Assembly (NCBI RefSeq): GCF_022538185.1
Contig: NZ_JAKYXC010000002.1
Location: forward strand, 310,001 to 374,000
DNA length: 64,000 bases
From: Microbacterium sp. CFH 31415
GTDB lineage: Bacteria > Actinomycetota > Actinomycetes > Actinomycetales > Microbacteriaceae
Direction: 5' to 3'
Both the position numbers and the translations under genes were made by a program. The notes beneath the pieces were generated by a model. The model worked only from the letters and a program-made list of their open reading frames with translations. It ran no database searches and was not told the DNA's origin. Below, one piece after another: positions 1-64,000 of the stretch. Position 1 is the first letter of the stretch, and each line of letters opens with the position of its first letter.

Positions 1-526
1 GCGGGATCGTCACGAGGAACACCGACCCCCACGAGAAGGTCTCCAGGAGCAGGCCCGAGATGAGCGGGCCGAGCGCCGAGATCGCCCCGCCGGTGGCCGA
101 CCACAGGGCGATGGCGCGCGTGCGCGCCGCGCCCGACCACAGTGCGGTGATCAGCGCGAGCGTCGTAGGGTACGCCATGCCCGCCGCGATGCCGCCCACG
201 ACACGCGCAGCGATGAGCACCTCGATCGTGGGAGCGAAGGCCGCGACGATCCCTGCCGGCAGCGAGAGGAGAACGCCGATCAGGAGCATCATCCGACGGC
301 CGTGGCGATCGCCGACCGCTCCCAGCCAGAGCACCGATGCGGCGAGGCCCAGCGAGTATCCGATGGCGACGAGGTTGAGCTGGGTCTGGGAGGCGTCGAA
401 CGCGATGCCGATGTCGGGAAGCGCGACGTTCGCCACCGCCAGCGGCAGATTCGCGACCGCTGCGACGAGGATCAGCGTGCCGAGCACCGCCACCGAACGT
501 GACGGACTGGTCGAAGCAGTGGCCAT
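1..526 (-). CDS. MFS drug-type transporter, N-terminal part (runs off the window)
   Basis: The reading frame starts with ATG at 526 and is still open at base 1, so about 175 N-terminal residues are visible. They form at least five hydrophobic helices with the MFS signature between helices 2 and 3 (GAVGDRHGRR) and the helix-5 region typical of the 14-TM DHA2 (EmrB/QacA) exporters. A Shine-Dalgarno-like GGAGG lies about 10 bases upstream. The family exports drugs or metabolites across the cytoplasmic membrane using the proton gradient; the substrate cannot be read from sequence. It follows aroB on the same strand after a 101-base gap and is probably a separate unit. Confidence 0.85.
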   Translation of the reverse strand, partial: MATASTSPSRSVAVLGTLILVAAVANLPLAVANVALPDIGIAFDASQTQLNLVAIGYSLGLAASVLWLGAVGDRHGRRMMLLIGVLLSLPAGIVAAFAPTIEVLIAARVVGGIAAGMAYPTTLALITALWSGAARTRAIALWSATGGAISALGPLISGLLLETFSWGSVFLVTIP

Positions 527-627
527 CACGACCGCCTCCCTAATGTGGTGCCGGGGCGCGGCGACGACCCGGTGCCCTCATCCTGCCGGAAGGGCGGTCC
601 CACCTCGGGGGTGATCTTCGCGGGGCG

Positions 628-1704
628 CTAGCCGGCGACCTCCTGGTACGCCGCGAAGAGCAGCGACTCATCGGGCGCCTGCAGCACCGTCGGCTTCGCG
701 ATGTCGTCCAGCACGATGAACCGCAGCATCCCGCCACGGCTCTTCTTGTCGCGCTGCATCGTCGCGAGCAGCTGCGGCCATGCGCCCGCCCGGTAGGACG
801 TGGGCAGGCCGAGGGTGTCGAGGATCTCGCGATGGCGCTGGGCCGCGGCATCCGGCAGTCGCCCTGCCAGTCGCGACAGCTCGGCCGCGAACACCATCCC
901 GACGGAGATCGCGGCGCCGTGACGCCAGCGGTACCGCTCGGCGTGCTCGATCGCGTGGCCGAGCGTGTGCCCGTAGTTCAGGATCTCGCGCAGCCCCGCT
1001 TCGCGCAGGTCCTCTCCGACGACCCGGGCCTTCATGTCGATCGCGAGCTCGATCGTGCGGCGGAAGGCGTCGCTGCGTGGGTCGGTCGCGGCCTCCGGGT
1101 CGGCCTGGATGAGATCCAGGATCTCGGGAGCCCAGATGAAGCCCGCCTTGACCACCTCGGCGTAGCCGGCGACACGCTCGTTGCGCGAGAGCGAGTCCAG
1201 CAGGTCGAGGTCGCACAGCACGGCACGGGGCGCCCAGAACGCGCCGACGAGGTTCTTGCCCTCGGCGGTGTTCACTCCGGTCTTGCCGCCCACCGCGGCG
1301 TCGACCATGCCCAGCACCGTCGTCGGCACCTGCACCACTTCGACACCCCGGAGCCAGGTGGCCGCGACGAACCCGGCGAGGTCGGTCACCGCCCCGCCGC
1401 CGAAACCGATCACCGCGTCGGTCCGTGTGAAGTCGGCCTTCCCCATGACCTGCCAGCAGAACGCGGCCACCTCGATGCGCTTCCCCGCCTCGGCGTCGGG
1501 GATCTCGGCGAGGAGCACCTCCCGATCGCCCTTCAGCAGTTCGCGGAGGCCCTCTGCCTGTGCAGCGAGGGTGGGCGGATGGATCACGAGCACCTTGCGG
1601 GCAGCGGGAGGCAGGGCATCGCCGAGCATCGGCAGGACGCCGCGCCCCACCGTGATCGCATAGCTCGCGTCGCCGCTCACCGTGATGGTCGTGGCGTCGG
1701 TCAT
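628..1704 (-). CDS. aroB: 3-dehydroquinate synthase
   Basis: AroB converts DAHP to 3-dehydroquinate, the second step of the shikimate pathway, using NAD and a divalent metal. The 358-residue protein has the usual length. The glycine-rich NAD-binding region ([13 protein letters not shown]) is followed by [19 protein letters not shown], the metal-ligand region [16 protein letters not shown], and [11 protein letters not shown] with its ligand histidines. The ATG start overlaps the stop of aroK by four bases, so the two are probably translationally coupled. It is the last gene of the aroE-aroC-aroK-aroB run. The next gene downstream is an MFS exporter, so aroQ, which often follows aroB in actinobacteria, is not adjacent here. 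Confidence 0.96.
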
Positions 1705-2246
1705 GAATCTCCCTCGAGGTGGGTGGACGGCGCAGCGTGCTCAGGGCGAGCCCAGTCGACGATGCGCTCCACGACTGTCTGCAGCGGGCCGCTCGACGTG
1801 TCGAACGTCACGTCGGCCAGCTGTTCGTAGATCGGGCGCCGCTCTTCGTAGATGCGGGTCCATCGCTCGAGCGGGTCCTCGCCGGCGAGCAGCGGACGGC
1901 TCGAGCCGCGCACCCGCGTGGCGACGACCCGCGGGGCGACGGTGAGCAGCACGACCCGGTGCCGCGCGAGGTCGGCGCGGGTGTCGGGGTCGAGGACCGC
2001 GCCGCCCCCGAGCGAGACGACTCCCCCGCCGGCGAGCCCTTCCTTGACCGCTTCCCGTTCGAGCGCGCGGAAGTGCGTCTCGCCGCGCTCGGCGAACAGC
2101 CGCTCGATCGGGCCGTGCGCGCGCGACACCGCGGCGTCGGTGTCGAAGAACGGCATCTCGAGCGCACGGGCGACCTTCTTGCCGACGCTGGTCTTGCCCG
2201 CGCCCATCGGGCCGATGAGGACGACGGCGCTAGAGGGCGAGGTCAT
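1701..2246 (-). CDS. aroK: Shikimate kinase
   Basis: AroK phosphorylates shikimate at the 3-OH using ATP. The 181-residue product opens with the P-loop [13 protein letters not shown] about 12 residues in, followed by the shikimate-binding [10 protein letters not shown] region, the arginine in FRALERE, and the glycine-rich GGGAVL segment, all in family order. The frame is open further upstream, but the ATG at 2246 ([13 protein letters not shown]) gives a standard N-terminus. The gene starts 17 bases inside the end of aroC and overlaps aroB by four bases, so the three are very likely co-translated. Confidence 0.95.
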
Positions 2247-3459
2247 GCTGTGCGAGCGAGGGATCGCTGGCGTCCGCAGTGCGGAGCGCCTCGGGGATCG
2301 CGGCGAGATACGCCTCGAGGTTGCGTCGGGTCTCGGCGACGCTGTCGCCGCCGAACTTCTCGAGCGCCACATCGGCCAGGACGATCGCGACCATCGCCTC
2401 CGCGACGACGCCCGCGGCGGGCACGGCGCACACGTCGGAGCGCTGATGGTGGGCCGACGCGGTGTCGCCGGTCGCGACATCCACGGTGCGCAGCGCCTTG
2501 GGGACCGTGGCGATCGGCTTCATGCCCGCGCGGACGCGCAGCACCGTGCCGGTCGACATGCCACCCTCGGTGCCGCCTGCCTTGTCGGAGGACCGCGCGA
2601 TGCCGTCGCCCGTCGCGAAGAGCTCATCGTGCGCCTGCGAGCCGCGGCGCGTCGTGGTGACGAAGCCGTCGCCGACCTCCACGCCCTTGATCGCCTGAAT
2701 GCTCATGAGGGCCTGAGCGAGCTTGCCGTCGAGGCGGCGGTCCCAGTGCACGTGCGACCCGAGTCCCGGAGGAAGCCCGTAGGCCAGCACCTCGACGATG
2801 CCGCCGAGCGTGTCGCCGTCCTTGCGGGCGTCATCGACCTCTGCCACCATCCGTTCGCTCGTGGCGGCGTCGAAGCAGCGGAGCGGATCGGCATCGAGCG
2901 CAGCGACGTCGTCAGGAGTCGGCAGCGCCGCGTCGTCGGGCACGCGGACGGGACCGATCGAGAGCGTGTGGCTCACGAGGCGGATGCCGAGCTCCGACAG
3001 GAACGCCCGGGCGACGGCGCCGAGGGCGACGCGCGCCGCCGTCTCGCGGGCGCTCGCCCGCTCGAGGATCGGCCTGGCCTGGTCGAAGTCGTACTTCTGC
3101 ATGCCGACGAGGTCGGCGTGACCCGGACGGGGCCGCGTGAGGGCCGCGCCGCGGCCGCGGGACTTCTCGGTGAGTTCGAGGGGCTCGGGGCTCATGACCT
3201 CGACCCACTTCGGCCATTCGGTGTTGCCGATGCGCAGGGCGATCGGGCTCCCCAGGCTCCTGCCGTGCACCACCCCGGACGAGATCGTCAGCTCGTCCTG
3301 CTCGAACTTCATGCGCGAACCGCGACCGTAGCCGAGCTTGCGACGCTCGAGGTCCGCCTGGATGGCGGCGCTCGAGATGGGGACGCCCGAAGGGAGGCCC
3401 TCCATGATGGCGACGAGTTCGGGGCCGTGGGATTCGCCGGCCGTGAGCACGCGGAGCAT
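2230..3459 (-). CDS. aroC: Chorismate synthase
   Basis: AroC removes phosphate from EPSP to give chorismate and needs reduced FMN. The 409-residue protein begins [21 protein letters not shown], the conserved family N-terminus with the catalytic histidine. It also contains [15 protein letters not shown] and the FMN-site segment [10 protein letters not shown]. It lies 35 bases downstream of aroE and overlaps aroK by 17 bases. A GAGACT hexamer six bases before the ATG could act as a weak internal leaderless promoter, but the GGAG between them could equally be a ribosome-binding site. Confidence 0.96.
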
Positions 3460-3494
3460 TGCTCCAGTCTCCCACGTGCGGGAGGACGGTTACG

Positions 3495-4340
3495 TCAGGA
3501 GGCGGACTCGAGTGCGCGGCGCATCGCCGTGACGACGGCGCCCTCGTCGGGGAGCGGGGTGTCGACGGCGCCGGTGGCGAAGATCCTCACCTGAAGGACG
3601 GCCTGATGCAGCAGCATCCCGAGCCCCGACACCGCCGCGGTGCCGGCACGCTGCCATGCCGCGGACAGCGTCGTGGGCCAGTGCCCGTACACGACGTCGA
3701 AGAGGAGCCCTCCGGCGGCCGCGAACGCGTCGGCCGCGGCATCCGCCACCGGTGCATCTCCGGGGAGCGTGGCGATCGTCACGGGAACGGTCGGGAGAGC
3801 GGATGCCTCGAACGGCGTCGTGGTGACGTCGATGTCCAGTCGGCGACCGAGATCGGCGAGTCGCGCCACGGCTTCGGGTCGCCGGGCGACGACGTCGATC
3901 CGTGTCGCGCCGAGCTCGGCGAGGGCCACGAGCCCGGAGGTAGCGGTCGCTCCGGCGCCGATGATCCGGGCCTCGTCGAGGCGGGTGATCCCCTCCTCAG
4001 CCAGGGCACGGACGATCCCTCCGACGTCGGTGTTGAATCCGCGGGCGGCTCCGCCCGCCAGCAGCAGGGTGTTGACGGCGCCGGTCAGCTCGGCGCGCCG
4101 GTCGAGCTCGTGTGCGGCGTCGTGGGCGACCTTCTTGAGCGGCATGGTCAACGACAGACCCCGCCACGAAGCGTCGAGGCCGGCGAGCTCCCCCGCGAAC
4201 GCGCTGTCGTCCACCCGGCGGCGGCCGTACGACCACGGCAGCCCGAGCACCTCGTACGCCGCGGTGTGGAGCTGGGGCGATCGGCTGTGCGCGATCGGGT
4301 CGCCCCACACCTCGAGGCGAGAGGCGTTCGAGCTCAGCAC
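3495..4340 (-). CDS. aroE: Shikimate dehydrogenase
   Basis: AroE reduces 3-dehydroshikimate to shikimate with NADPH. The substrate loop reads GDPIAHSRSPQLHTAAYEVLG; the lysine of LTMPLKK corresponds to the catalytic lysine; GAVNTLLLAGG precedes an NADP-binding fold starting IIGAGATATSGLVAL. The frame is open upstream without family similarity, so I place the start at GTG 4340, giving 281 residues and a seven-base overlap with mltG. The glycine in GDPIAHS replaces the more usual asparagine. The gene continues the alaS-ruvX-mltG run. Confidence 0.93.
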   Translation of the reverse strand: MLSSNASRLEVWGDPIAHSRSPQLHTAAYEVLGLPWSYGRRRVDDSAFAGELAGLDASWRGLSLTMPLKKVAHDAAHELDRRAELTGAVNTLLLAGGAARGFNTDVGGIVRALAEEGITRLDEARIIGAGATATSGLVALAELGATRIDVVARRPEAVARLADLGRRLDIDVTTTPFEASALPTVPVTIATLPGDAPVADAAADAFAAAGGLLFDVVYGHWPTTLSAAWQRAGTAAVSGLGMLLHQAVLQVRIFATGAVDTPLPDEGAVVTAMRRALESAS

Positions 4341-6070
4341 CCGGAGTCCGGGTGATCCTCGCACCAGGCGATCCACTGCGCGACGGCGCGGTTGTGATCG
4401 CCGAGGTTCGTCGTGAACACCGTCTCGCCGGTGTCGAGGTTGACCGTCACGAAGTACATCCAATCGCCGCCCGACGGATTCATGACGGCCGAGATCGCCG
4501 CGTCGCCCGGATTGGAGATCGGTCCGACAGGCAGTCCGGCGTTGACGTAGGTGTTCCACGGGTTCGGATCGAACTGCGCCTCCTCGGAGGTGCTCGCCGA
4601 CCCGTCGTGCATCTCGCCGAAGCCGTACTGGGCGGTCGAGTCCATCTGCAGCAGACCGAAGGTCTCCTGATTGTCCGGGTCGAGCCGGTTCTCGATGACC
4701 GTGGCGACCTTCTGCATGTCAGCCTCGTACCGTGCTTCGCGCTCGATGATCGAGGCGACCGTCAGCACGCGCTGACGATCCTCTTCGGGAACCCCCGCAG
4801 CATCGAGCGACTGCACCGTGCGGTCGACGAGTGTCTGGATGACCTGCTCGGCCGTGACGTCGGGGTTGAATGTGTAGGTGGCCGGGAACAGCCAGCCTTC
4901 CAGCGGCTGCCCGCCCGCCGCCACGACCGCGGGATCGGGCGTGACGCCGTAGGCGGACGCGTCGGCTGTCGCGGCCACGAAGTCCTCGACGGGGAGGCCG
5001 GTGCCCTCGGCCAGGAGCGGCAGGGACTGCTCGACGGTGAGACCCTCGCGCAGCTGGGCGGTGTTCTCCATCTTGTTCGCCGGATCGAGCAGCGCCGCCA
5101 GCGCCGCCTCCGACGTCATCTGCAGCTGCAGTTTGAAGACGCCTGGGACGAACGGCGGGTTCTCGCCCGTGTCGATGAGGTAGTCGTAGAACGCGTTCGG
5201 CGTCATCGTGACGCCCGCGTCGAACAACGCCTGCGAGATCGGCATGCCGGTGTCGCCCTCGTTGATGGTGACGTACGCCTCGCCGTTCGCGAGGCCCTCC
5301 TCGAAGTCCTTGGGCAGCTCCCAGCCCATCACCTCGCGGACCTTGTCCTCGTACGTCGTCCAGACGTACCAGGCGCCACCCGCCACGCCGCCGATGATCA
5401 GCAAGATCACGCCGAGGGCGATCCAGCCGCCGATGCGCCGCTTGCGCTTGTCTTTGGGCGGCGGCACGCTGCCGAGGTCATCGCTCGAGCTGTGGCCGCT
5501 GAAAAGGTCTTCCAGCGTCGCAGGCGAGGTGGCGCGCGCGCTGGCGGCGGTCACCCGTTCCCCGAACGCCTCGGTCGGGTCGACGGGCGAGCCTGAGGAG
5601 GCGGGGGCGATCGGGGTAGCCCCGGTGCGGCTGTACGGCAGCGCGGGCTCGGCGTCGCCCGCGAGCATCCAGGAGTCGTCGTCGACCGGATCGGCGGGGC
5701 GGGGCGTGTAGGCGCGGGGCTGCGCGAGCACGCCCGACCCATCGGTGACGGCCTCGCGCTGCGCCGAGCGCGGCATCGCCGCAGTCGGCCCCGCGTCGAC
5801 GGCCGTCTGAGCCGGCGACTCGTCGGCCGGCGCGCCCGCACGACGCGCCGCCGCGCTCAGGCCGGCGGCTGCCGCACGCAGCTCGCGGCGCGACAGCGGC
5901 GCTCCGGTCGCCGGGCGTGCGGGACCCTGTGCCCCGTCCTCCTCGCCACCGTCGCCCGCGCGTGAGCCGAAGCCGGCGTCATCGCCGGAGCGCCGGAAAT
6001 CGCGCGACCGAGGGTCGGGAAGCTGGCCGAACAGATCCGCGAACGGATCTCCAGACGGGGTCTCGGGCAT
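4334..6070 (-). CDS. mltG: Endolytic murein transglycosylase MltG with long cytoplasmic N-terminal region
   Basis: MltG cleaves nascent glycan strands at the membrane and so sets their length. The 578-residue protein has a low-complexity, acidic and proline/alanine-rich cytoplasmic region (about 1-205), a basic KDKRKRR stretch, one transmembrane helix (about 213-238) and a YceG/MltG domain. The catalytic region reads VASIIEREARYEADMQKVA, with the expected glutamate, followed by MDSTAQYGFG and GLPVGPISNPG. Translation starts at ATG 6070 (MPETPSGDPF), two bases after the ruvX stop. The cytoplasmic region is much longer than in the E. coli enzyme; extended versions occur in actinobacteria. Confidence 0.93.
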   Translation of the reverse strand: MPETPSGDPFADLFGQLPDPRSRDFRRSGDDAGFGSRAGDGGEEDGAQGPARPATGAPLSRRELRAAAAGLSAAARRAGAPADESPAQTAVDAGPTAAMPRSAQREAVTDGSGVLAQPRAYTPRPADPVDDDSWMLAGDAEPALPYSRTGATPIAPASSGSPVDPTEAFGERVTAASARATSPATLEDLFSGHSSSDDLGSVPPPKDKRKRRIGGWIALGVILLIIGGVAGGAWYVWTTYEDKVREVMGWELPKDFEEGLANGEAYVTINEGDTGMPISQALFDAGVTMTPNAFYDYLIDTGENPPFVPGVFKLQLQMTSEAALAALLDPANKMENTAQLREGLTVEQSLPLLAEGTGLPVEDFVAATADASAYGVTPDPAVVAAGGQPLEGWLFPATYTFNPDVTAEQVIQTLVDRTVQSLDAAGVPEEDRQRVLTVASIIEREARYEADMQKVATVIENRLDPDNQETFGLLQMDSTAQYGFGEMHDGSASTSEEAQFDPNPWNTYVNAGLPVGPISNPGDAAISAVMNPSGGDWMYFVTVNLDTGETVFTTNLGDHNRAVAQWIAWCEDHPDSGC

Positions 6071-6071
6071 G

Positions 6072-6539
6072 TCAGGCGGGCTCCTGGTGGACGGGTGTTC
6101 CGGGTGGTCGGCCGGTGCTCTTCTCGACGTCGAGTGCTTGCTGGAGCAGCACGACCGCGGCGACCTGATCCACAATGCTACGAGACGAACGCTGGGATCG
6201 GCCCGAATCACGCAGTGCGGCATGCGCGGAAACCGTCGACAGGCGCTCGTCGACGAGCCGCACCGGCACAGCGGATGCCGCGGCCACCGCCGCGGCGAAG
6301 TCCCGGGCATCGGCAGTCGAGGCGGTGTCCTCGCCGCGCAGATTGAGCGGCAGACCGACCAGGATCTCGGCCGCCGAGTACTCCTCCGCCAGCGCTGCGA
6401 CGCGCGCCACAGCGCCGACGTCTCGCTTCACCGTCTCGACGGGGGTGGCGAGCAGCCCGTCGGGATCGCAGCGCGCGACGCCGACTCGCGCCCTCCCGAC
6501 GTCGATGCCGAGCCGCACCCCGCGACGGAATCCGCTCAC
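6072..6539 (-). CDS. ruvX: RuvX/YqgF-type putative Holliday junction resolvase
   Basis: YqgF-family nuclease with an RNase H fold, linked to Holliday junction resolution and to 16S rRNA 5'-end processing. The product has 155 residues and starts at GTG 6539. The first catalytic aspartate lies in RLGIDVGRARVGVA; the conserved GLPLNLRGE, RLVDERLS and the final aspartate of SIVDQVAAVVLLQ follow. Its GTG overlaps the alaS stop (GTGA), and mltG begins immediately after it. The alaS-ruvX-mltG order is typical of actinobacteria. Confidence 0.94.
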   Translation of the reverse strand: MSGFRRGVRLGIDVGRARVGVARCDPDGLLATPVETVKRDVGAVARVAALAEEYSAAEILVGLPLNLRGEDTASTADARDFAAAVAAASAVPVRLVDERLSTVSAHAALRDSGRSQRSSRSIVDQVAAVVLLQQALDVEKSTGRPPGTPVHQEPA

Positions 6540-9193
6540 GCGCTGAGCGCGTCCTTCACCGCGGTGAGCGCAGCGGACAGCGCCGAGGCATCCGTCCCAC
6601 CGCCCTGGGCGACATCGTCGCGTCCGCCGCCGCCGCCGCCGAGCACTCCGGCCGCGGTCTTCGCGAGCACGCCGGCCTTCACGCCCGCGGCGCGTGCGGC
6701 GTCGTTCGTGGCGACGATGACCACCGCGCGACCGCCGATCTCCGCGCCGAGCGCGACGACCGCAGGCTGGGCGCCGAGGCGCTCGCGCACCTGGAGGGCA
6801 AGGGAGCGAACGTCGTCCGCGGACGACGCGGCGCCGAGCGACTCCGCGACAACGAGATGGCCGCCGATCGTCGACGCGGAGCGCGCGAGGGCCGGGATGC
6901 GGTCGCCGAGGGCCTTGGCCTCGAAGGAGGCGATCTTCTTCTCGGCGGCCTTGAGGCTCGCGGTCAGCTCGGCGATGCGCGCAGGGAGCTGGTCGCGGGG
7001 CGTCTTGAGCGTCGAGGTGAGCTGCGACACGATGGCCCGCTCGGCCGCGAGCGACCGGAACGCGTCGAGACCGACGAGCGCCTCCACGCGGCGGTTCGCG
7101 GCCCCGACGGACGACTCCCCGACCAGGCTGATGAGGCCGACCTCGGCACTCGTCGACACGTGCGTTCCCGCGCAGAGCTCGCGCGACCACGGACCGCCGA
7201 TGTCGACCATGCGCACGGTGTCGCCGTACTTCTCGCCGAACAGCGCCATGGCGCCGAGCGACTTGGCCTCGTCGAGCGCGAGCACACGGGTGGTCACCTC
7301 GAGGTTGTCGCGCACCGCGTTGTTGGCGATCTCCTCGATCTCGCTCTTGGTCTCGTCGGAGAGCGACTGCCCCCACGTGAAGTCGAAGCGCATGTAGCCG
7401 GCGCGGTTGAGCGAGCCCGCCTGCGTCGCCGTCTTGCCGAGCGTGTCGCGCAGAGCGGCGTGCACGAGGTGGGTGGCCGAGTGGGCCTGCCGTGCGGCCC
7501 GGCGGTTCACGGCGTCCACCACCGTCGTCGCCGGCTGGTCGACGGCGACCTCACCGGTCGTCACCTCGACGGTGTGGCTGATGAGTCCCGCGACGGGCTT
7601 CTGCACGTCGAGCACCTCGAGCTCGTAGCCCGGACCGACGATGACGCCCTTGTCGGCGACCTGGCCGCCCGATTCCGCGTAGAGGGCCGTCTCGGCGAGG
7701 ATGACCTCGGCGATCTGTCCCGCGGAGGCACGATCGACGGCCATGCCGTCGACGAGGATGCCCAGAACACGCGACTCGGTCTCGAGATCGGTGTAGCCCG
7801 TGAAGACCGTCTCGCCCTTCGCGCGGAACTCGCGGTAGACGCTGGTGTCGGCGAGCTGGCGCTTGCGGGAACGCGCGTCGGCCTTCGCCCGCGCGCGCTG
7901 CTCCTGCATCAGCGTGTCGAACGCCGCGCGGTCGACGGTGAGCCCGGCCTCTTCGGCGATCTCCAGGGTGAGATCGATCGGGAACCCGTACGTGTCGTGC
8001 AGGAGGAACGCCTCGGCGCCCGTGAGCGCGGTGCCGCCGTCGCGCTTCGTCTGCGCGACGGAGTCCTCGAGGATGCTCGAACCCGCCGCGAGCGTGCGCA
8101 GGAAGGTCTCCTCCTCAGCCAGCGCGTACTGCGAGATGCGGGCGTAGTCGGCCTCCACCTCGGGATAGACGTCCTTCATCGCGTCGCGCGATGCGGCGAA
8201 GAGCTCGGCGAACGTCGGGCCCTCGACGCCGAGCTGGCGCATCGAGCGGATCGCGCGGCGCATGAGCCGCCGCAGGATGTAGCCGCGCCCGTCGTTGGAG
8301 GGCGTCACACCGTCGGACATCAGCATGAGCGACGAGCGCACGTGGTCGGCGACCACGCGGAAGCGCACGTCGTCGTCGTGGTTCGCGCCGTAGGTGCGAC
8401 CCGAGAGGGCGACGGCACGGTCGAGCACCGGGCGCACCTGGTCGGTCTCGTACATGTTGTCGACGCCCTGCTTGATGAACGCGATGCGCTCCAGGCCCAT
8501 GCCGGTGTCGATGTTCTTGTTCGGCAGCTCGCCGACGATGTCGAAGTCGTACTTCGAGCGCACGTTGGTGATCTCGTACTGCATGAAGACGAGATTCCAG
8601 ATCTCGACATAGCGGTCGTCGTCGGTGGCCGGGCCGCCGTCGGCGCCGTACGCGGGACCGCGGTCGAAGAAGATCTCGGAGCAGGGTCCGGCAGGGCCGG
8701 GCAGACCGGTGCTCCAGTAGTTCGTGTCCTTGCCGAGCCGCTGGATGCGCTCTTCGGGCAGGTCCGTGAGCTCCAGCCAGAGGTCGTGCGCCTCATCGTC
8801 CTCTTCGTAGACGGTGACCCAGAGGTCCTTCGGGTCGAACCCGAGACCGCCGTCTGCCTCGGACGAGGTCAGCAGATCCCACGCGTACCGGATGGCGCCC
8901 TCTTTGAAGTAGTCGCCGAACGACCAGTTGCCGAGCATCTGGAAGAACGTGCCGTGGCGCGGCGTCTTGCCGACCTCTTCGATGTCGTTGAGACGGATGC
9001 ACTTCTGGTTGTCGGCCGCACGCGGGTAAGGCGCGGGGACGTCGCCGCTCAGGTAGGGGATGAACGGCACCATGCCGGCGACCGTGAACAGCAGCGCAGG
9101 GTCGTCCGTCACCAGAGAGGCGGAGGGGACGATCGTGTGGCCGTTCTTCTCGAAGTAGTCGAGGTAGCGCTGAGCGATCTCGGCGGTCTTCAT
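6536..9193 (-). CDS. alaS: Alanyl-tRNA synthetase
   Basis: Charges tRNA-Ala and edits mischarged Ser and Gly. The 885-residue protein has the full architecture: an N-terminal class II catalytic domain, the editing domain with HSATHLVHA and the zinc-site cysteine/histidine in CAGTHVSTSAEVG, a coiled-coil linker, and a C-terminal C-Ala domain with a glycine-rich stretch (GGGGGGRDD). The frame is open upstream, but ATG 9193 gives the canonical N-terminus MKTAEIAQRYLDYFEKNGH. It heads the ruvX-mltG-aro run and is 61 bases downstream of a small YtxH-like gene. Confidence 0.97.
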   Translation of the reverse strand: MKTAEIAQRYLDYFEKNGHTIVPSASLVTDDPALLFTVAGMVPFIPYLSGDVPAPYPRAADNQKCIRLNDIEEVGKTPRHGTFFQMLGNWSFGDYFKEGAIRYAWDLLTSSEADGGLGFDPKDLWVTVYEEDDEAHDLWLELTDLPEERIQRLGKDTNYWSTGLPGPAGPCSEIFFDRGPAYGADGGPATDDDRYVEIWNLVFMQYEITNVRSKYDFDIVGELPNKNIDTGMGLERIAFIKQGVDNMYETDQVRPVLDRAVALSGRTYGANHDDDVRFRVVADHVRSSLMLMSDGVTPSNDGRGYILRRLMRRAIRSMRQLGVEGPTFAELFAASRDAMKDVYPEVEADYARISQYALAEEETFLRTLAAGSSILEDSVAQTKRDGGTALTGAEAFLLHDTYGFPIDLTLEIAEEAGLTVDRAAFDTLMQEQRARAKADARSRKRQLADTSVYREFRAKGETVFTGYTDLETESRVLGILVDGMAVDRASAGQIAEVILAETALYAESGGQVADKGVIVGPGYELEVLDVQKPVAGLISHTVEVTTGEVAVDQPATTVVDAVNRRAARQAHSATHLVHAALRDTLGKTATQAGSLNRAGYMRFDFTWGQSLSDETKSEIEEIANNAVRDNLEVTTRVLALDEAKSLGAMALFGEKYGDTVRMVDIGGPWSRELCAGTHVSTSAEVGLISLVGESSVGAANRRVEALVGLDAFRSLAAERAIVSQLTSTLKTPRDQLPARIAELTASLKAAEKKIASFEAKALGDRIPALARSASTIGGHLVVAESLGAASSADDVRSLALQVRERLGAQPAVVALGAEIGGRAVVIVATNDAARAAGVKAGVLAKTAAGVLGGGGGGRDDVAQGGGTDASALSAALTAVKDALSA

Positions 9194-9254
9194 TCGGGTT
9201 CCTCGCAGAAAACGCGCGGTCCACTCCCCTGAGACGGGGCAGCGGCGCGCTGGG

Positions 9255-9539
9255 TCAGTCGGTGAGCTTGTTCGCCGTGTCGGCTGCGGCTTCGGCGGCG
9301 CCGGCCGCCGTGGCGCGGGCCGTCTCGGCGACGTCGGCTGCGGCATCCTTCACATCGTCGGCCAGGCCCGAGATGCGGGACTCCTGCTCGCGATACGCAT
9401 CGCCGATGCGGTCGGTGAACTCCGTGATGCGGGCGTCGACCTCGGCGAGGATCTCGTGTCCTCGCGGGTCCTTGTTCATGAGGTGTGCGACGACGAACCC
9501 GCCGGCGATGCCGAACAGGAACCACAGCACGTTCTTCAT
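9255..9539 (-). CDS. Small YtxH-like membrane protein
   Basis: This 94-residue protein starts at ATG 9539 with one hydrophobic segment (residues 3-17, VLWFLFGIAGGFVVA). A charged region follows, then an Ala/Thr/Asp-rich amphipathic tail (DVKDAAADVAETARATAAGAAEAA) that probably forms a coil. This layout resembles YtxH-type gas-vesicle/stress proteins, but no catalytic motif is present and the function is unknown. It lies between rpsD with its terminator and alaS; a small gene of this kind often precedes alaS in actinobacteria. Confidence 0.75.
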   Translation of the reverse strand: MKNVLWFLFGIAGGFVVAHLMNKDPRGHEILAEVDARITEFTDRIGDAYREQESRISGLADDVKDAAADVAETARATAAGAAEAAADTANKLTD

Positions 9540-9598
9540 GTCACCACTTCCTCGCGGAGCCGCGGGGCGCGGCATCCCACCATCGTAGGCGGAAACGA

Positions 9599-9630
9599 CG
9601 AAGGGCGTCGGGAATCCCCGACGCCCTTCG
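9599..9630 (-). terminator. Hairpin terminator after rpsD
   Basis: A perfect 14-bp inverted repeat (9599-9612 and 9617-9630, core GAAGGGCGTCGGG) with a four-base loop lies 76 bases past the rpsD stop and upstream of the YtxH-like gene. The run of T expected on the minus strand is weak (CGTTT), which is common in high-GC actinobacteria. Confidence 0.75.
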
Positions 9631-9705
9631 CGCGATTCTCGCGGCTCGAGTTAGCGGGCAGTGCGAATTCGGACGCGGCGCTTCGCGCAGCCTCCTGGCG
9701 CGGCC

Positions 9706-10335
9706 CTAGCGGGCCGCGTAGTACTCGACGACGAGCTGGACGTCGCAGACCACGGGGACCTCGGCGCGCTTGGGGCGACGCACGAGACGGGCCTGGAGCT
9801 TGTCGAGCTCGACCTCGAGGTAGCCCGGAACGGGCGGCAGGACGTCGGCGTGGCCGCCGGCGGCTGCGACCTGGAAGGGCTCGGTGCCCTCGCTCTTGGC
9901 CTTGACGTGGATGAGCTGACCCGGCTTCACGCGGAACGACGGGCGGTCGACGAGCTGGCCGTCGACGAGGATGTGACGGTGCACGACGAGCTGGCGCGCC
10001 TGTGCGGTCGTGCGGGCGAAGCCCGAACGGAGCACGAGGGCGTCGAGACGCATCTCGAGGAGCTCGACGAGGTTCTCACCGGTCAGACCCTGGGTGCGGC
10101 GGGCCTCGTTGAACGTGTTGCGCATCTGCTTCTCGCGGATGCCGTACTGCTCGCGCAGACGCTGCTTCTCACGCAGACGGACGGCGTAGTCGCTGTCTTG
10201 CTTGCGCTTGGTGCGGCCGTGCTCACCGGGAGCGTACGGACGCTTCTCGAGGTAGCGGGCGGCCTTCGGGGTGAGTGCCACGCCGAGAGCGCGGGAGAGA
10301 CGGACCTTGCGGCGGTCCTGGGACTTCGTTGCCAC
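9706..10335 (-). CDS. rpsD: 30S ribosomal protein S4
   Basis: S4 is a primary 16S rRNA-binding assembly protein. The 209-residue product has the typical S4 N-terminus (KSQDRRKVRLSRALG) followed by PYAPGEHGRTKRKQDSDYAVRLREKQ and the S4 RNA-binding fold (LEMRLDALVLRSGFARTTAQARQLVVHRHILVDG). The Cys-rich zinc knuckle of some S4 proteins is absent, so this is the zinc-independent form. It is a stand-alone gene, outside the rpsM-rpsK-rpoA operon where many bacteria carry it. A roughly 145-base leader separates it from its likely promoter. Confidence 0.97.
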   Translation of the reverse strand: MATKSQDRRKVRLSRALGVALTPKAARYLEKRPYAPGEHGRTKRKQDSDYAVRLREKQRLREQYGIREKQMRNTFNEARRTQGLTGENLVELLEMRLDALVLRSGFARTTAQARQLVVHRHILVDGQLVDRPSFRVKPGQLIHVKAKSEGTEPFQVAAAGGHADVLPPVPGYLEVELDKLQARLVRRPKRAEVPVVCDVQLVVEYYAAR

Positions 10336-10479
10336 GAAGCGTTCCTTTCGATGACGCGGCCATGTCGATCACGGCTCGCGGACGTATCTCGGTCTCTTCG
10401 CCCTGTCCGGATGCACGCCGGGGCATGCCGGAAGGTCGGTGAAGAAGAGAGAGGATGCCCGAAAACTGTGTTTCGAGCC

Positions 10480-10490
10480 GGTCAAGTTTA
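10480..10490 (-). promoter_or_regulatory. Likely rpsD promoter -10 region, with a long 5' leader
   Basis: On the minus strand TAAACT (10490-10485) is a good -10 hexamer just after the rarA stop. Transcription from here would leave about 145 bases untranslated before rpsD. An overlapping TTGACC (10485-10480) could instead be a -35, but no convincing -10 follows it. A long leader on rpsD would allow feedback by S4, as known in other phyla; no such element is recognised here. Confidence 0.45.
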
Positions 10491-10530
10491 TCAGACGGCG
10501 GCTCGGGACGAGCCCAGCGGATGCCGCGCC

Positions 10531-11883
10531 TCAGCGCTCCCCCGCGAGGATGCGCCGGATCTTCTCGAGCCGTGCCTGCACATCGCGCTCCTGGCCGTGA
10601 TTCGTGGGCTCGTAGTACCGGCGGCCGCGCAGCTCATCGGGAAGGTACTGCTGCGGCGAGACGCCCACCTCGGAGTCGTGCGGGTAGACGTACCCCTTGC
10701 CGTGACCGAGGCGCTTCGCGCCCGGGTAGTGCGCGTCGCGCAGATGCACCGGCACCCGGCCGAAGCCGCCGGCGCGCACGTCGGCGATCGCGGCGTTGAT
10801 CGCGAGGTAGGCGGCGTTCGACTTCGCTGTCGTGGCGAGGTACGCCGTCGCCTCGGCGAGCGGGATGCGCCCTTCGGGCATGCCGATCAGCTGCACGGCG
10901 TCGGCGGCGGCGACCGCGATCCCCAGCGCCTGGGGGTCGGCCAGTCCGATGTCTTCGGCTGCCGAGATGATCAGGCGACGGGCGATGAAGCGGGGGTCCT
11001 CCCCCGCCTCGATCATGCGCGCCAGGTAATGCATCGCAGCGTCGACGTCGGAACCGCGGATCGATTTGATGAACGCGCTGATGACGTCGTAGTGCTCGTC
11101 GCCCTGACGGTCGTAGCGCAGGAGCGCGCGGTCGACCGCCTGCGCGACGTGCTCGGGCGTGATCTGCGGCGGCTCGGAGCCGTCGGCGGTCTCGGCCTCA
11201 TCGTCGGCGGGCTCGGCGAAGGAGGCCGCCGCCTCGAGCGCGGTGAGCGCGCGACGCGCGTCGCCGGACGACAGGCGCACCAGCGCATCGCGGGCCTCAT
11301 CCGTCAGCGCCACCGCCCCGGCAAGACCCCGGGCGTCGGCGACCGCGCGATCGATGAGCAGGCGCAGGTCGTCGTCGGTGAGGGGCTTGAGCGTCAGGAG
11401 CAGCGAGCGGGAGAGCAACGGCGAGATGACCGAGAACGAGGGATTCTCGGTCGTGGCGGCGATCAGGACGACCCAGCCGTTCTCGACGCCCGGCAGCAGG
11501 GCATCCTGCTGCGCCTTCGTGAACCGGTGGATCTCGTCGAGGAAGAGAATCGTCGACTGTCCGTAGAGGTCGCGCTGCGTGAGTGCCTCCTGCATCACCT
11601 CGCGGACGTCTTTCACGCCGGCCGTCACCGCGGAGAGCTCGACGAAACGGCGCCCGGAAGAGCGCGCGATCGCCTGCGCGAGCGTCGTCTTGCCCGTCCC
11701 GGGCGGTCCCCAGAGGATGACGGACGTGGCCGCGCGGGCCGCCGCCTCGGGATTCGCGAGCGTGACCAGAGGCGATCCGGGACGAAGGAGATGTCCTTGC
11801 CCGGCGACCTCGTCGAGCGAGGTCGGACGCATCCGCACCGCAAGGGGCGTCTGCCCCTGGAAGAGCGCGGTCGGAGAAGTCAC
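10531..11883 (-). CDS. rarA: Replication-associated recombination protein A (MgsA/RarA AAA+ ATPase)
   Basis: RarA is a tetrameric AAA+ ATPase acting at stalled replication forks. Of its 450 residues, positions 59-66 form Walker A (GPPGTGKT), ILFLDEIHRF near 112-121 is Walker B, and AATTENPSFSV contains sensor 1. The C-terminal part (SAAEDIGLADPQAL, YPHDSEVGVSPQQYLPDEL) is the RarA oligomerisation region. The start is GTG 11883, preceded at six bases by TAGCCT, which indicates a leaderless transcript. It is divergent from the small membrane protein gene and is followed by rpsD. Confidence 0.95.
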   Translation of the reverse strand: MTSPTALFQGQTPLAVRMRPTSLDEVAGQGHLLRPGSPLVTLANPEAAARAATSVILWGPPGTGKTTLAQAIARSSGRRFVELSAVTAGVKDVREVMQEALTQRDLYGQSTILFLDEIHRFTKAQQDALLPGVENGWVVLIAATTENPSFSVISPLLSRSLLLTLKPLTDDDLRLLIDRAVADARGLAGAVALTDEARDALVRLSSGDARRALTALEAAASFAEPADDEAETADGSEPPQITPEHVAQAVDRALLRYDRQGDEHYDVISAFIKSIRGSDVDAAMHYLARMIEAGEDPRFIARRLIISAAEDIGLADPQALGIAVAAADAVQLIGMPEGRIPLAEATAYLATTAKSNAAYLAINAAIADVRAGGFGRVPVHLRDAHYPGAKRLGHGKGYVYPHDSEVGVSPQQYLPDELRGRRYYEPTNHGQERDVQARLEKIRRILAGER

Positions 11884-11889
11884 CGTCCC

Positions 11890-11895
11890 AGGCTA
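11890..11895 (-). promoter_or_regulatory. -10 element giving a leaderless rarA transcript
   Basis: TAGCCT on the minus strand ends six bases before the GTG of rarA, so transcription should begin at or next to the start codon. There is no Shine-Dalgarno sequence. Confidence 0.6.
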
Positions 11896-11998
11896 GCCCG
11901 CGCCTGCGACGGCGGGCGCGGAGGGAGTTTTGCCGCCGGTGAAGCGGCGCCATAGGATCAACCCGGCCCGGGAACCGACCCGGAGCGGAGGAGGTTCC

Positions 11999-12316
11999 GT
12001 GGCTAACGGTGGCAAGGATCGCGGCTCGCGCGAGGCGCGGGAGCGTGCACGGCTGTACCAGGCGCGTGTGGAGTTCCACAACGGACAGTCTCGCCGCCGC
12101 ACCCGCGACAACCTCATCGCAGGCATCGCCGGTGGCCTGCTGGTCGTCGGCGTCCTCGCCGCGCAGACCGCGTACTTCGTCAGCGGTCCCGGCGCCCCCG
12201 CGCCCGAGCCGACGCAGAGCATGAACCCCGGCGAGACTCCCGCGCCCACCCCCACCGAGACGGGGACGCCGACGGACACGCCCACCCCGAGCGTCACACC
12301 CACTCCGACGCCGTAG
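11999..12316 (+). CDS. Small single-pass membrane protein with Pro/Thr-rich exterior tail
   Basis: This 105-residue protein begins at GTG 11999, preceded by a strong ribosome-binding site (GGAGGAGG, 11987-11994). It has a charged cytoplasmic N-terminus (GKDRGSREARERARLYQAR), one transmembrane helix around residues 41-62 (LIAGIAGGLLVVGVLAAQTAYF) and a C-terminal half of almost only Pro, Thr, Gly and Ser with TPTP repeats. Such tails often span the cell wall or carry glycans. No catalytic residues or known family are recognised. A -10-like TAGGAT lies at 11953-11958. Confidence 0.7.
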   Translation: MANGGKDRGSREARERARLYQARVEFHNGQSRRRTRDNLIAGIAGGLLVVGVLAAQTAYFVSGPGAPAPEPTQSMNPGETPAPTPTETGTPTDTPTPSVTPTPTP

Positions 12317-12343
12317 AACACGGCGGTCCGGGCATCTGAGCAG

Positions 12344-12373
12344 ACGGCTCCCCGTACTAGGCTTGGGAGCCGT
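12344..12373 (+). promoter_or_regulatory. 9-bp inverted repeat around a -10 element upstream of the DUF349 gene
   Basis: ACGGCTCCC (12344-12352) and GGGAGCCGT (12365-12373) are perfect inverted arms separated by 12 bases that contain the -10-like TAGGCT (12358-12363). It could be an operator over the promoter of the DUF349 gene, or a terminator of the preceding small gene. The lack of a T run argues mildly against a terminator. Confidence 0.4.
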
Positions 12374-12416
12374 CCAACCCCCCACAGGCGGCGCGAGCCG
12401 CGATGAGGTGCATCCC

Positions 12417-14021
12417 GTGACTGCTGCAGCAGAGTCCACTCCCGAGTCCACCGGTCCCTCGACCGCGGACACCCAGCCCGAGCCCGAGGTCGTCGACGCC
12501 GACGTCCCCGCGACGGAGGCCTCCGAGAACGTCCGGTCCGACGGCGACGACGCCGTCATCGAGGCCGAGTCCGGCGCGCCCGAGGTCGAAGCGCCTCAGG
12601 CTGCTGAGGCAGCGGGGGCCGAAGCGCCTGCGGAGGCGGAGGTCCCTGACGCCGAGGCTTCTGTTGCCGCGCACGACGCAACCGAAGGCGAGACCGCCGC
12701 GCCCGAGACGTCCGTGACTCCCGCGCCGGCACGTCCGGCCGCGCCGGTGCCGACGCCGCGCCCGCGTGCGACGGTCGCGGCGCAGGTCGCCGCGCCGAGC
12801 GAGCCCTGGGGTCGGGTCGAGGACGACGGCACGGTGTCGGTCCGCGAAGGTGACACATGGCGCGTCGTGGGGCAGTTCCCCGATGGCTCCCCTGAGGAGG
12901 CTCTCGCCTACTTCGAGCGCAAGTACGCCGATCTCGCGAGCGAGGTGACTCTCCTCGAGGTGCGCCGGCGCCGGGGCGGCGCGTCGGCCTCCGACCTGCG
13001 CACCGCTGCCAAGGCCGTGTCGGCCAAGCTCGACGGCGCCGCAGCCGTGGGCGACCTCGCCGCCCTCGAGGCGCGCGTCGCCGCGCTGACCGAGACGCTG
13101 GCCGCGGCATCCGAGTCCGAAGCCGCCGCCGCGCGCGAGGCCGTCGACGAGGCGGTCCGCGCTCGCACCGAGCTGGTGGAGAAGGCTGAGGCCCTCGCCG
13201 GGCGCGACCCGCGCACGGTGCAGTGGAAGCAGGCGACCGCCGAGCTGAACGAGCTGTTCGAGCAGTGGCAGTCGCAGCAGCAGAACGGCCCCCGCCTTCC
13301 GAAGTCGACCGCCCAGCAGCTGTGGAAGCGATTCCGCGACGCGCGTTCGACCGTCGACAAGCACCGCCGAGAGTTCTACGCCGAGCTCGACGAGGTCCAC
13401 AAGGGCGTTCGCGAGCGCAAGACCAAGCTCGTCGAGAAGGCTGAAGCGCTCGCCACGAAGGGCGAGGACGGCATCCCCGCCTACCGCGAGCTCCTCGACC
13501 AGTGGAAGACCGCCGGCCGCGCCGGCAAGAAGGTCGACGACGCCCTCTGGGTGCGCTTCAAGGCAGCCGGTGACGCCCTGTACGGAGCACGCGTCGAGCG
13601 CGAGGCGGCCGACGCCGAGGCATCCCGCGAGAAGATCGAGGCCAAGCGCGCGCTCCTCGTCGAGGCCGGAGCGGTCGCCGATGAGCGCAACCTCGGCAAG
13701 GCACGCACGCTGCTCACCGGAATCCAGCGTCGCTGGGACGAGATAGGGCGCATCTTCCCGCGCGACGCCGAGCGCTCGCTCGACGACGACCTGCGCAAGA
13801 TCGAGCAGGCCCTGCGCACGCGCGAGGACGCAGACTGGAAGAGCAACAATCCCGAGACCAAGGCGCGCGCGAATGACATGACGCGTCAGCTGACCGACGC
13901 GATCGAGAAGCTCGAGGCCGAGCTGGCCGCCGCGAAGCAGTCCGGCGACAAGAAGGCCATCGCCGACGCGACGGACGCGCTCAACGCTCGCAAGGCGTGG
14001 CTGAAGGCGGTCGGAGGCTGA
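12417..14021 (+). CDS. DUF349 repeat protein
   Basis: A 534-residue protein with an acidic, Ala/Pro/Glu-rich unordered N-terminus (about 1-120), a short folded stretch beginning PWGRVEDDGTVSVREGDTWRVVGQFPDG, and three or more DUF349 helical repeats with W-K-x-A-G spacing (QWKQATAELNELFEQW, LLDQWKTAGRAGKKVDDALWVRFKAA, RRWDEIGRIFPRDAERSLDDDLRKIE). The rest is coiled-coil. DUF349 proteins are conserved in actinobacteria and have no agreed biochemical role. I take GTG 12417 as start because GAGGTG lies nine bases upstream. It is monocistronic by position. Confidence 0.85.
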   Translation: MTAAAESTPESTGPSTADTQPEPEVVDADVPATEASENVRSDGDDAVIEAESGAPEVEAPQAAEAAGAEAPAEAEVPDAEASVAAHDATEGETAAPETSVTPAPARPAAPVPTPRPRATVAAQVAAPSEPWGRVEDDGTVSVREGDTWRVVGQFPDGSPEEALAYFERKYADLASEVTLLEVRRRRGGASASDLRTAAKAVSAKLDGAAAVGDLAALEARVAALTETLAAASESEAAAAREAVDEAVRARTELVEKAEALAGRDPRTVQWKQATAELNELFEQWQSQQQNGPRLPKSTAQQLWKRFRDARSTVDKHRREFYAELDEVHKGVRERKTKLVEKAEALATKGEDGIPAYRELLDQWKTAGRAGKKVDDALWVRFKAAGDALYGARVEREAADAEASREKIEAKRALLVEAGAVADERNLGKARTLLTGIQRRWDEIGRIFPRDAERSLDDDLRKIEQALRTREDADWKSNNPETKARANDMTRQLTDAIEKLEAELAAAKQSGDKKAIADATDALNARKAWLKAVGG

Positions 14022-14105
14022 CCCACGATCTCGTCTCCCGCCAGGTTCTCCACAGCGTGGCGGGAACGGTGTCGCGTGCGTTGATCAGTGCGGCACACTG
14101 CCGCT

Positions 14106-14660
14106 ATGGCCTCGCCGTTCCTCTATTTCGTCGATGACCGTCTCTCGCTCGCCGAGCTCATGGCGGCGCGTCTGGACGGCGACGTGGTCGAGCTGGGCGA
14201 CGCCTACATCCCCGCCGACGCGGTCGAGACGCGGGCTCTGCGCGCCGGTTCGCTGACCGGCCTGCTGGGCGACACCCTCGCCGCCACGCATCTCACCGCC
14301 GCCTGGGTGCACGGAGTGCTCTCCAAGCCGCCCTCCCCGCACACCGTGCAGCGCGCCGTGCCGCGGCGGCTGCATCGCGTGCCCAGTCGCCACCTCGTCT
14401 ACCGCGACCTGGCCGTCGATCCTGCCGACCTCGTGACCGTCGGCGGCGTGCGCGTGACGACTCCGGTGCGCACTCTCGAAGATCTCTGCCGGGTCGGCGA
14501 CGACGCGCACACGCGCGCGGCCCGTCTGCTCGCCATGGGCCGGAGCGACCTGGTCGACGCGGCGATCGCACGACTCGAGGCGGGGGCGCTCCCCCACAAG
14601 CGCGCCGCCATCGTCCTGCTGCGCGGCCTCGCCGCCGCAGAGGCCGCTACGACGATGTGA
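14106..14660 (+). CDS. AbiEi-like (type IV antitoxin family) protein, no toxin partner
   Basis: The 184-residue product starts at ATG 14106. Its layout resembles AbiEi-type antitoxins: an N-terminal segment with [28 protein letters not shown], then [26 protein letters not shown]-like strands and the [15 protein letters not shown] signature seen in actinobacterial members. No adjacent AbiEii nucleotidyltransferase toxin is present, so it is an orphan and may be a general regulator. A CACACT hexamer six bases before the ATG suggests a leaderless transcript. Its 3' end overlaps the end of rel by 14 bases. The family call is moderate. Confidence 0.6.
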
Positions 14661-16896
14661 CGCGGTAGACGTCGTACACCGCGTCGATCCGTCGCACTGC
14701 GTTGAGGACGCGGTCGAGGTGCACGATGTCACCCATCTCGAACACGAAACGACTCAGGGCCAGCCGGTTGCTCGATGTCGAGACCGACGCCGACAGGATG
14801 TTGACGTGATGCTCGCTGAGCACCCGCGTCACATCGCTGAGCAGGCCGGAGCGGTCGAGCGCCTCTACCTGGATCTGCACGAGGAAGACGCTCTTGGTCG
14901 TCGGGGCCCACTCGACGTCGATCAGACGCTCGGGGTCGTCCATCAGCGACTTGACGTTCGTGCAGTCCGCCCGGTGCACGGACACGCCGCTGCCGCGAGT
15001 GACGAATCCCATGATCTGGTCGCCGGGCACGGGCGTGCAGCACTTCGCGAGCTTGACGAGGATGTCGGGGGCTCCTCGCACGAGGATTCCGCTGTCACCG
15101 TTGCGCGGCTGGCGTGGGCGGCCGACGCCGGGCAGCTCGATCGGACCCGTGCTCGTGTCGTTGGCGCTGACCAGCGCCGTGACCTTCTCGATCACGGACT
15201 GCGTCGACACGTGGCCTTCGCCGACCGCTGCATACAGCGCCGAGACGTCCTCGTAGCGGAGCTGGTGGGCGACCTCGGTGAACGAGTCCTGACTCATCAG
15301 CCGCTGCAGCGGCAGGTTCTGGCGGCGCATCGCGCGGGCGATGGACTCCTTGCCCTGCTCGATGGCCTCTTCTCGCCGCTCCTTGGTGAACCAGCCGCGG
15401 ATCTTGTTGCGTGCGCGCGTGCTCTTGACGAAGCCGAGCCAGTCCTGGCTGGGGCCGGCGTCCGGGTTCTTCGACGTGAACACCTCGACGACGTCGCCGC
15501 TCTTCAGCTCGGACTCGAGCGGCACGAGGCGCCCGTTGACCTTGGCGCCCATCGTGCGATGGCCCACCTCGGTGTGCACGGCATAGCCGAAGTCCACCGG
15601 TGTCGCGCCCGCCGGGAGCCCGATGACGCGTCCCTTCGGCGTGAAGACGTACACCTCTTTCGCGCCGATCTCGAACCGCAGGGAATCGAGGAACTCACCG
15701 GGATCGGCGGTCTCGGCCTGCCAGTCGGAGATGTGCGCGAGCCATGCCATGTCGGTGTCGAGCGCCTTCGTGTCGCTCTTGCCGCCGTTCATCCGCTCTT
15801 TGTACTTCCAGTGTGCGGCGACGCCGTACTCGGCCTGCTGGTGCATCTCGTTGGTGCGGATCTGGATCTCGACGGTGCGCCCGCCCGGACCGATCACGGT
15901 CGTATGGAGCGACTGGTAGAGGTTGAACTTCGGGGTGGCGATGTAGTCCTTGAACCGCCCGGGCAGCGGCGTCCAGCGTGCGTGGATCGCACCGAGGACC
16001 GCGTAGCAGTCGCGCACGCTGCCGACCAGGATGCGGATGCCGATGAGGTCGTAGATGTCGTCGAACTCGCGGCCGCGCACGACCATCTTCTGGTACACCG
16101 AGTACAGCTGCTTCGGACGGCCCATGACGCGGCCGCGGATGCGCAGCTCGCGCAGGTCGGTGTCGACGGCATCGATCACGTTCTGCACGTACTGCTCGCG
16201 CTGCGGGGTGCGCTGCTTGACGAGGCTCTCGATCTCCGCGTACAGCTTCGGGTGCAGCACCGCGAACGAGAGATCCTCGAGCTCGGACTTGATCGCCTGG
16301 ATGCCGAGCCGGTGCGCCAAGGGTGCGTAGATCTCGAGGGTCTCGGTCGCCTTCTTACGCGCCTTCTCGGGTGGAACGAAGCCCCAGGTGCGCGCGTTGT
16401 GAAGGCGGTCTGCCAGCTTGATCAGCAGCACACGGATGTCGCGCGACATCGCGACGATCATCTTGCGGACCGTCTCGGCCTGAGCGCTCTCGCCGTACTT
16501 GACCTTGTCGAGCTTCGTGACGCCGTCGACGAGCATCGCGACCTCGTCGCCGAACTCCGCGGTGAGCGCATCGAGCGCGTAGCCGGTGTCTTCGACGGTG
16601 TCGTGGAGCAGCGCGGCGGCGATCGCCTTCGGCCCCAGCCCGAGGTCGGCCAGGATCTGGGCGACCGCGAGCGGGTGGGTGATGTACGGCTCGCCGCTCT
16701 GACGGGTCTGCCCGCTGTGCGCTTTGTCGGCGACGGCGTACGCGCGCTCGATGATCGAGAGGTCGCCCTTGGGGTGGTGAGTGCGCACCGTGCGGAGAAG
16801 CTGCTCGACGTCGTCGCGCCGGGCGGATCGCGAGAAGATGCGCGGCACGAGGCGGCGAAGCGAGGAGGTCTGGGCGGGAGGGACGGTCTCGGTCAT
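14647..16896 (-). CDS. rel: Bifunctional (p)ppGpp synthetase/hydrolase (RelA/SpoT homolog)
   Basis: Makes and degrades (p)ppGpp in the stringent response. The 749-residue protein carries an HD hydrolase domain with LLHDTVEDT at 97-104, a synthetase domain with RFKDYIA at 314-320 (the RxKD form found in bifunctional enzymes) and [18 protein letters not shown], a TGS domain near 413-476, and a C-terminal ACT domain ([21 protein letters not shown]). Both active sites look intact. It is the last gene of the secD-secF-rel run, 54 bases after secF. Confidence 0.95.
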
Positions 16897-16950
16897 CCGA
16901 ACCCCTCCCCTCCGCTGGACCTCACAATCCTACGCCCGCGCGGATGCGCG

Positions 16951-17943
16951 TCAGGCCGGCGTCCGCGCCAGCTCGCGCGCCGCCAGGACCCGCTCGTCGC
17001 GCGCCTTGATCGCCGGCTCGCCTTCGCGCAGCAGCGAGTACAGCGGCGCCGCCACGAAGATCGTCGAGTAGGCGGCCACGATCGTTCCGACGAAGATCGA
17101 GAGCGACAGGTCGGTGAGCGTCTGAGCGCCCAGCCACAGCGCGCCGATGAACAGGATCGCTCCCGTCGGCAGCACAGCGACGACGGTCGTGTTGATGCTT
17201 CGCACGAGCGTTTGGTTGACGGCGAGGTTGACGGACTCGCCGAACGTGCGACCCGACACCTCACCGTCTTCACTGGTGTTCTCCCGGATCTTGTCGAACA
17301 CGACAGTGGTGTCGTACAGCGCATACGAGAGGATCGTCAGGAATCCGATGACGGCCGCCGGCGAGATCTCGAACCCGAAGAGCGCGTAGACGCCGACGGT
17401 GATGATGAGCACGTCCACGAGGCCGATGATGGCCGAGACCGACATCTTCCAGGTCCGGAAGTACAGCGCGAGGATGATGAAGGTCAGCGCGAGGAAGATC
17501 GCGAGACCCCACAGCGACTGGCGGGTGACGTCGGCTCCCCAGCTGGGGCCGATGAACGACGCACTGACTTCGCTCTCGGGGACGCCGTAGGCGTCGGCAA
17601 GCGCAGTCGCGACCTCGCGGCTCTCGGCGTCCTCGAGCTGATCGGTCTGCACGCGCACGGCGTCGTCGCCGATCGTGACCACCTTCGTCGTGGCGTCGGG
17701 GACGACGCTGTGCACGGCGTCGGTGGCCAGGGACTGGTCGACGGGGGTGCTCACGCCGCTCACGGTGAACTGGGAGCCGCCGGTGAACTCGATGGAGAAC
17801 TGGATGGGACGGAACAGCGGCACCAGCGCGGAGCCGATCACGAGGATCGCCGCGATGAGGAACCACAGGCGACGACGAGCGATGAAGGGGAACGAGGTCT
17901 TGCCCGTGTAGAGGTCGTTGCCGAACTGGCTCATGGAGCGCAT
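16951..17943 (-). CDS. secF: Protein translocase subunit SecF
   Basis: SecF, with SecD, uses the proton gradient to finish Sec-dependent export. The 330-residue protein has an N-terminal helix, a periplasmic-type domain with the signature IEFTGGSQFTVSG, and a five-helix C-terminal bundle including ALYDTTVVFDKIREN and SVNLAVNQTLVRSINTT. Its ATG shares one base with the secD stop (TGATG), so the two are translationally coupled. An alternative start is the ATG three codons on (MSQFGND). Confidence 0.95.
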   Translation of the reverse strand: MRSMSQFGNDLYTGKTSFPFIARRRLWFLIAAILVIGSALVPLFRPIQFSIEFTGGSQFTVSGVSTPVDQSLATDAVHSVVPDATTKVVTIGDDAVRVQTDQLEDAESREVATALADAYGVPESEVSASFIGPSWGADVTRQSLWGLAIFLALTFIILALYFRTWKMSVSAIIGLVDVLIITVGVYALFGFEISPAAVIGFLTILSYALYDTTVVFDKIRENTSEDGEVSGRTFGESVNLAVNQTLVRSINTTVVAVLPTGAILFIGALWLGAQTLTDLSLSIFVGTIVAAYSTIFVAAPLYSLLREGEPAIKARDERVLAARELARTPA

Positions 17944-19682
17944 CAGTCGTCTCCCTCCTTGGCGGTCGTGCCGGGTTTCGAGGTATCGGACGCGGCAGCT
18001 GCGGCCAGTTCAGCCTGCTTGCGCTCGGCGATGGTCTGGCGGCGGACTGCTTCGCCGCGCGACTTGACGGAGCGACGCCCTGCTGCCGTCGTGGCCGTCG
18101 CGGCAACCGGCTCGCGGAATTGCGCGCGCCCGCGGTAGACGGCGCCGAGCGCGGTGGGGTCGAGACCCGACAGCGGGTGGCCGCCGCCGAAGAACCGGGT
18201 TCGCGCGAGCAGCTGCATGACCGGGTGGGTGAACAGGATGAAGATCAGGACGTCGATCGCGGTCGTGAGTCCGAGCGTGAACGCGAAGCCCTTCACCGTG
18301 GCATCCGCGAGGATGTACAGCACGACGGCCGCCAGGATGTTGATCGACTTGGAGATGTAGATCGTGCGCTTGGCGCGGTTCCAGCCGTCCTCGACGGCGC
18401 TGGTGATCGACTTGCCGTCGCGCAGCTCGTCCCTGATCCGTTCGAAGTAGACGATGAAGGAGTCGGCCGTGAAGCCGATCGTCACGATGAGGCCCGCAAC
18501 ACCGGCGAGCGACAGGCGGAAGCCCATCCGCCAGGCGAGGATGCACAGCGTCAGGTAGGTCAGCACCGCCATCACCGCGAGCGACGCGATGATCACGAAG
18601 CCCAGCGCACGGTAGACGATCAGCGAGTAGATCGCCACGAGCGCCAGGCCGATGAGACCGGCGATCAGGCCGATCTGCAGTTGCTGCGAACCGAGCGTCG
18701 CTGAGATGGAGTTCGAGCTCTCGACGCTGAAGCTCAGCGGCAGGGCGCCGTACTTCAGCTGATCGGCGAGGACTTTCGAGGTCTCCTGCGTGAAGTTGCC
18801 CGTGATGCTCGGGTCGCCGCCCAGGATCACCGCGTTCATCGAGGGCGCGGAGAGGACGTACCCGTCGAGCACGAACGCGAACTGGTTGACGGGCGGCTCG
18901 GCACCGAACAGGCGCTGGCTGATATCGCCGAAGATGCGCGTGCCCTCCTCGTCGAACCGGAGGTTCACCGCCCACAGCCCGTTCTGCTGCTGGAGGCCGA
19001 AGTTGGCGTCGTCGATCGACGACCCGTCGAGCTCTACCGGTCCGAGGATGTACTTGATCTCGCCGGCGGGGTCGCACGTGATGAGCGGCTGGTCGGCTGG
19101 CGCGTTGGCGGGATCGTTCGAAGGATCTGCGCAGTCGTACGACTGGAACTCGGCCTGGAGCTTCGGTGTGATCCACGCAAGGTCGCTGCCGTTCGTCGGC
19201 TCGGCGGTCGGGGTGGCCTGCAGCGTCGGCTCGGGCGTCGGGAACGGAGTCTCCTTGCCGTCCTCGCCCACGAACGACGTCGCCGGCGAGCCCGTGTACA
19301 GCACAGCGCGCAGCTGCAGCTGGGCGGACGCCTCGATGCGGTTGCGCGTCTCCTCGTCGGCCTGACCGGGGATCTGCACGACGATCTGGTTGCCCGCCTG
19401 AGTCGTGACGTCGGCCTCGCCGACGCCCGAGGCGTCGACGCGCTGGCGGATGATCGTGACCGCCTGGTTCATCTGCTCCTCGGAGGGAGCAGCGCCGTCC
19501 TCGGTCTGCGCCTCGAGCACGATCTGCGTGCCGCCCTGAAGGTCGAGCGCGAGCTCCGGCGTCCAGGAGCTCTGCTGGAAGACGTAGACACCGAGTGCGT
19601 TGATCGCGGCAAGTAGGGCCGTGATGACGAGGAGACCGGTCAGCGCGCGCCACGCATGCCGGACGGGAGTGGAAGTCGCCAC
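17943..19682 (-). CDS. secD: Protein translocase subunit SecD
   Basis: Partner of SecF in the SecDF-YajC complex. The 579-residue product, starting at GTG 19682, has a first transmembrane helix (LTGLLVITALLAAINALGVYVF), the SecD motif LALDLQGGTQIVLEA, a large extracytoplasmic domain, and a C-terminal bundle with GFTADSFIVYFERIRDELR. Relative to E. coli the extracytoplasmic domain contains a Thr/Pro-rich linker (FPTPEPTLQATPTAEPTNG) and a two-cysteine loop (YDCADPSN, ITCDPAG). The C-terminal tail is long, basic and Ala-rich. It lies 40 bases downstream of yajC. Confidence 0.95.
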   Translation of the reverse strand: MATSTPVRHAWRALTGLLVITALLAAINALGVYVFQQSSWTPELALDLQGGTQIVLEAQTEDGAAPSEEQMNQAVTIIRQRVDASGVGEADVTTQAGNQIVVQIPGQADEETRNRIEASAQLQLRAVLYTGSPATSFVGEDGKETPFPTPEPTLQATPTAEPTNGSDLAWITPKLQAEFQSYDCADPSNDPANAPADQPLITCDPAGEIKYILGPVELDGSSIDDANFGLQQQNGLWAVNLRFDEEGTRIFGDISQRLFGAEPPVNQFAFVLDGYVLSAPSMNAVILGGDPSITGNFTQETSKVLADQLKYGALPLSFSVESSNSISATLGSQQLQIGLIAGLIGLALVAIYSLIVYRALGFVIIASLAVMAVLTYLTLCILAWRMGFRLSLAGVAGLIVTIGFTADSFIVYFERIRDELRDGKSITSAVEDGWNRAKRTIYISKSINILAAVVLYILADATVKGFAFTLGLTTAIDVLIFILFTHPVMQLLARTRFFGGGHPLSGLDPTALGAVYRGRAQFREPVAATATTAAGRRSVKSRGEAVRRQTIAERKQAELAAAAASDTSKPGTTAKEGDD

Positions 19683-19722
19683 TGATTCCGCTTTCTGGAA
19701 GGCAGCCCCGCAGGGCCGGTGG

Positions 19723-20166
19723 TCAGGCCTGGGGCTTGGTGCCGCTGTCGGAGTCCGGGTCGGAGTCCGCATTCGCGGGGCCGTCGGCGACGTCATCGCT
19801 CACGAGAGGCGCCGGCTCGACGACGACGTCATCGGCCGGGGAGGTCGTCGGAACGAAGTCATCCTCGGTGGGCTGCTCGACGGTCGCGGTGACGACGCGG
19901 AGGATCGCCTGGCTGTGCACCTTGATGTCGACGCCGGGCGCGATCTCGACGACCGCCGGCTGGTCGAGGTTCTCGGGGTCGTACGACACGATCGTCCCGT
20001 AGAGCCCGCCCTGCAGCAGCACCTCGGCACCGGGCACGGTGTTGCGCGCGCGCTCCTCCTGTTCGAGCTTCTGCTTCGCCATCCGACGGCGCGAGCTCCA
20101 GAACATGAAGACCAGGAGCACGACCAGCAGGATGATGAGGCCGTAGTTGGTGAAGAACTCGTTCAT
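19723..20166 (-). CDS. yajC: YajC accessory subunit of the Sec translocase
   Basis: A small single-pass protein of 147 residues. The transmembrane segment (LIILLVVLLVFMFWSSRRRMAKQ) begins about residue 9, followed by the YajC fold (VPGAEVLLQGGLYGTIVSYD) and an acidic tail of about 50 residues (DSDPDSDSG) that is longer than usual. I place the start at ATG 20166 because it puts the helix at the N-terminus; a GTG at 20199 is also in frame. YajC binds SecDF and is not essential in model bacteria. Confidence 0.9.
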   Translation of the reverse strand: MNEFFTNYGLIILLVVLLVFMFWSSRRRMAKQKLEQEERARNTVPGAEVLLQGGLYGTIVSYDPENLDQPAVVEIAPGVDIKVHSQAILRVVTATVEQPTEDDFVPTTSPADDVVVEPAPLVSDDVADGPANADSDPDSDSGTKPQA

Positions 20167-20250
20167 TGGAGGTGAGGTGACCTTTCGGGTCAGGCACACA
20201 CCATGGCGGCGCTGCCTGCGAGGAGGAGGGTAGGCGAAAGCCTCCAGCGA

Positions 20251-21279
20251 TTATAGGTCATCGAAGTCGAGCACCGATTCGACGGGCCGGGCGCCCAGGT
20301 GAGCATATGCCTCAGGTGTCGCGACGCGCCCTCGGGGGGTCCTCCCCATGAATCCGATCCGCACCAGGTAGGGCTCGACGACCGACTCGATGGTCTCCGC
20401 CTCCTCCCCGACCGCGACCGCCAGCGTGCCGAGCCCAACCGGGCCGCCGCGGAACCGTCGCACGACCGCGTCCAGCACGGCACGGTCGAGCCGGTCGAGG
20501 CCGATCGAGTCCACGTCGTACAGGTCGAGCGCGGCGTCGACGAGCGCTGTGTCGGCCGCCTCGCCGTCGCCGTGGACGATCAGGTAGTCGCGCACGCGGC
20601 GCAGCAGGCGATTCGCTATGCGGGGCGTGCCGCGCGAACGGCGCGCGATCTCGGCGCGGGCTTCAGGTGGCACCGAGACGCCGAGCATGACCGCCGACCG
20701 CGCGATGACCTGCTCGAGCTCTTCGGGCTCGTAGTACTCGAGGTGAGCGGTGAAGCCGAAGCGGTCGCGGAGCGGGTTCGGCAGCAAGCCGGAGCGCGTG
20801 GTCGCGCCGACCAGGGTGAACGGCGCGAGATCGAGCGGGATGCTGGTCGCGCCGGCGCCCTTGCCCACCATGATGTCGATGCGGAAGTCCTCCATGGCGA
20901 GGTACAGCATCTCTTCGGCCGAACGGGCCATGCGGTGGATCTCGTCGATGAACAGCACTTCGCCCGGAGTGAGGCTCGACAGGAGTGCTGCGAGATCGCC
21001 GGCGTGCTGAATGGCGGGTCCGCTCGAGAGACGCAGCGGGCGCGCGCTCTCGTGGGCGACGATCATCGCGAGGGTCGTCTTGCCGAGACCGGGCGGACCG
21101 GACAGCAGGATGTGGTCGGGCGGACGCTGCTGGATGCGCGCGGCGTCGAGCAGCAGCTGAAGCTGGCCGCGCACCTTCTGCTGTCCGACGAACTCCGAGA
21201 GGGAGGCCGGGCGCAGCGCACCCTCGATCGCCAGCTCGGTCTCGTCGACGGGCTCGGCGGCGTCTCGGAAGTCATCCAC
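20251..21279 (-). CDS. ruvB: Holliday junction branch migration helicase RuvB
   Basis: AAA+ motor of the RuvAB branch-migration complex. In the 342-residue protein Walker A is GPPGLGKT (61-68), Walker B is LFIDEIH (109-115), the sensor is GATTRSG, and the C-terminal winged helix contains [17 protein letters not shown], a typical RuvB ending. It overlaps ruvA by eight bases. The ruvC-ruvA-ruvB order matches other actinobacteria. Confidence 0.97.
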
Positions 21280-21892
21280 CGACGGGCTCCTTCCGCGCGG
21301 GCCCGAGCACCGACAGCGTCAGCCGCAGCAGCGCCGGCACCGACGCGCGATCGGCGGGCGCCGCATCGCCGGCGACGGACTCCACCGCCTCGGCGGCCAC
21401 GCGCTCCGACCAGCCCAGGCCGATGAGCGCCTGCACCACCTGCGCGGGAACGGCGGCCGAGGCATCCGCCCGGCTCGCCGGTGACGTGTGCGAGGCCACG
21501 ATCTTTCCCGCGAGCTGGACCACGATGAGCTTGGCGGTCTTGGGGCCGATGCCCGAAACGCGCCGGAACGGGGCGTCGTCGTCGGCGCTCACCGCGTCGG
21601 CGATCTGCGGGACGGTGAGCGTGGCGAGCACGCCGAGCGCAGACTTCGGGCCCACGCCGGTCACGCCGAGCAGCTGCGTGAAGACGGTCAGTTCGTCGCG
21701 ACCCTCGAAGCCGAAGAGCGAGAGCGCGTCTTCGCGCACGATGAGGCTGGTGTGCAGCATGATCTGCTCGCCGAGGTGCGCAGCGCGCGCGACCTGCGGG
21801 GTCACGGCGACCGAGAGCCCGACCCCGCCGACCTCGACCACGATCGAATCGGGCTCGATGTGCAGCACGGTGCCGCGGACTGACGAGATCAT
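21272..21892 (-). CDS. ruvA: Holliday junction DNA-binding protein RuvA
   Basis: RuvA tetramers bind four-way junctions and load RuvB. The 206-residue protein has the OB-fold start [26 protein letters not shown], two helix-hairpin-helix motifs ([18 protein letters not shown] and [19 protein letters not shown]), an Ala-rich linker and the C-terminal RuvB-binding domain ([19 protein letters not shown]). TAGGCT ends six bases before the ATG, so ruvAB may also be transcribed as a leaderless message separately from ruvC, 49 bases upstream. Confidence 0.96.
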
Positions 21893-21898
21893 GCTCCG

Positions 21899-21904
21899 AG
21901 CCTA
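21899..21904 (-). promoter_or_regulatory. -10 element giving a leaderless ruvA transcript
   Basis: TAGGCT on the minus strand is separated from the ruvA ATG by exactly six bases (CGGAGC), the spacing expected for transcription starting at the start codon. Confidence 0.55.
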
Positions 21905-21941
21905 CGTGTGCGTTCGGACGTTTGTTCGAGCGACACGCTCG

Positions 21942-22520
21942 TCATCGCCGCGCGAGGCGCTCGGCATCGGCCCATGCACGCTGCGCCGGAGTGAGGGGAC
22001 CGGATGCCGCGGCCGCCGCCCGTCCGCCGCGCCACGCGTGGCAGAGGGCGAGGGCAAGGGCGTCGGCGGCGTCCGCCGGCTGCGGCAGCGCATCGAGACG
22101 CAGCACCCGCGCGACCATCGCCTGAACCTGGCGCTTGTCGGCCGCGCCGTAGCCGGTCACGGCGGCCTTGACCTCGGACGGCGTGTGCGTCGCTGCGGGA
22201 AGGCCGCGCTCCCCCGCCACCAGCAGCGCGATGCCGCTCGCCTGCGCGGTGCCCATCACCGTCTGGCGGTTGTGCTGCGCGAAGACGCGCTCGACGGCGA
22301 CCACCTCGGGCGCGTGGTCGTCGATGACCGCACGCAGTCCTGCGGCGATGAGCGCGAGCCGCTGCTCGATCGCCGCGCCGGGATCGGAACGCACCACACC
22401 CACGTGCACGAGCCGCGCGGAGCGATCAGGCGACACGTCGACGACGCCGACGCCGCAGCGCGTGAGCCCGGGGTCGATGCCCAGGACACGCAGCACACCG
22501 CGCGCGGAGGGAGTGGTCAC
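21942..22520 (-). CDS. ruvC: Crossover junction endodeoxyribonuclease RuvC
   Basis: RuvC resolves Holliday junctions by paired nicks. The 192-residue protein shows the catalytic acids in [17 protein letters not shown] (D16), [12 protein letters not shown] and [14 protein letters not shown]. The start is GTG 22520. TAGCGT lies six bases upstream of it, pointing to a leaderless transcript, although GGGGA in the gap could also bind ribosomes. It is 63 bases downstream of yebC. Confidence 0.96.
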
Positions 22521-22526
22521 TCCCCC

Positions 22527-22532
22527 ACGCTA
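22527..22532 (-). promoter_or_regulatory. -10 element giving a leaderless ruvC transcript
   Basis: TAGCGT on the minus strand is followed by six bases and the GTG start of ruvC. The spacing matches several other starts in this window. Confidence 0.5.
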
Positions 22533-22583
22533 GGCGCGTTGTGCGCAGGCGCGCTCCAGGCGCGCCACGGTCGGAGCCGAGGT

Positions 22584-23342
22584 CTACTCGTCGTTCTCGA
22601 GCTCGGCCTGGACGTCGGCGCTCAGGTCGAAGTTGCTGAAGACGTTCTGCACGTCGTCGCTGTCCTCCAGCGCATCGATCAGGCGGAACACCTTGCGTGC
22701 CGTCTCGGCGTCGATCTCGACCTTCAGGTTCGGCACGAACTCGACGTCGGCCGACTCGTACTCGATGCCCGCGTCCTGCAGCGCGGTGCGGACGGCGACG
22801 AGGTCGGTCGCCTCGGTGATGACCTCGAAGCCCTGCGCGTGAGGCTCGACCTCTTCGGCGCCGGCCTCGAGCACCGCCATCATGACGTCGTCCTCGCTCG
22901 TGCCCTCCTCCGAGACGACGATGACGCCCTTGCGCGTGAAGTTGTACGCGACGCTGCCGGGGTCGGCGAGTGTGCCGCCGTTGCGGGTGAGCGCCGTGCG
23001 CACCTCCGCCGCCGCACGGTTCTTGTTGTCGGTGAGGCACTCGATCATGAGGGCGACTCCGTTGGGACCGTAGCCCTCGTACATGATCGACAGGTACTCG
23101 ACCGATTCGCCGCCGATGCCGGCGCCGCGCTTGATGGCACGGTCGATGTTGTCCTTCGGGACCGACGTCTTCTTCGCCTTGAGGACGGCGTCGAAGAGAG
23201 TGGGATTGCCCTGCAGGTCGGGGCCGCCCAGCTTCGCGGCGACCTCGATGTTCTTGATGAGCTTGGCCCACGACTTGGCACGGCGCGCGTCGATGACCGC
23301 CTTCTTGTGCTTGGTCGTGGCCCACTTGGAATGCCCGGACAT
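22584..23342 (-). CDS. yebC: YebC/PmpR family protein
   Basis: A 252-residue protein beginning [23 protein letters not shown], the invariant N-terminus of the YebC family; [32 protein letters not shown] and [10 protein letters not shown] follow. Members were first described as DNA-binding regulators; more recent work implicates the family in easing ribosome stalling at proline stretches. The frame is open upstream but ATG 23342 is clearly the start. It lies between the PdxT/DUF1697 block and ruvC, as in many actinobacteria. Confidence 0.95.
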
Positions 23343-23486
23343 GCTTCTCCTGATCAGCTCGGCGGCGGCTCTCCCGCCCGGCCGCGGCCGACCGCGCTCG
23401 GGTCCGGCCACCGGCTGACCATTCTAAACCTGCCTCGTCCGTCGCGTGCCGCGGTGGACGGGCGCTGCGCGCAGTCGTCGAGCCGA

Positions 23487-24019
23487 TCAGCCCAGGATGC
23501 GCCGGAGGGTGCGCAGATTGCGGTTCGTGGTGCGCGGCTTGAAGGCGGTCTTCGCGAGCACCTTCGCGAACGGCGTGTCCACGGTCGTGCCTTTGACGGG
23601 ATTCCAGTAGACGACGCCGGGTCCGGACACGACCGGATCGGCCGAGGCATCCAGCGGCGCCGCTGCGGTCACGAGCTCATCGCGGGTCGCATCGTCGACG
23701 CAGAAGATCACCCAGGGCTGCCGGGACGCATCGGCGTCGTCGAACGGGAACCCGTCCACGGCAGTGGCGAGCTCGCCCCGGGTCACGAGCACGATCCACG
23801 CGTCATAGCCGAAGCGGGTGCGCAGCGCCCCTTCGATCGCGGTCTTGAGCTTCGCCCGACGGGATGCCGCTCCCCGGCCTCGAACACGACGTTCCCGCTG
23901 GCGAGCACGGTGCGCACACTCTCGAAGCCGAGCTCGGCGAAGACCTCCGCGAGGTCGGCGCTGCGGATCGTGATGCCGCCGACGTTCACTCCCCGCAAGA
24001 GCGCGACCCAGGTCGTCAT
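23487..24019 (-). pseudogene. DUF1697 family protein broken by one frameshift
   Basis: Two adjacent frames together make one DUF1697 protein of about 177 residues. The first starts at ATG 24019 (MTTWVALLRGVNVGGITIRSADLAEVF) and leaves the family pattern after VLASGNVVFEAGE. The second frame then continues with KLKTAIEGALRTRFGYDAWIVLVTRGEL through to the stop at 23487. Adding one C to the four-base C run at 23872-23875 would restore a single frame. This is either a real one-base loss or a homopolymer sequencing error. The function of DUF1697 is unknown. It interrupts the usual pdxT-yebC adjacency. Confidence 0.8.
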
Positions 24020-24079
24020 CGTCTCAGAGGGCGAACTCGAGGGGGAATCGCGGCGAGGGAGACAGCGAGTCGATGAGCG

Positions 24080-24712
24080 TCATGCGACCGAATGTACCGC
24101 CGGACGACTCACGCTCCGGACCAAGCGCACGGTGTCGAGGAAGAGTCGGTGGAACCGATCCTCGCCGGTGACCTCGGGGTGGAACGCGGTCGCGATCAGA
24201 TTGCCCTGGCGCACGGCGACGATCCGCCCGTCGTCGAGCCGGGCGAGCCTCTCGACGCCCGCGCCCGCCTCCTCGACGAGCGGCGCGCGGATGAACACCG
24301 CGTGCACGGGCTCGTCGCCCAGGACCGGGATCGCCAGATCGGTCTCGAACGAGTCCACCTGGCTGCCGAAGGCGTTGCGCCGCACCGTCACATCGAGGCC
24401 GCCGAACGTCTGCTGCCCCTTGATGCCGTCGGTGATGCGATCCGCCAGCAGGATCATGCCCGCGCACGTGCCGTACACCGGCAGCCCGTCGGCGATCGCC
24501 GCTCGGACGGGCTCACGCATCCCGAACGCGCGCGAGAGCTTGTCGATGACGCTCGATTCCCCGCCCGGGATCACGAGGCCCTCGACCGCCGCGAGCTCGT
24601 CCGGGCGCCGGACGAGCCTCACGTCGGCGCCGAGGCCCGAGAGCACGCGCGCGTGCTCTCGGACGTCTCCCTGCAGTGCGAGGACGCCGACGGCAGGCCG
24701 GGACGACATCAC
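24080..24712 (-). CDS. pdxT: Pyridoxal 5'-phosphate synthase glutaminase subunit
   Basis: PdxT releases ammonia from glutamine and passes it to PdxS. The 210-residue protein shows [16 protein letters not shown], the oxyanion segment [13 protein letters not shown], the nucleophile cysteine in [12 protein letters not shown], and the His/Glu pair in [16 protein letters not shown]. The start is ATG 24712, or the next ATG one codon on. It begins 13 bases after the pdxS stop, so the two are clearly one transcription unit. Confidence 0.96.
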
Positions 24713-24725
24713 GAGGCGGCTCCGA

Positions 24726-25616
24726 TCACCAGCCGCGCTCGGCCAGGCGGTGCGGTGCCGGGAGGTCGGAGACGTTGATGCCGACCATCGCCTCGCCGAG
24801 CCCGCGCGAGACGTCGGCGATGACCTTGGCGTCGTCGTAGAACGTCGTCGCCTTCACGATCGCGGCCGCGCGCTGCGCGGGATTGCCCGACTTGAAGATG
24901 CCCGAGCCGACGAACACGCCGTCGGCGCCCATCTGCATCATCATCGCGGCGTCGGCCGGGGTGGCCACTCCGCCGGCGACGAACAGCACGACGGGAAGCG
25001 TCCCGGTCTCGGCGACCTCGGCGACCAGGTCGTACGGCGCCTGCAGCTCCTTCGCGGCGACGTACAGCTCGTCCTTCGTCATCGACTTGAGCTGGTTGAT
25101 CTCGCTGGTGATCTTGCGGATGTGCTTCGTCGCCTCAGACACGTCTCCGGTGCCCGCCTCGCCCTTGGAGCGGATCATGGCCGCTCCCTCGTTGATGCGC
25201 CGCAGGGCCTCACCGAGATTGGTCGCACCGCACACGAACGGCACGGTGAAGCCCCACTTGTCGATGTGGTTGACGTAGTCGGCCGGCGACAGCACCTCGG
25301 ACTCGTCGATGTAGTCCACGCCGAGCTCCTGCAGCACCTGCGCCTCGACGAAGTGGCCGATGCGGGCCTTCGCCATGACGGGGATCGAAACGGCCTCGAT
25401 GATGCCGTCGATCATGTCGGGGTCGCTCATCCGCGACACTCCACCCTGTGCGCGGATGTCGGCCGGAACGCGCTCGAGCGCCATCACGGCGACGGCGCCG
25501 GCGTCTTCGGCGATCTTCGCCTGCTCGACCGTGACGACGTCCATGATGACGCCGCCCTTGAGCATCTCGGCCAGTCCGCGCTTGACGCGTCCGGTGCCCG
25601 TGTCGACAGTGCTCAC
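24726..25616 (-). CDS. pdxS: Pyridoxal 5'-phosphate synthase synthase subunit
   Basis: PdxS builds PLP from ribose 5-phosphate, glyceraldehyde 3-phosphate and ammonia. The 296-residue barrel contains [14 protein letters not shown], the lysine of [15 protein letters not shown], the second catalytic lysine region within [11 protein letters not shown], and [13 protein letters not shown]. It is the first gene of pdxST and is divergent from pdxR across 114 bases, the standard arrangement for a PdxR-activated operon. Confidence 0.97.
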
Positions 25617-25659
25617 AGCGATTCCCTTCGGAGGGCCGCGCGACCGCGCGGCGGAGAGT

Positions 25660-25710
25660 GGATCGGGTTTGACCTAGGCCAAAAGATATCATGTACCGCG
25701 ACCTAGACTC
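25660..25710. promoter_or_regulatory. pdxS/pdxR divergent regulatory region with repeated GACCTAG
   Basis: The direct repeat GACCTAG occurs at 25671-25677 and 25700-25706, starts 29 bases apart, flanking an AT-rich patch (AAAAGATATCAT) in an otherwise GC-rich gap. MocR/PdxR regulators are known to bind paired direct repeats between the divergent genes they control, so this is the best candidate PdxR site. I cannot assign the -10/-35 boxes of either gene with confidence. Confidence 0.5.
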
Positions 25711-25730
25711 GGACCGCGAAGGGCGGTGCC

Positions 25731-27074
25731 ATGGACCTCGAGATCAGCGGACGATCCGCATCGGAGATCGCGGACAGTCTCCGCTCCCTCATCGAGCGCG
25801 GGATGCTCCGCCCCGGCGACCCGCTCCCGTCGGTGCGCGCTCTCGCCGACGAGTTGGGCGTCAACCGCAACACCGCCGTTGCTGCCTACCGCCAGCTCAC
25901 CCAGGCGGGTGTCATCGTCACGCGCGGACGCGGAGGCACACACGTCGCCGACCATGCCGCCGTGGCCCAGGAGGGATTCGCCGCCGACAGCGTGCTGCGC
26001 GATGTCGGGACCGGCAACCCCGATCCCGACCGGATCCCGCGACTCGAGAAGGCGCTCGCGCGGGCCGCGGGTCGGCCGGTGCTCTACGGCGAACCCGTGA
26101 TCGATCCCGACCTCGAGGTCTGGGCGCAGCGGTGGATGACCGAAGGGCTGACGGCCGCGGCATCCGCTCGCCTCACCATCACCAGCGGAGCGGCCGACGC
26201 GGTCGAGAGACTGCTTGCGCAGGCGTTGACGCGCGACGATGCGGTGGCGCTCGAGGATCCGTGCTTCTTGGCGAGCATCCACACCGTCCGGCTCGGCGGC
26301 TACCGACCCGTGCCGGTTCCGGTCGACGGCGAGGGCATGACCGTTGACGGCCTGCGCCGGGCACTCGAGGACGGCGTGCGGGCGGTCGTGTGCACCCCGC
26401 GCGCGCAGAATCCGACGGGGGCGAGCCTCTCCGAGCGCCGTGCCGCCGATCTGCGCGCGCTGCTGCGCGATCACCCCTACGTGCTCGTCATCGAGGACGA
26501 CCATTTCTCGATGCTCTCGCGACGCCCGTACCACTCGCTCATCGGGCCGGAGCAGCGGCGGTGGGCGCTCGTGCGGTCGGTGTCGAAGTTCCTCGGACCC
26601 GACATGTGCCTCGCTGTGACCGCGTCCGACCCCGAGACCGCCGACCGGCTCGCGATGCGGCTCACGCCCGGCACCACCTGGGTGAGCCACCTGCTGCAGC
26701 GCTTGGTGCACGCTCAGGTCACGGACGCCGCCACCGTCGGGGCGATCCATGACGCAGGCGAGCACTACGCCGCGCGGAACGCCGCCTTCGCCGAGCGGCT
26801 GACCGCGCACGGCATCCCCGCCGAAGCGGGTGACGGCCTCAACCTGTGGGTGTCGCTGCCGGCGCCGGCCCGCTCGGTGTCGGAGCAGCTGATGCGGCGC
26901 GGCTGGCTCGCCCGCACCGGCGACGAGTTCGTCCTCTCGGTGGGCACACCTTCGCGTCGACTGCGCCTGACCGTGCACGATCTCGAAGACGACGACGCCG
27001 AGCAGCTCGCCGCCGACCTCGCGGCAGCGGTCCGCGCGGCGCGCGGCCGGCCTGTGCTGGCCGAGGTGGGATGA
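25731..27074 (+). CDS. pdxR: PdxR-type MocR/GntR transcriptional regulator with aminotransferase-like domain
   Basis: The 447-residue protein joins a GntR winged helix (residues about 1-70: LRSLIERGMLRPGDPLPSVRALADELGVNRNTAVAAYRQL) to a fold-type I aminotransferase-like domain. The PLP-binding lysine is in VRSVSKFLGPDM, and EDPCFLA and TPRAQNPTG are in their usual places. In this family the aminotransferase domain senses PLP and the protein activates pdxST when PLP is scarce. Divergence from pdxS and adjacency to pdxY support that role. The symbol rests on context. Confidence 0.88.
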   Translation: MDLEISGRSASEIADSLRSLIERGMLRPGDPLPSVRALADELGVNRNTAVAAYRQLTQAGVIVTRGRGGTHVADHAAVAQEGFAADSVLRDVGTGNPDPDRIPRLEKALARAAGRPVLYGEPVIDPDLEVWAQRWMTEGLTAAASARLTITSGAADAVERLLAQALTRDDAVALEDPCFLASIHTVRLGGYRPVPVPVDGEGMTVDGLRRALEDGVRAVVCTPRAQNPTGASLSERRAADLRALLRDHPYVLVIEDDHFSMLSRRPYHSLIGPEQRRWALVRSVSKFLGPDMCLAVTASDPETADRLAMRLTPGTTWVSHLLQRLVHAQVTDAATVGAIHDAGEHYAARNAAFAERLTAHGIPAEAGDGLNLWVSLPAPARSVSEQLMRRGWLARTGDEFVLSVGTPSRRLRLTVHDLEDDDAEQLAADLAAAVRAARGRPVLAEVG

Positions 27075-27081
27075 TCGAGCG

Positions 27082-27933
27082 GTGAAGATCCTCTCGATCC
27101 AGTCGGCCGTCGCCTACGGCCACGTCGGCAACTCGGCCGCCGTCTTCCCGCTGCAGCGCATCGGCGTCGAGGTCCTCCCCGTCTACACGGTGAACTTCTC
27201 GAACCACACCGGCTACGGAGCATGGCGCGGTCCGCTCATCAGCCCCGATGATGTGCGCGAGGTCATCCTCGGCATAGAGGAGCGCGGTGCGTTCCCCGAG
27301 ATCGACGTCGTGCTCTCGGGCTACCAGGGCAGTGAGGGGATCGCCGACGTCATCCTCGACACCGTGCAGCGCGTGAAGCAGGCCAATCCGTCGGCCGTGT
27401 ACTCGTGCGACCCGGTGATGGGCAACGCCAAGTCCGGCTGCTTCGTGGCCCCTGCGATCCCGATCCTGCTGCGCGATCGGGTCGTACCGGCGGCAGACAT
27501 CATCACGCCGAACCAGTTCGAGCTGGGATTCCTCACCGACACCCAGCCCGACACGCTCGAGACGACGCTCGCCTCCGTCGAGCTCATCCGCGCCACCGGG
27601 CCGCGCACCGTGCTCGTCACGAGCGTCGAACGCCCGGACGCACCCGACGAGACCATCGAGATGCTCGCCGTCGACGACTCCGGCGCCTGGATCGTGCGCA
27701 CCCCGCACATCCCGATGAAGGCCAACGGCTCGGGCGACGTCACCGCGGCGCTCTTCACGGCGCATTACCGGGGCACGGGCGATCTGGCCTACGCGCTCGC
27801 GTGCACCACGTCGAGCGTGTTCGACCTCCTCGAGCGCACGCACGCGTCAGGACAGCGCGAGCTGCAGCTCGTCGAGTCGCAGGAGGCCTACGCCAGCCCG
27901 CGGATGCAGTTCGACGTCACCCGCGTGGCATGA
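27082..27933 (+). CDS. pdxY: Pyridoxal kinase, PdxY type
   Basis: Salvages pyridoxal by ATP-dependent phosphorylation. The 283-residue ribokinase-fold protein starts at GTG 27082 (MKILSIQSAVAYGHVGNSAAVFPLQRIG). It has HTGYGAWRG, LSGYQGSEG, YSCDPVMGN, ITPNQFELGFL and the ATP-site MKANGSGDVTAALF. It begins eight bases after the pdxR stop, so the regulator and salvage enzyme are probably cotranscribed. Confidence 0.93.
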   Translation: MKILSIQSAVAYGHVGNSAAVFPLQRIGVEVLPVYTVNFSNHTGYGAWRGPLISPDDVREVILGIEERGAFPEIDVVLSGYQGSEGIADVILDTVQRVKQANPSAVYSCDPVMGNAKSGCFVAPAIPILLRDRVVPAADIITPNQFELGFLTDTQPDTLETTLASVELIRATGPRTVLVTSVERPDAPDETIEMLAVDDSGAWIVRTPHIPMKANGSGDVTAALFTAHYRGTGDLAYALACTTSSVFDLLERTHASGQRELQLVESQEAYASPRMQFDVTRVA

Positions 27934-28087
27934 GAGAGGAGCGGGGGCCACCGGCCCAGGACACCCCCAACGGTTTGGCCACATCCCCACCGCCCGGCCC
28001 CCCGCCGTGGTTCCCGGGCCCCCCCCCCGGGGGTGTTTTCTGGTGGTGGGCTGGCCCGCCCCCCCCCCCCCCGCTCCTCTGTTCTCA
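27931..28087. repeat. Long imperfect inverted repeat with extreme C/G runs between convergent pdxY and the HIT gene
   Basis: The 13-base arm AGAGGAGCGGGGG (27935-27947) has an exact reverse complement at 28068-28080, and TGAGA/TCTCA extend it after a mismatch. Inside the arms an imperfect second pair (around CAGGACACCCCC and GGGGGTGTTTTCTGG) continues the hairpin. The region holds a 10-C run at 28019-28028 directly followed by five G, and a 14-C run at 28059-28072. It lies exactly between two gene ends and probably includes a bidirectional terminator. Its base composition is unlike anything else in the window, and sequencing or assembly error is possible. Confidence 0.65.
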
Positions 28088-28642
28088 CTCTGCCCAGGCC
28101 TCGGCCACCGCGCGGCGCACGTCGCCGAGCAGCTGCGGCAGCGCTTTGGTGCGCGCGATGATCGGGAAGAAGTTCGCGTCGGACGCCCACCGTGGCACGA
28201 CGTGCTGATGGAGGTGCTCGTCGACGCCGGCACCGGCCACACTCCCCTGGTTCATGCCGATGTTGAAGCCGTCGCAGCGTGACACCGTCCGCAGCACCCG
28301 CATGGCCTGCTGCGTCAGCGCGCCGATCTCGACGACCTCTTCATCTGTGGCCTGGTCGTAGGTCGCGATGTGGCGGTACGGGCAGATCAGGAGGTGGCCC
28401 GAGTTGTACGGGAACAGGTTCAGCAGGGCGTAGGCGGTGCGTCCGCGCGCCACGATGAGCCCGTCCTCGTCGGACTTGTCCGGGGCCTCGCAGAACGGGC
28501 ACGTCTCGCGCAGCGGATCGGGCCCGGCCTTGATGTACGCCATGCGATGCGGGGTCCACAGGCGCTGGAACCCGTCCGGCACACCCGGGAGCGTCGCCGC
28601 GTCGATGAGCGCGGGGTCCGCACCCGGGCGGCCATCCGTCAC
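28085..28642 (-). CDS. HIT family hydrolase (Ap4A phosphorylase-like)
   Basis: A histidine-triad nucleotide hydrolase/transferase of 185 residues. The triad motif is [10 protein letters not shown], preceded by [16 protein letters not shown]. An N-terminal CPFCEAP pair may bind zinc with other residues. The sequence resembles the actinobacterial group related to mycobacterial Ap4A phosphorylase; the substrate is not certain. The start at 28642 overlaps the thrS stop by four bases, so it is cotranscribed with thrS. Confidence 0.88.
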
Positions 28643-30630
28643 GAGAAGTCCTCGGCGCCGTTCACCAGAGCGTGCGATGCGATCGCCGAGTGCACTCGGC
28701 GCACGGCGTCGGCGATCGGCACACCGTTCTCCTGTGTGCCGTCGCGGAAGCGGAACGACACCGTGCCGGCGGCCTGATCCTGCGCGCCCGCGATCAGCAT
28801 GAGCGGCACCTTCTGGGTGGTGTGCGTGCGGATCTTCTTCTGCATGCGGTCGTCGCTGTGGTCGAGCTCGGCGCGGACGCCCTCGGTCTTCAGCTGCGCG
28901 ATGACCTCACCGAGATAGTCGGCGAAGTCGTCGGCGACGGGGATGCCCACGACCTGCACCGGCGACAGCCACACCGGGAACGCGCCCGCGTAGTGCTCGA
29001 GCAGGATCGCGAAGAAGCGCTCGATGGAGCCGAACAGTGCCCGGTGGATCATGATCGGCCGCTTCTTCTGGCCGTCCCGGTCGGTGAACTCGAGCTCGAA
29101 GCGCTCGGGCAGGTTCACGTCGACCTGCACCGTGGACAGCTGCCAGGTGCGGCCGATGGCATCCTTCGTCTTCAGGTCGATCTTCGGGCCGTAGAACGCG
29201 GCCTCGCCCGGGACTTCGGTGACCTTGAGGCCACTCGCGTGCGCCACGTTGCGCAGCGCGTTCGTCGAGTAGTCCCAGAACTCGTCCGAGCCGATCCACT
29301 TGTCCTTCTCGTCGTCGCGCATCGAGAGCTCGAGCTCGAAGTCCTCGAGCCCGAAGTCGCGCAGCATCGAGATGACGAACTCGAGGACGCGCGTGGTCTC
29401 CTGCTCGAGCTGGTCGGGGGTGACGAACAGGTGCGAGTCGTCCTGGGTGAAGCCGCGCACGCGGGTGAGCCCGTGCAGGGCGCCCGACAGCTCGTTGCGG
29501 TAGACCGTACCGTTCTCAGCGAGGCGCATCGGCAGGTCGCGGTAGCTGCGTGCACGCTCCTTGAAGATCAGGATGTGCATCGGGCAGTTCATCGGTTTGA
29601 GGTAGTAGTCGACGCCTGCCTTGGTGATCTCGCCGGCCTCGTCGCGCTCCTCGTCGAGGTGGATGGGCGGGAACATCCCCTCCTTGTAGGTGACGAGGTG
29701 GTTGGACTGCAGGAAGAGGTCCTGCTTCGAGATGTGCGGCGTGTACACGTAGGTGTAGCCGCCCTCGACATGGCGACGACGCGCGTGCTGCTCCATCTCG
29801 CCCCGCACGACTCCGCCGCGCGGATGCCACACCGACAGGCCCGAGCCGATCTCGTCCGGGAACGAGAAGAGGTCGAGCTCCTTGCCGAGCTTTCGGTGGT
29901 CGCGCTTGGCGGCCTCCTCCATTCGCTGCTGGTAGGCGCGCAGCTCGTCCTTCGAAGGCCAGGCGGTGCCGTAGATGCGCTGCAGCTGCGGGTTCTTCTC
30001 GCTGCCGCGCCAGTACGCGCCCGCGACGCGCTGGAGCGCCCAGCCGTTGCCGATCATGCGTGTGTTCGGCAGGTGGGGACCGCGGCACAGGTCCTTCCAG
30101 ACCGTCTGCCCGTCGCGGTCCACGTTGTCGTAGATCGTCAGCTCGCCGGCGCCGACCTCGACGGAGGCCCCCTCGGCGGCTTCCTTCGTGCCGCCCTTGA
30201 GCCCGATGAGCTCGAGCTTGAACGGCTCGTCGACGAGTTCGACGCGCGCCTCCTCGTCGGAGACGACGCGGCGCACGAAGCGCTGCCCCTCGCGGATGAT
30301 GCGCTGCATCTCCTTGTCGATGGCCTTCACGTCTTCGGGCGTGAACGGGTGCTCGACACCGAAGTCGTAGTAGAAGCCGTCGGTGATCGGCGGGCCGATG
30401 CCGAGGGTGGCCTGCGGGTTGATGCGCTGGACGGCCTGGGCGAGGACATGCGCTGCGGAGTGCCGCAGGATGTTCAGCCCGTCGGGGCTGTCGATGATGA
30501 CGGGTTCGACCTCATCGGCGTCCTCGACCCGCGTGGCGAGGTCTTTCAGCTCGCCGTTCACGCGGAGGGCGACCACAGAGCGGTCGGGGAAAAGGGCGAA
30601 CCCGTCGGCGGGGTACGACACGTCAGTCAC
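28639..30630 (-). CDS. thrS: Threonyl-tRNA synthetase
   Basis: Charges tRNA-Thr. The 663-residue protein has a short TGS domain, the editing domain with [11 protein letters not shown] and [10 protein letters not shown], the class II core (MNCPMH zinc cysteine, [24 protein letters not shown] as motif 2, [15 protein letters not shown] as motif 3) and a C-terminal anticodon-binding domain. GTG 30630 is chosen because AGGAG lies eight bases upstream; an upstream in-frame ATG at 30660 lacks this. A candidate leader peptide precedes it. Confidence 0.96.
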
Positions 30631-30698
30631 GGAAACTCTCCTGGAGGTGGCTCGGATCAAGGCTACTCAGCTTCGGACGCCGGGCGCGTCCTGCCCGC

Positions 30699-30767
30699 TC
30701 AGGCGCCGAGCGTTCGCGTGCCGGCCGTCACGGCCCAGAATGCGTGCGTCGACACGGCGAGTTCCAT
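30699..30767 (-). CDS. Candidate leaderless leader peptide upstream of thrS
   Basis: A 22-codon reading frame runs from ATG 30767 to TGA 30699 (peptide MELAVSTHAFWAVTAGTRTL plus GA). A -10 hexamer TAGACT (30779-30774) ends exactly six bases before the ATG, as for other leaderless starts here. Four of 22 codons are threonine, all ACG. It ends 68 bases before thrS, and two small hairpins (CGCTC/GAGCG and GGACGC/GCGTCC) lie in the gap. This suggests translation-coupled control of thrS by threonyl-tRNA supply. There is no direct proof that it is translated. Confidence 0.5.
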   Translation of the reverse strand: MELAVSTHAFWAVTAGTRTLGA

Positions 30768-30773
30768 TCGTCG

Positions 30774-30779
30774 AGTCTA
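30774..30779 (-). promoter_or_regulatory. -10 element for the thrS leader
   Basis: TAGACT on the minus strand lies six bases before the leader-peptide ATG, placing the likely transcription start at that codon. Confidence 0.5.
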
Positions 30780-30856
30780 TCCAGTCGCTCCGGGCGCACC
30801 GCGCCCGCGGCGCGGGCGGCGGTCCGGCATGGCCGCTCCGTCGTACGCTCGGCGAC

Positions 30857-31069
30857 ATGAGGCGACGGCGCATCGAGTCCTCCGCCATCGCGGCGGTCGG
30901 CTACGACCCCGCGATGGCGATCCTCGAGATCGAGTTCACATCAGGTGACGTGTACGAATTCTTCGCGGTTCCGCCGTCTGTGCACGACGGACTGCTCGCC
31001 GCCGAGAGCCCGGGGCGCTTCTTCCAGTCGCGCATCCGGGAGCGGTACCCCGACCGTCGGAAGCGGTGA
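30857..31069 (+). CDS. KTSC domain small protein
   Basis: The 70-residue protein from ATG 30857 matches the KTSC pattern: an early SSAIAAVGYDP, a strand pair with LEIEFTSGDVYEFFAVP, and FFQSRIRERYP at the end. KTSC domains are short and of unknown function, sometimes attached to tRNA synthetases; this one lies divergent to thrS. A TACGCT seven bases before the ATG is a plausible leaderless -10. Confidence 0.8.
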   Translation: MRRRRIESSAIAAVGYDPAMAILEIEFTSGDVYEFFAVPPSVHDGLLAAESPGRFFQSRIRERYPDRRKR

Positions 31070-31095
31070 GACACGGCTCGCGCGGTTCGGAGCCG

Positions 31096-31125
31096 AAAAC
31101 GCGAAAACCCCCGGCATGCGGGGGT
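31096..31125 (-). terminator. Terminator of the Gly-Cys-Val tRNA cluster
   Basis: On the minus strand a seven-base G/C stem (arms 31107-31113 and 31119-31125, ACCCCCG/CGGGGGT) is followed by TTTT and a second TTTT. This is a clear intrinsic terminator just past tRNA-Val(GAC). Confidence 0.8.
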
Positions 31126-31136
31126 CTTCCGGGTGG

Positions 31137-31208
31137 TGCGCGATACTGGGATCGAACCAGTGACCTCTTCCGTGTCAGGGAAGCGCGCTACCGCTGCGCC
31201 AATCGCGC
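31137..31208 (-). tRNA. tRNA-Val (GAC)
   Basis: A cloverleaf on the minus strand: acceptor GCGCGAT pairs with ATCGCGC, the D-arm is GGCGCAGCGGTAGCGC, the anticodon loop within CTTCC-CTGACAC-GGAAG gives anticodon GAC, and the T-arm contains GGTTCGATCC. CCA is encoded (31134-31136 as TGG on the plus strand). It reads valine codons GUC and GUU. Confidence 0.95.
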
Positions 31209-31234
31209 CTGTACAGGCTATTCAGTTCGAGTGG

Positions 31235-31305
31235 AGGTGGCGACGGGATTCGAACCCGTGTAAACGGCTTTGCAGGCCGGTGCCTAGCCGCTCGGCCACG
31301 CCACC
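31235..31305 (-). tRNA. tRNA-Cys (GCA)
   Basis: Minus-strand cloverleaf with acceptor GGTGGCG/CGCCACC, a U discriminator as usual for Cys, anticodon GCA in the loop of GGCCTGCAAAGCC, and T-loop GTTCGAATC. CCA is encoded at 31232-31234. Confidence 0.95.
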
Positions 31306-31361
31306 GCGTGTGGTTTGACCCCACGTGCCGTGGCCTCCCGGTGAGAAGGCCCCTGCACTCG

Positions 31362-31434
31362 AGCGGATGACGAGACTCGAACTCGCGACCCTCACCTTGG
31401 CAAGGTGATGCGCTACCAACTGCGCTACATCCGC
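31362..31434 (-). tRNA. tRNA-Gly (GCC)
   Basis: Minus-strand cloverleaf: acceptor GCGGATG/CATCCGC, D-arm GTAGCGCAGTTGGTAGCGC, anticodon loop of CACCTTGCCAAGGTG giving GCC, and T-loop GTTCGAGTC. The CCA end is not encoded. It heads the three-gene tRNA cluster. Confidence 0.95.
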
Positions 31435-31557
31435 ATTTCGTTCCCGGATTCTCACCCGGGCACTTGAAGAACTTTATCCCACGAACGGCGGAGCGCCAAA
31501 CCGAGCGCGACCCGCGCGTGTCTCACATTCCGGTCTCGGGCACCCTCCCGTATCCGG

Positions 31558-31563
31558 TAGTAT
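31558..31563 (+). promoter_or_regulatory. -10 element of tRNA-Val(CAC)
   Basis: TAGTAT lies 24 bases before the mature 5' end of the plus-strand tRNA-Val. A matching -35 is not obvious. Confidence 0.45.
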
Positions 31564-31587
31564 CGACTCTCGGCCCCTCGGGGCAGC

Positions 31588-31660
31588 GGGCGATTGGCGC
31601 AGTTGGTAGCGCGCTTCCTTCACACGGAAGAGGTCATCAGTTCGAGTCTGGTATCGCCCA
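31588..31660 (+). tRNA. tRNA-Val (CAC), integration target
   Basis: Plus-strand cloverleaf with acceptor GGGCGAT/ATCGCCC, D-arm GGCGCAGTTGGTAGCGC, anticodon loop TTCACAC giving CAC, and T-loop AGTTCGAGTC. CCA is not encoded. The 3' half from 31615 is repeated exactly at 34692-34740, so this gene is the attachment site of the element to its right and remains intact. Confidence 0.95.
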
Positions 31661-31663
31661 CCG
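31615..31663 (+). repeat. Left attachment site (49-bp direct repeat copy 1)
   Basis: Runs from the anticodon stem of tRNA-Val(CAC) three bases past its 3' end. It is identical to 34692-34740; identity stops at C versus T on the left and G versus A on the right. Confidence 0.9.
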
Positions 31664-31665
31664 GA

Positions 31666-31709
31666 AAGAGGCCCGGAATCACGCGGAAGTCGCGGATTCC
31701 GGGCCTCTT
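31666..31709 (+). terminator. Terminator supplied by the element for tRNA-Val(CAC)
   Basis: A perfect 15-bp inverted repeat (31666-31680 and 31695-31709, AAGAGGCCCGGAATC and its complement) with a 14-base loop begins six bases after the tRNA. A T-containing stretch follows. It lies inside the element, so it replaces the original chromosomal terminator now found past the right repeat. Confidence 0.75.
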
Positions 31710-31720
31710 GCTTTGCCCGC

Positions 31721-32104
31721 TCAGGCCGGTTGTGTGTGCGGTGTGTGTGACGATGCCCTCGGAATCATCGCTGAGACGCGCTCTGCGTGCACCCGGTCGG
31801 CGTCGCCGACGCGCGCCACGTAGAGGTCAGCGGTGATGCGGCTCGTCGAGTGGCCGAGCCGTTTCGACAGCTGCGTGACGTCTCCCCCGCCCGCGATCCA
31901 GAGTGACGCGTGTTCATGCCGCGCGCCGTGCAGCGTGATCTTCGGGAGCCCCGCGCGCTTGCGGAGCGTCTCAAACAGGCGCGTCGCGTAGTCGGGCTTC
32001 ACGGGCTCGCCGTTCTCCATGGTGAAGACATAGCCCGTGTCGGTCCACGCTTCGCCCCAGAGCTCCCGCTCGCTGTCCTGCCGCAGCCGCCAGCTGAGCA
32101 GTGC
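31721..32104 (-). pseudogene. Tyrosine recombinase (integrase), C-terminal fragment
   Basis: About 127 residues of a phage-type integrase catalytic domain remain, from LLSWRLRQDSERELWGEAW to the stop at 31721. HGARHEHASLW holds the His and Arg of the active site, LGHSTSRITADLYVA holds the second His and the tyrosine nucleophile, and TDTGYVFTMENGEPVKPDYAT is typical of actinobacterial integrases. The N-terminal arm-binding and core-binding domains and the first catalytic Arg are missing. Upstream of residue LLSW the frame runs antisense into the ImmA fragment, so a deletion joined the two genes. Confidence 0.85.
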
Positions 32105-32105
32105 A

Positions 32106-32606
32106 CCGATTCGTTTCACTCTCGCGCACGAGCTCGGCCATCTTGTGCTCCACTCCTTCCGCCAGTCGGCGGATCCGGAGACGGAGGCGCACCTGTTTGC
32201 GGGCGCGTTCCTCGTTCCCGACTCTCGCGCGGCCGAACTGATTCCACCAGACTCGACGCTGCAGCAGCTCGCGCGGGTGAAAGCTGGTTGGGGCGTCTCG
32301 ATCGCCGCGCTGGTGAAACGGGGCGAGGCAGCCGGCACGATCGACAAAGACCGCGTCTCGACGCTCTACCGTCAAATCTCGTCTCGCGGATGGCGCAAGG
32401 AGGAGCCCGTGCACGTTGGCGCAGAGACGCCGCGCCTGCTGTTCCGCCTCCTTCAAGATCGCTATGGCGAGAACCCCTACGCTGCTGAGCGCATCGAGCA
32501 CGAGCTCGCATTCCCGGTCATGACCCTTCGCGCGCTCGCGCCCGCTCCTGCCGCAGTCGGTAGGTCGACCACCTCACGCCCGGTTGCGCAGTTGCGGGCG
32601 CTATGA
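32106..32606 (+). pseudogene. ImmA/IrrE-type metallopeptidase, N-terminally truncated
   Basis: Family similarity begins abruptly at RFTLAHELGHLVLHS, which contains the zinc motif HExxH, followed by EAHLFAGAFLVPDS with the third-ligand region and a C-terminal GWGVSIAALVKRG helix-turn-helix-like segment, as in ImmA/IrrE proteins. About 166 residues remain; the first part of the domain is missing at the junction with the integrase fragment. In integrative elements ImmA cleaves the repressor ImmR to trigger excision. No start codon or repressor gene is left, so it is unlikely to work. Confidence 0.8.
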
Positions 32607-32723
32607 CATCGACAGGATCGGCGTCAGGAGCTCGTGTCGCAAGTCCTGCTGGATCGAGAATGCGGCCAACGTGACGATTCTGGCGAGCCGCACCGGGTAT
32701 GGATGGACCGACAACCCCTGTTC

Positions 32724-33931
32724 TCAATAGAAGAGGATCGAGGCCTCTTGCGCCGCGCTGATGGCGTTGAGCTTCACGAAGAACGAGCCGGTATATCCGG
32801 ACGCGCATCCGAAGCCGAAGTGCTGGCCGTGGGCGACGGCGTAACCCGTCACCGATTGGGTTGTGAGCCAGGGGCCGCCCGAATCGCCGTGGTCGGTGTA
32901 GTGCTGATTCATGAGGACACCGCTCATGCCGGAGTAGGTTGTACCCGCGCACGAGGGCAGGGTGTAAGTCGGCATCTTCACGGTCGCGACGGTGAGACCG
33001 GTGGTTCGTCCGCTCATCGCGACGGAATCGCCCGCGCCCCAGGCGGTGTCGATCGCGACTACGCGACGGACGACGTTCGTCGTCTGGTTGCCGACAAAAA
33101 CCGTGGGCGAGTAGGAGGTCCCGCTCATGATGGCTGAGTCGACGCCCGGCTTCGACTGGAACACTGTGCCGACATACGTGCCGTTGTTATACCAGCTGAC
33201 ATCGATGCAGTGTCGGGCTGTCGAGCCTACGATTTGCCCCGAACCCCAGCGCTTCCACGTAAACCCTAGGTGCATCCGTAGTTAGCGGAATCAATAGCTG
33301 CGCCGGCCGTGTACGGCTGGTAGTCGTCCACGCGGCTCTCGGGTGCCCACCCTTCCACCGGCTCGATTCGCTCAAGAACGACCCTGGGGTCGTCGAGATT
33401 CTCGATGGCACGAATGAGGATCGGGGCGTCCTTGAAATTCGGGTCAACCTGCAGCAACACCCGGTTGCTCGCCGGATCATGACCCCCGCCGATGCCAGTG
33501 GCTCCGGCCCACTCCTTCTGATGCTCGAGCAACCTGGCCGCGAGTTCGTCGAGCTCGCGCTGTGAATACTCAACTCGCTCAAATTCCGTGGCGAGAGGGG
33601 TCGCGGACGCGGAAACGATCTTCCGGGCCTGCTCCAGGGCGGCGTCAGAAGTCATCCGAACGGTCAGCACTCCAGAATCGCCGTCCCAGAGGAGCCCGCC
33701 GTCGTACTCCACCAGTGGCGCAAGCAGCGACCGCAACCGATCGCGTTCGGCCGACTGGTCAGCGTCGCCGGTCAGATCGGCAGGAAGAGGGTCCTGGTCG
33801 GGTGGTGTCTCTTTGCCGTCGTCCACGGAACGGGGCGCTGTGCGCTCCTCGGCGAACGCGACGTTGGTCGAGCCGGCGACGAAGAGCCCGATTGCGAGAA
33901 GACCGACGACGCCAAGAAGACTCCGCTGCAT
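32724..33931 (-). pseudogene. Streptogrisin/alpha-lytic-type secreted serine protease, split by one frameshift
   Basis: The first frame (33931 to 33266) encodes a signal peptide (about 1-27, ending VAFA), a pro-region and the start of the mature enzyme (YQPYTAGAAIDSANYGCT). The second frame (33275 to 32724) continues LGFTWKRWGSG and carries the triad: His in STARHC, Asp in GVDSAIM and Ser in DHGDSGGPWL. One extra G in the GG at 33269-33270 would fuse both into an S1-family pro-protease of about 400 residues. It is cargo of the integrative element and divergent from the lipoprotein gene, 24 bases away. The shift may be a real mutation or a base-call error. Confidence 0.8.
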
Positions 33932-33955
33932 TTTCGCATGCTATGGTGCGCCGTC

Positions 33956-34384
33956 ATGAGGGCGCAATGGAGATCGTTTGGCACGGTGAGTGGTGCTGTA
34001 CTGATCACCCTGGTTGCCGCGGGCTGCACTTCCGTTTCCCCGCCTGACCCCACCCCGACCGGGGACGAGATCCGGATTGTCACGAGTAACCAGACCGAAC
34101 CGACCGGCATGGAGGTTCAGCTCACCGCAGACCTAGTCATCGGCGACAAGGGGTGTGTCCAGGCGGAGACCGCGGGCGGCACCGTGAATCTTGTGTGGCC
34201 TAGCGGATACACCGTCCACGGGGACAGCCAGGCGTTCACCGTCCTGAACGCCGACGGGGACGCCGTCGCCGCATCAGGGTCCACCGTGACAATGACCGGT
34301 GGGCCTGGTGACGAGGTCGACGCGGCATGGGCCAACGCTGATTGCATCGATGGTGAGCCTTGGATGGTCGGCGCCGCCAAGTGA
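33956..34384 (+). CDS. Putative lipoprotein of unknown function
   Basis: A 142-residue protein with a lipoprotein signal: N-terminal RAQWR, a hydrophobic segment and the lipobox VAAGC with Cys24 as the acylation site. A Pro/Thr linker (PPDPTPTGDE) leads to a beta-rich domain with two further cysteines (GDKGC, NADC). No known family is recognised. The start at ATG 33956 is preferred over an ATG 18 bases upstream because it fits the signal peptide. It diverges from the protease with only 24 bases between starts, so the promoters overlap and the two may work together outside the cell. Confidence 0.65.
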   Translation: MRAQWRSFGTVSGAVLITLVAAGCTSVSPPDPTPTGDEIRIVTSNQTEPTGMEVQLTADLVIGDKGCVQAETAGGTVNLVWPSGYTVHGDSQAFTVLNADGDAVAASGSTVTMTGGPGDEVDAAWANADCIDGEPWMVGAAK

Positions 34385-34691
34385 TGCTGGAGAGCGGGTC
34401 CGAACCGGTGGTCCCCATTTCGACCATCGCCTGGCGGCTAATCATCAGCACTTGCCGCGCTCATCGACCAGTCGATGACCAAACGCGCGCGAGCGCCCGT
34501 TCGACCGGTCGAAGCGAAACCCGCGCGGGCGCGGGCGCAGGTACGGCACGACCGGCGCTGTGTGCGCGTGTGTGTGCGGACGGGATGGGATGGTTTGGGA
34601 TGCGTTGGGACGGCGCGTGCTGCCGATGCTACTGGGCACCGAGATTCCGGGCTTTCTGGGGACGAGATGGGACCCGTTGGGACGGTCTTCT
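34385..34691. other. Non-coding right end of the integrative element with phased TGGGA repeats
   Basis: No convincing gene is seen here. TGGGA starts at 34586, 34596 and 34606, and again at 34668 and 34678, every time exactly 10 bp apart. CGTTGGGACGG occurs twice (34603-34613 and 34675-34685). The 11-mer TGTGTGTGCGG (34569-34579) and the 10-mer GATTCCGGGC (34643-34652) also occur near the left end (31731-31741 and 31695-31704). These look like recombinase or excisionase arm-binding sites beside the right attachment site. Confidence 0.55.
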
Positions 34692-34740
34692 TTCCTTCAC
34701 ACGGAAGAGGTCATCAGTTCGAGTCTGGTATCGCCCACCG
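34692..34740 (+). repeat. Right attachment site (49-bp direct repeat copy 2)
   Basis: Exact copy of 31615-31663, that is, the tRNA-Val(CAC) 3' half without its 5' half. It marks the right boundary of the integrated element. Confidence 0.9.
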
Positions 34741-34745
34741 AAATG

Positions 34746-34767
34746 CCCCCGCTCCGGCGGGGGTTTT
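34746..34767 (+). terminator. Original tRNA-Val terminator, displaced by the integration
   Basis: CCCCCGC/GCGGGGG arms (34746-34752 and 34757-34763) with a four-base loop are followed by TTTT. It lies six bases past the right repeat, where the tRNA terminator would have been before integration. Confidence 0.75.
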
Positions 34768-35041
34768 CCGTTGTCGGAGCCCTCGACAGAGCCGGTCGTC
34801 CCGACCGTGTCCCGTACGCGAACCCTCTGACCGGGATCCGCACGAGATGGTGGCGCCGGATGAGGATGCTCTCACGCCTCGGCGAATGTGAGCGGTAACG
34901 CGATAGCGTGGCCATCAATCCGCTCCCCTGCGGATCTCCGGTCGACACGGTGGTCGCCACTGCGACGAGTCTTGACTCGCCGTGCACGACGCCCGCGTCG
35001 GACCAGGCGACGTTCCAGAACCGTCCGGAAAGAGGGCACCG

Positions 35042-37267
35042 ATGCCACAGATCCCATCCCCCACCTCGCCGAACCGAACACCGAGCCGCCGAGTCACGGC
35101 CCGCCTCCTGTCGCTGGCGACGACCGGCGCGCTGGGCGTCGCCATGCTCGCCGCGACCCCCGCGATGGCCCAGATCCCCGAGACCTCGTCTCCGCCTGAC
35201 GCCGCCGCTGTCACGGCGGCGGAGCAAGAAGCGCCGGAGCAGGAGTACGAACGCTACGTCTTCGCGTCGTTCCACGGCGGCGATGACGGCGGCAGGAACG
35301 GCGAGCAGATCTGGATCAGCGCATCCAAGGGGAACGACCCCCTGAACTGGTACGAGCTCAACTACGACGAGGGGACGTCGGTGTCACAGCCGATCCTCCA
35401 GACGGTCAACCCGCCCCAGGGGCAGATGGGCCTGCGCGACCCGTCACTCATCCGCTCGGCGGACGGTGAGAGCTTCTTCCTCCTCGCGACCGACCTGAAG
35501 ACCTACCAGGACGGCCAGTCGTGGTCGTACCGCCAGTCGAAGGGCTCGCGGAACCTCGTGGTCTACGAATCCGACGACCTCGTCAACTGGTCGGAGCCCC
35601 GCTTCATCAAGGTCGAGGACGATCACGCCGGCAACGTCTGGGCGCCGGAGGCCTTCTATGACGAGAAGAACGAGCAGTACATCGTCTTCTGGGCGTCGAA
35701 CCTCTACCCCGACGAGAACATCGAGAGCCGCAACACGTCGCAGATCTCGTACAACCGCATCCGCGTGGCCACGACCAAGGACTTCGTGACCTTCAGCGAG
35801 CCGACGACCTGGGTCAACCTCGATCGTTCCACCGGCCGCCAGGGCTGGGGCATGATCGACTCGACGATGATCGCGACGGATGACCGGATCTACCGTCTCA
35901 CCAAGGACGAGAACGGCTTCCGGGTGCTGCTGCAGTACATCGACTCGCTCGACGACCTGTACGACACGTGGGGCGCGGAGGAGACCACCCCGTACGTGAC
36001 GAACCGCAACCCCATCACGCCGCTGACCGAGAACCCCAACGCGTGGACGATGGTGGGCAACCCCAACGGCTCGAGCAAGTGGCAGATCCCGGGTCTCTCC
36101 GGCGGCAACCTCGAGGGACCACTCGTCTTCAAGGACAACGTCGAGGACAAGTGGTATGTCTTCATCGACTACGCCTCCGGTGGCGGCTACGTCGCGTGGC
36201 GTGCGGATTCGATGGACACGCCGCCGAACGAGTGGGAGTACCTCGGCCAGTCGTGGTGCAACACCACCGGCCTCTCCAGCTCGTGCAATGCCCGATCGGA
36301 GACGTCGCCGCACTGGTCGCTGCCCGTCAGCCCGCGCCATGGCTCGGTGCTTCCCGTCACGCTCGAGGAGTGGGAGGGCGTCATGGCCCACTACAACTCC
36401 CCCGTGCATGTCGAGGCGTCGGTCGTCGATGAGAGCGGTGCGGCCGTCGAGGAGGACGCCTGGCTGAACGAGGCGCCCCACCTCGAGGTGGACTGGACCG
36501 ACTTCAACGACACCGGTCTCTCGCCGGCATGGCTGCGGCTGGTCGAAGGCCACAACGACGGCCCCCGTGTCGTCGCAGCCGACACGATCACCGACATCTC
36601 TCGGGGCATGACCGTGCCCGTCAATGCCGTGGAGGGGACGAACTGGGCGCAGCTCGAGTATCGGGATGCCTCGCTCGGCGGCGACGCGGTCATGCTGTGG
36701 ACGACCGACGTGGCGTACAAGCTGGACACGACAGCGCCCGACGTCGACGTCCAGGTGGACGGCTGGGACGTCGCCGTCTCGGCGACTGACCCGCTTCCCG
36801 CCGGTGTCGCGGAGAACTCGGGCATCGCCACCTGCGAGCTGCGCGTCGACGAGGGCGAGTGGGCCGATTGCGAAGCCACGTCGACGCTGGAGCCGTCGAT
36901 CGTCGACCGCACCGCCACGGTCCGGGCGACCGACAACGCGGGGAACGAGAGCACCGAGACCGCCGTGGTCGAGGGCTCCGGTCTCGTCTCGACCTCGATC
37001 GACACCCGGTGCGTCGGCTCGAAGGTGATGCTCATCGTCACGGTGACCAACATCGAGGACGCACGTGTCTCGTCCACGGTGACGACCACGTACGGATCGC
37101 GCCCGGTGCCGTCGCTGGGTGCGGACAAGAGCCGCTCGCAGGCCTTCGCCACCCGCCTCGAGAGCATCCCGGCCGGTTCCGTGGAGATCACGAGCACGGC
37201 GACGATCGGCGGTGAGACGATCACCGTGGAGGACGTCATCGACTACTCCGCGTCGACCTGCGGCTGA
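35042..37267 (+). CDS. Secreted glycoside hydrolase, GH43-like, with beta-sandwich C-terminus
   Basis: A 741-residue exported protein. The signal peptide (about 1-43) has twin arginines (SRRVTARLL) and ends AMA. Residues about 68-410 read as a five-bladed propeller with GH43 landmarks: LRDPSLIRS (acid at 133) and VWAPEAFYD (glutamate at 203). The C-terminal 300 residues look like immunoglobulin-type domains (VRATDNAGNESTETAVVEG). No sortase motif is present, so the protein is probably released. GH43 enzymes cut arabinose- or xylose-containing polysaccharides; the substrate is not determinable. ATG 35042 follows AAAGAGGG at a good distance. Confidence 0.82.
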   Translation: MPQIPSPTSPNRTPSRRVTARLLSLATTGALGVAMLAATPAMAQIPETSSPPDAAAVTAAEQEAPEQEYERYVFASFHGGDDGGRNGEQIWISASKGNDPLNWYELNYDEGTSVSQPILQTVNPPQGQMGLRDPSLIRSADGESFFLLATDLKTYQDGQSWSYRQSKGSRNLVVYESDDLVNWSEPRFIKVEDDHAGNVWAPEAFYDEKNEQYIVFWASNLYPDENIESRNTSQISYNRIRVATTKDFVTFSEPTTWVNLDRSTGRQGWGMIDSTMIATDDRIYRLTKDENGFRVLLQYIDSLDDLYDTWGAEETTPYVTNRNPITPLTENPNAWTMVGNPNGSSKWQIPGLSGGNLEGPLVFKDNVEDKWYVFIDYASGGGYVAWRADSMDTPPNEWEYLGQSWCNTTGLSSSCNARSETSPHWSLPVSPRHGSVLPVTLEEWEGVMAHYNSPVHVEASVVDESGAAVEEDAWLNEAPHLEVDWTDFNDTGLSPAWLRLVEGHNDGPRVVAADTITDISRGMTVPVNAVEGTNWAQLEYRDASLGGDAVMLWTTDVAYKLDTTAPDVDVQVDGWDVAVSATDPLPAGVAENSGIATCELRVDEGEWADCEATSTLEPSIVDRTATVRATDNAGNESTETAVVEGSGLVSTSIDTRCVGSKVMLIVTVTNIEDARVSSTVTTTYGSRPVPSLGADKSRSQAFATRLESIPAGSVEITSTATIGGETITVEDVIDYSASTCG

Positions 37268-37284
37268 TCCGCAGCACACGCGCT

Positions 37285-37325
37285 CGAGGGGTGCGTCGCC
37301 GGCTCGGCCGGCGGCGTGCCCCTCG
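37285..37325 (+). terminator. Terminator after the GH43-like gene
   Basis: A long hairpin (about 19 bp including three G-U pairs, loop TCG) begins 18 bases past the stop: CGAGGGGTGCGTCGCCGGC folds back on GCCGGCGGCGTGCCCCTCG. It lies between convergent genes and may work both ways. Confidence 0.75.
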
Positions 37326-37362
37326 TTGCGTGAGAGGGTCCGAGCCGGCCTATCCGTAGGCC

Positions 37363-37890
37363 CTACGCCGTGGCGCCTTCCGCGCCCCAGCCGTAGCGGC
37401 TGCCGAGCGCCGCGGCCACGCGGGCGAAGCGGTCCGGCTCGAGGACGGACGCCTCGCGCCGCATGCCGGCCCGGTGGACGCGGTAGATCTGCTCGATGTC
37501 GACCCAGGACGGCCGACCTCGCGCATCCCACGATCCCGAGCCGAGCGCGAGATAGTCGCGGTCGCCGTCGTGGGATTTGCTCGTGAGCCGGACGGCGTAC
37601 ACCCAGTCGTGGTCCTCGCGTGCGATCACGAGCACAGGCCGATCCTTGCCGCGTCCGTCACGCTCGTCGTACGGCACCCAGGTCCAGATGATCTCGCCCG
37701 CGTCCGGCTCGCCGTCGACATCCGGGAGATAGCTGATGTGCAGGCCGCCCGGTGCCGGAGGCACGATCTCGACGGTGGCGGTGTCTCCGAACCGGCCGGG
37801 CTCATCGCCTTCGACGTCGGAGGGCCGTGTGCTCGCCCCTGCCGAATGGAAGAGCTGCGCGAATCGGCTGAGCAGGCGGGATTGCGTCAC
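37363..37890 (-). CDS. PemK/MazF family toxin-like protein, no adjacent antitoxin
   Basis: A 175-residue protein whose C-terminal two thirds match the PemK/MazF fold: GEIIWTWVPYDERDGRGKDRPVLVIA, then VYAVRLTSKSHDGDRDYLALGSGSWD and a final helix. MazF-type toxins are mRNA endonucleases; the basic GKDRPVLV segment is conserved. No small antitoxin gene is found on either side, so this is an orphan of the long actinobacterial group. TAGGGT six bases before the GTG start indicates a leaderless transcript. Confidence 0.8.
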   Translation of the reverse strand: MTQSRLLSRFAQLFHSAGASTRPSDVEGDEPGRFGDTATVEIVPPAPGGLHISYLPDVDGEPDAGEIIWTWVPYDERDGRGKDRPVLVIAREDHDWVYAVRLTSKSHDGDRDYLALGSGSWDARGRPSWVDIEQIYRVHRAGMRREASVLEPDRFARVAAALGSRYGWGAEGATA

Positions 37891-37896
37891 CAGGTC

Positions 37897-37902
37897 ACCC
37901 TA
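37897..37902 (-). promoter_or_regulatory. -10 element giving a leaderless pemK-like transcript
   Basis: TAGGGT on the minus strand is followed by six bases (GACCTG) and the GTG start of the PemK-like gene. It lies between the amt terminator and the gene, so the toxin-like gene has its own promoter. Confidence 0.55.
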
Positions 37903-37913
37903 GCGCTGACGAT

Positions 37914-37946
37914 GAGGGGCGCCGCGGTCGGACCGCGACGCCCCTC
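37914..37946 (-). terminator. Terminator after amt
   Basis: A hairpin of 13 pairs with one mismatch (arms 37914-37927 and 37933-37946, GAGGGGCG/CGCCCCTC at the base, loop TCGGA) lies 15 bases past the amt stop and separates amt from the PemK-like gene. Confidence 0.75.
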
Positions 37947-37960
37947 GTTCGGTCGGTGCG

Positions 37961-39202
37961 TCAGACGCGCTCGTCCAGGAGGTATCCTTCCTCACCGTGC
38001 ACGACCGTGTCGACACCGGCGATCTCGTCCTCGTTCTTGACGCGGAAGCCGATCGTCTTCTCGATGACGAACCCGATCGCGAACGACACCGCGAAGGAGT
38101 AGATCAGCACGCCGAGGGCGGCGATGACCTGCACGACGAGCTGCTCGGGGCCGCCGCCGAGGAAGAGGCCGGTCTCGGTCGCGAAGAAGCCGAGGTAGAT
38201 CGTGCCGATGAGACCGCCGACGAGGTGGATGCCCACGACGTCGAGCGAGTCGTCGAAGCCGAGCTTGAACTTAAGCTCGATCGCCAGGGCGCAGACGGCA
38301 CCGGTGACGACACCGAGCAGCAGGGCCCATCCGGGGGTGAGGTTGGCGCAGGCCGGGGTGATCGCGACGAGGCCGGCGACGGCACCGGAGGCGGCGCCGA
38401 CCGACGTGGGCTTGCCGTCCTTGAACTTCTCGACGAGGATCCAGCCGATGACCGCGGCCGCGGTCGCGCCGAGCGTGTTGATCGTGATGAGGCCGACGCC
38501 CCCCATGTCCTCCGACAGCCACTCCGCGCCGCCGTTGAAGCCGAACCAGCCGAACCACAGGAGCGATGCGCCCAGCAGCGTCAGGGGCACGTTGTGCGGC
38601 TTGAGGATGCCCTTCTGGAAACCGATGCGCTTGCCGAGGACGAGAGCCAGGGCGAGGGCTGCGGCACCGGCGTTGATGTGCACGGCCGTACCACCGGCGT
38701 AGTCGATGACGGCGACGCCGCTCTCCTCGCCGAACAGCGTGGTGCCGAGGTTGTAGACCCAGCCGCCGCCCCACACCCAAGCGGCGACGGGGAAGTAGAC
38801 GAGCGTCGCGAACAGGCCCGCGAAGATCATCCATGCGCCGAACTTGGCGCGGTCGGCGATGGCGCCGGAGATGAGGGCGACGGTGATGATGGCGAAGGTG
38901 GCGCCGTACGCGGTGCCGAGCAGGCCCACATTCGCATCCTCACCCGACGCGAGGCTCGCGAGCCCGAAGTCGCTGAAGGGGTTGCCGGCGAAGCTCCAGG
39001 TGCCGTCGACGACGCTCATGTTGGCGCCGTACAGGATCCAGAGCACACCGACGAGGCCGAGTGCGCCGAAGCTCATCATCATCATGCTGACGACGCTCTT
39101 CGCTTTGACCAGGCCGCCGTAGAAGAACGCCACACCGGGCGTCATGAGGAGGACTAGAGCGGTTGCGGTTACCGCCCAGGCGATGTTGCCGGGTGCGTCC
39201 AT
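37961..39202 (-). CDS. amt: Ammonium transporter
   Basis: Amt/MEP/Rh-family channel for ammonium uptake. The 413-residue protein begins MDAPGNIAWAVTATALVLLMTPGVAFFYGGLV, the typical Amt N-terminus, and has about 11 membrane helices with AWVWGGGWVYNLG, DYAGGTAVHINAGAAALALALVLG and HLVGGLIGTIYLGFFA. A GlnR-type box upstream suggests induction under nitrogen limitation. No glnK/glnB or glnD follows; a terminator and the PemK-like gene come instead. Confidence 0.95.
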   Translation of the reverse strand: MDAPGNIAWAVTATALVLLMTPGVAFFYGGLVKAKSVVSMMMMSFGALGLVGVLWILYGANMSVVDGTWSFAGNPFSDFGLASLASGEDANVGLLGTAYGATFAIITVALISGAIADRAKFGAWMIFAGLFATLVYFPVAAWVWGGGWVYNLGTTLFGEESGVAVIDYAGGTAVHINAGAAALALALVLGKRIGFQKGILKPHNVPLTLLGASLLWFGWFGFNGGAEWLSEDMGGVGLITINTLGATAAAVIGWILVEKFKDGKPTSVGAASGAVAGLVAITPACANLTPGWALLLGVVTGAVCALAIELKFKLGFDDSLDVVGIHLVGGLIGTIYLGFFATETGLFLGGGPEQLVVQVIAALGVLIYSFAVSFAIGFVIEKTIGFRVKNEDEIAGVDTVVHGEEGYLLDERV

Positions 39203-39314
39203 GGGGTGATACCTCGCATCGGGTTCGGTGGTGACAGAGCCACGAAGCACTCGGGAGGGCGCTGCGTGTTCCGTCAGTCTGGCGAGCGAGCGTTTCACCG
39301 GCCGTGCGTGTCGT

Positions 39315-39330
39315 GTTTCCCGATCGTTAC
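39315..39330 (-). promoter_or_regulatory. GlnR-like binding box upstream of amt
   Basis: On the minus strand GTAAC-GATCGG-GAAAC matches the published actinobacterial GlnR half-box gTnAC-N6-GaAAC, 113 bases before the amt start. A second box at the expected distance is not clear. The rest of the 205-base gap shows nothing else definite. Confidence 0.5.
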
Positions 39331-39407
39331 AGCGGCCCCGTACGTGTAAACATCCTGTTTCGGCGCGACGAGAACGCGCCGCGAATCCGCGCAGGAGGAG
39401 GTGTGCG

Positions 39408-40442
39408 TCACGCGAGCGTCGACGCGACGAGCCGCGAGACGGCGCGCAGGTACTTCTTGCGGTACCCGCCGGCGAGCATCTCTTCGGGGAAGACGAGGTC
39501 GAGCGAGATCCCGGTCGCCCGGATCGGCAGCTCGGCGTCGTAGACGCGGTCGATGAAGGCGACGAACCGCAGGGCGGCGGACTGGTCGGTGAAGGGCTCC
39601 ACGTCGCGCATGCCGACGGCGCTGAGCCCCTCGATCAGGCGGATGTACCGGGACGGGTGGACCTTCGCGAGATGCGAGACCAGGTGGGCGAACGTGTCGT
39701 CCGACACCAGGCCCGAGGCCGAGGCATCCGCCACCGCCGCTTCGTACTGGGGCTGGGTCAGCACCTGGGCGTGTCCGTCGACCGCGCGATGACGATAATC
39801 GGTGCCGTCGATGCGGATGGTCTGGAAGCTCGACGCCATCGCGTGGATCTCGCGCAGGAAGTCCTGGGCGGCGAACCGTCCCTCGCCGAGGGCGTTGGGA
39901 GGGGTGTTGGATGTCGCCGCCAGCCGTGTGCCGGAGGACACGAGCTCACCGAGCAGACGCGTCATCACCATCGTGTCGCCCGGGTCGTCGAGCTCGAACT
40001 CGTCGATGCAGAGCAGGTCGGCTCCGCGGAACAGCTCGACGGTGTTCTTGTAGCCGAGCGCTCCGACGAGCGCGGTGTACTCGATGAACGAACCGAAGTA
40101 CTTCCGGCGAGCCGGCAGCGCGTGGTAGATCGCGGCCAGCAGGTGCGTCTTGCCGACGCCGAAGCCGCCGTCGAGGTAGACGCCCGGCTTCGTCTCGGGC
40201 CGCTTGGCCTTGCGGAAGAAGCCGCCCTTAGCCGGCTGCCCGGCGCCCGAGAACGCGAGCAGCAGATCCTTCGCCTCCTGCTGAGACGGGTAGGCGGGAT
40301 CAGCGCGGTAGGTCTCGAAGGTCGCGTCGGCGAACTGCGGCGGCGGCACGAGGGCTGCGACCATGTCGGCACCGGCGAGCTGCGGCGCGCGCTCCACGAG
40401 GTGCACGATGCCGGTACGGGTGGTCGAAGCGGTCATGCGCAT
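39408..40442 (-). CDS. zapE: AFG1/ZapE family ATPase (cell division)
   Basis: A 344-residue AAA+ ATPase. Walker A is GGFGVGKTHLL, Walker B is LLCIDEFELDDPGD, and the family signature ATSNTPPNALGEGRF is present. ZapE binds FtsZ in E. coli and promotes Z-ring constriction; mitochondrial homologs help protein quality control. The start is ATG 40442, or 40436 two codons on. It diverges from the sulfurtransferase gene across a symmetrical promoter region. Confidence 0.9.
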   Translation of the reverse strand: MRMTASTTRTGIVHLVERAPQLAGADMVAALVPPPQFADATFETYRADPAYPSQQEAKDLLLAFSGAGQPAKGGFFRKAKRPETKPGVYLDGGFGVGKTHLLAAIYHALPARRKYFGSFIEYTALVGALGYKNTVELFRGADLLCIDEFELDDPGDTMVMTRLLGELVSSGTRLAATSNTPPNALGEGRFAAQDFLREIHAMASSFQTIRIDGTDYRHRAVDGHAQVLTQPQYEAAVADASASGLVSDDTFAHLVSHLAKVHPSRYIRLIEGLSAVGMRDVEPFTDQSAALRFVAFIDRVYDAELPIRATGISLDLVFPEEMLAGGYRKKYLRAVSRLVASTLA

Positions 40443-40489
40443 CCTGTGTCGGTGTCTTACGGGAAGAGGCGGTGTGCGTGCCCGGGAAT

Positions 40490-40519
40490 CTAGGGTGAGA
40501 TCGGACGGTTCAACCCTAG
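40490..40519. promoter_or_regulatory. Symmetrical divergent promoter region of zapE and the sulfurtransferase gene
   Basis: CTAGGGT (40490-40496) and ACCCTAG (40513-40519) are inverted arms 16 bases apart. Each arm contributes the TAG of a -10-like hexamer facing outward (TAGATT toward zapE, TAGTCG toward the sulfurtransferase). It may be two back-to-back promoters or an operator. Confidence 0.4.
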
Positions 40520-40555
40520 TCGTCCCCTTTGACGCCCCGACCCGAGGAGCAGCCC

Positions 40556-41458
40556 ATGACCGTCGAGCCCGACACGTCGTCCGCGAAGTTCGCCGAGTAC
40601 TCCGAGCCGAACCGGCTCGTGACCGGCGAGTGGCTGCAGGAACGGCTCGACACCCCCGGTCTGGTCGTGGTCGAGTCCGACGAGGACGTGCTGCTGTACG
40701 AGACCGGTCACATCCCGGGCGCGGTGAAGGTCGACTGGCACACCGAGCTCAACGATCCGGTGGTCCGCGACTATGTCGACGGCGCCGGCTTCGCCGAGCT
40801 GCTCAGCCGCAAAGGCATCAGCCGCGACGACACAGTGGTGATCTACGGCGACAAGAGCAACTGGTGGGCCGCCTACGCCCTGTGGGTCTTCTCGCTCTTC
40901 GGTCACGAGGATGTTCGCCTGCTCGACGGCGGCCGTGACAAATGGATCGCCGAAGGCCGCCCGATTACGACCGAACCGGCCAACCGGCCCGCGACCGACT
41001 ACCCGGTCGTCGAACGCGACGACCGCGCGCTGCGCGCATACAAGGAGGACGTGCTCGCCCACCTCGGCAAGCCCCTCATCGACGTGCGCTCGCCCGAGGA
41101 GTACGACGGGTCGCGCACGTCCGCGCCGGCGTACCCCGAGGAGGGCGCGCTGCGCGCCGGCCACATCCCGACCGCGAAGAGCGTGCCGTGGGCGCGCGCG
41201 GTCGCCGAGGACGGCGGCTTCAAGACGCGCGCGGAGCTCGACGCCATCTACCGCGACGAGGTCGGCCTGTCCGACGGTGACTCCGTCGTGGCGTACTGCC
41301 GGATCGGAGAGCGCTCGAGCCACACCTGGTTCGTGCTGAAGCACCTCCTCGGCTTCGAGGACGTCCGCAACTACGACGGCTCGTGGACGGAGTGGGGCAG
41401 CGCGGTTCGCGTGCCCATCGTCGCGGGCTCGGAGCCGGGCGAAGCGCCGGCGCGCTGA
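40556..41458 (+). CDS. Thiosulfate/3-mercaptopyruvate sulfurtransferase
   Basis: Two tandem rhodanese domains in 300 residues. The N-terminal domain is the inactive half ([29 protein letters not shown] with no cysteine). The C-terminal domain has the catalytic cysteine in [14 protein letters not shown], the loop form of the mycobacterial CysA/SseA type. It transfers sulfane sulfur to cyanide or thiol acceptors. The start is ATG 40556, with GAGGAG about seven bases upstream. sufE follows 34 bases later, linking it to sulfur trafficking. Confidence 0.92.
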
Positions 41459-41492
41459 GCCGGCGCTCGTCGCACGTGAAATGATGGCGGGG

Positions 41493-41933
41493 ATGTCTGA
41501 CCCCGTTCTGCCTGCGAGCCTCGCCGAGATCCGCGACGACTTCCTCGAGCTGCCCGAATCCGAGCGGCTGCAGCTGCTGCTGGAGTTCTCGCAGGAGCTC
41601 CCGCCGGTTCCGGCCGAGTACGAGGGGCACCCCGAGCTCTACGAGCGCGTCGCCGAGTGCCAGTCCCCCGTGTTCATCGTGATCGACGTCGGCGACGACG
41701 ACGTGGTCGCGATGCACGCGACGGCACCGCCCGAGGCGCCGACGACCCGCGGGTTCGCGAGCATCCTCGCCCAGGGGATCACCGGGCTCACGTCGGACGA
41801 GGTGCTCGCGATCCCCGCGGACTTCCCGCAGAGCATCGGCCTCACGCGGGTCGTCTCGCCGCTGCGGATCTCCGGCATGACCGGCATGCTCATGCGGGCG
41901 AAGCGCCAGGTGCAGGCGAAGCGCAGCGCCTGA
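41493..41933 (+). CDS. sufE: SufE family protein
   Basis: SufE accepts sulfur from a cysteine desulfurase through one cysteine and stimulates Fe-S assembly. The 146-residue product has LEFSQELPPVPAEYEG, the cysteine in VAECQSPVFI, and GFASILAQGITGLTSDEVLAIPADF, all family landmarks. The start is uncertain among ATGs at 41481, 41484 and 41493; I take the last because it gives the shortest standard N-terminus. It is probably cotranscribed with the sulfurtransferase and ends 13 bases from the convergent hydrolase gene. Confidence 0.9.
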   Translation: MSDPVLPASLAEIRDDFLELPESERLQLLLEFSQELPPVPAEYEGHPELYERVAECQSPVFIVIDVGDDDVVAMHATAPPEAPTTRGFASILAQGITGLTSDEVLAIPADFPQSIGLTRVVSPLRISGMTGMLMRAKRQVQAKRSA

Positions 41934-41946
41934 CAGGCTGCCGCGA

Positions 41947-43167
41947 TCAGTCCTCGGCGGACGACGTCACGGCGCTGAGGTCATGGGCCGAGAGCCAGGT
42001 GCGGATGCGTGCGCTCCAGCGCTCCTGGTCGTAGTTCCACAGCTTGGTGTGGCGCGCCACCTCGAAGACCTCGAGCTCGACGATGTCGGGACGCGCCGTG
42101 ACCAGGTCGTGCGACGCGTCGGACGGGACGAAGCCGTCGTCGTCGCTGTGGAGGATGAGAATCGGATGCCGCAGCTCTCCCGCGCGCGCGACCACGTCGA
42201 GGCGGTCGAAGGGGATCGCGCTGCCCGCCCGAGTGATCGGTGTCGCCCACTCGCTCTTCAACGCGCCGATGGCGAGCCCGCTCACCGTCGGCGGAACCTT
42301 CATGATGCGCGCCTGGTACTCGAGCACGAGTCGCCAGTCGACGACCGGTGACTCGAGGATCAGCCCGGCGATCGCGTCGCGGTGGGGCGAGTTCAGCGAG
42401 ACCTGCAGCGAGATCGCCCCGCCCATCGACCACCCCATGAGGATGATGCGCTCCGCGCCGCGTCGGCGCGCGAACCCCACGGCCGCGTCGACGTCACGCC
42501 ACTCCGTTGCGCCGAGCGTGTAGGTGCCTGCGCGACTGCGCGGTGCCTCGCCGTCGTTGCGGTACGACACCACGAGCGAGGTGATCCCCGCCTGGTGGAA
42601 GAGAGGCACCGCCCGGAGGCATTCGGCGCGGGAGGTCCCTCGGCCGTGCACCTGGATGACCCACACCGCGCCGTCTCCCGCGGGGAACAGCCACGCCGGG
42701 CACGGTCCGACCGCCGAGCCGATCAGCTCGGGCGTGTAGGGCAGGTGCAGCTCGTCGGGACGGTCGAAGTACCACCCGCTGAACGCGGCATCGGGCGACA
42801 GCCGCGAGTCCGAGCCGATGTGGGTGAGCAGCTTGCGCTTGACGCTGGTCTCGTCTTCGGACAGCACCGAGCCGAGCTTGACGTAGTTCGACGTCCCGCT
42901 CGTGAAGAGCCCATAGCGTCCGGGAAGCTCGGTGTCGGGTGTGCGCGTGAGCGTGATCGTCTGCGCGGCGGTGTCGAGCGACAGGATGCGGGTGTCGGGC
43001 AGGCGAACGGCCGGCGTGACCACCCGGCGCGCCATGTGCACCGACGCGACGGCGAGAGCGGAGAGCACGCCGGCGAGGGCCACGCTGATCACGGTGAGCG
43101 CGGCCCGGATCCCGGCGACGAGACTGGGGGCTGCGCCGCTCATCGCGGCGCGCCTGGAGGCGACCAT
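41947..43167 (-). CDS. Membrane-anchored alpha/beta hydrolase
   Basis: A 406-residue protein with an N-terminal transmembrane helix (about 19-45, IRAALTVISVALAGVLSALAVA), then an alpha/beta hydrolase domain. The nucleophile elbow is GWSMGG, the acid is probably in LHSDDDGFVP, and the histidine in VARHTKLWN. VWVIQVHGRGTSRAECLR marks the oxyanion-hole strand. The substrate is unknown. The catalytic domain is probably outside the membrane. It diverges from the DUF3000 gene with only 25 bases between the starts. Confidence 0.85.
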   Translation of the reverse strand: MVASRRAAMSGAAPSLVAGIRAALTVISVALAGVLSALAVASVHMARRVVTPAVRLPDTRILSLDTAAQTITLTRTPDTELPGRYGLFTSGTSNYVKLGSVLSEDETSVKRKLLTHIGSDSRLSPDAAFSGWYFDRPDELHLPYTPELIGSAVGPCPAWLFPAGDGAVWVIQVHGRGTSRAECLRAVPLFHQAGITSLVVSYRNDGEAPRSRAGTYTLGATEWRDVDAAVGFARRRGAERIILMGWSMGGAISLQVSLNSPHRDAIAGLILESPVVDWRLVLEYQARIMKVPPTVSGLAIGALKSEWATPITRAGSAIPFDRLDVVARAGELRHPILILHSDDDGFVPSDASHDLVTARPDIVELEVFEVARHTKLWNYDQERWSARIRTWLSAHDLSAVTSSAED

Positions 43168-43180
43168 CGAGGCCTCACTC

Positions 43181-43186
43181 TAGTCT
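43181..43186 (+). promoter_or_regulatory. -10 element giving a leaderless DUF3000-gene transcript
   Basis: TAGTCT is followed by six bases (GTCCGC) and the GTG start at 43193; there is no Shine-Dalgarno site. Confidence 0.6.
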
Positions 43187-43192
43187 GTCCGC

Positions 43193-43783
43193 GTGGCTGA
43201 GCATCGTCCCCCCGCGGCTCCGACGCCGTTCGAGCAGGTGGCCGACCAGGTTCGGGCGATCGACTTCCGCGCCGACATCGCCGTCCGCGAGATCCCCGCG
43301 CCGTCGGGACTCGCGCCGTTCGCGCTCGCTCTCGCCGGTGACGTGCGCCCCGAGCAGGAGGGCGTCGATTCCGCCTACGGCACCGGCCGCTTCATCCTGC
43401 TCCACAATCCCGAGGAGCACCCGCAGTGGAACGGCTCCTGGCGCATCGTCTGCTTCGCACAGGCGCCCCTCGAGCCCGACATCGGCGTCGACCCGCTCCT
43501 CGCCGACGTCGCCTGGTCATGGCTGACCGATGCCCTCCGGTCGCGGCGCGCCGGATTCCACTCGGCCTCGGGCACTGCGACCAAGACCCTCTCCAAAGGC
43601 TTCGGATCGCTGGAGCACGAGGGCGACGGCGCGCAGATCGAGCTGCGCGCCTCGTGGTCTCCCGAAGGCGGGATCGCTCCGCACGTGGAAGCATGGGCAG
43701 AGCTGGTGTGCATGCTCGCGGGTCTTCCGCCGGGCTCGGAAGGGATTGCAATGCTGGGTTCTCGTAAGGCGACGCGTGACTGA
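43193..43783 (+). CDS. DUF3000 family protein
   Basis: A 196-residue actinobacterial protein of unknown function. Conserved features seen are FEQVADQVRAIDFRADIAVREIPAP, LAGDVRPEQEGVDSAYGTGRFILLHNPEE and WAELVCMLAGLPPGSEGIAMLG. Leaderless GTG start. It overlaps the ribonuclease D gene by eight bases, an arrangement conserved in many actinobacteria, so a role linked to RNA processing is possible but unproven. Confidence 0.85.
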   Translation: MAEHRPPAAPTPFEQVADQVRAIDFRADIAVREIPAPSGLAPFALALAGDVRPEQEGVDSAYGTGRFILLHNPEEHPQWNGSWRIVCFAQAPLEPDIGVDPLLADVAWSWLTDALRSRRAGFHSASGTATKTLSKGFGSLEHEGDGAQIELRASWSPEGGIAPHVEAWAELVCMLAGLPPGSEGIAMLGSRKATRD

Positions 43784-44975
43784 GTACCTCGTCATCGATC
43801 GGCTCGACGACCTGATCGACGCGTCGCGGCGCCTCGGCGAGGGCCAGGGACCGGTCGCCGTCGACGTGGAGCGCGCATCCGGCTTCCGCTATTCCCAGCG
43901 GGCGTACCTGATCCAGGTCTTCCGCCGCGGAGCAGGGGTGTTCCTCTTCGACCCGCCGCCCATCGGCGACTTCAGCTCGCTCCAGGCCGCGATCGGCGAC
44001 ACCGAATGGGTGCTGCACGCCGCGAGCCAAGACCTGCCGTCGCTGCGCGAGCTCGGACTCGAGCCCGCGTCGATGTTCGACACCGAGCTCGCCGCCCGCC
44101 TCCTCGGGCACGACCGGGTGGGCCTCGGCGCAGTCGTCGAAGACACGCTGGGCATCACGCTGGCCAAGGCGCATTCCGCCTCGGACTGGTCCACCAGGCC
44201 ACTCCCCCAATCCTGGCTCGAGTACGCCGCGCTCGACGTCGAGCACCTCGTCGACGTGCGCGACGTCCTGATGAGCGAGCTCGAGCAGCAGGGCAAGACC
44301 TCCTTCGCCGACGAGGAGTTCCGGGCGGTGCTCGAGCGCGAGCCCAAGCCTCCGCGCGACGAGCCCTGGCGTCGGCTGAGCGGCCTGCACACCGTCCGAG
44401 GCCGGAAGGCGCTCGCGGTCGCCCGCTCGCTGTGGACCGCGCGCGAGGACTACGCCCGCAACGAGGACGTCGCGCCGGGTCGGCTCGTGCCGGACCGCGC
44501 GCTCGTCGCCGCGGTCCTCGCAGACCCGAAGTCGAAGCAGGAGCTGGCCGGCGTGAAGGAGTTCACCGGCCGGGCCAGCCGCTCGCAGCTGGACCGGTGG
44601 TGGGCGGCGATCGAGGACGGACGCGCCTCGAAGGACCTTCCGCTCGAGCGGGCGACGGGCGGCGACTCGCTTCCCCCGCCCCGGGCCTGGCCCGATCGAA
44701 ACCCTGAGGCCGACGCCCGACTGAAAGCCGCACGGCCCGCCGTGGAGCAGCTGGCCGAAGCGCTGCGCATGCCGACCGAGAATCTGCTGACCCCTGAGCT
44801 GCTGCGCCGTGTCGCGTGGGCTCCGCCCGAGCCGCTGACCGCGGCATCGCTCGGCGAGGCTCTGTCCTCGCTCGGCGCGCGCGAGTGGCAGATTGCGCAG
44901 ACTGCACAGGTAATCGTCGATGCCTTTGTGGGTTCCGTGCAAGAGCCGACGAAAGCGGCGGAAACGGCTTCGTAG
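43776..44975 (+). CDS. rnd: Ribonuclease D-like 3'-5' exonuclease
   Basis: DEDD-type exonuclease involved in tRNA 3' maturation. In the 399-residue product the catalytic acids lie in VAVDVERASGFRYSQRAYLIQV, LHAASQDLPSL and WLEYAALDVEHLVDV. An HRDC domain follows (LHTVRGRKALAVARSLWTAREDYARN), then a second HRDC-like C-terminal domain. The GTG at 43776 is chosen because it begins the fold directly, overlapping the DUF3000 gene. Confidence 0.92.
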   Translation: MTEYLVIDRLDDLIDASRRLGEGQGPVAVDVERASGFRYSQRAYLIQVFRRGAGVFLFDPPPIGDFSSLQAAIGDTEWVLHAASQDLPSLRELGLEPASMFDTELAARLLGHDRVGLGAVVEDTLGITLAKAHSASDWSTRPLPQSWLEYAALDVEHLVDVRDVLMSELEQQGKTSFADEEFRAVLEREPKPPRDEPWRRLSGLHTVRGRKALAVARSLWTAREDYARNEDVAPGRLVPDRALVAAVLADPKSKQELAGVKEFTGRASRSQLDRWWAAIEDGRASKDLPLERATGGDSLPPPRAWPDRNPEADARLKAARPAVEQLAEALRMPTENLLTPELLRRVAWAPPEPLTAASLGEALSSLGAREWQIAQTAQVIVDAFVGSVQEPTKAAETAS

Positions 44976-45014
44976 GTTTCCGCCACCCGTTTTTCCTGCC
45001 CTCCGTCGCGATCC

Positions 45015-45020
45015 TAGGCT
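45015..45020 (+). promoter_or_regulatory. -10 element of the fadA-fadB operon
   Basis: TAGGCT lies 28 bases before the thiolase GTG. A good ribosome-binding site (GGAGG, about eight bases before the start) follows an unusually T-rich patch (CTATTTTT). Confidence 0.5.
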
Positions 45021-45047
45021 GGCGGCATCCCTATTTTTGGAGGCAGA

Positions 45048-46253
45048 GTGGCCGAGATCTCGGACGTCTTCTTCGTCGATGGAATGCGCACCCCCTTCGG
45101 GCGCGCCGGCGAAAAAGGCATGTACTGGAACACCCGAGCGGACGACCTCGCCGTGAAGGCGACGATCGGGCTCATGGAGCGCAACCCGAACGTTCCGAAG
45201 GAGCGCATCGACGACGTCGCCATCGCCGCGACCAGTCAGACCGGAGACCAGGGGCTCACCCTCGGCCGGAGCGTGGCGATCCTCGCCGGCCTCCCCCAGT
45301 CGGTCCCCGGCTTCGCGATCGACCGCATGTGCGCGGGCGCGATGACGAGCGTCACCACAATGGCGGGCTCGATCGGGATGGGCATGTACGACGTCGCCCT
45401 CGCGGGCGGAGTCGAGCACATGGGTCACCACCCGATCGGCGCGAACGCCGACCCGAACCCGCGCTTCGTCGCCGAGAAGATGGTCGACCCGGGTGCGCTC
45501 AACATGGGTGTCACCGCGGAGCGCATCTTCGACCGCTTCCCGCACCTGACCAAGGAGCGCTCGGACCGGTTCGGCATGCTCAGCCAGCACAAGGTGCAGG
45601 CTGCGTATGATGCCGGCAAGATCCAGCCAGACCTCGTGCCCGTCGCGATCAAGGACGCCGAGGGCTCGTGGGGCCTGGCGACCGAAGACGAGGGCCGTCG
45701 TCCGCAGACCACGATGGAAGACCTGGCGGGCCTGAAGACGCCGTTCCGTCCGCACGGTCGCGTGACCGCCGGCACCTCGTCGCCCCTCACCGACGGTGCG
45801 ACGATGTCGCTGCTCGCCGGCGGCGGCGCCGTGAAGGAGCTCGGACTCGCCCCGAAGATGCGACTCGTGTCGTACGCGTTCGCGGGCGTTCAGCCCGAGA
45901 TCATGGGCATCGGACCGATCCCCTCGACCGAGAAGGCACTCAAGAAGGCCGGCCTGACGATCGACGACATCGGCATGTTCGAGCTGAACGAGGCGTTCGC
46001 CATCCAGGTGATCTCGCTGCTCGACCACTTCGGCATCGCCGACGACGACCCGCGCGTGAACCCGTGGGGCGGGGCGATCGCGTTCGGTCACCCGCTCGCC
46101 GCCTCGGGCGTGCGTCTCATGATCCAGCTCGCAGCCCACTTCGCCGAGCGCCCCGACGTCCGCTACGGCCTCACCGCGATGTGCGTCGGCCTCGGACAGG
46201 GCGGCTCGGTCCTCTGGGAGAACCCGCACTACGACGGCAAGAAGAAGAAGTAG
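45048..46253 (+). CDS. fadA: Thiolase (acetyl-CoA acyltransferase)
   Basis: Catalyses the thiolytic last step of fatty-acid beta-oxidation. The 401-residue protein has the acyl-cysteine in IDRMCAGAMTS (Cys95), NEAFAIQ, the GHP histidine in IAFGHPLAASG (about 348) and the second cysteine in MCVGLGQGGS (about 379). GTG 45048 is preceded by GGAGG. The FadB-type partner follows 12 bases later, so the pair forms the beta-oxidation complex. Confidence 0.95.
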   Translation: MAEISDVFFVDGMRTPFGRAGEKGMYWNTRADDLAVKATIGLMERNPNVPKERIDDVAIAATSQTGDQGLTLGRSVAILAGLPQSVPGFAIDRMCAGAMTSVTTMAGSIGMGMYDVALAGGVEHMGHHPIGANADPNPRFVAEKMVDPGALNMGVTAERIFDRFPHLTKERSDRFGMLSQHKVQAAYDAGKIQPDLVPVAIKDAEGSWGLATEDEGRRPQTTMEDLAGLKTPFRPHGRVTAGTSSPLTDGATMSLLAGGGAVKELGLAPKMRLVSYAFAGVQPEIMGIGPIPSTEKALKKAGLTIDDIGMFELNEAFAIQVISLLDHFGIADDDPRVNPWGGAIAFGHPLAASGVRLMIQLAAHFAERPDVRYGLTAMCVGLGQGGSVLWENPHYDGKKKK

Positions 46254-46265
46254 GAGCCCGCCGCA

Positions 46266-48413
46266 ATGACGAACTACGACGAGATCGACTTCTCGCCGCT
46301 GAGCGCCCTCGCCGACGGCGAGGTGGTGACGCACTCCCGCGTGCGCGACATCCGCCTCCCCTCCGGCAAGGTGCTCGCGCTCATCACGCTCGACAACGGC
46401 CGCGACCACACCCGCCCGAACACGCTCGGCCCGACCACGCTCACGCAGCTCGGTGAGACGCTCGACGCGCTCTCCACCCGTGCCGCCGCCGGCGAGATCC
46501 AGGCCGTCGCGGTGACCGGCAAGCAGTACATCCTCGCCGCCGGTGCCGACCTGTCCGACATCTCGCGTGTCGGCTCGAAGGACAACGCTCGCCTGATCGC
46601 GCAGCTCGGCCACCACGTGTTCGGCAAGCTCGGCACCCTCGGCGTGCCGTCGTTCGCCTTCGTGAACGGGCTCGCGCTCGGCGGCGGACTCGAGATCGCC
46701 CTGAACTCCACGTATCGGACCGTGGACGCCTCGGCCGCCGCGATCGCGCTCCCCGAGGTGTTCCTCGGGATCATCCCCGGCTGGGGCGGCGCGTACCTGC
46801 TGCCGAACCTCATCGGCATCGAGAACGCGCTCGAGGTCGTCATCTCGAACCCGCTCAAGCAGAACCGCATGCTCAAGCCGCAGCAGGCGTTCGACTACGG
46901 GATCGTCGACGCGATCTTCCCCGCCGCGAACTACCTCGAGGACTCGCTGGCGTGGGCCGACCGCGTGCTCACCGGCAAGACCAAGGTGGAGCGCAAGAAC
47001 GAGCCCGGCAAGATCGAGCGCCTCACCAAGTGGCCCATCGCCATCAAGATGGCGCGCGGCATGCTCGAGTCCAAGATCGGCACGGTGCCGAAGTCGCCGT
47101 ACGTCGCGCTCGACCTGCTCGACAAGGCGAAGAGCGGCACCAAGGCAGAGGGCTTCGCCCGCGAGGACGAGGCGCTTGCCGAACTCGTCGCCGGCGACCA
47201 GTTCGCGGCATCCATGTACGCGTTCGACCTCGTGCAGAAGCGCGCGAAGCGTCCGGTCGGCGCCCCCGACAAGGCGCTCGCCAAGAAGGTCACGAAGGTC
47301 GGCATCATCGGCGCAGGTCTCATGGCCAGCCAGTTCGCGCTGCTGTTCGTGCGCAAGCTGCAGGTGCCCGTGCTGATCACCGACCTCGACCAGGCGCGCG
47401 TCGACAAGGGCATCGCCTACATCCACGAAGAGATCGGCAAGCTCGAGGCCAAGGGCCGTCTCGACGGCGACGCGGCCAACAGGCTGCGCGGACTCGTCAC
47501 CGGCACGACAGACAAGAGCCTCTACGCGGACTGCGACTTCGTCATCGAGGCCGTCTTCGAAGAGGTCGGCGTCAAGCAGCAGGTGTTCGGCGAGATCGAG
47601 CAGATCATCGCCGAGGATGCCATCCTCGCGACCAACACCTCGTCGCTGTCGGTGGAGGAGATCGGCGCCAAGCTCGCCCACCCCGAGCGCCTCGTCGGGT
47701 TCCACTTCTTCAATCCGGTTGCCGTCATGCCGCTGGTCGAGATCGTGAAGACGCCCCAGACATCGGATGCCGCGCTCTCGACGGCTTTCGTCGTCGCGAA
47801 GAGCCTCGGCAAGAACGCCGTGCTCACCGCCGATGCGCCCGGCTTCGTCGTGAACCGGCTTCTCGCCAAGGTCATGGGCGAGGCAGCGCGCGCCGTCTAT
47901 GAGGGCACGCCCGTGGCGGAGGTCGAGAAGGCGTTCGCGCCGCTCGGCCTGCCGATGGGACCGTTCCAGCTGATCGACCTGGTCGGCTGGAAGGTCGCCG
48001 CACACGTGCAGGACACCATGGTGCGCGCGTTCCCCGATCGGTTCTACGCGAACGAGAACTTCCACGCGCTCGCGGAGCTTCCCGAGGTCGTCGAGAAGGA
48101 CAAGGGCGGACGCGTCACCGGCTGGACCAAGGCCGCCGAGAAGGTGCTCAAGCCCGCGGTGGGGTCGACGCCGGCCAAGGCCGATGAGATCCTCCGTCGC
48201 GTGCAGGACGGACTCGCGCAGGAGATCAAGATCATGCTCGACGAGGGAGTGGTGCCCGAGGTCGAAGACATCGACCTCTGCCTCATCCTCGGTGCGGGCT
48301 GGCCGTTCATCGACGGCGGCGCCTCGCCGTACCTCGACCGCGAGGGGGCATCGGAGCGCGCCTTCGGCGACACGTTCCACCACCCGGTCATCACGGGCAT
48401 CGGCTCGAACTGA
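46266..48413 (+). CDS. fadB: 3-hydroxyacyl-CoA dehydrogenase/enoyl-CoA hydratase (FadB-type)
   Basis: The 715-residue multifunctional protein has an N-terminal crotonase domain (KQYILAAGADLSDISR, ALPEVFLGIIPGWGGAYLLP) and, from about residue 340, a Rossmann NAD domain (KVGIIGAGLMASQFALLFV) followed by two 3-hydroxyacyl-CoA dehydrogenase C-terminal domains (LVGFHFFNPVAVMPLVEIV, PGFVVNRLLAKVMGEAARAVYEG). It carries out hydration and dehydrogenation of enoyl-CoA and works with the adjacent thiolase. Confidence 0.95.
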   Translation: MTNYDEIDFSPLSALADGEVVTHSRVRDIRLPSGKVLALITLDNGRDHTRPNTLGPTTLTQLGETLDALSTRAAAGEIQAVAVTGKQYILAAGADLSDISRVGSKDNARLIAQLGHHVFGKLGTLGVPSFAFVNGLALGGGLEIALNSTYRTVDASAAAIALPEVFLGIIPGWGGAYLLPNLIGIENALEVVISNPLKQNRMLKPQQAFDYGIVDAIFPAANYLEDSLAWADRVLTGKTKVERKNEPGKIERLTKWPIAIKMARGMLESKIGTVPKSPYVALDLLDKAKSGTKAEGFAREDEALAELVAGDQFAASMYAFDLVQKRAKRPVGAPDKALAKKVTKVGIIGAGLMASQFALLFVRKLQVPVLITDLDQARVDKGIAYIHEEIGKLEAKGRLDGDAANRLRGLVTGTTDKSLYADCDFVIEAVFEEVGVKQQVFGEIEQIIAEDAILATNTSSLSVEEIGAKLAHPERLVGFHFFNPVAVMPLVEIVKTPQTSDAALSTAFVVAKSLGKNAVLTADAPGFVVNRLLAKVMGEAARAVYEGTPVAEVEKAFAPLGLPMGPFQLIDLVGWKVAAHVQDTMVRAFPDRFYANENFHALAELPEVVEKDKGGRVTGWTKAAEKVLKPAVGSTPAKADEILRRVQDGLAQEIKIMLDEGVVPEVEDIDLCLILGAGWPFIDGGASPYLDREGASERAFGDTFHHPVITGIGSN

Positions 48414-48423
48414 CGCCTTCTGC

Positions 48424-48461
48424 CACGAGCGGCCCCGGACTTCGGTCCGGGGCCGCTCGTG
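48424..48461. terminator. Bidirectional terminator with TTCG tetraloop
   Basis: A perfect 17-bp stem (48424-48440 and 48445-48461, CACGAGCGGCCCCGGAC and its complement) closed by TTCG lies 10 bases after fadB and ahead of the convergent minus-strand genes. It probably ends both transcripts. Confidence 0.85.
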
Positions 48462-48479
48462 CGTCTGGGCGGGGGTGGC

Positions 48480-48590
48480 TCAGCCGCCCGGACCCACCGT
48501 ATCGATGGGCGCGCCGTCGCCGTTCTCCGGCAGGTCACCCCGCTCCACGGGGTCGGAGAATCCTCGCACGTGGCGCACGCGATCCGCCAT
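48480..48590 (-). CDS. Possible 36-residue small protein downstream of pepN
   Basis: A short frame from ATG 48590, 11 bases after the pepN stop, to TGA at 48480. The peptide begins MADRVRHVRGFSDPVERGD and ends with TVGPGG. It is hydrophilic with no signal or membrane segment. It fills the gap between pepN and the terminator almost exactly and its composition looks protein-like. No strong ribosome-binding site is present and no family is known to me. Confidence 0.4.
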   Translation of the reverse strand: MADRVRHVRGFSDPVERGDLPENGDGAPIDTVGPGG

Positions 48591-48601
48591 GCCGCCGGAC
48601 G

Positions 48602-51121
48602 TTACGAGGGCTGAGCCGCGCGGACGCGCAGATCGCGCGCCAGGTGGTCGCGCTGCTCGGTCACGATGCGCCGCAGAGCTGCCGGTGCGTCCTCGTTCCG
48701 CGCAAGCCAGGCGTCGACCAGGTCGAGCGACTCGCCCTCCGGGAACAGCCCGCGCACCAGGCGCGCGGCGATCTCGATGCTTCGTGCGCTCCACACACCG
48801 CGGATCCGCGCGAAGTAGGCCTCGTCGAACGCCGCGATGAGGTCGCGCCGGCCGCCGGCGCGAACACCCGCGATGGTTGCACTGAGATGATCGTTGGTGA
48901 GCGTCGTGTCCTCCCACGCGGAGTGCCACGCGGCGGCGCGGACGTCTGCGTCGGGCCGTGCCGCGAGCACCGTCAGATGCGCGGTCCGGCCCTTCGCGGT
49001 CGGGTCGCGGCGCAGCTCCGCGTCGGCCTCGGCGACCGTCGCGTGGCCCGTCGTCGCCAGCGCCGTGAGCCATGCCCACCGCAGTTCGGGGTCGAGTTCC
49101 AGTCCGTCGGGCACCGCCACCGTGCCGGCGAGCATCCCCCGCAGCTCCTCCACCCTGCCATCGTCGTACCGCGCCGCTGATCCGACTGAGCGAGCCCACG
49201 CCAGCTGAGCATCGCTGCCCGCGTCGGCCGCCGCCAGCTGCTGCCACGCCGTCTCGAGCCACGCCGCCCGCTCCTGCGGCCGGCGCTCCGCCGTGACGTA
49301 GTGGCCGACCGCGAACGAGGCGTTCGCGAGCACGTCCGCGCGCAGCGCGGAGTTCGTCTCCGCGCCGGCGTGCCGTCGGACGATGCCGAGGTACCGCGCC
49401 GCGGGCAGGTCCCCGTCCCGCGTCGCGTTCCACAGCGCCGACCACACGAGACCGCGCGCGAGGGCGTCGTCGATCGTCGAGAGCGCGGCTTCGACCGCGT
49501 CGAGCGACACGGCGTCGAGACGCACCTTCGCGTAGGTGAGGTCGCCGTCGTTGGCCAGCACGAGGTCGGCGGCTCCGATCTCGCCCAGCGGAGTGCGCTC
49601 GTGCGCGATGTCGGCGTCGATGGTGCGGGTGCGCACCAGCCGTTCGTCACGCACATCGAACAGCCCCACCCGCAGCCGGTGCGGGCGCGGGTCGGACTGC
49701 ACGAGCACGGCGCTCTCCGCGTCGCGCTCGATGCGGAGGGTCGACATGCCGGTGGTCTCCAGCCACGCGCGAGACCATGCGCGGACATCCCGGCCGGAGG
49801 CGGCCGCGAGGTGGCGGAGCAGGTCGTCGAGCGTGGTGTTGCCGAAGGCGTGTGCGGCGAAGTACTGCCGGGCGCCTTCGAAGAACTCCTCCTCGCCGAC
49901 GAACGCGACCAGCTGCTTGAGCACCGACGCCCCCTTTGCGTACGTGATGCCGTCGAAGTTCAGCTTGGCGGCCTCGAGGTCGGCGATGTCGGCGACGATC
50001 GGGTGCGTCGTCGGCAGCTGGTCCTGGAGGTACGCCCACGCCTTCCGCCGCGCAGCGAAGGTCACCCACGCGTCCGGGAACCTCGTGACGGCCGCCGTGG
50101 CGTGCGCGCCCATGTAGTCGGCGAACGACTCCTTGAGCCACAGGTCGTCCCACCAGCGCATCGTGACGAGGTCGCCGAACCACATGTGCGCCATCTCGTG
50201 GAGGATCGTGTTGGCACGGCCCTCGTGCTGCGCCACCGTCGCCGCGCCGCGGAACACGTACGCCTCGGTGAAGGTCACCAGGCCCGGGTTCTCCATCGCG
50301 CCGATGTTGTACTCGGGCACGAAGATCTGGTCGTACTTGCCCCACGGGTAGGCGTAGCGGAAGGCGTCGGCGAAGAAGTCGAGGCCCTGCCCGGTGATCT
50401 CGAGGATCTCGTCGGCGTCGAGGTGCTCGGCGAGCGACTCCCGGCAGTAGACCCCCAGCGGCACGACCTGATCGCCGCGACGCCATTCCCCCTCGACCCG
50501 GTGGTACGGTCCCGCCGCCACTGAGGTGATGTAGGTCGAGATCGGCAGCGTCTCGGCGAACTCCACGCGCTGCGCGCCGCGGTCGGCCGTGCGATCTGCG
50601 ACCGCCTGGTTCGACAGCACGGTCCAGCCGGCAGGAGCCGTGACGACGAACGTGTAGCGGGCCTTCATGTCGGGCTGCTCGAAGCACGCCATCACCCGGC
50701 GTGCGTCGGCGGGTTCGTAGTGCGTGTAGAGGTACGTCTGGCCGTCGACCGGATCGACGAAACGGTGCATGCCCTCGCCGGACCGGCTGTACGCCGCCCG
50801 CGCGGCGACGCGCACGATGTGCCGCCCCCGCAGTCCGGTGATCCGGACGCGGGCGCCGTCCCATTCCACGGGGCGCGCGACGCCGTCGACCTCCACAGCC
50901 TCGACGGACTCGCCGATGAAGTCGACCCACGTCTCGACGTCGGACTCCGCGGACCCGGCGGCTGCGGCATCCGTCTCGATCTCCAGTGTGCTCACCGTCG
51001 CGAACCCGGTCTCATCCACGTCCGGCGCCGTCGTCACGTCCAGCTCGACGCGGGCGGTGAGGACGGAGACGGCGGCGGACCGTGTTGCGGTCTCCGCCCT
51101 GCTGAGGTTGGCGCTGGTCAT
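48602..51121 (-). CDS. pepN: Aminopeptidase N (M1 family)
   Basis: Zinc aminopeptidase of 839 residues. GAMEN (274-278) binds the free N-terminus, HEMAH (308-312) with the downstream glutamate in WLKESFADYMGAH binds zinc, and the catalytic tyrosine is expected in GITYAKGASVLKQL. The C-terminal ERAP1-like helical domain is complete. There is no signal peptide, so it acts in the cytoplasm on peptides. The start is ATG 51121. Confidence 0.95.
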   Translation of the reverse strand: MTSANLSRAETATRSAAVSVLTARVELDVTTAPDVDETGFATVSTLEIETDAAAAGSAESDVETWVDFIGESVEAVEVDGVARPVEWDGARVRITGLRGRHIVRVAARAAYSRSGEGMHRFVDPVDGQTYLYTHYEPADARRVMACFEQPDMKARYTFVVTAPAGWTVLSNQAVADRTADRGAQRVEFAETLPISTYITSVAAGPYHRVEGEWRRGDQVVPLGVYCRESLAEHLDADEILEITGQGLDFFADAFRYAYPWGKYDQIFVPEYNIGAMENPGLVTFTEAYVFRGAATVAQHEGRANTILHEMAHMWFGDLVTMRWWDDLWLKESFADYMGAHATAAVTRFPDAWVTFAARRKAWAYLQDQLPTTHPIVADIADLEAAKLNFDGITYAKGASVLKQLVAFVGEEEFFEGARQYFAAHAFGNTTLDDLLRHLAAASGRDVRAWSRAWLETTGMSTLRIERDAESAVLVQSDPRPHRLRVGLFDVRDERLVRTRTIDADIAHERTPLGEIGAADLVLANDGDLTYAKVRLDAVSLDAVEAALSTIDDALARGLVWSALWNATRDGDLPAARYLGIVRRHAGAETNSALRADVLANASFAVGHYVTAERRPQERAAWLETAWQQLAAADAGSDAQLAWARSVGSAARYDDGRVEELRGMLAGTVAVPDGLELDPELRWAWLTALATTGHATVAEADAELRRDPTAKGRTAHLTVLAARPDADVRAAAWHSAWEDTTLTNDHLSATIAGVRAGGRRDLIAAFDEAYFARIRGVWSARSIEIAARLVRGLFPEGESLDLVDAWLARNEDAPAALRRIVTEQRDHLARDLRVRAAQPS

Positions 51122-51192
51122 CCGTCCATGCTTTCACGACGGATGCCGGCACCCCGCCGACACCGAAGCCGACGCGCCGCCTGCGCGAGGCG

Positions 51193-53151
51193 TCAGCGCC
51201 GCTGCTGGTCGCGCGCGAGCGCGGGGATCGTCGGGATCTCGGTCGTCTGCGCGCCGCGCGCGACGGGGATGCGGGTGCCCAGCACCTGCGCCACGACGTC
51301 GTGCGCGATCTTCGCCGGCGTGAGGCCGGCGTCGTCGAGGATCTGCTCGCGACTGGCATGGTCGATGAACTCGTCGGGCACGCCGAGCTCGTCGACGGCG
51401 GTGTCGACGCCCGCCTCGCGGAGCACCTGGCGCACACGCGTGCCGATGCCGCCGACGCGGATGCCGTCCTCGATCGTGATGACGAGACGGTGGGATGCCG
51501 CGAGCGTCACGATCGACGGCTGGACGGGCACGACCCATCGCGGATCGACGACCGTCGCGCCGATGCCCTGATCGCGGAGGCGCCCGGCGACGTCGACGGC
51601 GATGTGCGCCATCGGACCGATGCCGACGATGAGCACGTCCTGCGCCTCCGAGCGGACCAGCACGTCGACCCCGTCTTCGAGGCGTTCGACGGCGGGCAGC
51701 TCGGGGCTGACACCGCCCTTCGGGAACCGGATGACGGTGGGAGCGTCGTGCACGGCCACGGCCTCCTGCAGCTCTTCGCGAAGCCGCTCCGCGTCGCGCG
51801 GCACTGCGATGCGGATGTGCGGTACCAGCTGCAGCATGGCGAGGTCCCAGATGCCGTGGTGGCTCGGACCGTCGGGTCCGGTGACGCCGGCGCGGTCGAG
51901 CACGAATGTGACACCCGCGCGGTGGAGCGCGACATCCATCAGCACCTGGTCGAACGCGCGGTTCATGAACGTGGCGTAGATCGCCACCACGGGGTGCAGC
52001 CCGCCGAAGGCGAGCCCGGCAGCCGAGGCGACCGCATGCTGCTCGGCGATGCCCACGTCGTACACCCGATCGGGGAATCGCTGCGCGAACGGCAGCAGGC
52101 CGGTCGGGCGCAGCATGGCGGCCGTCATCGCGATGATGTCGTCGCGCTTCTCTCCCACCGAGACCAGTTCGTCGGCGAAGACGTCGGTCCACGCCGGCGC
52201 GCCGCCCGAACTGCCGACAGTCTTGCCGGTCAGCGGATCGATCTTGCCCACAGCGTGGAACGCGTCGGCCTGGTCGTCGAGGGCGGGCTGGTAGCCGCGG
52301 CCCTTCTCGGTGATCGCGTGCACGATGACGGGCGCGCCGTACGACTTGGCGAGCTCCAGCGTCTCGATGAGCGTGGGCAGGTCGTGACCGTCGACCGGGC
52401 CGAGGTACTTGATGTCGAGGTTGGAGTACAGCGCCGCGTTGTTCGTGAAGCGCGAGAGGAAGCCGTGCGTACCGCCGCGCACGCCGCGATACACGGCGCG
52501 GGCGGCGGGGCCGAGCTTGCGGAAGAGGGTGTCGGAGCCGCGGTGCAGGTTGCGGTACGTCTCGGCGGTGCGCACGCGGTTGAGGTACCGGGCCATGCCG
52601 CCGATGGTCGGCGCGTACGACCGTCCGTTGTCGTTGACGACGATGACGAGATTGCGGTCGTTGTCGTCGGAGATGTTGTTGAGCGCCTCCCACGTCATGC
52701 CGCCGGTGAGCGAGCCGTCTCCGACGACGGCGACCACGTGGCGGTCCTTGCGCCCGGTGCGCGTCAGGGCGCGCGAGACGCCGTCGGCCCAGCTCAGCGA
52801 ACTGGATGCGTGCGAGGACTCGACGACGTCGTGCGGGCTCTCGGACCGCTGCGGGTAGCCGGCGAGGCCGCCGCGCGAGCGAAGGTGGGAGAAGTCCTGC
52901 CGACCGGTGAGCAGCTTGTGCACGTACGACTGATGGCCCGTGTCGAAGATGAACGGGTCGGAGGGCGAGTCGAAGACCCTGTGCAGGGCGATCGTGAGCT
53001 CGACGACACCGAGGTTGGGACCGAGGTGGCCACCGGTGCGGGCGACGTTCTCGATGAGGAACGCACGGATCTCCTCCGCGAGTCGCTCCAGCTCCGTGGT
53101 GCTCAGCGCGTCGAGATCGCGGGGTCCGCCAATGGACGGCAGCAGCGACAT
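51193..53151 (-). CDS. dxs: 1-deoxy-D-xylulose-5-phosphate synthase
   Basis: First enzyme of the MEP isoprenoid pathway; condenses pyruvate and glyceraldehyde 3-phosphate with thiamine diphosphate. The 652-residue protein has FDTGHQSYVHKLLTGR, the ThDP motif GDGSLTGGMTWEALNN, DVGIAEQHAVASAAGLA with the catalytic glutamate, and FVLDRAGVTGPDGPSHHG. The frame is open upstream, but ATG 53151 (MSLLPSIGGPRDL) is the standard start. It is monocistronic by position. Confidence 0.96.
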   Translation of the reverse strand: MSLLPSIGGPRDLDALSTTELERLAEEIRAFLIENVARTGGHLGPNLGVVELTIALHRVFDSPSDPFIFDTGHQSYVHKLLTGRQDFSHLRSRGGLAGYPQRSESPHDVVESSHASSSLSWADGVSRALTRTGRKDRHVVAVVGDGSLTGGMTWEALNNISDDNDRNLVIVVNDNGRSYAPTIGGMARYLNRVRTAETYRNLHRGSDTLFRKLGPAARAVYRGVRGGTHGFLSRFTNNAALYSNLDIKYLGPVDGHDLPTLIETLELAKSYGAPVIVHAITEKGRGYQPALDDQADAFHAVGKIDPLTGKTVGSSGGAPAWTDVFADELVSVGEKRDDIIAMTAAMLRPTGLLPFAQRFPDRVYDVGIAEQHAVASAAGLAFGGLHPVVAIYATFMNRAFDQVLMDVALHRAGVTFVLDRAGVTGPDGPSHHGIWDLAMLQLVPHIRIAVPRDAERLREELQEAVAVHDAPTVIRFPKGGVSPELPAVERLEDGVDVLVRSEAQDVLIVGIGPMAHIAVDVAGRLRDQGIGATVVDPRWVVPVQPSIVTLAASHRLVITIEDGIRVGGIGTRVRQVLREAGVDTAVDELGVPDEFIDHASREQILDDAGLTPAKIAHDVVAQVLGTRIPVARGAQTTEIPTIPALARDQQRR

Positions 53152-53202
53152 CCCGGCTCCTTTCCGGCCCCGGAAGGGCTCTGCAAGTCTACCTGTGACA
53201 AG

Positions 53203-53238
53203 ACGGGGGACCGGATGCCGGGGCATCCGGTCCCCCGT
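53203..53238 (-). terminator. Terminator after acn
   Basis: A 16-bp perfect stem (53203-53218 and 53223-53238, ACGGGGGACCGGATGC and its complement) with a four-base loop lies 10 bases beyond the aconitase stop. Confidence 0.8.
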
Positions 53239-53248
53239 GAATCAGCTG

Positions 53249-56083
<2,835 letters not shown>

Positions 56084-56193
56084 GTCTGTCTCCTTCGTCG
56101 GCGGCGGGAGCGGGGCCGGAGCCCGGCACTCCCCATCTTCCCCCGCACCGGAGCCCTCGGCTAGTGAGGATGACCTAATCCGCGGCGGGGTCA

Positions 56194-56217
56194 ATTTATC
56201 TTGATATCAAGATAAAT
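56194..56217. promoter_or_regulatory. 24-bp perfect palindrome, probable operator in the acn promoter
   Basis: A perfect palindrome with core TATCTTGATATCAAGATA, extended by TT/AA and A/T on the two sides, lies between the end of the DUF3159 gene and acn. It is strikingly AT-rich. On the minus strand it is followed directly by TTGACC, a good -35, with CATCCT about 18 bases later as a weak -10. A dimeric repressor bound here would block acn transcription. The regulator is not encoded in this window. Confidence 0.7.
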
Positions 56218-56220
56218 GTA

Positions 56221-57015
56221 TCACTCCGCGGCGGTGGCCTCGTTCGACTCGCCACGCGGATACAGGGCGCGGACGGCGAGCCACGTGACGGCGACGAGCG
56301 GCGCGAAAAGAGGCAGCCCCATCACGAGCTTGAGCGTCCCGAGCGCGGTGACGTTGTCGGCGAAGTACAGCGGCAGCTGCACCAGCAGGCGTGCGGCGAA
56401 GAGCGATGCCCACGCGATCGCGAGCCAGAAGTACACGCGGCGCTTGCGCTTGTCGGCCCGCCAGGCGGTGCCCTCTCCCATCAGGAATCCCGCGGCCAGG
56501 CCGATCAGCGACCATCCGATGAGCGCTGAGGTCAGGAAGGCGCTTCCGTATAGCGCGTTCGTGATGAAGCCGGGGATGAAGTTGTTGGATGCCTCGCCCG
56601 TGAACGCCGCGAAGGCCGCGGCGACGCCCGCCGCGACCAGTCCGCCGATCGCCGCCGTCACAGGCTGACGGGCGATGAGCCGCGCCGCGGTGAAGACGGC
56701 CGCGATGCCGACCGACAGTCCGAGCGACAGCCACAGGTTGCCGTCGCCCGTTCCGGGATCGATGGTGAGCGTGTAGACGACGATGAAGACAAGGCCGGGC
56801 AGGACGGACTCGAGGACGCCCCGCCACCCGCCCATCGCGGCCCAGACGACGTGACCGGTCGAGGCGCCTTCGGCGGGGTCGAGCCCCGCACGGCGCGCGG
56901 CACCGCCGAGCGCGGCGCCGAGAAGGTCGGAAGCGGATGCTTCGGTCGCCGGGGGCGGGGTCAGACCGGCGCTGCGCTGCTCGTCGCCGGTCGAGGGCGT
57001 GGGCTGGTCGGTCAC
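56221..57015 (-). CDS. DUF3159 family membrane protein
   Basis: A 264-residue integral membrane protein with a hydrophilic N-terminus (about 1-55) and about six hydrophobic helices (VLESVLPGLVFIVVYTLTI, WLSLGLSVGIAAVFTAARL, SALIGWSLIGLAAGFLMGEG, VYFWLAIAWASLFAARLLVQLPLYF and others). The function is unknown. It overlaps the DUF3710 gene by four bases and is the end of the dut-DUF3710-DUF3159 unit, a grouping conserved in actinobacteria. Confidence 0.85.
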   Translation of the reverse strand: MTDQPTPSTGDEQRSAGLTPPPATEASASDLLGAALGGAARRAGLDPAEGASTGHVVWAAMGGWRGVLESVLPGLVFIVVYTLTIDPGTGDGNLWLSLGLSVGIAAVFTAARLIARQPVTAAIGGLVAAGVAAAFAAFTGEASNNFIPGFITNALYGSAFLTSALIGWSLIGLAAGFLMGEGTAWRADKRKRRVYFWLAIAWASLFAARLLVQLPLYFADNVTALGTLKLVMGLPLFAPLVAVTWLAVRALYPRGESNEATAAE

Positions 57016-57614
57016 GCCGCGCCCGGGGTGGCCGGCATGCGCAGCGGGATGAGGTCGCGAGGCGGCATCGGCGAGCCGCCGCGCACGACCACGATCGAGC
57101 GGAAGAGGTCCTCGACGGCAGCTGCGGCCTCGACGTCCGACGTCGCCGCACCGCCGATCACGCCGCGGAGGAACCAGCGCGGTCCGTCGACCCCGACGAA
57201 CCGGGCGAGCCGCTTGCCCGACGTGCCGTCGGGACCCGCCGCCACGGGAACCTCAGCGAGGAGCTCCGGGCCGAGGGGACCCTCGCGCTCCTCGACGCGC
57301 CCGCCCTGCTGACGGATCTGCTGGCGGATCTGCTCGCGCGTCTCAGCCCACAGTCCGACGGTCCGCGGCGCGGCGAACGGCTGCACCTGCAGGGTCGAAC
57401 CGGCGTAGTCGAGCCCGACCGCGACGATGCGCTTGGTCTGCTCCTCGACCTCGAGACGCAAGTTGAGGCCCTCCCGCGGGAGGATCTTGATCCCGCCGAG
57501 ATCGATGTACGGGCGGACGGGGTTCGCCTCGGACTCGTCGAACGGGCCGGCGACGGCGCGGTCCTCAGGCGCGTCCTTGCGCGGGGAGTCGGCTGCGGGA
57601 GTGGGGTCGGTCAT
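57012..57614 (-). CDS. DUF3710 family protein
   Basis: A 200-residue soluble protein with the conserved blocks PYIDLGGIKILPREGLNLRLEVEEQ, LQVQPFAAPRTVGLWAETREQI and RFVGVDGPRWFLRGVIGGAA. Actinobacteria-specific, function unknown. It overlaps dut upstream and the DUF3159 gene downstream by four bases each, so all three are coupled. Confidence 0.85.
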   Translation of the reverse strand: MTDPTPAADSPRKDAPEDRAVAGPFDESEANPVRPYIDLGGIKILPREGLNLRLEVEEQTKRIVAVGLDYAGSTLQVQPFAAPRTVGLWAETREQIRQQIRQQGGRVEEREGPLGPELLAEVPVAAGPDGTSGKRLARFVGVDGPRWFLRGVIGGAATSDVEAAAAVEDLFRSIVVVRGGSPMPPRDLIPLRMPATPGAA

Positions 57615-58135
57615 GCGAGGACTCCGTCCTTCTTGTCAAGATCGCGGGGAGCTTCCCGCGTGGACTCGCCCAGGCTCGTCGGCGGCACAGCAGCGCCCCC
57701 GCCCGCGAAGCCCGTGGAGCCGAAGCCGCCTTCGCCTCGGGCGCTCTCGGGCAGAGCCTCGACGGGGACGAACCGGGCGCGTGGCACCGGCATCACGATG
57801 AGCTGGGCGATGCGGTCGCCGACCGCGATGTCGTGGGCCTGCTCGGCATCGGTGTTCAAGAGGATGACCTTGATCTCACCGCGATAGCCGGCGTCGACCG
57901 TCCCGGGAGCGTTCACGACCGTGATGCCGTGCTTGGCGGCGAGTCCGCTGCGCGGGACGACGAACGCGACGTATCCATCCGGGAGGGCGATGCGCACTCC
58001 GGTGCCCACCATCGCCCGTCGGCCGGGCTCGAGGCGGATCGCCTCTGCGGCCATGAGGTCGGCGCCGGCGTCGCCCGGGTGCGCGTACACCGGGACGTCT
58101 GAGGCGATAATGGGGACGTCCACCGTTTCAGTCAC
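57611..58135 (-). CDS. dut: dUTP diphosphatase (trimeric)
   Basis: Removes dUTP and supplies dUMP for thymidylate. The 174-residue product has motif I GDAGADLMAA, motif II PRSGLAAKHG, motif III GTVDAGYRGEIKV, motif IV and motif V RGEGGFGSTGF. A C-terminal tail of about 28 residues after motif V (AGGGAAVPPTSLGESTRE) is longer than usual. The start is GTG 58135, with TACCCT six bases upstream as a leaderless -10. It diverges from the DUF3093 gene with only 12 bases between starts. Confidence 0.95.
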   Translation of the reverse strand: MTETVDVPIIASDVPVYAHPGDAGADLMAAEAIRLEPGRRAMVGTGVRIALPDGYVAFVVPRSGLAAKHGITVVNAPGTVDAGYRGEIKVILLNTDAEQAHDIAVGDRIAQLIVMPVPRARFVPVEALPESARGEGGFGSTGFAGGGAAVPPTSLGESTREAPRDLDKKDGVLA

Positions 58136-58141
58136 CCAATG

Positions 58142-58147
58142 AGGGTA
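58142..58147 (-). promoter_or_regulatory. -10 element giving a leaderless dut transcript
   Basis: TACCCT on the minus strand is followed by six bases (CATTGG) and the dut GTG. It directly abuts the start codon of the divergent DUF3093 gene, so the two transcripts may overlap or compete. Confidence 0.5.
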
Positions 58148-58636
58148 ATGCAGAAGACAGCGCACGACGTCGGAGCCCGCGACTATCGCGAACGGCTCGG
58201 TCCGTCCCTCTGGGTCATGGTCAGCGCCGCGGTCGCCGGACCGATGGTCGCCCTCGTCTTCGCCCCCATCGACACCACGATCGCCCTCGTGATCGGGGCG
58301 GTCGTCGGGGTCGCCGTGGTCGCGCTGCTGGTGGCGGGCTCGCCGGTCGTCGCCGTCGAGGGCGGAGAGCTGCGCGCCGGGCGTGCGCACATCCCCGTGG
58401 ACCTCCTGGGCGACCCGGCGGTGCACGTCGGGGAGGATGCCCGTCAGCACCGCGGCGCGGCTCTCGACCCGCGATCGTGGCACGTCATCCGGGGTGGGAT
58501 CGACGGACTCGTAGTGATGCCGGTGTCAGATCCTCAGGATCCGACACCGGCATGGGTGATCTCGTCGCGGACACCCGACCGGCTCGCCGCCGCCGTGCGC
58601 CGCGCCCAGGTCAAGCCGAGCACTCCCGGCACATAG
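58148..58636 (+). CDS. DUF3093 family membrane protein
   Basis: A 162-residue protein with two close transmembrane helices (about 22-70) followed by a PH-like C-terminal region (GGELRAGRAHIPVDLLGDP, SWHVIRGGIDGLVVMPVSDPQDPTPAWVISSRTPDRLAAAV). DUF3093 is actinobacterial and uncharacterised. The start at ATG 58148 has GAGGG just upstream; an in-frame ATG at 58139 is possible. It overlaps the convergent DUF4193 gene by 26 bases. Confidence 0.82.
   Translation: MQKTAHDVGARDYRERLGPSLWVMVSAAVAGPMVALVFAPIDTTIALVIGAVVGVAVVALLVAGSPVVAVEGGELRAGRAHIPVDLLGDPAVHVGEDARQHRGAALDPRSWHVIRGGIDGLVVMPVSDPQDPTPAWVISSRTPDRLAAAVRRAQVKPSTPGT
58517..58553. repeat. 37-bp near-perfect palindrome inside the DUF3093 gene
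   Basis: ATGCCGGTGTC (58517-58527) and GACACCGGCAT (58543-58553) are perfect arms. Between them GATCCT and AGGATC pair as well, leaving one mismatch and a single central base at 58535. It lies within codons for VVMPVSDPQDPTPAW. Confidence 0.75.
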
Positions 58637-58904
58637 GCCCGTCCGGGGTCTCGTGGTCGAGCTGCGAGCGGTGCTTCACGAGGAAGCAGTTCGAGCACGT
58701 GAACTCGTCCTCCTGCGGCGGCAGCACGACGACGTCGAGCTCGAGGTCGGACAGATCAGCCCCGGGGAGCTCGAAGCCCGAAGGGTTGTCGGCATCCTCG
58801 ACGTCGACCGCTCCCGAGAGCTTGTCGGGAACGCGCTCCTTGAGAGCCTCGATCGACTCGCTGTCGTCCTCGGTCTTGCGGGGGGCGTCGTAATCGGTGG
58901 CCAT
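58611..58904 (-). CDS. DUF4193 family small zinc-ribbon-like protein
   Basis: A 97-residue acidic protein beginning MATDYDAPRKTEDDSESIEALKE, with a C-terminal CSNCFLV and CRECS pair that could bind one zinc. DUF4193 is a conserved actinobacterial family of unknown role; the acidic N-terminus and zinc site would fit binding to the transcription machinery, but that is inference only. It is convergent with the DUF3093 gene. Confidence 0.85.
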   Translation of the reverse strand: MATDYDAPRKTEDDSESIEALKERVPDKLSGAVDVEDADNPSGFELPGADLSDLELDVVVLPPQEDEFTCSNCFLVKHRSQLDHETPDGPMCRECSA

Positions 58905-59112
58905 TCGTAAACGTCTCAACTTCCGAAGTCTCGCGGGTGCGCCCGTTCAGGCGGCGATAGTTTGCATGACCGTCTCCGTTTTCGCAAATGCGCGCCGCAG
59001 ATTGTTCGACCATGCGTCCCCGTGAAACTCGCGCCACGCGCTGGATATTCCCGGCCTTGGACACCGCCTGTGTCAGCATGGCCGGGACACGCAGGATCGG
59101 AGGGGCGTTCGC

Positions 59113-60147
59113 ATGGAACAGCTCAAGGTCATCGGCACCGAGGACGACACACTCGTCCTGGCTACCGAGTCCGGCGAGAGGTTCGCCCTCGCCGTCGACG
59201 ACGTGCTGCGCATCGAACTGCGCAAGGCGCGTCGCGACCGCGACGACGACACGCAGGCGGCGCGGCCGAGTCCGCGCGACATCCAATCGCACATCCGCGC
59301 GGGGCTCTCGGCCGAAGAGGTCGCGAACCTTCTCGGCGCGCGCGTGGAAGACGTCCGCCGGTTCGAAGGCCCGGTCCTCGCGGAGCGCGAGCACATCGTG
59401 GGCCAGGCGCTCGCGGTCGCCGTGCTGCTCGGCGGCGGCTTCGAGGGCGAGGGCAACCCCACGTTCGGCGCCGCCGTCCGCGCCAAGCTGCACGAGGCGG
59501 GCGCCTCGGGCGAGCGATGGACGAGCTGGAAAGAGCCCACCGGCTGGATCATCAAGCTCGAGTTCACGGCCAGCGAGGTCGACCACGACGCACGCTGGGG
59601 CTTCGACCCCCGCCGCAGCACGCTGTCTCCGCTCAACGCCGACGCCATCCAGCTGTCGCGTCAGGGCTCGCTGCCCGAGGGCCTCATCCCCCGCCTGCGC
59701 GCGCTCGAGACGACGCCGGCCAAAGACGAGACCCGGTTCGACAGCGGAGCCTTCGGGCCGCGCAAGCTGCCCGACGCCGACTTCGAGTCGCCCGATCTGC
59801 CTGCGCCCGCCGCGCCGGCCGTGCAGCAGGCGGCGATCAAGCGCGCCGACGAGCCGGCCGTGACCTCAGCCGAGACGGCCGACCTCCTCGAGGCGCTCCG
59901 CCGCCGCCGTGGTCAGCGCGAACCGCTGCCCGGGGCCGAAGAGGCCTCCACGTCGCGCTCGCAGTCGCCCGTCGCGCTGTTCGACGCGCTCGAGCCCGGC
60001 TATGACGAAGCCCCCGGCGACGACGACCCCGAGGTCTCCGACTTCGACGTGGCGCCGTCCGCAGTGGCGGAGGCAGGTCGCCGCAAGGGCCGCACATCGA
60101 TGCCGTCGTGGGACGAGATCGTCTTCGGCGCCCGCAGCGACGACTGA
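59113..60147 (+). CDS. sepH: Septation protein SepH
   Basis: SepH binds FtsZ and promotes filament assembly at division sites in actinobacteria. The 344-residue protein has the DUF3071 N-terminal domain (about 1-170), including a helix-turn-helix-like segment (SPRDIQSHIRAGLSAEEVANLLGARVEDVRRFE) and GERWTSWKEPTGWIIKLEF, then an unstructured acidic region and a conserved C-terminal SMPSWDEIVFG motif. GGAGG lies a little upstream of the ATG. It is monocistronic by position. Confidence 0.92.
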   Translation: MEQLKVIGTEDDTLVLATESGERFALAVDDVLRIELRKARRDRDDDTQAARPSPRDIQSHIRAGLSAEEVANLLGARVEDVRRFEGPVLAEREHIVGQALAVAVLLGGGFEGEGNPTFGAAVRAKLHEAGASGERWTSWKEPTGWIIKLEFTASEVDHDARWGFDPRRSTLSPLNADAIQLSRQGSLPEGLIPRLRALETTPAKDETRFDSGAFGPRKLPDADFESPDLPAPAAPAVQQAAIKRADEPAVTSAETADLLEALRRRRGQREPLPGAEEASTSRSQSPVALFDALEPGYDEAPGDDDPEVSDFDVAPSAVAEAGRRKGRTSMPSWDEIVFGARSDD

Positions 60148-60212
60148 CCTCTCTCCGATCAGGTGCGGCGCCGCGCGAACCGCGCCGACGTGCACCGAGA
60201 GCCGCGGCGCCC

Positions 60213-61328
60213 TCAGGCGAACGCGCCCAGCCGCAGCAGCGGGACGACCCGCTCCTCGGTGGTGAACGAGCCGTGCTGGCCGATCATCTTCTGCGGTGCC
60301 TTGTCCGCGAGTCGGTCGTCGTAGTAGACGACGCCCGAGCGCGCCGCGACGACGACGTCGCCGAGGCGCTCCCGCACCTCGGGGCTCACCGGCCCGAGCA
60401 CGCCCGACGCGATCAGCTCGTCGCGTGAGAGCACCCACGACCGCGCCTCCTCCGACGCGCGCCACGCGTGCACCACGTCCTCCGCGTGGCCGGGTTCTGC
60501 GTAGAGGTGCAGCATGCGCGGCTCGCCTCCGATCAGCCGCACGCCGTTGAGGAGAGGGTCGCCGTCCCGGAGGAGGATCTGCCGATGCCGTGGGATGTCG
60601 ACCATGCCGTGGTCGGCCGTCACCACCGCGCCGGTGCCCGGTGCCAGCGCCTCGGCGAAAGCGCGGGCCGCGGCATCCACTCTCTCCAGCATCACGGTCC
60701 ACTCGTCGGACTGCCAGCCGCGACGATGCCCGACGCCGTCGAGTTCGGGCGCATAGAGATAGATGAGGGATCCCGGATGCTGCGTCCCGAGCTGCGCCGC
60801 AGTGAGGACGCGCTCGGTGAGGTCGTCCACGCCGATGAACTCCGCGCCCGCCTGCGTCGCTGCCGTGAAGCCCGTGCCGCGGTACTCGCTCTTCGTGACG
60901 ACGAAGAACGGCCGGGCCAGGGACGTGGCGAGCGGCGTCGCGCGCTGGAACTCGAGCGGCAGTCCGTCGGTGTCCCATCCGCGCAGCTGATTCACGACGT
61001 CGTCGGTCCCCGGGACTCGTGCGCGGTAGCCGACGATGCCGTGCTCCCCCGGCAGCGTGCCGGTGAGCAGGCTGGTCAGAGCGGACGCCGTCGTCGAAGG
61101 GAAGACGGTGCGCGCCACGTCCTTCTTCGATCCCGCCTGCGCCAGGAAGCGCGCGTGCCCGGCGCGTGCCGACAGGTTGTGCGATCCGAGGCCATCCAGC
61201 ACGAACACCACGGCGCTCTCGGCGGGCGCGAACCAGTCCGACGTCCCATCGAGCGCTGCCGACATCTGCGGCACGACACCGGTGAGGCTCCGGGCTCGCG
61301 GCGGGTCCGCGGGTAGGCTGATCGACAT
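60213..61328 (-). CDS. Alkaline phosphatase superfamily (nucleotide pyrophosphatase/phosphodiesterase-type) protein
   Basis: A 371-residue metal-dependent hydrolase without a signal peptide. [11 protein letters not shown] carries the first metal aspartate, [17 protein letters not shown] the threonine nucleophile, [15 protein letters not shown] another metal site, and [14 protein letters not shown] the DHG motif. The pattern matches type I phosphodiesterase/nucleotide pyrophosphatases. The start is ATG 61328; a GAGACT seven bases upstream may be a leaderless -10. It sits between sepH and parC as in related actinobacteria. Confidence 0.88.
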
Positions 61329-61394
61329 CGGGGTCAGTCTCGCACACCCGCGGGTGACCCTCGCCGCACCGCCGTCACCCGAGGCCACATCGTC

Positions 61395-63854
61395 ATGCCT
61401 GCATCCCCCACCGATTCCGCTCCCGTCGACCACGGCCGCATCGAGGACGTCGACGTCTCGACCGAGATGCAGGGGTCCTTCCTCGAGTACGCGTACTCCG
61501 TCATCTACTCGCGCGCCCTGCCCGACGCGCGCGACGGGCTCAAGCCCGTGCAGCGCCGCATCCTGTACCAGATGGCCGACATGGGCCTGCGCCCCGATCG
61601 CGGCCACGTCAAGAGCGCCCGCGTCGTCGGCGAGGTCATGGGAAAGCTGCACCCGCACGGTGACGCCCCGATCTACGATGCGCTCGTGCGTCTGGCGCAG
61701 CCCTTCTCGCTGCGCGTTCCCCTGGTCGACGGCCACGGCAACTTCGGCTCACTCGACGACGGCCCCGCCGCTCCGCGCTACACGGAGGCGCGCCTCGCGG
61801 CGGCGGCTCTGGCACTGACGGAGAACCTCGACGAGGACGTCGTCGACTTCATCCCCAACTACGACGGCCAGTTCCAGCAGCCCGAGGTGCTGCCCGCCGC
61901 GTACCCGAACCTGCTCGTCAACGGCGCCACCGGCATCGCCGTCGGCATGGCGACGAACATGGCCCCCCACAACCTCATCGAGGTCGTGGGGGCGGCGATC
62001 CACCTGCTCGACAACCCCGAGGCGACCGTCGAAGAGCTCATGGAGTTCGTGCCCGGCCCCGACCTGCCTTCGGGCGGCATCATCGTGGGCCTGGACGGCA
62101 TCAAGGACGCCTACACGAAGGGTCGCGGCAGCTTCCGCACGCGGGCCAAGGTCTCCATCGAGTCGCTCGGCCCGCGCCGGACCGGCATCGTCGTGACCGA
62201 GCTGCCGTACCTCGTCGGTCCCGAGCGGATCATCGAGAAGATCAAGGACGCCGTCACCGCGAAGAAGCTCCAGGGCATCGCGGACGTGACCGACCTCACC
62301 GACCGCCACAACGGCCTGCGGCTGGTCATCGGCATCAAGACGGGCTTCGACCCGAATGCGGTGCTCGAGCACCTCTACCGGCTGACGCCCCTCGAGGACT
62401 CGTTCAGCATCAACAACGTCGCCCTGGTCGACGGTCAGCCGCAGACGCTCGGACTGCGCGAGCTGCTGCGCGTCTACCTCGACCACCGCATGAGCGTCGT
62501 GACGCGCCGCAGCCGCTATCGGCTCGCGCGGCGCAAGGAGCGCCTGCACCTCGTCGAGGGCCTGCTCATCGCGATCCTCGACATCGACGAGGTCATCCAG
62601 GTCATCCGCACGTCGGACGACGGCGAGCAGGCACGCACGCGCCTCATGGACGTCTTCGACCTGTCCGACCCGCAGGCCGAGTACATCCTCGAGCTGCGCC
62701 TGCGCCGGCTCACGCGCTTCTCCCGCATCGAGCTCGAGGCCGAGCGCGACAAGCTCAAGGCCGAGATCGCCGAATTGGAGGAGCTCCTCGGAAGCGAGAT
62801 CCTGCTGCGCGCACAGGTGGCGCGGGAGCTGGATGCCGCGGCCGAGACGTACGGCACCCCGCGGCGCACCCTTCTCCTCAACGGCGGACCGGCGGCGCCC
62901 CGATCACGTGCGGCCGCCGCAGCCGCCGATCTGCAGATCGCGGACGCGCCGTGCCGCGTGTTCCTGTCGGCGACGGGGCGCATGGCTCGCGCCGAAGTGG
63001 TTGCGGATGCGCCCAACGGCGGCATCGTGCCGCCGTCGCGGCGCGCGAAGCACGACGCCATCCGCTCGTGGGTCGACACGACCACGCGCGGAGACGTCGG
63101 TGCGGTCACGAGCGCCGGGCGCCTCATCCGGTTCTCTCCCGTCGACCTGCCCTCCGTGCCCGGCAACTCCGTGCAGCTCGCCGCCGGAACACGCGCCGAC
63201 CAGTACCTGGGTCTGCCGTCCGGCGAGCACGTCGTGGCGATCGTCCCCCTCGAGGACGGCCCGCCCATCGCCCTCGGCACGCGCCACGGCGTGGTCAAGC
63301 GCGTGGCGGCCACCGAGCTCGGCAGCAAGCACGACATCGAGATCATCTCGCTGCGCGACGGCGACCGGGTGGTCGGCGCCGCGCCGGCGACCGACGGCGC
63401 CGAGCTGGTGTTCGTCGCCGACGACGCCCAGCTCCTGCGGTTCGACGCGTCGTCGGTGCGCCCGCAGGGGCGCGCGGCCGGCGGTATGGCGGGCATCCGC
63501 CTGAGCGACGGCGCCGAGGTCATCTCCTTCGGCGTCGTGGGTGCGTCGGCGTTCGACGCCGTGGTGGTCACGGTCGCAGGCTCCCGCGCCGCCCTCGCCG
63601 GCACCGACCCCGGAAGCGCGAAGGTCTCGGCGTTCACGGAGTTCCCCGCTAAGGGACGCGCCACCGGCGGCGTGCGCGCTCAGCGCCTGCTCAAGGGCGA
63701 GGACATGCTCACGCTCGCCTGGGTCGGCTCCGATCCCCGTGCAGTGGCTCCGGATGGCGCGACTCGCACGCTGCCGGACGCGGGTGCGAAGCGGGATGCT
63801 TCGGGCACGCCGCTCGACGCGGTCATCGGCGCGGTCGGCACCGGCATCCGCTGA
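61395..63854 (+). CDS. parC: DNA topoisomerase IV subunit A
   Basis: Type IIA topoisomerase A subunit, 819 residues. The catalytic tyrosine is Tyr129 in [10 protein letters not shown], preceded by [19 protein letters not shown] and [17 protein letters not shown]. The coiled-coil gate and a C-terminal beta-pinwheel follow. The C-terminal domain lacks the GyrA box, so ParC is preferred over GyrA. It converges on the B subunit gene, with 46 bases between. Confidence 0.93.
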
Positions 63855-63870
63855 TCCGGCTGATCTCCGC

Positions 63871-63893
63871 GGGGCGCGGGTCGCACCCGCCCC
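63871..63893. terminator. Hairpin between parC and the convergent topoisomerase B gene
   Basis: GGGGCGCGGGT folds onto ACCCGCCCC around a CGC loop with one bulged base, centred in the 46-base gap between two gene ends. It may stop transcription from both sides. Confidence 0.5.
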
Positions 63894-63900
63894 AGGTGCT

Positions 63901-64000
63901 TCACGCGTCGATGCGCTCGCGGGCGAGGCGGTCGCTCGAGTCGATGATGAACTCCTTGCGCGGGGCGACGTCGTTGCCCATGAGGAGTTCGAAGACGGAT
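63901..64000 (-). CDS. parE: DNA topoisomerase IV subunit B (ParE/GyrB family), C-terminal end
   Basis: Only the last 32 residues are in the window, ending FELLMGNDVAPRKEFII and DSSDRLARERIDA, the typical GyrB/ParE C-terminus with the MG(D/N)DV-x-x-R-x-x-FI motif. The nearby parC argues for ParE. The rest lies beyond base 64000. Confidence 0.85.
   Translation of the reverse strand, partial: SVFELLMGNDVAPRKEFIIDSSDRLARERIDA

Follow-up and report, generated by a model that had tools for sequence, protein, structure and literature searches.

A decayed integrative element at tRNA-Val(CAC) in Microbacterium with a frame-broken protease gene and a putative lipoprotein gene that recur together on other actinobacterial elements

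Mobile elements that carry protease genes have been described in several bacterial groups. The Mtz-Tim locus of Listeria is phage-derived and has XRE regulators (PMC8235301). The C10 proteases of Bacteroides are exported and encoded beside small inhibitor genes, some of which encode predicted lipoproteins. Mobile elements carry two of these protease genes, in one case at a tRNA gene, and by the authors' account the coupled inhibitor does not belong to the bfp3 prophage (PMC2873492, PMC3462683). The cargo listed for a Frankia AICE includes a chymotrypsin-type peptidase of S1/S6 (PMC3218068). Decayed AICEs have been described in Streptomyces, where one tRNA-Val gene is listed as an AICE site (PMC9513070).

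The locus in this work lies in a window of 64,000 nucleotides (the whole stretch of DNA that was analysed) from Microbacterium sp. CFH 31415. The features of the locus are as follows.

31588-31662, + strand: whole tRNA-Val(CAC), the target gene of the element (ARAGORN)
31615-31663, + strand: left attachment-site copy, the 3' part of the tRNA (49-bp exact repeat)
31721-32110, - strand: tyrosine integrase remnant, C-terminal part only (PF00589, 2.6e-9)
32088-32606, + strand: ImmA/IrrE-type repressor remnant, C-terminal part only (PF06114, Peptidase_M78, 1.2e-11)
32724-33275, - strand: catalytic domain of a secreted chymotrypsin-fold serine protease (ORF; triad His, Asp and Ser present)
33266-33931, - strand: signal peptide and pro-region of the protease in their own frame (ORF; frameshift relative to the catalytic ORF)
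33938-34384, + strand: putative lipoprotein partner of 148 aa, apparently intact (ORF; divergent from the protease)
34582-34686, + strand: repeated GGGATG / TTGGGACGG motifs beside the right end, putative integrase arm-type sites
34692-34740, + strand: right attachment-site copy (49-bp exact repeat)
34745-34764, + strand: terminator-like hairpin, separated by the insertion from the tRNA that it adjoins in relatives

An earlier note on this DNA had proposed an integrative element inserted at tRNA-Val(CAC) between exact 49-bp repeats of the tRNA. Both borders do carry the 3' end of the tRNA as a direct repeat (31615-31663 = 34692-34740), which encloses 3.0 kb. It is the longest exact repeat and reaches 52 nt at 98% if a mismatch is allowed. 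A chance origin was rejected because 49 exact bases far exceed chance expectation. The insertion is backed by empty sites in relatives, the check that the note had asked for beforehand. A tRNA-Val(CAC) match is present in 58/58 relatives searched, and the right flank runs on from the tRNA for at least 24 bases in 12 of the 29 relatives examined. In the other 17 the sequence departs from this at the end of the tRNA or shortly beyond it, or other DNA is present, and in some relatives the site is held by other elements. The G/C-stem terminator named in the same note was located directly after the right tRNA copy. It is this position that counts; the number of terminator-like sites shows no excess (2 against a shuffle mean of 1.8). 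ARAGORN also reports a tRNA-Val at 34660-34739. It was rejected as a second functional tRNA because the 3' repeat is fused to unrelated 5' sequence, and it is best read as an attachment-site copy. The GGGATG / TTGGGACGG repeats are possibly integrase arm-type sites.

The recombination genes of the element have decayed. The integrase remnant shares 56% identity over 128 aa with residues 289-416 of a 431-aa integrase from another genome (G137). The ImmA/IrrE-type fragment matches phrog_2439 (1.2e-31) at profile positions 190-350 of 367. The homology of both genes stops inside 32088-32110, as expected of one internal deletion. A complete integrase gene is not present next to the border, and the element is called a remnant since only the C-terminal part is left. 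The combination of a tyrosine integrase and an ImmA/IrrE-type repressor points to a phage-, satellite- or ICE-like origin. No Rep (RepSA/RepAM/Prim-Pol) or FtsK-type Tra gene was found among the five element ORFs by Pfam scan, and none of seven proteins matched the PADLOC anti-phage defence models. The locus is best explained as what an internal deletion has left of a tRNA-integrating element, with a two-gene module of protease and partner as the surviving cargo.

The protease is, as judged from sequence profiles, S1-type and streptogrisin/alpha-lytic-like. In the PDB, the protease profile hits SFase-2 at 2.6e-8 and alpha-lytic protease at 7.1e-5 even when the window protein is left out of it. 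The triad columns are invariant in 7/7 aligned proteins; the triad was aligned with 2pfe at an E-value of 0.02, and the match to Trypsin PF00089 (0.0016) is under the Pfam cut-off. The AlphaFold2 run on the catalytic domain gave no usable fold model (mean pLDDT 28.0). The catalytic ORF shares about 71-72% identity with the protease of G086, another genome of the genus, and the pro-region ORF shares 62% identity with the N-terminal part of that intact protease. The claim that a secreted serine protease gene survives here holds for the protease sequence with its triad, but the gene itself is broken: the pro-region and catalytic ORFs are in different frames with a 10-base overlap. The module is therefore presumably inactive in this genome. 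The frame break could instead be an assembly error or a programmed frameshift in a functional gene, as the assembly is a draft of 21 contigs and the triad and pro-region are otherwise conserved. This is quite improbable, since the protease is one open frame in the only close relative (G086), the decay of the integrase and repressor genes next to it is plain and no slippery heptamer is evident by eye.

The lipoprotein gene stands beside the protease gene in divergent orientation, as had been noted earlier, with the two start codons 6 (or 24) bases apart. A putative signal peptide with a lipobox Cys was read by eye in the window and G086 proteins. The two partners share 39% identity. Third codon positions differ most between the window and G086 in protease and partner alike, so both genes have evolved under protein-level constraint. 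The partner domain has no Pfam match, its profile has no reliable match in PDB (best 0.0047, with no stretch passing alone) and AlphaFold2 gave no usable fold model of the lipoprotein (mean pLDDT 33.9). Homology to distant partners was found in both directions. The profile from the window and G086 partners finds the partner of Jiangella muralis at 6.3e-10, the Jiangella partner profile finds the window partner at 1.9e-10 and hhalign between the partner profiles gives 97.1% (5.8e-11). The J. muralis partner, read from its own ATG, shows no evident membrane anchor.

The protease is held by 2 of the 260 genomes of the genus, so the pair was rejected as core genes at this locus. The earlier note had also advised a search for the pair in other elements, and we have identified it in three. 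An intact divergent pair occurs in one other genome of the genus, G086, where it sits in a tRNA-Met element with an integrase, a MobF (TrwC) relaxase and two candidate right ends. Distant relatives of both genes adjoin in a J. muralis element at tRNA-Pro with 44-bp ends, which is an AICE by its Rep (RepSA, 1.8e-144) and FtsK-type Tra genes. Another Jiangella, G706, has the pair between SCO6880 (5.5e-136) and VirB4-like genes, with a TraG coupling protein and a serine recombinase downstream. No recognised element was found at two of the six pair loci, namely the second copy of G706 and G210. The G210 neighbour lipoprotein was not confirmed as a partner homologue and counts as a tentative one (independent profiles 0.24, 0.058 and 1.2e-4 in a set of 13 proteins; hhalign 1%).

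The protease family is not always paired: among the 13 loci found for it, 7 lack a partner within 1 kb. The paired proteases do not form one clade in the tree, which was built from a whole-length alignment with the window protein partial and was used for this non-grouping only. The tblastn searches gave no match for the window lipoprotein in phages, the window catalytic ORF in plasmids and in phages, the G086 protease in plasmids, the G706 partner in plasmids or the G706 protease in phages. The G706 protease has two weak Streptomyces matches in plasmids (at most 70% of the query, about 27% identity). A search of viral contigs gave no relative. A first genome-contig scan, with the pro-region, gave 0/21 candidates, and a second gave one locus, that of J. 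muralis.

The pair is probably a travelling two-gene module, a recurrent cargo of actinobacterial integrative elements, in which the partner inhibits the protease or is its target. It looks like a module and not like random debris because related pairs ride other actinobacterial mobile elements. The protease with its own pro-region would act extracellularly, on proteins of the envelope or of neighbours. The partner, presumably anchored in the membrane of the producer, would most likely bind the protease as inhibitor or immunity partner; alternatively, it may be the regulated target of the protease. The earlier proposal of a functional protease-lipoprotein module as mobile cargo is thus upheld for co-location and mobility, and qualified by the frameshift here, by the rarity of the pair and by the two loci outside a recognised element. 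A view of the two genes as hitchhikers without any relation to each other, caught in recombination debris, would suit a remnant with a broken protease and a family with many solo members, yet we hold it to be very unlikely. The partner domain is scarce (present in 6 of 9 genomes, with 1-4 matches in each of these 6), and still five independently confirmed loci, in three gene orders, have it next to the protease; simple arithmetic puts chance adjacency at about 0.001 per locus.

The role of the partner within such a module can be read in more than one way. As a substrate, the anchored lipoprotein would be cut by the protease and the freed domain would act on the envelope, as in Listeria Mtz-Tim. 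We regard this as possible and less probable than inhibition. Mtz-Tim has the same layout of secreted protease and lipoprotein with mobile origin, cleavage and release have been reported for it (PMC8235301), and divergence is much faster in the partner (39% identity) than in the catalytic domain (71%), which could be expected of a target that bears a linker; the protease families of the two pairs, however, differ. Away from any protease, the partner domain also occurs as the outer domain in membrane proteins whose genes follow those of ECF sigma factors, and in 4 of the 6 solo copies inspected the protein is encoded directly behind a sigma-70-like gene. This placement would suit a sensor and an inhibitor equally well. 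G086 also has a broken paralogue of the protease, which adjoins an ECF-type sigma gene. The partner may accordingly be an extracytoplasmic sensor or regulator module, with the protease as its effector, but this reading is unlikely, as a sigma factor gene is absent next to the paired copies in the regions read. The pair might also be a conjugation-linked module of surface protease and immunity, in which the streptogrisin-like protease attacks the envelope of recipients or competitors while the anchored partner shields the host of the element, a proposal that we make with considerable reserve. That one Jiangella element has the pair within its T4SS genes hints at a role in transfer itself.

The pair stays together across distant bacteria, whether the carrier is an AICE, a mobilizable element or an element of the T4SS type, which makes it a concrete and testable module. 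Most of the cargo on actinobacterial integrative elements lacks a name, and the pair adds to it a module whose partner domain is undescribed. Should the partner turn out to inhibit the protease, it would represent a new family of protease inhibitors and the pair would resemble an immunity system. Should the protease instead release the partner, the pair would be a second example of the Mtz-Tim principle of Listeria, unrelated to the first.

Compared with the decayed Streptomyces AICEs, the present remnant keeps no transfer or replication gene. The cargo also differs, as a word search of the available text on those AICEs gave no protease or lipoprotein (PMC9513070). The protease resembles streptogrisins and alpha-lytic protease (S1) in its pro-region, His-Asp-Ser triad, GDSGGP motif and profile matches to 2sfa, 2pfe, 1qq4 and 1sgd. 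It is distant from them in its Pfam Trypsin score and in the AHGQH-type motif that is conserved after the catalytic serine in this protease family. The Frankia AICE peptidase may be comparable as a chymotrypsin-type peptidase on an AICE, and the available text mentions no partner gene (PMC3218068). Both Mtz-Tim and the present pair consist of a secreted protease and a lipoprotein partner, whereas Mtz-Tim has a metzincin metalloprotease and a TIMP-like partner, with tim directly after mtz (PMC8235301). Neither a metzincin HEXXH motif nor a TIMP-like partner was found in the present pair, with its S1-type protease and a partner profile that has no reliable PDB counterpart. The Bacteroides pairs differ in having cysteine proteases, in belonging to another phylum and in their other (staphostatin-like) inhibitor family (PMC2873492, PMC3462683). 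The earlier statement that such a pair is not described as mobile cargo applies, within the literature searched, at most to this protein pair, because protease-plus-anchored-partner cargo of other protease families is in print (PMC8235301, PMC2873492).

The tRNA-Val(CAC) site was matched in 58 of 58 relatives with a 111-base query around the tRNA, and 29 of these were read as loci (L030-L058). The site is empty in 12 of the 29 (G012, G034, G024, G030, G008, G019, G017, G023, G031, G006, G001, and G026), where the right flank of the window runs on from the tRNA for at least 24 bases past its end. In relative G012, one unbroken stretch matches window 31103-31666 (89%), 34692-34766 (93%), and 37377-37496 (79%). 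These empty sites bear out the insertion at tRNA-Val(CAC) that the earlier note had proposed. The window represents bases 310001-374000 of a 640-kb contig in a draft assembly (3.46 Mb, 21 contigs). The borders of the element and the pair are located as follows:

31588-31662, whole tRNA-Val(CAC)
31615-31663, left 49-bp repeat copy, the 3' part of tRNA-Val(CAC)
32724-33275, minus strand, catalytic ORF of the protease
33266-33931, minus strand, pro-region ORF of the protease
33938-34384, plus strand, open lipoprotein ORF
34692-34740, right 49-bp repeat copy, exact
34745-34764, hairpin after the right repeat copy

The G+C content is 65.0% in the element interior and 63.8% in the pair versus 69.5% in the whole window. 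Repeated GGGATG/TTGGGACGG motifs just inside the right border (window 34582-34686) could be integrase arm sites. An exported-looking protein of 761 aa (34982-37267, plus strand) without a match in Pfam is encoded between the displaced terminator of the tRNA and a conserved gene (37363-37890). Since the homologue of that gene in G012 begins about 30 bases or less after the tRNA terminator, 34982-37267 is a second insertion or gain adjoining the element. Three other genomes also have different DNA at this tRNA. A second copy of the tRNA end is found 6.1 kb on in G032, with integrase and RepSA-like genes in between, and 1.9 kb on in G010, while an integrase relative faces tRNA-Val(CAC) in G191. 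The tRNA is therefore a repeatedly used site. The 6.1-kb G032 element (L059) is AICE-like and has a lipoprotein ORF of its own (4238-4795), which is unrelated.

The integrase fragment corresponds to residues 289-416 of the 431-aa integrase of genome G137 (56% identity). The ImmA/IrrE-type fragment on the opposite strand aligns with phrog_2439 positions 190-350. Both homologies end within 32088-32110; therefore, a single deletion took the fronts of both genes and the DNA between them. Integrase relatives (E 1e-10) were identified in 12 of 198 genomes, including the source genome. A tRNA adjoins the relative at five (Pro three times, Tyr, and Val(CAC)) of the eight loci scanned for tRNAs among those 12. 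A terminase gene is present in the surroundings of the G114 relative. On these grounds, the ancestor of the element was phage-, satellite- or ICE-like.

The pro-region and catalytic ORFs of the window protease are in different frames, and the G086 homologue, from another Microbacterium, is intact (412 aa). The start codons of the pair are 6 bases apart in the window (24 with the second ATG) and 11 in G086. Between both genomes, codon positions 1/2/3 differ by 20/19/50% in the catalytic part (182 codons; residues 71% identical) and by 42/42/68% in the lipoprotein (142 codons; residues 39% identical). The module is presumably dead in Microbacterium sp. CFH 31415.

The family profile matched 13 protease loci above 100 bits, seven of which had gone into building it. 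A partner gene lies within 1 kb of the protease at six of the 13. The pair is divergent in the window and G086, and convergent in J. muralis and the first copy of G706, both Jiangella. The second G706 copy has partner then protease on the same strand, and G210 has protease then lipoprotein on the same strand, with tentative homology. No partner was found within 1 kb at the remaining seven loci (G318, G1020, G1076, G687, a broken G086 copy, and two G706 copies, which have lost catalytic residues). At another G706 locus (L138:16678-17466), a partner gene adjoins a protease fragment.

Partner homology was tested with profiles built from one group each against 13,041 translated segments. The window and G086 profile detects the partners of J. 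muralis (6.3e-10), the G706 fragment locus (1.9e-9), and the first G706 copy (7.4e-8), and the second G706 copy at only 0.0058. The Jiangella profile detects the window partner at 1.9e-10, and hhalign of the partner profiles gives 97.1%.

Recognisable elements hold four of the six pair loci; none was recognised around the second G706 copy and the G210 pair. The pair, which the earlier note had wanted sought in other elements, thus recurs in those of G086, J. muralis, and G706, and is mobile. The G086 element includes tRNA-Met, integrase (PF00589, 3e-19), Fic protein (1.9e-18), TrwC relaxase (2.3e-30), and the pair, with 24-bp and 22-bp tRNA-Met end copies about 12.1 and 10.9 kb downstream as candidate right ends. 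These two similar copies (L022:2427-2448 and 3654-3677) are about 1.2 kb apart, which suggests two elements in tandem. In J. muralis DSM 45357 (L115), tRNA-Pro(GGG) at 20409-20485 and an exact 44-bp copy of its end at 7635-7678 accompany integrase (7.9e-24), RepSA (1.8e-144), and FtsK-type (1.2e-6) genes, with the pair inside. A second tyrosine integrase (6050-7228) just outside this AICE, beside the 44-bp far end, is possibly an accretion of another element. G706, which has the same genus label, exhibits the order M23 peptidase, SCO6880 protein, pair, VirB4-like ATPase (under the curated cut-off), TraG coupling protein, SSB, serine recombinase, and ComM-like gene.

The catalytic triad (His248, Asp272, and Ser361 in G086 numbering) is unchanged in seven of seven aligned proteins. 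A profile of three members, excluding the window protein, matches SFase-2 (2sfa, 2.6e-8), 2pfe (3.8e-6), alpha-lytic protease (7.1e-5), and streptogrisin B (8.8e-4); single members stay under the Pfam cut-offs. Counting the search-centre genome or already known members where drawn, the protease is present in 2/260 genomes of the genus, 3/249 of the family, 3/396 of the order, 3/12 Jiangella, and 1/24 of the G210 family. Matches at 1e-10 occur in 14/394 genomes of the class, the weaker being general S1 proteases. Lipoprotein matches (1e-3) occur in 9/198 genomes of the genus and are strong only in the source genome and G086 (6.9e-25; 4e-5 to 8e-4 in the other seven). Tandem G706 paralogues without catalytic His and Ser motifs (L111:3805-5079 and 5416-6672) lie two kilobases from an intact pair. 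At the end of G086 contig 12 (L023:8660-11121), an ECF-type sigma gene, a gene for a membrane protein, and a protease paralogue with a broken frame stand in a row adjoining a transposase-like ORF.

The partner domain is an undescribed extracytoplasmic domain found in six of nine genomes (one to four matches each, 15 in total). Seven proteins with the domain are solo copies, and six of them were read. Four are encoded behind sigma-70-like genes, and two are further lipoproteins of the source genome, near which no protease was seen. It is therefore an extracytoplasmic module of general kind, and in the mobile pairs the protease lies next to it. At L140, L143, L144, and L145 (Jiangella genomes and G210), it makes up the outer portion of membrane proteins whose genes come directly after sigma-70-like genes.

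The protease is probably secreted and the partner probably membrane-anchored, and the two may interact. We tentatively favour a partner that would inhibit the protease or confer immunity, because the protease, with a pro-region of its own, has little need of help in folding, and because new hosts into which an exported protease is cotransferred require protection. That the partner is a substrate of the protease appears unlikely, and a sensor role is more doubtful still.

No published report of the pair was found in the literature searches run. Analogous cases are Listeria Mtz-Tim (PMC8235301) and the C10 proteases of Bacteroides, for which inhibitors and mobile elements are described (PMC2873492, PMC3462683). 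An S1 peptidase is named in a figure legend on a Frankia AICE (PMC3218068), and decayed AICEs that retain part of an integrase, cargo, and two repeats have been published (PMC9513070).
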